A DNA stretch of 27,105 nt. Source: a virus. Location: positions 1-27,105 of IMG/VR virus record IMGVR_UViG_3300031707_000143. One strand, 5' to 3'. The notes below the pieces were generated by a model. The model had not been told where the DNA came from, searched no databases, and saw only the letters and a program-made list of their open reading frames with translations. The position numbers were made by a program, and so were the translations under genes. This document shows positions 1-27,105 of this stretch, piece after piece; the stretch's first letter is position 1; each line of letters begins with the position of its first letter.

Positions 1-81
1 TTTCTAGTTAAAGGGGAAGGTCGATTGAGCCGAAAGGCAATAAGGAGATTTAAGAAAGGAGATCAAGATGGAAGGATATAG
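1..81 (+). CDS. 3' end of an upstream gene (partial)
   Basis: Frame 1 is open from the left edge and ends with TAG at 79-81, giving 26 basic residues that finish KKGDQDGRI. The other two forward frames have stops within the first 10 bases. The stop overlaps the ATG at 68 of the next gene by 14 nt, which fits the tight packing of this genome. Nothing can be said about function. It may also be chance coding. Confidence 0.3.
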   Translation, partial: FLVKGEGRLSRKAIRRFKKGDQDGRI

Positions 82-289
82 AAAAGTCATAGTAGCACTG
101 GTTACCATAATTCTTGAGGCTGTTCTCGTTTGGCGCGGTCTGAGCAACCTAGTACCAGATGTGACACTAAATATCATCGGAATTATCAATGCCATTTTTA
201 ATCTTATTGCTCTATTTGCAGTTCCGACGGCCGCCGGGATATACATGCACTTCAATATCAAACAGGCCAATCAACTCAAGAAGAAATAA
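68..289 (+). CDS. Small two-helix membrane protein, holin-like
   Basis: A 73-aa protein with a perfect SD (AAAGGAG at 56-62) before the ATG. Residues about 7-25 and 33-60 are hydrophobic and can form two membrane helices. The C-terminus is polar and basic (ends QLKKK). Size, two helices and a charged tail are what many phage holins look like, but holins have no diagnostic motif and I see no sequence signature of a named holin family. The nearby papain-like peptidase (819-1568) makes a lysis role conceivable. Alternative: any small phage membrane protein of unknown role. Confidence 0.6.
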   Translation: MEGYRKVIVALVTIILEAVLVWRGLSNLVPDVTLNIIGIINAIFNLIALFAVPTAAGIYMHFNIKQANQLKKK

Positions 290-322
290 AGTCGAGCCCG
301 GCTAATTTAATTGGAGGTTACA

Positions 323-739
323 ATGCGAACAGACACTTTTATTGAATCCGTCTTTGACGCCGAGGTGGTACGTGATGTCATGGGTGAACACACTGAAGTA
401 AACCCATGCACTATCTTCTACACGGCGTCAAACAAAATGGGTGGAGACCAAATGAGTAGTGTAGCTGCGCCTTGGGAGTTCACTACATTGGAAGCCAAGC
501 TAGCTGCTGCAATATATCTGAAGAAATTGGCTAACAAGGCGTTCTCTTCCCTATGTGGTTTGAAGGATGAGAATGGGGACTGGTTAGAGACCGGCGCCCA
601 AGATGCCTACTTTGAAGCCGTAGCCAATGAAACAGGTTGCCATGTGGACTTAGGCAAAGCTCAGTACACCCAGATGCGCAGGCTCCGCGCCGTGGAGAAA
701 ACGGTAAAGGGACTTCTAATAGACGCAACCAAGGCATAA
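323..739 (+). CDS. Hypothetical protein, 138 aa
   Basis: The start is ATG 323, chosen because GGAGGT at 313-318 lies 4 nt upstream; an in-frame TTG at 311 lies before that SD and is unlikely. The protein is soluble, mixed alpha/beta in appearance, with an Ala/Lys-rich helical C-terminal half and three cysteines that are not in a zinc-binding spacing. I do not recognise the family. It sits between the holin-like protein and the peptidase, with a strong hairpin in the gap that follows, so the three genes may be one transcriptional unit. Confidence 0.6.
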   Translation: MRTDTFIESVFDAEVVRDVMGEHTEVNPCTIFYTASNKMGGDQMSSVAAPWEFTTLEAKLAAAIYLKKLANKAFSSLCGLKDENGDWLETGAQDAYFEAVANETGCHVDLGKAQYTQMRRLRAVEKTVKGLLIDATKA

Positions 740-751
740 ATAATCATCGGG

Positions 752-805
752 CTGGGCAACGGAGAGCTTTTGGGGCGACACCTCCATTTTGGCTCTCCGA
801 CCCAG
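752..805 (+). promoter_or_regulatory. Long hairpin upstream of the peptidase gene
   Basis: Arms 752-767 and 792-805 pair: CTGGG with CCCAG, then CGGAGAGC with GCTCTCCG, separated by a small CAA/A internal loop, with a 24-nt apical loop. No T-run follows, so it is not a standard intrinsic terminator. It ends 13 nt before the ATG at 819 and leaves the SD (AAGGGAG, 808-814) just outside the stem. It could stabilise a processed end or modulate translation of the peptidase. Confidence 0.45.
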
Positions 806-818
806 TTAAGGGAGTAAC

Positions 819-1568
819 ATGCCAAAGAAAATAAAGTTTGTTGGTGGATATGTCAAGGACAAAAAGGACAAGAGGGATTTCAAAGCCACTAAGTTGATTG
901 TCCAAGAAGTCCCTCTTCCCGATTTCTACACAGTCAATCCTGAGACAATAATCTACAACCAAGGTGGGTCTCCGTCTTGTGTAGGCTTCTCATCTGCCGG
1001 GGTCAAGACTGATGAGGAATTCCTTCAAGATTATCCCAGGCAGATAAGGTTCGATGGTGCCTGGCTCTATGGCGAATGTAAAAAGATAGATGGTATTCCC
1101 AATGAAGAAGGCACATATCCTAGAGTAGCATGTAAGATTTTGAATCAAATCGGATGCAAGGTTATTCCTGCCTCCACCACTTGTCCCCTTAAATTTTTAA
1201 AACCAAAACCACCGGAACCAACGCCAGACGACATATTCAAATGGCACATAGACGCTTATTACCGTATAGACCCTAAAAGCACAGCAGACTTCGTGAAGCA
1301 AATCATCTTCCAGTTTGGTTCTATATTAACGGCTTCCAACTGGTATAGTAACTGGATGTGGAAATTTGATGTTTTTCCCTCTCCGAGTGGCGGGATTGTC
1401 GGTGGCCATGCCTACCGCGCAATCGGCTGGAATCCCATTGGTTTTATTATCGCTAACAGCTGGGGAAAGATACTTTGGGGGCAGAACGGAATCGCTACTA
1501 TGCCGTATGCTATATTTACAAAGGTTCTAGCAGAAGGCGATAGTTGGAAACTGGTTGATGCCAAATAA
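819..1568 (+). CDS. Papain-like (C1-family fold) cysteine peptidase
   Basis: A 249-aa protein with the C1A active-site pattern. NQGGSPSCVGFSSA (47-60) matches the papain Q-G-x-C-x-S-C-W-x-F region, giving oxyanion-hole Q48 and nucleophile C54. GGHAYRAIGWN (195-205) supplies H197. IIANSWGKILWGQNG (210-224) is the NSWG motif with N213. The usual Trp after the catalytic Cys is Val here. There is no signal peptide and almost no propeptide (about 45 residues precede the active site). The SD is AAGGGAG before ATG 819. Such peptidases are uncommon in phages; cleavage of a host surface or cytosolic protein, or a lysin role, are inferences. The fold assignment is firm, the substrate unknown. Confidence 0.85.
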   Translation: MPKKIKFVGGYVKDKKDKRDFKATKLIVQEVPLPDFYTVNPETIIYNQGGSPSCVGFSSAGVKTDEEFLQDYPRQIRFDGAWLYGECKKIDGIPNEEGTYPRVACKILNQIGCKVIPASTTCPLKFLKPKPPEPTPDDIFKWHIDAYYRIDPKSTADFVKQIIFQFGSILTASNWYSNWMWKFDVFPSPSGGIVGGHAYRAIGWNPIGFIIANSWGKILWGQNGIATMPYAIFTKVLAEGDSWKLVDAK

Positions 1569-1610
1569 ATATTATGAATAAAATCGAAGAAATAATTCTG
1601 GAAGTGGATG

Positions 1611-1871
1611 ATGAGCCTCCAGGTGAAATACAAATTACTAAAGAATTTGACTATTTTGTACGGTGCTCTAACTATCCCAGTAGATGTATGGGCTGGCTCT
1701 TTGCTGGCGAACGAAGTTTACAAGTTGGCGCTTTTAATCATAGCAATCCAAGTAATCCTCACCTTTCTCGACGGATTGGCATGGGTGTGGGTGCTTGAGC
1801 AAATGGCGAAGGATAAAGTGAAAGTTGGGATAAAATATGAACGTAAGAGACAAAAGAAATGCGTGAAATAA
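1611..1871 (+). CDS. Small membrane protein, two predicted helices
   Basis: An 86-aa protein. Residues about 13-34 and 37-65 are strongly hydrophobic and the C-terminus is very basic (ERKRQKK), so it is probably an inner-membrane protein with a cytoplasmic tail. Two adjacent ATGs (1608, 1611) can start it; 1611 has the better spacing from the weak GGAAG at 1600-1604. An overlapping frame from ATG 1574 encodes an acidic N-terminus (MNKIEEIILEVDDEPP...) that also looks protein-like, so the true gene could begin at 1574 and change frame near 1660. Family unknown. Confidence 0.5.
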   Translation: MSLQVKYKLLKNLTILYGALTIPVDVWAGSLLANEVYKLALLIIAIQVILTFLDGLAWVWVLEQMAKDKVKVGIKYERKRQKKCVK

Positions 1872-1875
1872 TTCT

Positions 1876-1910
1876 AAAGGAGAAAAATATAACTTCGGTT
1901 ATAGCTAATG
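1876..1910 (+). promoter_or_regulatory. Split ribosome binding site: SD, cUUCGg hairpin, AUG
   Basis: AAAGGAG (1876-1882) is the only SD for ATG 1908, but lies 25 nt away. Between them TATAAC (1888-1893), TTCG (1894-1897) and GTTATA (1898-1903) form a 6-bp stem closed by the extra-stable C(UUCG)G tetraloop. Folding out these 16 nt leaves exactly 9 nt between SD and AUG. The arrangement resembles the hairpin-containing initiation regions of phage T4 genes 25 and 38. Confidence 0.65.
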
Positions 1911-2183
1911 GAAATTGGATATCTAATTGGTTACCTGGGCATCTTTTTCGGCCTCTTTGTAGCACCCCAACAACTCATCAGACTTATCAAGCGTAAATCT
2001 TCAGAAGATATCTCAATCACTTCTTATCTTGCCCTTTGCCTTGCTATTGGCTGTTATTTAATCCATGCTATCTATATCAAGAGTGTGGTTTTTGTTATTG
2101 CCCAATCAATCAATATCACTTTCAATACTGCTATCTTTATTGTTTTGCTGAGGCATAAAAATGGACATTCCCGAGTATTTTGA
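1908..2183 (+). CDS. SemiSWEET / PQ-loop family membrane protein
   Basis: A 91-aa protein with three predicted membrane helices (about 5-27, 38-57, 60-81) and the PQ-loop signature APQQLIRLIKRKSSEDIS (19-36), in which P20-Q21 close helix 1 and the KxSSEDIS stretch leads into helix 2. Length and three-helix layout are those of bacterial SemiSWEET sugar transporters, which act as dimers. Helix 3 has Q66 and Asn residues (N69, N73) in the region where family members carry polar pore residues. An in-frame TAG at 1902 rules out an earlier start. It overlaps the next gene by 23 nt. Substrate is unknown, and a phage-encoded copy is unusual. Confidence 0.75.
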   Translation: MEIGYLIGYLGIFFGLFVAPQQLIRLIKRKSSEDISITSYLALCLAIGCYLIHAIYIKSVVFVIAQSINITFNTAIFIVLLRHKNGHSRVF

Positions 2184-2472
2184 AGATGCCTGCCGGATAG
2201 TGGCTGCAGAGTGTGTTGCTCTTCTTATTTCCAAACAAAAGGATTACGGCAAGGGCAATATTTTGGAGTTCGGTGAATTAGGTCTGCTGATCCGGGCCAA
2301 TGATAAGATGGCTAGATTAAAAAACCTACTTTCATCGCATGGTGAAACATCTCCAAAGAATGAAAGCATCGATGATACCTGGTGCGACTTGGCGAACTAT
2401 GCTATCATCGCCTTGATGGTTCGCCGCGATTGGTTCACATTGCCACTGAAGGAGGAAAAACATGGCGATTAA
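2161..2472 (+). CDS. DUF1599 / Nmad1-like protein (nucleotide-modification associated)
   Basis: A 103-aa helical protein with KQKDYGKGNI (25-34), an FGELGLLIRANDKMARL block (37-53) and IDDTWCDLANYAIIA (69-83). This arrangement (K-DYG, then R..DK..RL, then D...DLANYA) is that of the DUF1599 family, also named nucleotide modification associated domain 1, which is common in phages and distantly like MazG-type all-alpha NTP hydrolases. The acidic residues in the second and third blocks would be metal ligands if it is an NTPase-type fold. The start overlaps the SemiSWEET end, with a GAGG SD at 2150. Activity is not known from sequence. Confidence 0.7.
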   Translation: MDIPEYFEDACRIVAAECVALLISKQKDYGKGNILEFGELGLLIRANDKMARLKNLLSSHGETSPKNESIDDTWCDLANYAIIALMVRRDWFTLPLKEEKHGD

Positions 2473-3295
2473 GGCAGATATAAAGATTATTCATGCAGAT
2501 CTCAGTCAACATAAGTTTATCTATCTTTTACCTCTCAGCGATCTCCACTGGGATGAACCTCAATCAGACCATGATGCAATCAGGGGTTACGTGGACTGGA
2601 TATATAAACACAAGAATGCCTATACTCTACTTAATGGTGACCTTGTAACTGCACCGACCCCCGCCTCGGCAGCCTCTATTTATGAGATGGGGGAGCCAGG
2701 CGGGCCCATAGAATTTCCTTCTTTGGACCAATGTGCCGATGAACTTGAGGAATTGTTCAGACCCATTGCCGATAGGATACTTGCTTGTTGTTCGGGCGGG
2801 CATGAATTCAAACATTTATTCCGTGTCACTGGTTCCGACTGGACATATAACCTGATAAAGAAACTCGGCAGAGAAAAGTTCTATGCCAGGGATGGTGGTT
2901 TACTATTGATTAAGACGGCTCCGGCGATAAAAAATGACAATACCTTTTTCTCTGCTATATTTACTCATGGTTGGGGTGGCGCTAGGACTAGAGGGGCGAA
3001 GTTAAGAAAGGCAGAATATCTCGCTGAGGCCGTTGAAGCCGATATGGTTATTATTTCTCATGATCACACCCAGAATGTAACTAGAAGAAATACCCTATTT
3101 GTTCCTTCCTGGAGCAGTAAGGGGGTGGGAGTTCATAGGACTATGCTAATATCTACTGGCGCCTTCAGGGGCTATGCAGGTTATCCCCTTCGGAGCGGAT
3201 ACCAACCCTCTGACCTGGGGACTCCGCGCATAAGGATAGATAAAAGGATTGAAACTGATGGAACGGTGCGAAAAGATATTCACGCCAGCATTTAA
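2462..3295 (+). CDS. Calcineurin-like metallophosphoesterase
   Basis: A 277-aa protein with the metallophosphoesterase motifs in order: SDLHWD (26-31, D27 and H29), NGDLV (58-62, D60), GGHEF (112-116, standing in for GNHE, with His114), THGWGG (168-173) and SHDHTQ (199-204, the GHxH motif). These residues bind two metal ions in the family. Asn of the usual GNHE is replaced by Gly, which could alter catalysis. Substrates in phages include DNA or RNA ends and nucleotides; nothing here decides. The start overlaps the previous gene by 11 nt and follows a GGAGG SD at 2451-2455. Confidence 0.85.
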   Translation: MAIKADIKIIHADLSQHKFIYLLPLSDLHWDEPQSDHDAIRGYVDWIYKHKNAYTLLNGDLVTAPTPASAASIYEMGEPGGPIEFPSLDQCADELEELFRPIADRILACCSGGHEFKHLFRVTGSDWTYNLIKKLGREKFYARDGGLLLIKTAPAIKNDNTFFSAIFTHGWGGARTRGAKLRKAEYLAEAVEADMVIISHDHTQNVTRRNTLFVPSWSSKGVGVHRTMLISTGAFRGYAGYPLRSGYQPSDLGTPRIRIDKRIETDGTVRKDIHASI

Positions 3296-3542
3296 TAGAA
3301 ATGCTCGCTATAATCATTCCCCCAAAGGGATAGCAAGGAATGAAAGATATGACCACTCCGCCAAGGGCGGGGCCAGATATGAACGTTTCTTGGCCAAGGT
3401 TGGCGGTCATGCCGCCTATCACCGAATGAACCGTATGAAGTTGAGTGCGAAGATAGGTTGCACCCAATGTGAAGTTGACTCACTATTGCCGGCCTCGCGT
3501 TTTGTTGAGGCATTACAGGGGATTCATCATATAAAGGATTAG
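3258..3542 (+). CDS. Small basic protein with RYxxSxKGxAR repeats
   Basis: A 94-aa basic protein beginning inside the 3' end of the phosphoesterase gene. ATG 3258 has AAAGGA at 3243-3248, 9 nt away. Residues about 16-44 carry a degenerate repeat of the type R-Y-x-x-S-x-K-G-x-A-R (ARYNHSPKGIAR, then ERYDHSAKGGAR, then YERF). Such repeats recur in small phage and bacterial proteins of unknown role that I would expect to bind nucleic acid because of their charge. The C-terminal half contains CTQC, which could be half of a zinc site. Confidence 0.6.
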   Translation: MERCEKIFTPAFNRNARYNHSPKGIARNERYDHSAKGGARYERFLAKVGGHAAYHRMNRMKLSAKIGCTQCEVDSLLPASRFVEALQGIHHIKD

Positions 3543-3590
3543 AAGCCATGCCAGCGAAACCTGGCGGCCTTGAGGAGCGTTGTAGGGGCG

Positions 3591-3737
3591 ATGGAACGAC
3601 TAACTGACTGGGAGCTTCATACTCTTATCATTCCATTAGAGAAAGAACTGAAGAATATTAAGGATTCGGAGAAAAAGATTGCCCTGAAAAAACTCAAAGA
3701 CAAACTTATACGGGCCCATCTCTTTGGAAGGAAATAA
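3591..3737 (+). CDS. Small charged helical protein, 48 aa
   Basis: ATG 3591 to TAA 3735-3737. The protein is almost wholly helical and Lys/Glu/Leu-rich (for example EKELKNIKDSEKKIALKKL). It is coupled to the next gene by a TAATG overlap. No clear SD at good distance (GAGGAG at 3572-3577 is 13 nt away; AGGGG is 2 nt away). Function unknown. The coupling and clean amphipathic pattern are the reasons for listing it. Confidence 0.5.
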   Translation: MERLTDWELHTLIIPLEKELKNIKDSEKKIALKKLKDKLIRAHLFGRK

Positions 3738-4003
3738 TGTCTATTAGCACCATCAAGGAAAGACGCATTATAAAATTACTGGGGAAGGGTTGCGGTCCAA
3801 GAGAGATAATGATAATGGAGAATGTGTCCTATTCGCCGATTAGGCGGTTAATTGATGAAACTGGTATTAGACCGTTGCAATATCATAATACGAAAGCAGA
3901 AGCGATGTTGGCGGAATCACAGTTTACATGCCCAGGTATAGGAAATTGTGGTACCTGTAAACATTTCTTTCAATTTCCATGTAAAATAGGATATGATTCC
4001 TAA
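3737..4003 (+). CDS. HTH protein with C-terminal cysteine cluster
   Basis: An 88-aa protein. Residues 6-44 read as a helix-turn-helix of the type seen in Sigma-70 region 4-like or resolvase-like phage proteins: ERRIIKLLGKGCGPREI followed by a recognition-helix-like SYSPIRRLIDETGI. Four cysteines follow near the C-terminus (CPGIGNCGTC, then C at FQFPC), which could bind one zinc. AAGGA lies 4 nt before the ATG, which overlaps the preceding stop. It probably binds DNA; the target is unknown and it is a candidate for the operator at 4359-4381. Confidence 0.6.
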   Translation: MSISTIKERRIIKLLGKGCGPREIMIMENVSYSPIRRLIDETGIRPLQYHNTKAEAMLAESQFTCPGIGNCGTCKHFFQFPCKIGYDS

Positions 4004-4315
4004 ACTGAGAATATTTCCAGCTATCGACCGGCTGTTTTTTATCGGCTGAATCGGCCAACTCCTCCTCCGGACTGGCTGAGCCCCTCCAGTAAAATAAAAC
4101 CATATCTTTGTCAATTTACCAACTGTCGGACACCCGCCAAATTTCAGATATTCGATATTCAGCACGGGAAGTGGTTATGGGTATGCGGTAAGCATGATAG
4201 CTCAATAGGTAGGAAAAACCTTGTCCATTGTGGATTACCCTGTGAAGAGGCTCGCCTAGTAGATTTGGCAGTCAAAAGACAAGGCAAATTGGAGAAAACC
4301 CTGACATTTCACTGA
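3993..4315 (+). pseudogene. Zinc-finger gene interrupted by a -1 frameshift at T6
   Basis: ATG 3993 overlaps the previous stop and encodes MIPKLRIFPAIDRLFF, then meets TGA at 4047. The -1 frame, entered at the T6 run 4035-4040, continues smoothly as YRLNRPTPPPDWL and runs to TGA 4313-4315 with a convincing zinc site: PYLCQFTNC, later WVCGKHD, later HCGLPC. The downstream part has no ATG, GTG or TTG start of its own near its beginning. One missing T would explain everything (mutation or assembly error). Programmed slippage on UUUUUU is possible, but the heptamer G-TTT-TTT is not canonical. Total length would be about 107 aa. Confidence 0.55.
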
Positions 4316-4344
4316 TTATTCCCTTATATTTGCCCTATGGGGAC

Positions 4345-4381
4345 TTGACAAGCGACATTATAACCGTTATAATTGGTTATA
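4345..4381 (+). promoter_or_regulatory. Sigma70-type promoter with overlapping operator-like half-sites
   Basis: TTGACA (4345-4350), a 17-nt spacer and TATAAT (4368-4373) match the bacterial consensus exactly. Half-sites TATAAC (4359-4364), GTTATA (4366-4371) and GTTATA (4376-4381) overlap the -10 and form a 13-bp palindrome (4359-4371), plus an inverted pair TATAACC/GGTTATA spanning 4359-4381. The predicted start is near 4380, just before the SD AAAGGAGG (4386-4393) of the gene at 4403. It should drive the 4403-9600 gene run and be repressible. Confidence 0.8.
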
Positions 4382-4402
4382 GGATAAAGGAGGTTTAAGG
4401 CA

Positions 4403-4567
4403 ATGGCACATCAGAAAAAGCACAAGACCAGTGAGTACACCGATGAATCAGGCAAGCCCAGAACATCCCGCTATGCTCTCAAAAGAAAACAGGGATGCGA
4501 GATGAACCATGCTAGGCACAAAGTACCAGTGGCACTTTGCTCACTTTGCAATCCAAGGGGGAATTAA
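4403..4567 (+). CDS. Small basic protein, 54 aa, first gene after the promoter
   Basis: ATG 4403 stands 9 nt after the near-perfect SD AAAGGAGG, and TAA is at 4565-4567. The protein is strongly basic in its N-terminal half (MAHQKKHKTS...) and ends with ALCSLCNPRGN, whose CxxC plus the upstream Cys32 and His residues may bind zinc. Being first behind a strong promoter, it is probably made early and in quantity, as small host-takeover or regulatory proteins often are. Family not recognised. Confidence 0.65.
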   Translation: MAHQKKHKTSEYTDESGKPRTSRYALKRKQGCEMNHARHKVPVALCSLCNPRGN

Positions 4568-4568
4568 G

Positions 4569-5186
4569 ATGCAACAAAACCCAGAAGTAATAATCCAAGA
4601 CCTGCAAACAAAGGACAAGACCCTCTTTGAATGGATTGGCAGACTGGAGATAACAGATGAAGCCTCTCAAAAGAACGCCGAGAATCTTTTGACTGATGCC
4701 AAGACCGCTCAGAAGAAAGCTACCGAAGCTCAAAAATTCTTACTCGACCCGATAAGGGAATCCGAGAAGCGTGTCCGTGATTTATTCCGACCTTATCTTA
4801 GTAGACTTGACCTCGGCATCAGCCGAATCAGCACAGTTTTGGGTGATTACCACCAAGAGCAACTAAAGGCGGCCAGAGAATCGGAAACCTATGCCGCTGC
4901 TGAGCTGGCGGCCAAGATTGCCGATGCTGAGGGGACTGGAGAGATTGTAGACTTGACGCCGGCGGAAACAGTCCATGCACCGGCTAAGACTTCCCGGGCC
5001 GAGCTCGGCACCACATCTTACCTTGAGGGATTCGATGTTAAGATAGTGAACCCTGACCTTGTGCCACGTGACCTGTGCGTGCCCTCCATGCCCAAAATCA
5101 GGGCTAGGGTGAAGTCTGGCGTGAAATCCATCGAAGGTGTGCTAATAACCCCTAAAATCAATCTGAGGACAACAAAACCGAGGTGA
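4569..5186 (+). CDS. Coiled-coil phage protein of a replication-region family, 205 aa
   Basis: ATG 4569 was chosen over in-frame ATG 4509 because it follows the previous stop by 1 nt and has an AAGGGGG SD. Residues about 25-110 form long charged helices (ASQKNAENLLTDAKTAQKKA..., LLDPIRESEKRV). The C-terminal 60 residues read NPDLVPRDLCVPSMPKI then VKSGVKSIEGV, the pattern ending many phage proteins found next to recombination and replication genes (x-VPR-x-Y/L-x-x-P ... VK-x-G-x-x-x-x-GV). No biochemical role is established that I know of. TGATG overlap with the next gene. Confidence 0.65.
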   Translation: MQQNPEVIIQDLQTKDKTLFEWIGRLEITDEASQKNAENLLTDAKTAQKKATEAQKFLLDPIRESEKRVRDLFRPYLSRLDLGISRISTVLGDYHQEQLKAARESETYAAAELAAKIADAEGTGEIVDLTPAETVHAPAKTSRAELGTTSYLEGFDVKIVNPDLVPRDLCVPSMPKIRARVKSGVKSIEGVLITPKINLRTTKPR

Positions 5187-5509
5187 TGGAAAAAAGACTC
5201 TTAGAAATCCTAAAACTCCACAAAGGGAGAGAGAAGGCTATCACCGGCAAAGAGCTAGCCCGAATCCTCAGTGAGCCAGAGGACAGAAAAATCCGCTCTA
5301 CGATTAGAGACTTAATAGCCTCTGGGGTCCCGATAGCCAGCTCAGTCAGCTTCCCTTTCGGATACTACATAGCGGAAACCATGACAGAGGCTAACGTATA
5401 TATGCAGCAACTCAGGAACAGACTAATAGAGGATGCCTTGCGGCGTAGAGACTTCAAACGAGCTGTCGCCAAATCTTTTGATGGCGCCGGCCAGATAAAA
5501 ATGTTTTAA
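5186..5509 (+). CDS. Winged-helix-like DNA-binding protein
   Basis: A 107-aa protein. Residues 2-60 fit a winged helix: LLEILKLHKG, AITGKELARIL as the first helix pair, DRKIRSTIRDLIASGVPIASS as recognition helix and first wing strand, then FGYYIAE as the wing. The C-terminal part is a basic helix (YMQQLRNRLIEDALRRRDFKRA). Proteins of this form commonly sit beside SSB or recombination genes in phages. ATG 5186 overlaps the preceding stop (TGATG); GTG 5183 is an alternative start. Probably DNA binding; target unknown. Confidence 0.65.
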   Translation: MEKRLLEILKLHKGREKAITGKELARILSEPEDRKIRSTIRDLIASGVPIASSVSFPFGYYIAETMTEANVYMQQLRNRLIEDALRRRDFKRAVAKSFDGAGQIKMF

Positions 5510-5520
5510 AGGAGAATGGT

Positions 5521-5949
5521 ATGGAAAACAAAAGACCCAACTGGGACCAATACTTCATCAACATCGCTGAGAAAGTGGCAACAAGGTCTACTTGCCCAAG
5601 AGCATCAGTGGGGGCTGTGATTGTGAGAGACAACCATATATTGTCTACTGGCTATAATGGTGCTCCGCATGGTGAACCTCATTGCATAGAGGTTGGATGT
5701 TTGATGATAAATGACCATTGTGACAGAACTATCCATGCAGAAACTAATGCAGTGGTACAGGCTGCCAAATATGGTGTGAATATAAATGGTTCAACACTCT
5801 ATTGTTGGAGTGAACGCTATTTAACAAAAGAAAGGTTTGAAGGCATAGTTGGTGGAGAAGTATACAACTGCACCAAATGTTTCCAAGTAATGAAAATGGC
5901 TGGAATAAAACGGATAGTAAATAAAAATGGAAAGGATGTTTTATTATAA
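5521..5949 (+). CDS. dCMP deaminase
   Basis: A 142-aa protein of the cytidine/deoxycytidylate deaminase fold. The catalytic zinc site is TIHAETNAV (70-78: H72, E74) with CTKC (117-120: C117 and C120). Additional C25, C60, H66 and C67 match the second structural zinc site found in ComEB-type dCMP deaminases. ASVGAVIVRDNHILSTGYNG (28-47) is the conserved substrate strand. It converts dCMP to dUMP, feeding dTTP synthesis during phage replication. Phages often carry it with thymidylate synthase, which is not in this window. SD AAAGGAG lies 7 nt before ATG 5521. Confidence 0.92.
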   Translation: MENKRPNWDQYFINIAEKVATRSTCPRASVGAVIVRDNHILSTGYNGAPHGEPHCIEVGCLMINDHCDRTIHAETNAVVQAAKYGVNINGSTLYCWSERYLTKERFEGIVGGEVYNCTKCFQVMKMAGIKRIVNKNGKDVLL

Positions 5950-6167
5950 TGGCAAAAGAAACATGCTGGAATTGCGGGCTTGACTTAATAGTTGGCGAAG
6001 TAGTCCATAATGAAAACGGCGGAGATTCTATTCTCTGCAAGTGTGGTGCGACAACTGTAGCCATGATTTTATCTAATAACCCAGGTAAGGTCAAAGAAAC
6101 AGTTTCGGCTAAGAAAGCTCCACCGGCACTAAAGAAGGCCAAAAAGCCAACCAAAAGGGGGAGATAA
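5949..6167 (+). CDS. Small zinc-ribbon protein with basic tail
   Basis: A 72-aa protein that starts with TAATG overlap on the dCMP deaminase stop. CWNCGLDL (6-13) and LCKCGAT (29-35) give four cysteines for a compact zinc ribbon, followed by a Lys/Ala/Pro-rich basic tail (KKAPPALKKAKKPTKRGR). Probably binds nucleic acid or a protein partner; role unknown. Confidence 0.6.
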   Translation: MAKETCWNCGLDLIVGEVVHNENGGDSILCKCGATTVAMILSNNPGKVKETVSAKKAPPALKKAKKPTKRGR

Positions 6168-6169
6168 TT

Positions 6170-6334
6170 ATGGCTACTTATCCTCATTGTTCAGAATGCG
6201 GTTGCGATATGTTCGAGCTTCAGGAAGTAGAAGCGAAGATGTGCGCTGAGTGCCAGAAGCAAAACAATCTTTTCAATCCCGATGTACCACGCCCTACCGG
6301 AGAAATAGACGTGAGAGGAGAATTTGATGGCTAG
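6170..6334 (+). CDS. Small zinc-ribbon protein, 54 aa
   Basis: ATG 6170 (SD GGGGGAGA at 6157-6164) to TAG 6332-6334. HCSECGC (6-12) and MCAECQK (24-30) give two CxxC knuckles 14 residues apart, a classic zinc ribbon. Its stop overlaps the start of ssb by 8 nt, so the two are probably translationally coupled. Role unknown. Confidence 0.65.
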   Translation: MATYPHCSECGCDMFELQEVEAKMCAECQKQNNLFNPDVPRPTGEIDVRGEFDG

Positions 6335-6728
6335 TGTCAATAAAGTAATCATCATAGGAAATGTCGGGAAGGACCCGGAGATGCGTTTCACGCCGAATGG
6401 TACTGCCGTTTGTGGCTTTAGTGTAGGCGTCAGCAATTTCTATACCTCCGATGGTGAAAAGAAACAGGATACCGAATGGTTTACTGTGGTCGCCTGGGCT
6501 AAATTGGCCGAGAATGTAAATCAGTTCGTAGTAAAGGGAATGCTGATTTATGTCGAAGGTATGCTCAAGACCCGCTCTTGGGAAGATGCCAACAGTGGCC
6601 AGCGGCGCTACCGGACTGAATTGATAGCGCATCAAATACAGTTTCTCAGCAAGGTTGACAGGGCAGCACCGGCGGAAACCGATGAAGCCGGACCCGAGGA
6701 AATCGAACCAGAAGATTTACCATTTTAA
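6327..6728 (+). CDS. ssb: Single-stranded DNA-binding protein
   Basis: A 133-aa OB-fold protein. ASVNKVIIIGNVGKDPEMRF opens the family pattern, TEWFTVVAWAKLAE (about 49-62) and GMLIYVEGMLKTRSW (70-84) are the conserved core strands, and the acidic tail ends PEDLPF, the partner-binding tip that recruits replication and repair proteins. It coats single-stranded DNA in replication or recombination. Start ATG 6327 has SD GAGGAG 7 nt upstream; the in-frame TTG 6324 is not needed. Confidence 0.95.
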   Translation: MASVNKVIIIGNVGKDPEMRFTPNGTAVCGFSVGVSNFYTSDGEKKQDTEWFTVVAWAKLAENVNQFVVKGMLIYVEGMLKTRSWEDANSGQRRYRTELIAHQIQFLSKVDRAAPAETDEAGPEEIEPEDLPF

Positions 6729-6740
6729 GAGAGGTGAAAC

Positions 6741-7136
6741 ATGGTATCAGGATTTGAATTTAGCACAAAAGGCGAAACAATAACCTATATCGGCAAAAGA
6801 TTTAATGATGGAATTGGCGGTCAATTAGTCCATAGATTTATCACCAAAGCGGAATTATCCATTGGTGATATTTTATCACCGGTAGCCAGCCAGAAACTCA
6901 TTAACCATAGTCCGGACGGTTTTAATTGGGGATACTCTGGCAGCGGCCCAGCTCAATTAGCTCTAGGACTTCTGCTCGATGTGGCACATGACCCCAGCGA
7001 AGCTATGAGATATTACCAGGACTTCAAGTTCGATGTCGTCTCTGGCTTTGGTGCAGAGTGGAAGATAACCACCACCGAAATACTGGCTTGGCTAATGAAA
7101 AGGAAAAGTGAGGTGAATAATGCCAACTCACGCTAA
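6741..7136 (+). CDS. DUF6166-like protein
   Basis: A 131-aa protein. The block SPDGFNWGYSGSGPAQLAL (about 57-75), then LLLDVAHDPSEAMRYYQDFKFDVV, is the signature of DUF6166, a family of unknown function common in phages and mobile elements. FNWGYSGSGPAQLA is well preserved, so the gene is intact. SD GAGGTG is 6 nt upstream of ATG 6741. It overlaps the next gene by 17 nt. Confidence 0.75.
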   Translation: MVSGFEFSTKGETITYIGKRFNDGIGGQLVHRFITKAELSIGDILSPVASQKLINHSPDGFNWGYSGSGPAQLALGLLLDVAHDPSEAMRYYQDFKFDVVSGFGAEWKITTTEILAWLMKRKSEVNNANSR

Positions 7137-7341
7137 CAATCCTCTAATAGCCGTACACCCGGACACAAAAGCGCGCCTTGATGCCATCGGCAAAAAGGGC
7201 GATACTTACGATATCATAATAACCCGATTACTGAATGGTCGAGTCCACATTCCATTAAAGGAGAGACATGCCAAAGCAACGAAAGAAGCTAAGAGGGTCA
7301 TCGGTCAGGCAGCCACGACAGCAGGGCTCCGCCTTCGATAA
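7120..7341 (+). CDS. VapB/RHH antitoxin-like DNA-binding protein
   Basis: A 73-aa basic protein. VHPDTKARLDAIGKKGDTYDIIITRLLNG (about 12-40) matches the short V-x-x-x-T-K-x-R-L-x-x-x-[GK]-x-K-G-x-[TS]-Y-[DN]-x-I-I-x-x-L-L pattern of antitoxin-like proteins that bind DNA as dimers. No toxin gene adjoins it in the usual size range, so it is more likely an orphan regulator than half of a toxin-antitoxin pair. SD GAGGTGA precedes ATG 7120. The last 20 residues are very basic. Confidence 0.6.
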   Translation: MPTHANNPLIAVHPDTKARLDAIGKKGDTYDIIITRLLNGRVHIPLKERHAKATKEAKRVIGQAATTAGLRLR

Positions 7342-7474
7342 ACTTATTGTCTTGATGACACCGCTCTTTGTTTTGGTGTTTCGCTTTGATGGCTTCGCCT
7401 ACTGGCGCCATGGCTGGAACTGGACATTGAAAGTGAGGGATTGGAAAGATGGAAGCTCTGGGGAAGGAAATTAA
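7268..7474 (+). CDS. Possible small membrane protein, 68 aa
   Basis: ATG 7268 has the best SD in this stretch (AAAGGAGA, 6 nt spacing), although the ORF overlaps its upstream neighbour by 74 nt and its downstream neighbour by 26 nt. The N-terminus is basic (MPKQRKKLRGSS) and residues about 25-45 are hydrophobic (LIVLMTPLFVLVFRF), compatible with one membrane helix with its N-terminus in the cytoplasm. The heavy overlap lowers confidence. Without it, 107 nt would be non-coding. Confidence 0.4.
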   Translation: MPKQRKKLRGSSVRQPRQQGSAFDKLIVLMTPLFVLVFRFDGFAYWRHGWNWTLKVRDWKDGSSGEGN

Positions 7475-7757
7475 ATTTGAAGATTTACACAATGGCTTAG
7501 AGGAAGGCATTGATGGTTATCTTTGTGTGCATGGAGATACTGTTTATCTATCATCTATAGAGGTTCAAGTTCCGAATCAAGGCAGATGCCAACGGTATCT
7601 TGAAAAATTAGAAAGCAAATATAAAGTAGTGAAAGTCCCGAATGTTATTTCAGCTGCCTTACTCCATATCCTGCAAAAGAGAGGATATAAACCTATTGCT
7701 GAATGGGCTGAGGAATTTGGCGAATTTGTTGATGTGTGGGTGAAAATATCTTGTTAG
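7449..7757 (+). CDS. Hypothetical protein, possibly GNAT-like
   Basis: A 102-aa alpha/beta protein. VYLSSIEVQVPNQGRCQRYLEKLES (about 32-56) has the strand, Q/R-x-x-G-x-[GC]-x-x-x-L helix order of the acetyl-CoA-binding core of GNAT enzymes. The C-terminal RGYKPIAEW...VDVWVK resembles the final GNAT strand pair (RGY/F-x-x-...). It is short for a full GNAT (usually about 140 aa), so this is only a suggestion; phages do carry small GNAT-like proteins. SD GGGATTGGAAAG is weak. Confidence 0.55.
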   Translation: MEALGKEIKFEDLHNGLEEGIDGYLCVHGDTVYLSSIEVQVPNQGRCQRYLEKLESKYKVVKVPNVISAALLHILQKRGYKPIAEWAEEFGEFVDVWVKISC

Positions 7758-8098
7758 ACCGTCAATTAGTCAAGCGGTTAGACCGTCAAGGCTGCCTCGA
7801 ATACCAAGAGGGATACCAAAGGGAGTTAGACCTTGCCAACCGCCGTCTGGAACGGCTCAGAAACAAGCAGAAACAGAATCCTAACTTCGAAGCCTATGAT
7901 TACTATGCTGGAGAGAAAGTCAGTATTGATATCCGCATCGAAGAGTGGGAAGCCGTCAAAGATGAGCTTGAATGGTATCTCCAAATCCTTCAAGAGAGAT
8001 TAGATTCACTGGAAATCAAAAAGAAATACCCCGAATCGAAACAGGTCGATGCGCATAGTCACCAATTAAGTATAATGGATGTGGTGTCATGTCTGTAA
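7736..8098 (+). CDS. Coiled-coil protein, 120 aa
   Basis: The protein starts with GTG 7736 (or TTG 7751), overlapping the previous gene. It is highly charged and helical: YQRELDLANRRLERLRNKQKQ and EWEAVKDELEWYLQILQERL are heptad-rich. Its start carries a direct repeat (GTTAGACCGTCAA at 7753 and 7777) that encodes LDRQ twice. The function is unknown; small coiled-coil proteins of this type are common in phage replication regions. It overlaps the Dam-like ORF by 10 nt. Confidence 0.55.
   Translation: MGENILLDRQLVKRLDRQGCLEYQEGYQRELDLANRRLERLRNKQKQNPNFEAYDYYAGEKVSIDIRIEEWEAVKDELEWYLQILQERLDSLEIKKKYPESKQVDAHSHQLSIMDVVSCL
7753..7832 (+). repeat. Three GTTAGACC octamers
   Basis: GTTAGACC lies at 7753, 7777 and 7825. 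The first two extend to the 13-mer GTTAGACCGTCAA at 24-nt spacing. The same octamer recurs four times at 14067-14313. In this gene all three copies are in the same frame (xLD[RL]), so protein repetition could explain this cluster alone. Confidence 0.6.
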
Positions 8099-8397
8099 AC
8101 AAAGGACTATTTACTTCGGCAAGCCAGCATTGGTCAACGCCGAAAGAACTTTACGATTCACTAAATGCAGAGTTTCACTTCAATGATGATCCGTGTCCCT
8201 TGCACGGTGAAGGCGGGCTTGACCGAGAATGGGGAAGCCGAACTTATTGTAATCCGCCTTATGGCAGAGAGATAACAAAATGGTTGCTGAAAGCCTATGC
8301 CGAATCATTAGGCGAGACTTTAAGAAGGCAGCCAAAGCGCTCAACAAAGAGAAGCAACTGGTACTTATATAAGGAGAAATATGCCAAGAAGGAATAA
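8089..8397 (+). pseudogene. Truncated phage Dam (N6-adenine) methyltransferase remnant
   Basis: Residues 13-70 carry the start of the phage DNA N-6-adenine-methyltransferase family: QHWSTPKELYDSL, FHFNDDPCPLHG, GLDREWG, and the catalytic YCNPPYGREI (53-62). After KAYAES the reading becomes unlike the family. The -1 frame instead gives DFKKAAKALNKEKQLVLI then TAA at 8370-8372, close to the family's next strand, yet it stops before the expected PARTDT...WFH part. About half the enzyme is missing and the end runs directly into the SD of the next gene, which suggests a deletion plus frameshift. Probably inactive. Confidence 0.7.
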
Positions 8398-8569
8398 AAA
8401 TGTTGGTCGCCCCAGGGTAAAAAAGTGGGTTTATGAGCCGATGGAGAACCGCCCCGTTATCTATCTTTGCCCTGTGCCGGTATGCAGCCAGCCGCTAGTG
8501 CGCAGGAATGGCTTGATTGTATGCTCCGCCGACCCCTGGCACTACACGCAGGAGGTTTTGAGCAGGTGA
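8381..8569 (+). CDS. Small zinc-finger-like protein, 62 aa
   Basis: ATG 8381 follows AAGGAG by 6 nt. The N-terminus is basic (MPRRNKNVGRPRVKK). CPVPVCSQPLVRRNGLIVC (30-48) plus H54 can form one zinc site of C-x4-C-x12-C-x5-H type. The stop overlaps the GTG of the next gene. Role unknown. Confidence 0.6.
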   Translation: MPRRNKNVGRPRVKKWVYEPMENRPVIYLCPVPVCSQPLVRRNGLIVCSADPWHYTQEVLSR

Positions 8570-9030
8570 CGAAATTAAACGGCTGTAAACATCTGTGGCC
8601 GGAGGACTCCGTAGATGATGCTTATGCCTGTTTGTTGTGTGGAGCTATAGCCGTTTGGGAACGTGCAAAAGACCCCTTGAAACAGCATGAGCTTCTCATT
8701 GTTAAGCCTGGCAAGCCAGACTGGGCGGAGATGTCATATCACGCCCGCAGAGAATGGTATCACCAGAACGCCAAGTGCATTATCGCTGATGTCGAAAGGC
8801 TGGGGGAGCAAAAGGCAAGAAAGAAGTGGAACATAGCGCCCTCAACCTGGACGGATCTTAGGCGGCGCTGGAAACTGGAGCCTAAGGATGTCTCCTCCAT
8901 AGGTGCAGAGCAGGTAAAGCATGAAGTATCACTTGACACTTTGCCGGCGTTTCCTCAGTTTTCAGATTCCTGGCCGGCAGAGGTACAACTTAAGTGGTTA
9001 GAGACATACAGAGAACTCGCGAGGGGGTGA
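8566..9030 (+). CDS. Zinc-knuckle plus HTH protein, 154 aa
   Basis: GTG 8566 overlaps the previous TGA and has AGGAGG at 8550-8555 with 10-nt spacing. The open frame continues upstream to 8467, but that part is shadow of the previous gene. CKHLWPED... then CLLCGAIA (residues about 6-26) look like a Cx2H...Cx2C zinc site. Residues about 70-110 read as a helix-turn-helix (LGEQKARKKWNIAPSTWTDLRRRW). The C-terminal FSDSWPAEVQLKWLETYREL is helical. Likely DNA binding; location just before the terminase suggests possible late-gene control, which is inference. Confidence 0.6.
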   Translation: MTKLNGCKHLWPEDSVDDAYACLLCGAIAVWERAKDPLKQHELLIVKPGKPDWAEMSYHARREWYHQNAKCIIADVERLGEQKARKKWNIAPSTWTDLRRRWKLEPKDVSSIGAEQVKHEVSLDTLPAFPQFSDSWPAEVQLKWLETYRELARG

Positions 9031-9033
9031 ACC

Positions 9034-9204
9034 ATGAAACTACTAGAAGCAACTCTAATAGCAACGGAGCTGGTCAATAAACTGAGCCCCTTGAGATACT
9101 GCACTTTCAACTGGAAAACCTACGGTACCGATGCAATCAAACTTCTGGAAAGCTTTAAAAAGGACTACTATATCAAAGAGGACTTAAAAGAAAAGATGAA
9201 ATGA
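9034..9204 (+). CDS. Small hypothetical protein, 56 aa
   Basis: ATG 9034 has SD GAGGGGG 5-6 nt upstream and TGA at 9202-9204, overlapping the next ATG (ATGA). The protein is helical and Lys/Leu-rich (ends KEDLKEKMK). It is too short for a motif. The SD and stop/start overlap support it as real. No function suggested. Confidence 0.55.
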   Translation: MKLLEATLIATELVNKLSPLRYCTFNWKTYGTDAIKLLESFKKDYYIKEDLKEKMK

Positions 9205-9617
9205 TTACTACTCGGAAGTGTAAATCCTGCCAAAAAAAACTTCATAGAGACATCTGGAACTCAAAGGTAGATGTCCTCACCTGCCAGAATGATTTTTGCC
9301 CTCTCTTCCGGCAACCGCAAGGCTACATACCGGAGCCGCGGAATGCTAAGTTATTTCCTCAGAATGTCTCTGAGGTTATCTCTGCCGCTACAGAAGCTCA
9401 AAGAGATAGAAGAGCTAGGGAAGCTAAAATTCAAATGAATGATGATCGACCTTATAAAAGTAGAGGGACTCTTTTAGAAACTTCTTGTGAGAACTGCGGA
9501 GCGAGGATAATTAAACCCTCTTCAGTCCTTGCTAGAGCGAAACATCACTTTTGCGCTAGGATATGTTGGCAGGAATACCGGCAGACACATAGGATAGAGG
9601 GGAAAAATAATCCCTAG
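9201..9617 (+). CDS. Protein with two zinc fingers, 138 aa
   Basis: The N-terminal finger is CKSCQKKL...CQNDFC (7-33). The C-terminal finger is SCENCGARI...HHFCARICWQEYR (about 94-126), the C-x2-C...[HF]-x-C-x3-C-x2-x-[YF] form often found in phage HNH-neighbour and zinc-ribbon proteins. The middle is charged and probably disordered. ATG 9201 overlaps the preceding stop. It is the last gene before the packaging module. Function unknown, nucleic-acid binding likely. Confidence 0.6.
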   Translation: MITTRKCKSCQKKLHRDIWNSKVDVLTCQNDFCPLFRQPQGYIPEPRNAKLFPQNVSEVISAATEAQRDRRAREAKIQMNDDRPYKSRGTLLETSCENCGARIIKPSSVLARAKHHFCARICWQEYRQTHRIEGKNNP

Positions 9618-9619
9618 TG

Positions 9620-9639
9620 TGCTACAATATTAAGTTGTG
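9620..9639 (+). promoter_or_regulatory. Possible extended -10 promoter before terminase
   Basis: TGC-TACAAT (9620-9628) is an extended -10 element. No good -35 lies 17 nt upstream. The predicted transcription start, about 9635, falls within a few bases of the GTG at 9637 that starts terS, and no SD precedes that GTG, so the transcript could be leaderless. Confidence 0.35.
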
Positions 9640-10170
9640 TTAAGCCATCTAACCCAAAAGCAAGAAACCTTCTGCCTCAAGTACATTGAACTCGATAATG
9701 CTACCCAGGCAGCTATAGCAGCCGGCTACAATCCTCATACCGCCGCCGTAATCGCTTGCGAGAACCTAAAGAAACCTAATGTCCTAGCCCGCATAACAGA
9801 ACTTCGCCAAAAAACAGAGGATGCCACCATTGCTACTGTGATAGAGCGCAAGCAGATACTTTCAGAGATAGCCAGAGGACGCTTTATTGATTTTATGAAT
9901 CCTACCAAAGAAAAGTTAAAGTCCGCAGCTCTCCAGGAGATTAGGGTAATGGAGACCGATGTAGGCAAAGCAACCACTGTCAGGCTCCATAATCCCATCC
10001 ATGCCATAACCGAGCTCAACAAGATGGATGGTGTATACCGGGAAGGGACTACGGTAAATATCGACAACCGCCGGCTGGAGATAACAGTCCAGAGCGAGGA
10101 GACCAGAAAGCTCTTGAAAGAGATAGAGGAGGGCAAACAGCCACATGGAGATTCAGACAGCCAAAGTTAG
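9637..10170 (+). CDS. terS: Terminase small subunit
   Basis: A 177-aa protein of the Terminase_2 type. LTQKQETFCLKYIELDNATQAAIAAGY (5-31) is the family's N-terminal DNA-binding helix-turn-helix, followed by AAVIACENLKKPNVLARI (36-53). The middle contains GRFIDFM and the C-terminus is a charged helix. It recognises phage DNA and loads the large subunit for packaging. GTG 9637 is taken as start because the family begins a few residues before LTxKQ and a stop lies at 9631; no SD is visible. It overlaps the ParB-methyltransferase gene by 26 nt. Confidence 0.9.
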   Translation: MLSHLTQKQETFCLKYIELDNATQAAIAAGYNPHTAAVIACENLKKPNVLARITELRQKTEDATIATVIERKQILSEIARGRFIDFMNPTKEKLKSAALQEIRVMETDVGKATTVRLHNPIHAITELNKMDGVYREGTTVNIDNRRLEITVQSEETRKLLKEIEEGKQPHGDSDSQS

Positions 10171-11302
10171 CGAACTCCGCCCTCACCCTCAGAATCCCAG
10201 GATACATCCAGACTCAGCCATTGAGAAACTTGTCAAGAGCCTCAAAGAGTACGGCTTTACCAACCCTATCCTAATCTCCGCCGATAACTATGTCCTGGCT
10301 GGCCATGCCCGCCTCAAGGCCGCTGAGAAGGCAGGACTCAAAGAGGTGCCAGTTATACAGTTACCCTTGAAGGGAAACAAAGCTTTGGCGTATATGATAG
10401 CTGACAATAGGCTCCAGGATGAGACGGACTGGGACTTTACTAAGTTAGCGGAACTTTTTGGAGTGCTTGATACTGGGGAGCTAGACCTGGAGATAACAGG
10501 GTTTGACCTTTCAGAAATAGAAAACCTTTTGACCTCGGAGAAAGCGGGTTTAACGGATGATGATGCAGTCCCTGAGCCTAAAGAGTCTATTTGTAAGGCT
10601 GGCGACCTGTGGACACTAGGCAACCATCGGCTTTTATGCGGAGATGCCACTGTAGCGGCTCACGTGGCGAAATTGATGGCAGGTGAGAAGGCAGACATGG
10701 TATTTACTGACCCACCGTATGGAGTAGGATATGATGGCGGAGCAAAGAAACGGGATAAATTAGATGGTGATGAAATTGGCACAAGTATTTATGCTGATGC
10801 TCTCCCACTATTACAGATAGCTGCATCTGACCATGCTGCATTATATTTGTGGTATGCTGATGCCCATGTTGCCGCAGCCGCAGCCGCAGCCGCAGGGTAC
10901 GAAATAACTGCCCAAATTATTTGGACGAAAAATAACGCTCAATTCGTTTCGACTGCACATTATCATGGCAAACACGAACCTTGTTTCTATGCTCACAGAA
11001 AAGGGAAATCAAATCAATGGTACGGTGGTAAGAATGAGGTTACGGTATGGGAATGTGACAGAGCAAACAAGAATGAATATCATCCAACGCAAAAGCCCGT
11101 TGCATTAGCGGAACGAGCAATCAAAAATTCAAGCCAAGTTAAAAATATAGTTCTTGATTTCTTTGGTGGCTCAGGTTCAACCCTAATAGCCTGTGAAAAG
11201 TTAAACCGAAAGTGCTACATGATGGAGATTTCGGAAATGTACTGCGATGTGATTATAGAGCGATGGCAGAACTTCACAGGAAGGAAGGCAGAGAAATGCT
11301 AA
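10145..11302 (+). CDS. ParB-domain / DNA methyltransferase fusion
   Basis: A 385-aa protein. Residues 1-90 are a ParB/Srx nuclease-like domain: HPQNPRIHPDSAIEKLVKSL, then NYVLAGHARLKAAEKAGL. Residues 150-380 are a DNA adenine/cytosine-N4 methyltransferase with motif IV TDPPYGVGY (188-196) before motif I DFFGGSGSTLIACE (338-351), the beta-class order; HPTQKP (313-318) is also conserved. The unusual stretch 242-250 is VAAAAAAAA, encoded by a GCCGCA repeat. These fusions are common beside phage terminase genes, where they may protect DNA or mark packaging substrate. SD GAGGAGGG lies about 11 nt before the start. Confidence 0.9.
   Translation: MEIQTAKVSELRPHPQNPRIHPDSAIEKLVKSLKEYGFTNPILISADNYVLAGHARLKAAEKAGLKEVPVIQLPLKGNKALAYMIADNRLQDETDWDFTKLAELFGVLDTGELDLEITGFDLSEIENLLTSEKAGLTDDDAVPEPKESICKAGDLWTLGNHRLLCGDATVAAHVAKLMAGEKADMVFTDPPYGVGYDGGAKKRDKLDGDEIGTSIYADALPLLQIAASDHAALYLWYADAHVAAAAAAAAGYEITAQIIWTKNNAQFVSTAHYHGKHEPCFYAHRKGKSNQWYGGKNEVTVWECDRANKNEYHPTQKPVALAERAIKNSSQVKNIVLDFFGGSGSTLIACEKLNRKCYMMEISEMYCDVIIERWQNFTGRKAEKC
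10871..10895 (+). repeat. GCCGCA hexanucleotide tandem repeat, four copies
   Basis: Four perfect GCCGCA units (10871-10894), plus a further G, encode an eight-alanine run in the methyltransferase domain. Unit length is a multiple of three, so copy-number change would alter protein length but not frame. Confidence 0.8.
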
Positions 11303-12522
11303 CCACCCGTATCTTTGAAGAAAACCTAACAGCCTACCAGAGAGGCCGACGTCGTGCTCTCAATGAGGGCGGGACTTACTCTAGCAAGACCTGGTCAATA
11401 CTTCAACTCCTAATCGTAATTGCCAGTCAGACAAAAGTTCCCCTTATAATCTCAGTGGTGAGTGAGTCGTTGCCGCACTTAAAGAGAGGCGCTATCAGAG
11501 ACTTCTTCAAAATCCTGGAAGAGAGTACAGAAAACAATCCCCGCTACAACAAGACCGAGCAGACTTACAATTTCGGCATGGGTAAGATAGAGTTCTTTGG
11601 CGCCGATGAGTCCGACAAGGTGCGCGGTCCCCGGCGCGATATACTTTTTATAAACGAGGGTAACAACGTCCCCTGGGAAACGGCTAGAGGTCTGGACATA
11701 CGTACGGCGAGGTTTACCTTTGTTGACTGGAACCCTGTCTCGGAATTTTGGGCGCATCAGTATGAAACAGAGGCCGGTAAAAGCATACCAGGCTGGTTAC
11801 ACGAACCCGATAGTGTTTACATTCACTCGACCTATAAGGATGCCATCGCTGTCATCCCGCCTGAGACTGTAAGGAATATCGAGTCCAACCGCTATAAAGA
11901 CCCTAATTGGTACAATGTCTATGGTCTAGGCCTCATGGGCAAAGTGGAAGGATTGGTCTATCCCTACTTCCGTCAGGCCAGGGAGCTGCCAGCCGGCGAG
12001 GTTTTCTATGGTCTTGATTTCGGCTTCTCTACAGATGTCACCGCTTTAGTGAAGAACATCATTGTCGATGATAACCTATATTCCCAAGAGTTAATCTATG
12101 AGCGGAGTCTAACGAACCAGGACATAGCAGTAAGGATGATGGAACTAGGCGTACTGAAGCACAGTGACGAGATATTCGCCGATTCCTCTGAGCCGAAGTC
12201 TATCGAAGAGATTTATCAGATGGGTTTTAACATAAAGCCTTGCAGTAAAGGGCCGGGTAGTGTAGAATATGGTCATCAGAAAGTACGCCAGTATAACCAA
12301 TTCTGGACTGAGGATTCTGTGAACTGCATTAAAGAGCAAAGGAACTTCCGCTACATACCGGACAAGAGCGGTAAACTCACTGAGAAAACAACGCATACCT
12401 TCAGTCACGGCCAGGATGCGAGACGCTATGCAATCATGGGGAAAGGCGAACCCCCAGAACCTCAAGAGAAAATCGTTATCTTTGATTCAATGAAATTATT
12501 GGAGGATATTGATTATGAATGA
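11296..12522 (+). CDS. terL: Terminase large subunit
   Basis: A 408-aa protein with packaging ATPase and nuclease domains. Walker A is the variant GGTYSSKTW (25-33) with K31. Walker B with catalytic Glu is DILFINE (115-121). DWNP (144-147) is the coupling region. The RNase H-like nuclease shows YGLDFGFSTD (238-247, D241), FADSSEPKSI (295-303, D297 region) and THTFSHGQDARRYA (366-379, D374). It drives DNA into proheads and cuts concatemers. ATG 11296 overlaps the methyltransferase stop by 7 nt and has AAGGAAGG upstream; the open frame upstream is shadow. Confidence 0.95.
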   Translation: MLTTRIFEENLTAYQRGRRRALNEGGTYSSKTWSILQLLIVIASQTKVPLIISVVSESLPHLKRGAIRDFFKILEESTENNPRYNKTEQTYNFGMGKIEFFGADESDKVRGPRRDILFINEGNNVPWETARGLDIRTARFTFVDWNPVSEFWAHQYETEAGKSIPGWLHEPDSVYIHSTYKDAIAVIPPETVRNIESNRYKDPNWYNVYGLGLMGKVEGLVYPYFRQARELPAGEVFYGLDFGFSTDVTALVKNIIVDDNLYSQELIYERSLTNQDIAVRMMELGVLKHSDEIFADSSEPKSIEEIYQMGFNIKPCSKGPGSVEYGHQKVRQYNQFWTEDSVNCIKEQRNFRYIPDKSGKLTEKTTHTFSHGQDARRYAIMGKGEPPEPQEKIVIFDSMKLLEDIDYE

Positions 12523-13936
12523 AATCGGCTTTGAAACTTTCGATGAATGTTATCGAGAAGCTACTAAACTTATAGACCTTAAATTCCTTGAGGCCACCGC
12601 ATCGGTAGAGAGAGAATTAGCTATTGAAGACAGGGGTTGGATTCTCTTGAGTGGTGTAGGCGGAGAGATAGCCCCGCAGAAGCGTGTTAGTCTAGTGAAA
12701 CTGTGCCGTCTCTATTATAATTTTGATCCTCTAGCAGCCCAAGCAATTAGACTATGGACAGACTACGCCTTCGGCCCAGGCATGACATGGGAAGTAGATG
12801 ATAAAAAAGAACCAGCAAAGAAACAGACTAAGAGGGTTCTGGAGGATTTCTTTTATAGCCGAGACAACCAACCCATATTCGGCTCGCGAGGCCAGCGCCG
12901 GTTGAGTGATAAACTTTTAGTCGATGGTGAACTATTCTTTGCTATTTTTTTAGGTAAAGAATCCCGAATCCGAACTATTGACCCGCTTGAAATCACTGAA
13001 ATAATCACTGACCCTGATGATATTGAAGCACCCATGTTTTATAAGCGGATGTGGTCAGATAGGCAAGGCAAATCTCATACTGATTTTTACCGAAGCCATC
13101 AGAATATCAAAAACAAATCAGCTAAAGATGCTATGGGTAAAAGTGTTCAGCAGACACAGGATGCTATAGTCTATTTTATGCCCTTTCGCAATCTAGGCCA
13201 GAGGGGGAGTGGGCTTTTAGTACCAGGTTTGGATTACCTGAAATACGGCAAGAAATTTGTGGCCGCTAGGGTAGCAATGATGTTAGCTCGGACTCGCTGG
13301 GCAGAGAAGTTGACCGTTAAGGGAGGCCAAGCGGCAGTTGATTCTGTCAAAGCAGTCTTTCAAGACCAAACTCCCCAAGCTGCCTCGACACGGATAGAGA
13401 ATGAATCAGTGACCTCTGAAGTCATACAGCCGCCCCAGGATGCCCGAAACGCTTATGATGATAATAGGATGCTAGTTCTACGCTTCTGTGCTGCTGTAGG
13501 GCTTTTTGAGCAATATATGGGGGATATCTCCACTGGTAATCTGGCCACTGCAAAGACGGTCGAGCTGCCGATGCTGAAACAGTTCCAATCCTATCAATCG
13601 GTGTGGAGCGACGCATACCAGGATATATTTGATTTGGTGCTCGAATATAACCATGTCCCTGAAGATAACTGGTATGTCGACAAAGACTTCCCGGCCATAG
13701 CGCCGGAGGATGTGTTCGCCGCTGCTCAGGCGATAGTACAGATGGTTACCGCCTTCCCTGAGTTCGCATCGGCTCCTGAAGTCCAACAGCAAGCCTTAGT
13801 TACCCTGGGTATAAACGATCCCGCCCAGGTATTAGATGCGCTGGCTAAAGAGGCAAAGAGTGACCCGATAATCCCGCTTAAAAAGGCATTGGTAGAATTT
13901 AGGAGATTCCTTGAAGCAAAGAAACCAACTCAATAG
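12515..13936 (+). CDS. Portal protein
   Basis: A 473-aa protein immediately after terL. It has the N-terminal RLYYNFDPLAAQAIRLWTDYAFG, followed by GRKEP-like variable and FLGKESRIRTIDPLEI (the strand-rich wing), LGQRGSGLLVPGLDYLKYGKKFVAARV (clip/stem approach) and an acidic helical crown. This layout is that of siphovirus portals (SPP1 gp6/DUF935-like size). It forms the dodecameric DNA channel at one vertex and the terminase docking site. ATG 12515 lies 9 nt after GGAGG and overlaps the terL end. The crown ends with EFRRFLEAKKPTQ. Confidence 0.88.
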   Translation: MNEIGFETFDECYREATKLIDLKFLEATASVERELAIEDRGWILLSGVGGEIAPQKRVSLVKLCRLYYNFDPLAAQAIRLWTDYAFGPGMTWEVDDKKEPAKKQTKRVLEDFFYSRDNQPIFGSRGQRRLSDKLLVDGELFFAIFLGKESRIRTIDPLEITEIITDPDDIEAPMFYKRMWSDRQGKSHTDFYRSHQNIKNKSAKDAMGKSVQQTQDAIVYFMPFRNLGQRGSGLLVPGLDYLKYGKKFVAARVAMMLARTRWAEKLTVKGGQAAVDSVKAVFQDQTPQAASTRIENESVTSEVIQPPQDARNAYDDNRMLVLRFCAAVGLFEQYMGDISTGNLATAKTVELPMLKQFQSYQSVWSDAYQDIFDLVLEYNHVPEDNWYVDKDFPAIAPEDVFAAAQAIVQMVTAFPEFASAPEVQQQALVTLGINDPAQVLDALAKEAKSDPIIPLKKALVEFRRFLEAKKPTQ

Positions 13937-14093
13937 AGTCGTCTGCTCTGACTGTAGCCGAATCGAAACCCTGATAACTAATAAGGGGAAACATCATTGG
14001 TGTCCAAAATTACACAAGTGGATTGGCAAAAGACATTTTGACAGACCGAGACAATGTTGTTTCCATGTTAGACCTGAGGAGGCAAAGAAATGA
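13911..14093 (+). CDS. Small cysteine-rich protein, 60 aa
   Basis: TTG 13911 start with AGGAG at 13901-13905 (5-nt spacing), overlapping the portal end. CSDCSRI (12-18), then C31, and CCFHV (49-53) can bind zinc. The product is basic. The open frame, SD and the ATGA overlap with the following gene support it. Function unknown; it opens the small-gene cassette between portal and minor head protein. Confidence 0.55.
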   Translation: MKQRNQLNRVVCSDCSRIETLITNKGKHHWCPKLHKWIGKRHFDRPRQCCFHVRPEEAKK

Positions 14094-14313
14094 TAAAAAT
14101 TCCATACTGGGTTTTCTGTTTGATGTTTGGGATGTGTTTTTTAGGACTCATAGCTATTTGCCATTTGATACACATGAGTATTTTTGATGGGATAAGTCTA
14201 TTAAAATATTGGGATTGAAATGCTAAAAGGTGAGGCAAAGAAAAACTATCAAAGGGAATATATGAGGAAGAGGCGAGCTGTTAGACCTGTTAAGCCGTTA
14301 GACCTGTTAGACC
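14067..14313 (+). repeat. Four GTTAGACC octamers across two genes
   Basis: GTTAGACC occurs at 14067, 14280, 14297 and 14306; three of these extend to GTTAGACCTG, and 14280 and 14297 share the 13-mer GTTAGACCTGTTA. The copies are read in two different codon phases (V-R-P and L-D), which argues for conservation or duplication at the DNA level rather than protein level only. Confidence 0.6.
14090..14218 (+). CDS. Tiny membrane protein, 42 aa
   Basis: ATG 14090 has GAGGAGG at 14077-14083 and overlaps the previous stop (ATGA). Residues about 5-27 form one strongly hydrophobic helix rich in Phe, Met and Cys (WVFCLMFGMCFLGLIAICHLI). Too short to place in a family. The strong SD and overlap make it a credible gene. 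Confidence 0.6.
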   Translation: MIKIPYWVFCLMFGMCFLGLIAICHLIHMSIFDGISLLKYWD

Positions 14314-14531
14314 AGACTCTTGATGATTGTACTAAGCGATTAAGGAACGCCAATAGTAATTTAGAAGGGGTGATAAAAACCATGACAGAAACTCCTATTG
14401 AACCGAATGAAGCCCAGGAACTCTTGGGGAAAGATGATAAAAAGGAAATCTGCCCTGCTTGTGGCGGCAAGGGATATCGAGAGTTTGAGGCTGGTTTGAT
14501 TAGACTGCCTTGTAAGGAGTGTCAGAAATGA
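14220..14531 (+). CDS. Basic N-terminus plus CxxCxG zinc finger protein
   Basis: A 103-aa protein. The N-terminus KKNYQREYMRKRR (7-19) is a common start of small phage and mobile-element DNA-binding proteins. A Pro/Val/Leu repeat region (VRPVKPLDLLDQ, 21-32) follows, then a charged middle and a C-terminal zinc site CPACGGKGYREFE...LPCKEC (about 78-101) like half of the DnaJ CxxCxGxG element. It begins 1 nt after the previous stop. Role unknown, nucleic acid binding likely. Confidence 0.6.
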   Translation: MLKGEAKKNYQREYMRKRRAVRPVKPLDLLDQTLDDCTKRLRNANSNLEGVIKTMTETPIEPNEAQELLGKDDKKEICPACGGKGYREFEAGLIRLPCKECQK

Positions 14532-14641
14532 TTACTATTTCAATTGGGGGAATTTTTGCTTTATTTCTTTTATGGCTAGTTGTTGGCATGTTTATTGGAG
14601 TCGTAATAGCCTTAATTCCACATTATCTAAAAAGAAAATGA
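14528..14641 (+). CDS. Tiny single-helix membrane protein, 37 aa
   Basis: ATG 14528 overlaps the previous stop (ATGA) with AAGGAG at 14514-14519. Residues 3-31 are hydrophobic with Gly spacing (GGIFALFLLWLVVGMFIGVV), followed by a KRK end, so the C-terminus should stay in the cytoplasm. Such mini-proteins are seen in phage cassettes; function unknown. Confidence 0.6.
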   Translation: MITISIGGIFALFLLWLVVGMFIGVVIALIPHYLKRK

Positions 14642-14820
14642 AAGAACTCGATGACGTCATAGACCTGCTCGAAGCCAGCATCCCCGCAAATCCGGCGGCG
14701 CCTCAGAACATAAAACTGGCGAATGAGCTGGAGAAAGACCTCAAAAAGTATTTCGGTAATCTGGAGAGTATGATGCCTGATTTAGAGGGAATCTATTATA
14801 AGTATGCGGAGAAGGGATGA
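14638..14820 (+). CDS. Small acidic helical protein, 60 aa
   Basis: ATG 14638 overlaps the previous stop (ATGA); the frame is open further upstream but lacks an SD, and translational coupling fits best. Two charged helices: DDVIDLLEASI, then LANELEKDLKKYFGNLESMM. Tight linkage on both sides (next gene also ATGA). Function unknown. Confidence 0.5.
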   Translation: MKELDDVIDLLEASIPANPAAPQNIKLANELEKDLKKYFGNLESMMPDLEGIYYKYAEKG

Positions 14821-15212
14821 GAATATACAGAGAGAAGCGAGCAAGGAATTCTGAGATGATGTTTGAAATCAGGAGCGGTTTAACATTCAAAGAAGTTAGC
14901 TCACAATATAATCTCACACCGCAGGCCGTTCAGTTAATAGCAAAGAAGATGAATTTCAAAAGATGCCCTTCAGGATATTTGCCTGTATCTGTACTAGCTG
15001 AGATGCTACATTGTTGCCCTGCCACTTTATACTATGGCATCAAAAGAGGAAGGATAGTAGCACAGAGATTAGGCTCTCAATGGTTCATCCCTTCTAGGAA
15101 TTATTTGCTTAAAAAATGTGTTGTCTGCGGTAGTGAAGTAGGAATGTGCAGGAGTATATATTGCTCTGATGGTTGTGCTATAAAGGCAATGGAACTATCA
15201 TGCCAGACCTAA
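14817..15212 (+). CDS. HTH plus zinc-finger DNA-binding protein, 131 aa
   Basis: Residues about 12-45 are a Sigma-70 region 4-like HTH (GLTFKEVSSQYNLTPQAVQLIAKKM). Residues 55-95 are a second, MerR/excisionase-like helix-turn-helix (LPVSVLAEMLHCCPATLYYGIKRGRI, then AQRLGSQWFIP). The C-terminus has CVVCGSE...CRSIYCSDGCA (101-121), a zinc finger. Three nucleic-acid-binding elements in one small protein suggest a regulator or accessory factor. It starts with ATGA overlap and its end overlaps the minor head gene by 13 nt. Confidence 0.65.
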   Translation: MRIYREKRARNSEMMFEIRSGLTFKEVSSQYNLTPQAVQLIAKKMNFKRCPSGYLPVSVLAEMLHCCPATLYYGIKRGRIVAQRLGSQWFIPSRNYLLKKCVVCGSEVGMCRSIYCSDGCAIKAMELSCQT

Positions 15213-15826
15213 ACTCAGACCTTGACGAATTCCTGACGCCGATAATCAGAATCCTATCGGCCAGTCTCCAGGCTACCATTGAAGCCCATCTGGTCCGCGC
15301 CTATATTCAGGGCGACAAAGAGTTGGTTTACTGGGGCATTACAAAAGGCGGAATTCCGATAGCTTATGAAGGTCCGCCTTCAGAGCAGGCTATAAAGTGG
15401 GCTAAGGATTACTGCGCTAAAATGGTGACTAAGATGGATGATGAAACTAAGAAACGATTAGCTAAAGTGGTAGCTGATGCAATAGAAAATAAGAGAGGTA
15501 TTCCAGGGCTTAAAAAAGCTATAAATACTGAATTCAAATCGTGGATGCAAGCTACAGATAAACTTGGTAGACCTATAGTGAATAGAGCCCAGATGATAGC
15601 CCGCACCGAAACTGCCAAAGCCCTGAGCGAAGGCTCTCATCAAAGAATGAAAGACATGGGCATTGAGTACCACGAATGGGTCAGGACCAGCGGCTATGAC
15701 TGCGATGTGTGTGAGGACAATGAGAATGCCGGTATAATACCGATAGATGATGCCTTCCCCAGTGGGGACATGACTTCCCCAGCTCACCCAAATTGTATGT
15801 GCGTGGTGTCGCCAGCGAGAAAGTAA
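15200..15826 (+). CDS. Minor head protein (SPP1 gp7 / MuF-like)
   Basis: A 208-aa protein of the phage head morphogenesis family. The conserved C-terminal domain is ARTETAKALSEGSHQRMKDMG (about 133-153), WVRTSGYDCDVCEDNENAG (159-177) and SPAHPNCMCVVSPA (193-206), with cysteines and His that probably bind zinc. Minor head proteins bind the portal and act in DNA exit or ejection. ATG 15200 has only a weak GGAAC site; TTG 15173 upstream is in frame but lies inside the previous gene. It lacks the fused C-terminal toxin domains found in some MuF proteins. Confidence 0.85.
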   Translation: MPDLNSDLDEFLTPIIRILSASLQATIEAHLVRAYIQGDKELVYWGITKGGIPIAYEGPPSEQAIKWAKDYCAKMVTKMDDETKKRLAKVVADAIENKRGIPGLKKAINTEFKSWMQATDKLGRPIVNRAQMIARTETAKALSEGSHQRMKDMGIEYHEWVRTSGYDCDVCEDNENAGIIPIDDAFPSGDMTSPAHPNCMCVVSPARK

Positions 15827-15839
15827 AAGGAGTGACAAA

Positions 15840-16043
15840 ATGAAATGCTCAAAATGTGGGAAGAAAGTTACTGATATAGAAGGTGACCCTGATGTATATG
15901 GATTGGAAATTAAGTGCTCTCCAAAGGGACAAAAATTTAGAGCAGGCATGAAAAGACAGTTCGGCAAATATTGGAAAGAAAAGGATTGCATTTACCGATT
16001 TTGTATGGAATGTTGGCTTGATTCTCTTTTTGGGAAGGATTGA
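15840..16043 (+). CDS. Small zinc-ribbon protein, 67 aa
   Basis: ATG 15840, SD AAAGGAG 7 nt upstream. CSKCGKKV (3-10) and C26 with FCMECW (54-59) could form a zinc ribbon; an Asp-rich turn and a basic middle (RAGMKRQFGKYWKEKD) lie between. It directly follows the minor head gene. Many phages place such proteins here; function unknown. Confidence 0.6.
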   Translation: MKCSKCGKKVTDIEGDPDVYGLEIKCSPKGQKFRAGMKRQFGKYWKEKDCIYRFCMECWLDSLFGKD

Positions 16044-16049
16044 AACAAA

Positions 16050-16223
16050 TTGCCTGAAAAGCTTGACATCATAGATCCCAAGAGAGTAGAATTGCAGGGA
16101 TACATTGAAAAGGTTCCCTGGAAGAAATTTCTTGATTATGGCTCAGTCAAAATTATGATTCAAAACGGCAAACCGGTATTGATTACTTTGGAAGAAACTG
16201 TTAAAATGTTAGATAGAGCGTAA
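16050..16223 (+). CDS. DUF2292-like small protein, 57 aa
   Basis: TTG 16050 start with AAGGA at 16035-16039. The C-terminal half, LDYGSVKIMIQNGKPVLITLEETVKM (about 28-53), has the Y/F-G-S-V-x-I-x-I-x-x-G-K form of the DUF2292 family (small bacterial YezD-like proteins). The start is non-ATG but the frame, SD and family match agree. Role unknown; it is the last gene before the terminator-like hairpin. Confidence 0.6.
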   Translation: MPEKLDIIDPKRVELQGYIEKVPWKKFLDYGSVKIMIQNGKPVLITLEETVKMLDRA

Positions 16224-16247
16224 AAGTTCGGTAAAAAAGCTGAATGG

Positions 16248-16282
16248 AACAACCATAGGCGAAAGTCTGTGGTTGTTTTTTT
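16248..16282 (+). terminator. Intrinsic terminator-like hairpin flush against an AUG
   Basis: AACAACCATAGGC (16248-16260) pairs with GTCTGTGGTTGTT (16265-16277) as a 13-bp stem with two G-U pairs, capped by a GAAA tetraloop. A run of seven T (16276-16282, two inside the stem) follows, as in a textbook Rho-independent terminator. The next base begins the ATG of the protease-scaffold gene, and no SD is present. Termination would cut off all late structural genes, so antitermination, readthrough or a translation role is implied. Confidence 0.75.
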
Positions 16283-18235
16283 ATGCCATACACAACAGCT
16301 AACCCGCCAAGCGCAGTCAAGGGACTTCCGTCCCATGCTATTGAAATCTATGTTGCTGCCTTCAATTCTGCTTTAGAGCAGTACAAAGACGAGGGGAAAG
16401 CTGCTGCTACTGCCTGGGCGGCAGTCAAAACCAAGTATAAGAAAAACGAACAGGGCGACTGGGTCGCAAAGGAGGCCAATGTGAAAGAATCTGATTTAAG
16501 TGCTGAAGATAAACGACAACTATTACAAACTGCCTTAGAGATAAAATTCCCTTCGTCCGATAGAGTGATGCCTTCAGGTTCATGGGTCAATGACGTTTTC
16601 GATACCGAACTTGTTTACCGCAAAGATGGTGTCGATTATAAAGTACCTTATATCATCGGAGAGGACAGCACAGTCACCCTGGGTGAGCCGGTAAAGGTTA
16701 AGCGCCAGACTGTTTATACTCCAATGGAATCTCTGAGACAGCGACATGCTGAGATAATTCAAGAGATTGGCCGGCGCAATGCTACTGCTGACTCTGGCCG
16801 GATCAAACAGATAATGTCGATTTGCCAGGAACTTCTTTCAAGCGAACCGGTGCCTGAAGAGAAAGTTGCCGAAGCTCTCAAAGAAGCCGACTCAGTCTTG
16901 GCTTGGTTAAAAGAACAGGCAATGGTTAAAACTGAAGATGGTGTTGAATTTCCTGCGGCAGCCTTCGCCTATGTACCGGATGCAGAGAAACCTTCCGAAT
17001 GGAAGTTAAGGATATGGGAGGACTTAGACAAAAAGGTTACGCGCGCCCAGCTCGGCAGGGCATCCGCAGCGCTGAGCCCTGGCGGATTCCGTGGCCAGCG
17101 TGTAGACATACCGGCCAACGATTTATCAGCAGTCAAGCGGAAGGTCCGCTCTGCCTACCGGTCCCTAGATGTGCCGGATGAAGAGATACCGCGCTGGGTA
17201 AAAGAGAGTGAGTCCCGAACTCTACTGACCGGCTTCATACCTTTGACGGAGGCCAGCATTGACAAAGGTATGGCTAAAATCACGGTCATAAAGGCCGGCT
17301 TTAATGCTTCAAAAGACAGATATTATCCTTTAGATACACTATGCCGCGACTATTCAGTCTTTGAAGGACTCAAAATGTATGCGGATCATCCCTCAGTATC
17401 AGATGAGACTAACCGTCCTGAGCGGTCGATAAGGGATTGGGTAGCGACTCTTAAAAACGTACGAATGGAAAACGATGCTGTAGTTGGTGAAGCTCAGATA
17501 GTGGAGCCCTGGATGCAGGAGAAACTAGCCACACTGAGAGATAAGAACATGCTTCCAGAGATGGGCGTGTCTATCAATGCAGTGGGCGCCGCTTCCGAGG
17601 CCACGATAGAGGGCGTGAAAACCAACTATATTGAACGGATAGCCAGGGGCCGGAGTGTCGATTTCGTAACCGAAGCTGGGGCAGGTGGACTCGTAGAGAT
17701 GTATGAAGCTGACAGAGACATTGATATCGACTTTGTTTCGCTGAATACCCTCAAAGAGCGCCGCCCCGAACTGGTAAAAGAGATTGAAACTTCAGTCAGA
17801 AATTCTTTAATGAAGGAGGTCAAAAAACACATGGAACTTGAAGAGGAAATCAAAGAGTTAAAAGAATCTAACACGACCTTAGCCACTGAGAACGAGACTC
17901 TCAAGACAGAAAAAGCCAATGCTGAGAAGGCAAAACTTTTAGCCGAAACCAAAGCCACTGTTGAAGCGGCTATTGGCAAGGCGGAATTGCCGGAAGCAGC
18001 CAAGGCCAGACTGTTAGAGATGTTCAAGGATACCGTCAGCGCCGAAGGACTTGAAGCGGCCATTGAAGCTGAGAAAGCCTATATTGCCGCGATAAGCGAG
18101 GCCGGCAAGGTTAAGGGCATGGGTGGCAAAGGCGAAGACCCTGAAGCCGATAAAAAGGCTTTGAAGGAATCCTGGAAAAAGCTGCATCCAGAATATACCG
18201 AAGAGCAGCTAGAGGTCGCCATATCAGGGCGATAA
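16283..18235 (+). CDS. ChaB / capsid maturation protease / scaffold fusion
   Basis: A 650-aa protein. Residues 1-65 match the ChaB domain (LPSHAIEIYVAAFNSALEQY ... AATAWAAVKTKY). Residues about 225-305 hold a second conserved phage block (FAYVPDAEKPSEWKLRIWED, QLGRASAALSPGGFRG, then IPxxDLSAVKRKVRSAYR). Residues 330-470 are the serine protease: MYADHPS (366-371, H369), DWVATLKNV, GEAQIVEPW, GVSINAVG (428-435, S430), then SVDFVTEAGAGG. Residues about 500-610 are coiled coil (scaffold). It processes and shapes the prohead. Start ATG 16283 is fixed by the ChaB N-terminus; no SD precedes it. Confidence 0.88.
   Translation: MPYTTANPPSAVKGLPSHAIEIYVAAFNSALEQYKDEGKAAATAWAAVKTKYKKNEQGDWVAKEANVKESDLSAEDKRQLLQTALEIKFPSSDRVMPSGSWVNDVFDTELVYRKDGVDYKVPYIIGEDSTVTLGEPVKVKRQTVYTPMESLRQRHAEIIQEIGRRNATADSGRIKQIMSICQELLSSEPVPEEKVAEALKEADSVLAWLKEQAMVKTEDGVEFPAAAFAYVPDAEKPSEWKLRIWEDLDKKVTRAQLGRASAALSPGGFRGQRVDIPANDLSAVKRKVRSAYRSLDVPDEEIPRWVKESESRTLLTGFIPLTEASIDKGMAKITVIKAGFNASKDRYYPLDTLCRDYSVFEGLKMYADHPSVSDETNRPERSIRDWVATLKNVRMENDAVVGEAQIVEPWMQEKLATLRDKNMLPEMGVSINAVGAASEATIEGVKTNYIERIARGRSVDFVTEAGAGGLVEMYEADRDIDIDFVSLNTLKERRPELVKEIETSVRNSLMKEVKKHMELEEEIKELKESNTTLATENETLKTEKANAEKAKLLAETKATVEAAIGKAELPEAAKARLLEMFKDTVSAEGLEAAIEAEKAYIAAISEAGKVKGMGGKGEDPEADKKALKESWKKLHPEYTEEQLEVAISGR
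17813..17833 (+). promoter_or_regulatory. Strong internal ribosome binding site for nested scaffold
   Basis: AAGGAGGT (17813-17820) lies 10 nt before in-frame ATG 17831 inside the protease-scaffold gene. It is as strong as the sites before the decoration and capsid genes, while the gene's own first ATG has none. Confidence 0.7.
17831..18235 (+). CDS. Nested scaffolding protein (internal start)
   Basis: Starting at codon 517 of the protease-scaffold gene, this 134-aa product (MELEEEIKELKESNTTL...) is nearly all coiled coil, then an acidic linker and a short C-terminal helix (SWKKLHPEYTEEQLEVAI) that would be expected to bind capsid protein. In phage lambda the scaffold Nu3 is made from an internal start in gene C in exactly this way. 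The internal SD is the evidence here; expression is inferred. Confidence 0.65.
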   Translation: MELEEEIKELKESNTTLATENETLKTEKANAEKAKLLAETKATVEAAIGKAELPEAAKARLLEMFKDTVSAEGLEAAIEAEKAYIAAISEAGKVKGMGGKGEDPEADKKALKESWKKLHPEYTEEQLEVAISGR

Positions 18236-18264
18236 TAAGTAATTAAAGAAGGAGGTCTAAAAAT

Positions 18265-19332
18265 ATGCCAGCTATATATTATGCAACTGGTAAAACTGCT
18301 GGAGATGAAATCTCCAGTACCTATGAAGGCAGACATATCACCATTGAGGAAAGTCTGCTAATCCACCCTTATCATACTGGCGTTTTTGGTGATGAACTTG
18401 TGAATAAGGGTGATCCGGTAATTGTTGGCGATCCCGCTCTTGGTTCCTGCGCCGTTGGTGTGGCATTCAAGAGCGCGGCAGCCGCAACTGACCTGATTGC
18501 TATTGATACAGAGGGAATCTGGTTCCTGAATGTCCGTGGTATAGAATCAGACGGCACTAACAACGGTCACGCCCATGCCCTAGCATGTGGCGATCCTGTC
18601 TATATTCAGAGAACTCCAGGAACGGAGACTGTCATACTTTCAGGGCAGGATGACCCAGCTCACTTTATCCCCTTTGGTTATGTTCTGGGAGACGTTACTG
18701 CTAGCCTAACCGCCGAAACTCTGGTAGCGGTTAAGGTTCACTGGAATCCGAACTACTTGGAGAGTATCAATGTCGGCAGCCTTACCCTTGTCAATCAGGT
18801 CAACGTCATCAATAACCTCGAAGTTGACATAGCATCCTTCAGGACAGGTGGTGAAGTACAGGAATCCTGGGGCTTGGAGTATGCCTGGATGAAGTGCTTT
18901 ATCGGGCTTGCTAATGCCCTACATGCCGATGAAGACATGTGTGGCATCTATGTACGGCTTGAGGATGATACGGCTTCGACAGGCGGTGACCTTTTTGCTG
19001 GACGGTTCCAGACCCACGTAAGCCATGCCAGCACTCACACTCGGATTTATGGCCTGTATGTGGCTATTTCTAACGAAATCTCTACCGTTATCTCAGAATC
19101 ATTCGGCATCGCAATCGCTATGGGTGGTGCAGGTTGTGCTCCAGCGATACAGTCAGCAATTCAAATAATGGGAGATGGCACTCTGGGTGGAGTCCAGAGT
19201 TGGTTCCAGACAGAGATTGGCAGAGGTGCTGGTCTCAAAGCTAACGTTGCCGCAGTTGGCAATACAGTATTTGAAATCCCAATCAATGTAAATGGGACAA
19301 AATATTGTATTCCAGTAATCGCTTGGGCATAA
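18265..19332 (+). CDS. DUF2190-like head decoration protein with extra C-terminal domain
   Basis: A 355-aa protein. Residues 1-160 resemble DUF2190 capsid decoration proteins (EISSTYEGRHITIEE, VNKGDPVIVGD, GVAFKSAAA, AIDTEGIW, ALACGDPVYI, LVAVKVHW) and are homologous to the gene at 20837. Residues about 165-355 form a beta-rich domain with RIYGLYVAISNEI and SESFGIAIAMGGAG, absent from the paralogue; it ends with NVNGTKYCIPVIAWA. The excellent SD GAAGGAGGT precedes ATG 18265. It likely coats the capsid, with the added domain exposed at the surface. No enzymatic motif seen. Confidence 0.7.
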   Translation: MPAIYYATGKTAGDEISSTYEGRHITIEESLLIHPYHTGVFGDELVNKGDPVIVGDPALGSCAVGVAFKSAAAATDLIAIDTEGIWFLNVRGIESDGTNNGHAHALACGDPVYIQRTPGTETVILSGQDDPAHFIPFGYVLGDVTASLTAETLVAVKVHWNPNYLESINVGSLTLVNQVNVINNLEVDIASFRTGGEVQESWGLEYAWMKCFIGLANALHADEDMCGIYVRLEDDTASTGGDLFAGRFQTHVSHASTHTRIYGLYVAISNEISTVISESFGIAIAMGGAGCAPAIQSAIQIMGDGTLGGVQSWFQTEIGRGAGLKANVAAVGNTVFEIPINVNGTKYCIPVIAWA

Positions 19333-19341
19333 GGAGTTAAA

Positions 19342-19614
19342 GTGAAGATTGAGATAACTGGCGACCCTGTAATCGATAACCTGAAGAGCCGGAAGGAAAC
19401 AACCGTCTCTAAAATTCAGGAATTGGCTTATAAGCGACTTCAGTTGACCAGACAAGTCGAGGAAATCGACAAGTTTATTGGACAATTGGAGGGTGCTTCG
19501 GTGGCCAATGAGCTAGTACAAAAGGATATCGATTCAAAGAGAGCCATAGCCCAAGCGCAAAAAGAGGCAGATGAAAAGAAGGCTGCCGAAAAAGTAACAA
19601 AGAAGGAGGTCTAA
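19342..19614 (+). CDS. Coiled-coil protein before the capsid gene
   Basis: GTG 19342 start after AAGGAG, 5 nt spacing. This 90-aa protein is helical with heptads (KIQELAYKRLQLTRQVEEIDKFIGQL) and an Ala/Lys/Glu tail (KEADEKKAAEKVTKKEV). It lies between the decoration and major capsid genes. It could be a small scaffold helper or capsid-associated protein; nothing decides between these. Confidence 0.55.
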   Translation: MKIEITGDPVIDNLKSRKETTVSKIQELAYKRLQLTRQVEEIDKFIGQLEGASVANELVQKDIDSKRAIAQAQKEADEKKAAEKVTKKEV

Positions 19615-19615
19615 T

Positions 19616-20770
19616 ATGGAACTTTTGAAATTAGTCGAAAACTGGGACGGATTTAGGTCTGTCTCAGATGTGAAGAAACCCGATAACTACGAAGCCCAGC
19701 TCAAAGAGGTAATCGACCTCTTGAGTAACGCTAGAGGGCTTCCATCACATCGCCGCGAATACCTACTCAGGGAAGCATTGACCACATCGGACTTCCCCTA
19801 CCTGTTCGGCGATGTTCTCGACAGACAGGTCCTGGCTGCGTATAAGGCCGTGGACCCTGTCTGGAAAGCATTTACTCGACCTGGAACTGTACCGAGAATC
19901 TATCCCCAGGTGGGCGGATACAGATTTGCCATTACTGGCGGTGACCAGCACCTAGAGTTGGTTGCTGAGAAGGGTGAGTACCTGGCCAGCGACCGCAATG
20001 AGGCTCGTTACTCCTGCTATGTCAGGAAATATGGACGCCAGTTTGACATCTCCTGGGAAGCACTAATAAATGATGACCTCGGTGCTCTGAAGGACACGCC
20101 GGAGAGATTCGCTCGTGCCGCAGTAAGGACTGAACACCGCTTGGTGACCGGCACCTACGCAAATAACACAACTGCCGGCGCACATGGTGCTTTCCTTTAC
20201 TCCATTTTTGCCGGTGAGATAAATGCTGATAACAGTCTCTTGACCATAGGGAATCTTGAGAACGCTTTGGAGGCTATGGCAGCGTTCACAGATGCCAATG
20301 GCGAGCCCATAATGAACAGGGCGAAATACCTTGTGGTTCCCCCAGGCCTAGAGATGACGGCTCGGCAGATATTGAGCTCAACGACTAAGATGTGGCTAGA
20401 AAATACCACATTGGCCGCAGCTCCTACTGCATACGCCATGCCTATGACCAACGTGGTAGCCCAGATGGGATTGACTTTAATAGTTGACCCCTATCTACCA
20501 GTGATGGATACCACAAACGGCTTGACAGCATGGTATCTGTTCGCTGACCCGAAAGACATCGCTGCTATGGAGTGCGATTATCTGGTCGGCCATGAGAGAC
20601 CGGAGATTTGTATGAAGGCCAGTGATAAGGTTTCGCTGGGCGGCGGTGAACTCGGCCCGATGACCGGTGACTTTGGAACCGATAATGTCTTCTACCGCGT
20701 GAGGGACATCTTCGGCTGCAATAAGCTCGACTGGAGAGCCACCTACATGGGAGGCTATGTAAGCAGGTAA
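19616..20770 (+). CDS. Major capsid protein (HK97 fold, Mu gpT-like)
   Basis: A 384-aa protein. It has the capsid pattern of the Mu-like major head subunit group: REALTTSDFPYLFGDVLDRQVLAAYK (about 52-77), GEYLASDRNEARYSCYVRKYGRQFDISWEALINDD (spanning about 121-155 in short pieces), FARAAVRTEHRL, then a GEPIMNRAKYLVVPPGLE stretch and the C-terminal EICMKASDKVSLGGG. The first part may be an N-terminal arm or delta domain of about 60 residues. Proteolysis by the upstream protease is expected but its site cannot be read. SD AAGGAGGTC lies just before ATG 19616. Confidence 0.88.
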   Translation: MELLKLVENWDGFRSVSDVKKPDNYEAQLKEVIDLLSNARGLPSHRREYLLREALTTSDFPYLFGDVLDRQVLAAYKAVDPVWKAFTRPGTVPRIYPQVGGYRFAITGGDQHLELVAEKGEYLASDRNEARYSCYVRKYGRQFDISWEALINDDLGALKDTPERFARAAVRTEHRLVTGTYANNTTAGAHGAFLYSIFAGEINADNSLLTIGNLENALEAMAAFTDANGEPIMNRAKYLVVPPGLEMTARQILSSTTKMWLENTTLAAAPTAYAMPMTNVVAQMGLTLIVDPYLPVMDTTNGLTAWYLFADPKDIAAMECDYLVGHERPEICMKASDKVSLGGGELGPMTGDFGTDNVFYRVRDIFGCNKLDWRATYMGGYVSR

Positions 20771-20776
20771 GTTTTG

Positions 20777-20827
20777 CTCTTAGAGGGGAAGGAGAAGTTT
20801 ACCCCTTCTTGCCTTCCCCTCTAGGGG
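20777..20827 (+). promoter_or_regulatory. Strong hairpin after capsid gene that can hide the next SD
   Basis: AGAGGGGAAGG (20782-20792) pairs perfectly with CCTTCCCCTCT (20812-20822), and AGAAG (20793-20797) with CTTCT (20805-20809), with a TG bulge. The stem can extend outward through 20777-20781 with 20823-20827 (two G-U pairs), burying the AGGGG of the AGGGGAG SD used by ATG 20837. No T-run follows, so termination is unlikely; lowering translation after the capsid gene or protecting its mRNA 3' end are likely roles. Confidence 0.6.
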
Positions 20828-20836
20828 AGAGAAAAT

Positions 20837-21328
20837 ATGGCTGGATGGATTGAGCAACCCGCCGAAGTCGGCGCTAACTATTATTTAGACCCGCACCGAG
20901 AGGCCGGAGAGGAAGTGTCGTCTACTTATGAGGGGCGGCATGTTTATGTCCAGGAAGTTGTACTTGTCCACGCTGGCTCAGGGCTGGTTGAAAAGGGGCA
21001 GCCAGTGGGCTTCTGGGAAGGCGTAGGCATAGCTCTGAAAACCGCAGAATCAACTTCAGAGAATATCCCCATCGACACTGAGGGGATATGGCGGGTATCG
21101 GTAGTAGCCGAAGCTGCGATAGTAATAGGGCAATCGGTTTTCATAAATAGCTCCGGTGTGGTTACTGACAATCCAGCTAATGCTATGGCTGTGTTTGGCT
21201 ATTCCTTACAAGCGATTACTGCCCCAGGCACAGAAGTCATAGCGGTTAAAGTCCACTGGATGAGCGTAAACTGGCTGTGGCTCTTCTGGTTTTTCATGCA
21301 ATATTCATGGTATGGAAATGGAGAATAA
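20837..21328 (+). CDS. DUF2190-like head protein (paralogue of the gene at 18265)
   Basis: A 163-aa protein with EVSSTYEGRHVYVQE, LVEKGQPVGF, GVGIALKTAES, PIDTEGIW and VIAVKVHW, aligned throughout with the N-terminal half of the 18265 gene. Instead of the extra domain it ends in an aromatic tail (NWLWLFWFFMQYSWYGNGE) that is hydrophobic and may insert in a capsid pocket or a membrane. The SD is AGGGGAG, which the preceding hairpin may occlude. Likely capsid decoration or vertex protein. Confidence 0.7.
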   Translation: MAGWIEQPAEVGANYYLDPHREAGEEVSSTYEGRHVYVQEVVLVHAGSGLVEKGQPVGFWEGVGIALKTAESTSENIPIDTEGIWRVSVVAEAAIVIGQSVFINSSGVVTDNPANAMAVFGYSLQAITAPGTEVIAVKVHWMSVNWLWLFWFFMQYSWYGNGE

Positions 21329-21340
21329 GGAGGTGAAGAT

Positions 21341-21640
21341 ATGGGAAATTCAGCAATAGACTTTCCCTGGTTGCCAACTCATGTCACTACCACTGCGCTG
21401 GTAAAGACAGGCGCAGGGGTTTTGCATTCCATAGTATTGAACGGGCTGACCACGGTGGGCGATATTACTGTATATGACGGCATAAACGCTGGCGGTACAG
21501 TTCTGGCTATTTTGCATCTTGCTACTGCCACTTCAATATCGGTTCAGCCTATGACTTTGGAATATGATGCAGAAGTCACGACTGGAATTTATCTAGCCTA
21601 TGGAACAGCAGTAGCCGACTTGACAGTAATGTATAAGTGA
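21341..21640 (+). CDS. Small beta-rich structural protein, 99 aa
   Basis: SD AAGGAGGTG lies 7 nt before ATG 21341. Residues show alternating strands: VKTGAGVLHSIVLNG, ITVYDGINAGGTVLAIL, then LEYDAEVTTGIYLAYGTA and DLTVMYK. This is the pattern of small phage head proteins that follow the capsid gene, with the YDG...GT turn typical of them. Probably a decoration or head fibre protein; exact role unknown. Confidence 0.6.
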   Translation: MGNSAIDFPWLPTHVTTTALVKTGAGVLHSIVLNGLTTVGDITVYDGINAGGTVLAILHLATATSISVQPMTLEYDAEVTTGIYLAYGTAVADLTVMYK

Positions 21641-21647
21641 GGCCGAA

Positions 21648-21809
21648 ATGGATAGAGAGCCGTATAACTCGAAATATTGCAAGGCAGTTGATTGTGAATT
21701 TCGGCATGGTAATAAATGCACGCTTGAAGAGTGTGTGCGGAATCACAAATGTATCCTTTATTGGGAACAGTTTGGAAAACTGCATCCCCATGACGAGGAA
21801 AAGACATGA
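21648..21809 (+). CDS. Small cysteine-rich protein, 53 aa
   Basis: ATG 21648 to TGA 21807-21809, overlapping the next ATG (ATGA), with GAGG at 21639-21642. Cysteines at 11, 16, 24, 29 and 35 plus His20 and His33 suggest a zinc site of C-x4-C-x7-C-x4-C form. Its place between head and connector genes is unusual for a zinc protein. Function unknown. Confidence 0.55.
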   Translation: MDREPYNSKYCKAVDCEFRHGNKCTLEECVRNHKCILYWEQFGKLHPHDEEKT

Positions 21810-22168
21810 CAGCGACTTATGATTTGACAACTCTTATCGGCAAAGTCCGATTAAAGATAGCTGACACCGATGTCACGCCAGCGACCGATGCCCATTTCAC
21901 CGATGAGGAAATTCAGGTCTTCTTGGATGAGGCTAGTGACGACATTTTGCTAGCTTCGGCTCTGGCTTTAGAGGCATGGGCAGCTTCCATGACAGAGACC
22001 GCAACCAGTGAAAAGATCGGTGACTATGCCTACACAAAGAAACAAACAGACAATATGTTAGCTCTGGCCCAAAGATACCGTGACGCCTCTGGCTCTGGGC
22101 CGGTAGTAGACTGGGCAGAGATGGACTTAGCGGCAATCGGTGAATATCCTGTAGAGGAGAGCGAGTGA
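21806..22168 (+). CDS. Head-tail connector (adaptor) protein
   Basis: A 120-aa protein. TTLIGKVRLKIADTD...HFTDEEIQVFLDEASDDILLASALALEAWAA (about 8-60) is the helical signature of gp6-like/gp15-like adaptors, which form the ring bound to the portal. The C-terminus is YTKKQTDNMLALAQRYRD and an acidic tail. The ATGA overlap places it in the closure cluster with the next three genes. Confidence 0.75.
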   Translation: MTATYDLTTLIGKVRLKIADTDVTPATDAHFTDEEIQVFLDEASDDILLASALALEAWAASMTETATSEKIGDYAYTKKQTDNMLALAQRYRDASGSGPVVDWAEMDLAAIGEYPVEESE

Positions 22169-22491
22169 GCTACACGGATTTATTGATAAATACCTGCACT
22201 ATCCGGCGGAATACACCAGGTGCTGCCGATGCTTATGGTAATCCAGCTCCAGGGTGGGCAAATCATCTTGTAGGCCAGCCGTGCCGTTATAGCGAGCCCA
22301 AGAACAATGAAATCAAGGTGGGTGCTGAGGTGCTTATCTATGACCTCGACCTATTTATGAACGATGTCGATGTCACCGCTCAGGATAGGGTCGTTTTGAA
22401 TAGCGAGACTTACGAAATCTTAGGTGTGAAGAGTAGGCAGAATGGCACAGCGGCACATCATAAAGAATTGGCAATTAGGACAGTACGATGA
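22165..22491 (+). CDS. Head closure / head-tail joining protein
   Basis: GTG 22165 overlaps the previous stop (GTGA) with GAGGAG upstream. The 108-aa beta-rich protein has CTIRRNTPGAADAYGNPAPGW (about 11-31, split here at Cys11), then QDRVVLNSETYEILGVK and HKELAIRTVR, the layout of the phage head-tail joining family (SPP1 gp16-like). It seals the head after packaging and offers the tail docking site. Assigned by motif shape and position. Confidence 0.75.
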   Translation: MSYTDLLINTCTIRRNTPGAADAYGNPAPGWANHLVGQPCRYSEPKNNEIKVGAEVLIYDLDLFMNDVDVTAQDRVVLNSETYEILGVKSRQNGTAAHHKELAIRTVR

Positions 22492-22853
22492 GAATGAATG
22501 TCAGCGTAACGTTAAACCTGAAGACCAAAGAAGCCACTGAGATAGTCCTGAAGGCTGCTAGGGAAGCAATGAGGGATACTGTGACCGATATTCAGTCCGA
22601 GGCTATACATTCGCATCCCTACATAGACAGGACAGGCACTAACACACGGTCAATAATGGCTGAGGCATCCGGGTTCGGCGCCGGGCAGGTGATAGACCAG
22701 GGCAAAATTGAAGGCGCTGTCTTCTCTACTTCTGGCTATGGCGGCTTCCTGGAGACAGGTACAGTGAAGATGGGTGCCTATCCTTATATCAAGCCTGCCG
22801 CTGACAAAAAAGTCCCTAACTTTCCTAAGAGAATGAAGGAGCATCTTGATTGA
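22488..22853 (+). CDS. HK97 gp10-like neck protein
   Basis: A 121-aa protein. The central SHPYIDRTGTNTRSIMAEA (about 42-60), and GYGGFLETGTVKMGAYPYIKPA (83-104), match the HK97 gp10-like family (PYxDRTGxLxxSI ... Y...E.G...M...P...PA). It belongs to the neck or tail completion set. ATGA overlap with the preceding gene; SD not obvious, so coupling is likely. Confidence 0.8.
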   Translation: MRMNVSVTLNLKTKEATEIVLKAAREAMRDTVTDIQSEAIHSHPYIDRTGTNTRSIMAEASGFGAGQVIDQGKIEGAVFSTSGYGGFLETGTVKMGAYPYIKPAADKKVPNFPKRMKEHLD

Positions 22854-23235
22854 CACAAACGCAATCATAAAATCCTATCTGGCTACTGATGCTGCTTTGA
22901 CAGCACTGGTTAGCACTAGAATCTATTGTCCTAGACTTCCTGAGAATGCCACCTTGCCAGCGATAGGTTTCTTTACCAGGGGCGGGACTTCGACTCCATA
23001 TATCCCTGAAATCCCTGAGCCGAGCGTTCAATTCGACTGCTGGGCTTCAAGTCCGATAATGGCCAGACAGGTCTATCGAGCTTTATACGATGCTCTCCAG
23101 GGAATTCAAAATGTAAAGGTAGGTTCTAGTTATATTCTTTCAGCGCGGGAAGAGGTACAGGGACAGGACTTAGTCGATTCCGAAGTGCAGGGCTATTTTA
23201 GAGTCCTGACCTTTTTTGAGGTCATGGTGAGATAA
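22846..23235 (+). CDS. Tail terminator / tail completion protein
   Basis: TTG 22846 start with AAGGAG about 5 nt upstream, overlapping the previous stop. The 129-aa protein has IIKSYLATDAALTALVSTRIY (about 7-27), LPAIGFFTRGGTSTPY, and VQFDCWASSPIMARQVYRALYDAL (61-84), which resembles the DUF3168/gpU-type tail terminators (V-x-F-x-x-W-x...A...A.y...D.L). It caps the finished tail and binds the neck. ATT 22849 is not a plausible start. Confidence 0.75.
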   Translation: MIDTNAIIKSYLATDAALTALVSTRIYCPRLPENATLPAIGFFTRGGTSTPYIPEIPEPSVQFDCWASSPIMARQVYRALYDALQGIQNVKVGSSYILSAREEVQGQDLVDSEVQGYFRVLTFFEVMVR

Positions 23236-23264
23236 GTAAAAAACACAAAAAGAGGTTAATAGAA

Positions 23265-23537
23265 ATGACACAAGAAATCAATCCAGATGAGTTGATGCCT
23301 TTACCCGATAGGCTCAAAAAGGGAGAAGCTACGGGAGAAGATAAAGAGAATTCATCAGCTTATATGACAGAACTTCCACCAGCAGCATCCCTAGAATTTA
23401 AGGAAGAGCCCCTAGAACCGCCTGTAGAGGCACCAGAGGCTAAAATTAAGGCTTCCAAATCTAAACAGGTAATACCAGAGCCAGAAGTAGTCGAAACTGG
23501 CTTTGTATCAACGAAAGTCAATCTATATAGGAGGTAA
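23265..23537 (+). CDS. Acidic low-complexity protein, 90 aa
   Basis: ATG 23265 with AGAGG upstream. Rich in Glu, Pro, Lys and Ala (LEFKEEPLEPPVEAPEA, IPEPEVVETG), therefore probably disordered. The final VSTKVNLYRR may be the ordered part. Genes of this kind next to the tail tube often encode short tail accessory proteins. Family not recognised; it is not a tail tube itself. Confidence 0.5.
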   Translation: MTQEINPDELMPLPDRLKKGEATGEDKENSSAYMTELPPAASLEFKEEPLEPPVEAPEAKIKASKSKQVIPEPEVVETGFVSTKVNLYRR

Positions 23538-23540
23538 AAC

Positions 23541-24602
23541 ATGGGAACAATTAGTAACGTATTAGTGGGGGTCGCAACTCTAGCGGTAAAAAATCCTTAT
23601 AGTGAGGCGATAGCGCAATTCTCCACAGACCAGGCACATGCAGGGACATACTCAGCTAAGCTCTACAAAGACGGCACTGGAAATGACTGCAGTACGCATC
23701 TGCAAATCACGCCACCGGCAGGGACAACGATGTCATTATGGACAGCGGGGATAATTACAAACAGCTTTTACCATCATAGTTCGGTGGTGTCTGCAAACTT
23801 CGCTCAGTTCGAGTTCCGCTTTGAAGACCCGAACTCTGACGCATGGGCTGAGATTACAGCCGTCCCATTGCAAGGTTATCTAGGAACAGGCGCATGGGTT
23901 AAGACTACCTTAGCCATCAATACAAATTGCGGCTATGGTGGGCACACCGAGATAGATACGCCGTTCTTTGTCTGGGGTCCACTGGCAGCTGCAAACGCAG
24001 TCGAAACAGCTATCTCTGCACTCGATGGCGGCGCTTGTGCTCCGGAGGACTGGATACTTTCCAGAGTCCGCATAGAGCTTTGGGAGACCTCGCCGCTAAG
24101 AACTTCTTACATCGACACCGTAGAAATCATGGGCGTGACCTACACCATAGAGCCAGGCGGCACCGCTCCAGCAATGTCCTTAGACCCTGGTTACACTGAA
24201 CTTGGTTACACCGAAGATGGCATTACCCTAGAATACAATGCCGATGTAGGAGATGTTGAAGTTGACGAGGAAACCTTGCCGATAGACCGTGTTATCACCA
24301 AAGAGCGGATTTCAGTTAAGGCTAATTTAGCTGAGGCTTCACTCTACAATATGGATGCCGCTATGGCAGGTGCTTCACTCTCTGGAAACTGCATAACTTT
24401 AGGTGGTGGTATCATAAAGAAACTCGCTGTCAGGATTACAGGACATTCACCTGCTGGATTCATAAGGACGATATTCCTTCCGAAGGTGACTGCTGTCGGG
24501 ACAGTAGGGATGCCATTCAAAAAGGGGCCTGATAAGTCTGTAGTACCGGTAGAGTTCCAGGCACTAAAGAGCGACATTAGAATAGTCGATAATGCTGCAT
24601 AA
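23541..24602 (+). CDS. Major tail (tube) protein with inserted beta-rich domain
   Basis: A 353-aa protein. Residues 1-17 (TISNVLVGVATLAVK) and 219-353 (ELGYTEDGITLEYN, LPIDRVITKERISVKANLAEASL, ITLGGG, LPKVTAVGTVGMPFKKG, VPVEFQALK) form a normal siphovirus tail tube core. Between them, residues about 18-215 hold an extra domain with HAGTYSAKLY, FEFRFEDPNSDAW, and ILSRVRIELWE then DTVEIMGVTY: alternating strands like a carbohydrate-binding jelly roll. It occupies the loop that should protrude from the tube. SD TAGGAGGT at 23528. Tube assignment is firm; the sugar-binding role is inference. Confidence 0.82.
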   Translation: MGTISNVLVGVATLAVKNPYSEAIAQFSTDQAHAGTYSAKLYKDGTGNDCSTHLQITPPAGTTMSLWTAGIITNSFYHHSSVVSANFAQFEFRFEDPNSDAWAEITAVPLQGYLGTGAWVKTTLAINTNCGYGGHTEIDTPFFVWGPLAAANAVETAISALDGGACAPEDWILSRVRIELWETSPLRTSYIDTVEIMGVTYTIEPGGTAPAMSLDPGYTELGYTEDGITLEYNADVGDVEVDEETLPIDRVITKERISVKANLAEASLYNMDAAMAGASLSGNCITLGGGIIKKLAVRITGHSPAGFIRTIFLPKVTAVGTVGMPFKKGPDKSVVPVEFQALKSDIRIVDNAA

Positions 24603-24610
24603 GGAGTGAG

Positions 24611-25018
24611 ATGAGAACTGAAGAGCAGAAACTAGCCCGGGCTCCAGTGGTTGTTGTTTTAGGCGGGAAGGAAACCGAAATACGCATCCTCTCTTTGTCT
24701 GAATCAAGAGAGTGGAAACAGAAGGTCGCCAAGCTCTTAAATGCTGGCTTCTCTGATATAAAGACCGATAGTAGTGATCCTGACAAGTTCGGCAGAGCTA
24801 TTATGGCTTTTATGATTGAGTCGCCTGAGACTTTAATCGACCTTTTCTTTTCCTATGCCAAAGACCTCAATAGAGAAGAAATAGAGAAAGTCGCCACTGA
24901 AGAGGAGATCGGTATTGCTTGGGATAAAGTCCGAGAGGTAGCCTTCCCTTTAGCACAATCTCTGGTGCAGACAATGAACACAATGCTACCGCAGGAGAAG
25001 CCTTCGAGTTCCTCTTAG
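24611..25018 (+). CDS. Tail assembly chaperone (G-like)
   Basis: A 135-aa protein following the tail tube, as lambda gpG does. It is mostly helical (ESREWKQKVAKLL, RAIMAFMIESPETLIDLFFSYAKDL, REEIEKVATEEEIGIAWDKV) and ends PSSSS. The 3' end carries the slippery heptamer CCCTTTA, which allows part of the ribosomes to continue in the -1 frame into the G-T product. It binds the tape measure during tail assembly and is not in the virion in known systems. SD GGAGTGAG before ATG 24611. Confidence 0.75.
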   Translation: MRTEEQKLARAPVVVVLGGKETEIRILSLSESREWKQKVAKLLNAGFSDIKTDSSDPDKFGRAIMAFMIESPETLIDLFFSYAKDLNREEIEKVATEEEIGIAWDKVREVAFPLAQSLVQTMNTMLPQEKPSSSS

Positions 25019-25206
25019 CGGAATGGCACCTGACACCAGAATATATTTTTGCTAACTGGACTGAAGAGGAGTTTGTGCTGATGACGGATAAATTAGTACA
25101 ACGAAAACAGAGAGAGGCCGATGCTTTTAGTGGGCATTCTTCCCGTGAGGTTTCCGATGAGCAATTTTTTAGAGAAGCTGGAATAAAGGTGAATCGTGGC
25201 AATTAG
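24611..25206 (+). CDS. Tail assembly chaperone G-T fusion by -1 frameshift
   Basis: The zero frame is read to the codon TTA at 24950-24952, slips back one base on CCCTTTA (24946-24952) and continues with AGC at 24952. It then reads through the -1 frame, which is open from about 24933, to TAG 25204-25206, giving about 198 aa. The added part has AGEAFEFLLAEWHLTPEYIF and WTEEEFVLMTDKLVQRKQREADAF, the usual T-domain. In phage lambda the G/GT ratio is set by such slippage. The zero-frame phase of the heptamer is exactly X-XXY-YYZ. Confidence 0.8.
24946..24952 (+). promoter_or_regulatory. -1 slippery heptamer CCCTTTA
   Basis: Read in the zero frame as C-CCT-TTA, it can re-pair as CCC-TTT after a one-base backward slip, so it fits the canonical X-XXY-YYZ. 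It lies 19 nt downstream of the -1 frame stop at 24925-24933 and 64 nt before the zero-frame stop, inside the only window where the shift can happen. I see no strong downstream stem. Confidence 0.75.
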
Positions 25207-26560
25207 TGTCGGTGATGCAGTCCTGAAGATAACAGGCGACTCGACTAGCCTTGACAAAGAATTAAAGGCGGTTGACGGCAAAGTCAAGGGTATGAGCGAC
25301 AGCATGGCTAAAAACATGAGAATTGCTGGAGCTGCCATAACTGCTGCTGGTGCAACTGTAACTGCTGCTATCATGCTATCAATGAAGGCAGCAGCAGAAG
25401 AGGATGTTGGCATTATCCGCCTTTCGGTTGCTATGAATAATGTCGGGCTGGCCTATGATGGCGCAACTGGCAGCCTCGAAAAATGGATTGATTCAATGCA
25501 GCAATCAACGGCCTTTGCCGATGATGAGATGAGAGAGGCTTTATCTGGCCTTATTATATTAACCGGAGATATGACAAAGGCGCAAGACCTTCTGACTCTT
25601 TCAATGGACTTGGCTAGATGGAAAAACATAGACCTCGGGACTGCTTCTGACATTGTGACCAAGGTTTATGCTGGCAATTCGGGTATTCTCTCACGCTATG
25701 GAATTATAGTCAAAGAAGGTGCCACAGCTACAGAAGCCTTAGCCGAGATTCAAAAGGCCGCTGCTGGCCAGGCTGAGGCTTATGGTAAAAGCACTGCCGG
25801 TCAGATGGAACTCCTAAAAAATAATATCGGCGATGTTTCGGAAGCCATAGGTGGCGCATTGATTCCAGTAGTGTCAGATTTGCTAAAAAATGTCATGCCT
25901 ATTATCCAGTCTATAAAAGCTTGGATTGCTGAGCATCCTGGATTAACTAAAGTCATTGTCATAGCCGCTGCTGCTATCGGCGGATTGATGCTAGTCCTCG
26001 GCCCGCTCTTGATGATATTACCTGGATTGATTGCTGCTTTGCCTTTACTTGGTGTTGCTTTTACGATAGCTACTGGGCCGGTGGGAATTATTATAGCTGC
26101 TATCGCCGCTCTGATAGCAATAGGTATTCTACTGGCTAAGAATTGGGACAAAATCAGAGAGTTCTTTGTTGGCAGCATAGATGCCATCAAAAACGCCATG
26201 ATAGCGCCTTTCAGGGCAGCCGCTCAGGGAATTGAATCTGCTATCAACTGGATAATTTCAATGATAAATAAAATCAGCTTTGATATTCCTTCCTGGGTTC
26301 CTGGACTGGGTGGCAAACATTTTGGATTCAATATAGCTCCGTTTACCTTGCCGTCATTCAAAGGCTTTGAGGGCATAATCCCAGGCATCCCAGGGACACC
26401 AATGTTGGCCACAGTACATGCTGGCGAGTATATCGGCCAGGGTCAAGGCAACACAGTCAATATTTATAATCCAGTGGTGCGAAACGACAACGACATAAGG
26501 GAGCTTACCCGCCAGGTATCGAGGGAAATGTACCGGATGCAGCAGGTGAGATATGGCTAA
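25196..26560 (+). CDS. Tail tape measure protein
   Basis: GTG 25196 overlaps the G-T stop, SD AAAGGTGA. The 454-aa protein starts like many tape measures (ISVGDAVLKITGDSTSLDKELK), with helical stretches SMAKNMRIAGAAITAAGATV and several long hydrophobic segments near 250-320 (IVIAAAAIGGLMLVLGPLLM, then LIAALPLLGVAFTIA, GIIIAAIAALIAIGILLA). The C-terminal part contains HAGEYIGQG...NIYNPVVRND, probably a tail-tip interaction region. By the usual 0.15 nm per residue it predicts a tail of roughly 68 nm, which is short. No lysozyme or peptidase motif is seen within it. Confidence 0.88.
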   Translation: MAISVGDAVLKITGDSTSLDKELKAVDGKVKGMSDSMAKNMRIAGAAITAAGATVTAAIMLSMKAAAEEDVGIIRLSVAMNNVGLAYDGATGSLEKWIDSMQQSTAFADDEMREALSGLIILTGDMTKAQDLLTLSMDLARWKNIDLGTASDIVTKVYAGNSGILSRYGIIVKEGATATEALAEIQKAAAGQAEAYGKSTAGQMELLKNNIGDVSEAIGGALIPVVSDLLKNVMPIIQSIKAWIAEHPGLTKVIVIAAAAIGGLMLVLGPLLMILPGLIAALPLLGVAFTIATGPVGIIIAAIAALIAIGILLAKNWDKIREFFVGSIDAIKNAMIAPFRAAAQGIESAINWIISMINKISFDIPSWVPGLGGKHFGFNIAPFTLPSFKGFEGIIPGIPGTPMLATVHAGEYIGQGQGNTVNIYNPVVRNDNDIRELTRQVSREMYRMQQVRYG

Positions 26561-27105
26561 TTCACTGACGTTCAACGGAACTGATTTAACTGCTTATGGG
26601 CTGATAGTAAAGACCCGCGACATGCCGGTGGAGTTCAGCACAGATAGTGTTTTGGTTGAGGACATTTCTTATGCCGGTAATAGTAAAGTCCCACCAAAAA
26701 ATATCTCTTTAAATGTAGCAATCACCGGCGCTAGCATAACGAACCTCAAATCTAATCTCGACAGCATTAAATCCGTTTTGAATGTGCAGATAGACGCACA
26801 GTTGATTTTAGACACTCTTTCCGACAGATATTGGATGGCTCGGTTTAAAAGATTATCGGGAACTTATAAAGGCATTATGTTTGATGGAGTTCTCGACTTC
26901 ACCTGCTTTGACCCCTTTGCCTACGCAGTTGCACCGAGCTCAGATGCCACCGCGATAGTAAACGCTGTCGCTGATAATGCCATCATCTTCACAGGGGGCA
27001 ATGCTCTAATCCGCCCAGTCTACACAATACTCTCGGATGCTATCAGAGTCGGCACAAACGTAATTCTGCACAGTGATAATACAGACGAAGAGATAGAGTG
27101 GACTG
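26553..27105 (+). CDS. Distal tail protein (partial, 3' end beyond window)
   Basis: ATG 26553, overlapping the tape measure stop by 8 nt with AGGTGAG upstream. The first 184 codons give SLTFNGTDLTAYGLIVKTRDM, EDISYAGNSKVPPKNISLNV, and a 120-residue region rich in strands ending with FDGVLDFTCFDPFAYAV (about 109-125), the signature of siphovirus distal tail (Dit)/phage tail component proteins. It joins the tube to the receptor-binding apparatus. Cut by the window edge. Confidence 0.82.
   Translation, partial: MANSLTFNGTDLTAYGLIVKTRDMPVEFSTDSVLVEDISYAGNSKVPPKNISLNVAITGASITNLKSNLDSIKSVLNVQIDAQLILDTLSDRYWMARFKRLSGTYKGIMFDGVLDFTCFDPFAYAVAPSSDATAIVNAVADNAIIFTGGNALIRPVYTILSDAIRVGTNVILHSDNTDEEIEWT

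Follow-up and report, generated by a model that had tools for sequence, protein, structure and literature searches.

The intercistronic region 1876-1910 of the IMG/VR record IMGVR_UViG_3300031707_000143 raises the question of how a ribosome could initiate on a gene whose only good Shine-Dalgarno (SD) sequence, AAAGGAG, lies 25 nt from the AUG. The stretch analysed here (the window) is this whole record of 27,105 nt, classed as viral; its terminase large subunit has matches among the PHROGs families and is ~40% identical to terminases of Bacteroides/Parabacteroides phages. The initial annotation had proposed that a 6-bp hairpin closed by a cUUCGg tetraloop occupies the gap and shortens it to 9 nt, by the mechanism known from phage T4 genes 25 and 38. 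This anatomy is exact in the sequence (Table 1) and, judging from predicted folding and from the analogy with T4, the region probably constitutes a functional, constitutive split ribosome-binding site like those of T4 genes 38 and 25. As such, it is an ordinary example of a device that is rare but already known, and involves no new mechanism.

Table 1. Coordinates of the features at the junction in the window
Feature	Position	Strand	Basis
Upstream small membrane-protein-like ORF, 87 aa	1608..1871	+	ORF list
Shine-Dalgarno AAAGGAG	1876..1882	+	direct reading of sequence
6-bp hairpin TATAAC-UUCG-GTTATA, cUUCGg tetraloop	1888..1903	+	predicted fold
SemiSWEET-like gene, 91 aa, start ATG 1908	1908..2183	+	Pfam, PDB profile, N-terminal alignment

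The upstream ORF, which has no match in Pfam or PHROGs, ends with a TAA at 1869-1871, 4 nt 5' of the SD and 36 nt from AUG 1908. It overlaps, in a different frame, another ORF (1574-1798, 74 aa) for which no Pfam family match was found. The SD is followed by AAAAA (1883-1887), TATAAC (1888-1893), TTCG (1894-1897), GTTATA (1898-1903) and GCTA (1904-1907), the last of these directly preceding the ATG. The downstream product matches the Pfam families PQ-loop (9.8e-5, above the cut-off) and MtN3_slv (1.2e-4, just below the cut-off) and a PDB SemiSWEET profile (3e-7). By sequence it is SemiSWEET-like, as originally annotated, fitting the expected ~90 aa with a single PQ-loop/MtN3 domain.

Could the distance between SD and start codon be an artifact of gene calling? 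A TAG lies in frame at 1902-1904, upstream of the ATG, and no other ATG, GTG or TTG is found in frame among the first 20 codons that follow; ATG 1908 is therefore the sole possible start. The N-terminus of its product aligns with those of viral homologues, which begin at about the same residue. Moreover, no ATG, GTG or TTG occurs 3-15 nt 3' of AAAGGAG, and the 25-nt gap contains no second SD-like motif. Of the 46 starts listed for the record, 35 are preceded at 3-14 nt by an SD-like motif, and the start at 1908 is the only one of the other 11 with a strong SD farther off. The other AAGGAG-containing SDs at gene junctions stand, nearly all, 4-8 nt from their starts. The AAAGGAG at 1876 is anomalous even apart from the hairpin, being the only otherwise unexplained strong junction SD without a normally spaced start. 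An orphan SD at 20789 was considered as a second case and rejected, as it falls inside one arm of a longer inverted repeat and the gene at 20837 is preceded by an SD of its own, GGGGAG. The repeat itself (AGAGGGGAAGG...CCTTCCCCTCT; 20779-20823) is located upstream of gene 20837 and carries AAGGAG inside one arm.

The predicted energy of the hairpin alone is -3.4 kcal/mol with the current parameters (Turner 2004; z of -5.1 for the 20-mer), -6.6 kcal/mol with Turner 1999 and -5.9 kcal/mol with Andronescu 2007, while regions of 42 nt and longer are not unusually stable (z from -0.5 to +0.5). The hairpin is weak, with A-U in 5 of its 6 pairs and a single G-C pair. Embedded in 100-209 nt of sequence, it is predicted to be formed 25-74% of the time with the current parameters and nearly always with the other two sets; the sets differ chiefly in the cUUCGg bonus, and the span from 25-74% to nearly always is a fair expression of the uncertainty. 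With Turner 2004 the SD is 38-76% unpaired and the AUG 13-69% unpaired, depending on context length, the latter being partly paired with downstream sequence in the 100-209-nt contexts. Shuffled strands contain on average 0.003 cUUCGg stems of at least 6 bp, and the record has one, exactly in the SD-ATG gap; for an SD-stem-ATG arrangement with any tetraloop the corresponding frequency is 0.027 per strand. When the 25-nt spacer is shuffled, 2% of the permutations carry a bridging hairpin of -3 kcal/mol or better. All these figures are post hoc, the site having been chosen by eye.

The T4 precedent holds and is in fact closer than had been claimed. Our reading of the T4 sequence gives AAGGAG-AGGGGC(UUCG)GCCCUU-CUAAAU-AUG for gene 38, i.e. 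a cUUCGg-loop hairpin between SD and AUG as in the window, with a gap of 22 nt there and 25 nt here. The gene 38 hairpin is reported to reduce the spacing from 22 to 5 nt (PMC3014915), as compared with the 9 nt left in the window. On the other hand, the gene 38 stem is GC-rich, much more stable and placed directly after the SD, and the gene is a different one. At T4 gene 25 the same intercistronic order of SD, hairpin and AUG is found, with a gap that the hairpin brings from 27 to 11 nt (PMC3014915), very much as 25 nt would become 9 nt in the window; unlike the window, the gene 26-25 junction has GAGG within the upstream gene as its SD, and in the T4 sequence its 7-bp stem and AGUU loop both differ from those of gene 38 and of the window. 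Destabilisation of the hairpin decreases initiation in both T4 genes (PMC3014915). Our literature search found only these two as experimentally supported SD-hairpin-AUG sites. A more remote parallel is E. coli thrS, where the structure divides the standby region from the SD region, whereas in the window it sits between SD and AUG. The initiating ribosome at the split thrS site likewise spans a structured element (PMC3936740).

A site of the T4 kind is expected to have its only good SD at a distance from the AUG that rules out normal initiation, and a hairpin lying wholly within the gap and leaving ~5-11 nt. The window shows 25 nt and, in the predicted fold, a residual 9 nt. The 30S subunit would thus pair with AAAGGAG, the cUUCGg hairpin would fold the 25-nt gap so as to leave ~9 nt single-stranded from SD to AUG, and the shortened gap would let AUG 1908 reach the P site. 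We infer both that the hairpin remains folded once the ribosome is bound and that it is required for initiation. Since the upstream ORF stops at 1869-1871, a ribosome terminating there would cover the SD but probably not the hairpin, and coupling to translation of the upstream ORF is possible.

Viral sequences at large tell how common such a layout is. A scan for AAGGAG-N-CTTCGG-N-ATG returned a number of convincing sites in other viral genomes, among them a family of 92-aa HTH-like proteins whose stems differ in sequence but occupy the same place. Stems of at least 6 bp were found in 8 of 121 AAGGAG-CTTCGG-ATG occurrences vs 0 of 119 for a scrambled CTCTGG control. CTTCGG elsewhere in the scanned loci also makes such stems (3.1%), so that much of this excess reflects the use of UUCG as a general hairpin loop and not SD spacing. 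In a survey of 2.18 Mb of viral loci, from which the pattern-selected cases were removed and which was compared with shuffled and control sequences, bridging hairpins behind distant SDs were not in excess (3 seen vs 4.4 expected), albeit the survey is coarse because ORF starts were assigned mechanically. With no general excess, the device is rare, and each case has to be judged alone.

A GC-rich UUCG hairpin often precedes the start codon (position 601) in a set of viral loci (L126-L205) encoding ~92-aa HTH-like proteins. The SD stands before this hairpin in ~20 loci, after it in 2, and is absent in ~7. We considered whether this family proves that SD spacing is under selection and rejected the idea, as the hairpin persists without the SD; the family is, nevertheless, a good system for asking what junction hairpins do.

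Homologues of the SemiSWEET-like protein provided the most direct comparison. They are 40-50% identical and were found in six viral loci (five distinct), and the hairpin is absent from all five. By eye, the SD is AAGGAG 8 nt from the start in L327, GAGGAG 9 nt in L326, AAGG ~10 nt in L325 and AAAGGA 12 nt in L328, with no clear SD in L329/L330. The initial annotation had named homologues lacking the stem and having a normal SD as evidence against its reading; taken literally, this is what most of the five show. At such a distance, and with an upstream gene that they do not have in common with the window, they are weak evidence, the more so as distant T4 relatives also lack the gene 25 hairpin, which is conserved in close T-even phages (PMC3014915). 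Absence from distant homologues is in this respect a likeness to gene 25. Close relatives suitable for assessing covariation at 1888-1903 were not found among viral contigs (searched with the SemiSWEET, peptidase, phosphoesterase and exact DNA pattern), bacterial genomes or named phages, in searches that may leave out records very close to that of the window.

SemiSWEET-like genes are present on several viral contigs (the window, L325, L326, L327/L002, L328/L003 and L329/L330), and none was recovered from bacterial genome contigs at the settings used. Among the papers listed by a literature search, none was on phage SemiSWEETs to judge by its title. A gene for a calcineurin-like phosphoesterase lies beside or near SemiSWEET in the window (1908-3295), L325 and L329/L330 (by tblastn), and probably also in L002 (weak Pfam match), so a conserved gene pair is possible.

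The points against the split site are a weak hairpin, an AUG that is partly paired in the predicted folds, homologues without the stem, and the survey count; the last two also speak for its main rival. According to this rival, the hairpin is there by chance and the SD is unused, the start being served by reinitiation of ribosomes from the upstream ORF or by weak SD-independent initiation. The 11 listed starts without a nearby SD-like motif indicate that SD-independent or coupled starts are common in the window, no class-level excess of bridging hairpins was seen, and the SemiSWEET homologues manage without the stem. However, chance would leave an exact AAAGGAG without a start codon unexplained, and would have the only cUUCGg stem of at least 5 bp on either strand of the record fall exactly in the gap. 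We regard this explanation as unlikely, though as one to be taken seriously. It is improbable that the hairpin has mainly another role at the junction (protection or processing of the upstream mRNA end, or leaky termination), its position between SD and AUG being secondary. The HTH-like family, with hairpins that persist where the SD comes after them or is missing, makes roles beyond spacing possible; yet no terminator-like site was detected at 1400-2500, the hairpin has one G-C pair and no U-tract in place of a GC-rich stem with a U-run, and an Rfam search returned no family for it.

Regulation was part of the original proposal, as a thermosensor or a response to a protein or to ribosome stacking from the upstream gene. 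In principle, an SD-AUG hairpin could act as a switch that is on when folded, and the stem is A-U rich; transporter translation would then be turned off by heat, by a helicase or by an RNA-binding protein using the hairpin as an operator. The predictions argue against a heat-operated switch. The isolated spacer is predicted to be at least 98% folded at 37 C and 83-85% folded at 50 C, with a midpoint of ~57 C that disfavours a thermosensor in a mesophilic host, and Turner 1999 and Andronescu 2007 make the hairpin more stable still. An RNA thermometer would melt within the growth range to free SD or AUG; here the SD is outside the stem. Nothing pointed to a protein response or to ribosome stacking, and no conserved partner or second structure was found. 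Either form of the switch, whether heat-off or protein-bound, is thus very improbable, and the same holds for a conditional version of the split site as a whole.

Overall, the constitutive split ribosome-binding site is favoured by the sequence anatomy, by the predicted fold and by the fact that no alternative SD or start codon exists. By itself this site confirms a known principle, for which experimentally supported SD-hairpin-AUG sites are few. If the reading is true, an unrelated phage with the same tetraloop would point to independent origins of the layout, and the locus would serve as a warning for gene finders and for tools that score ribosome-binding sites by measuring spacing linearly.
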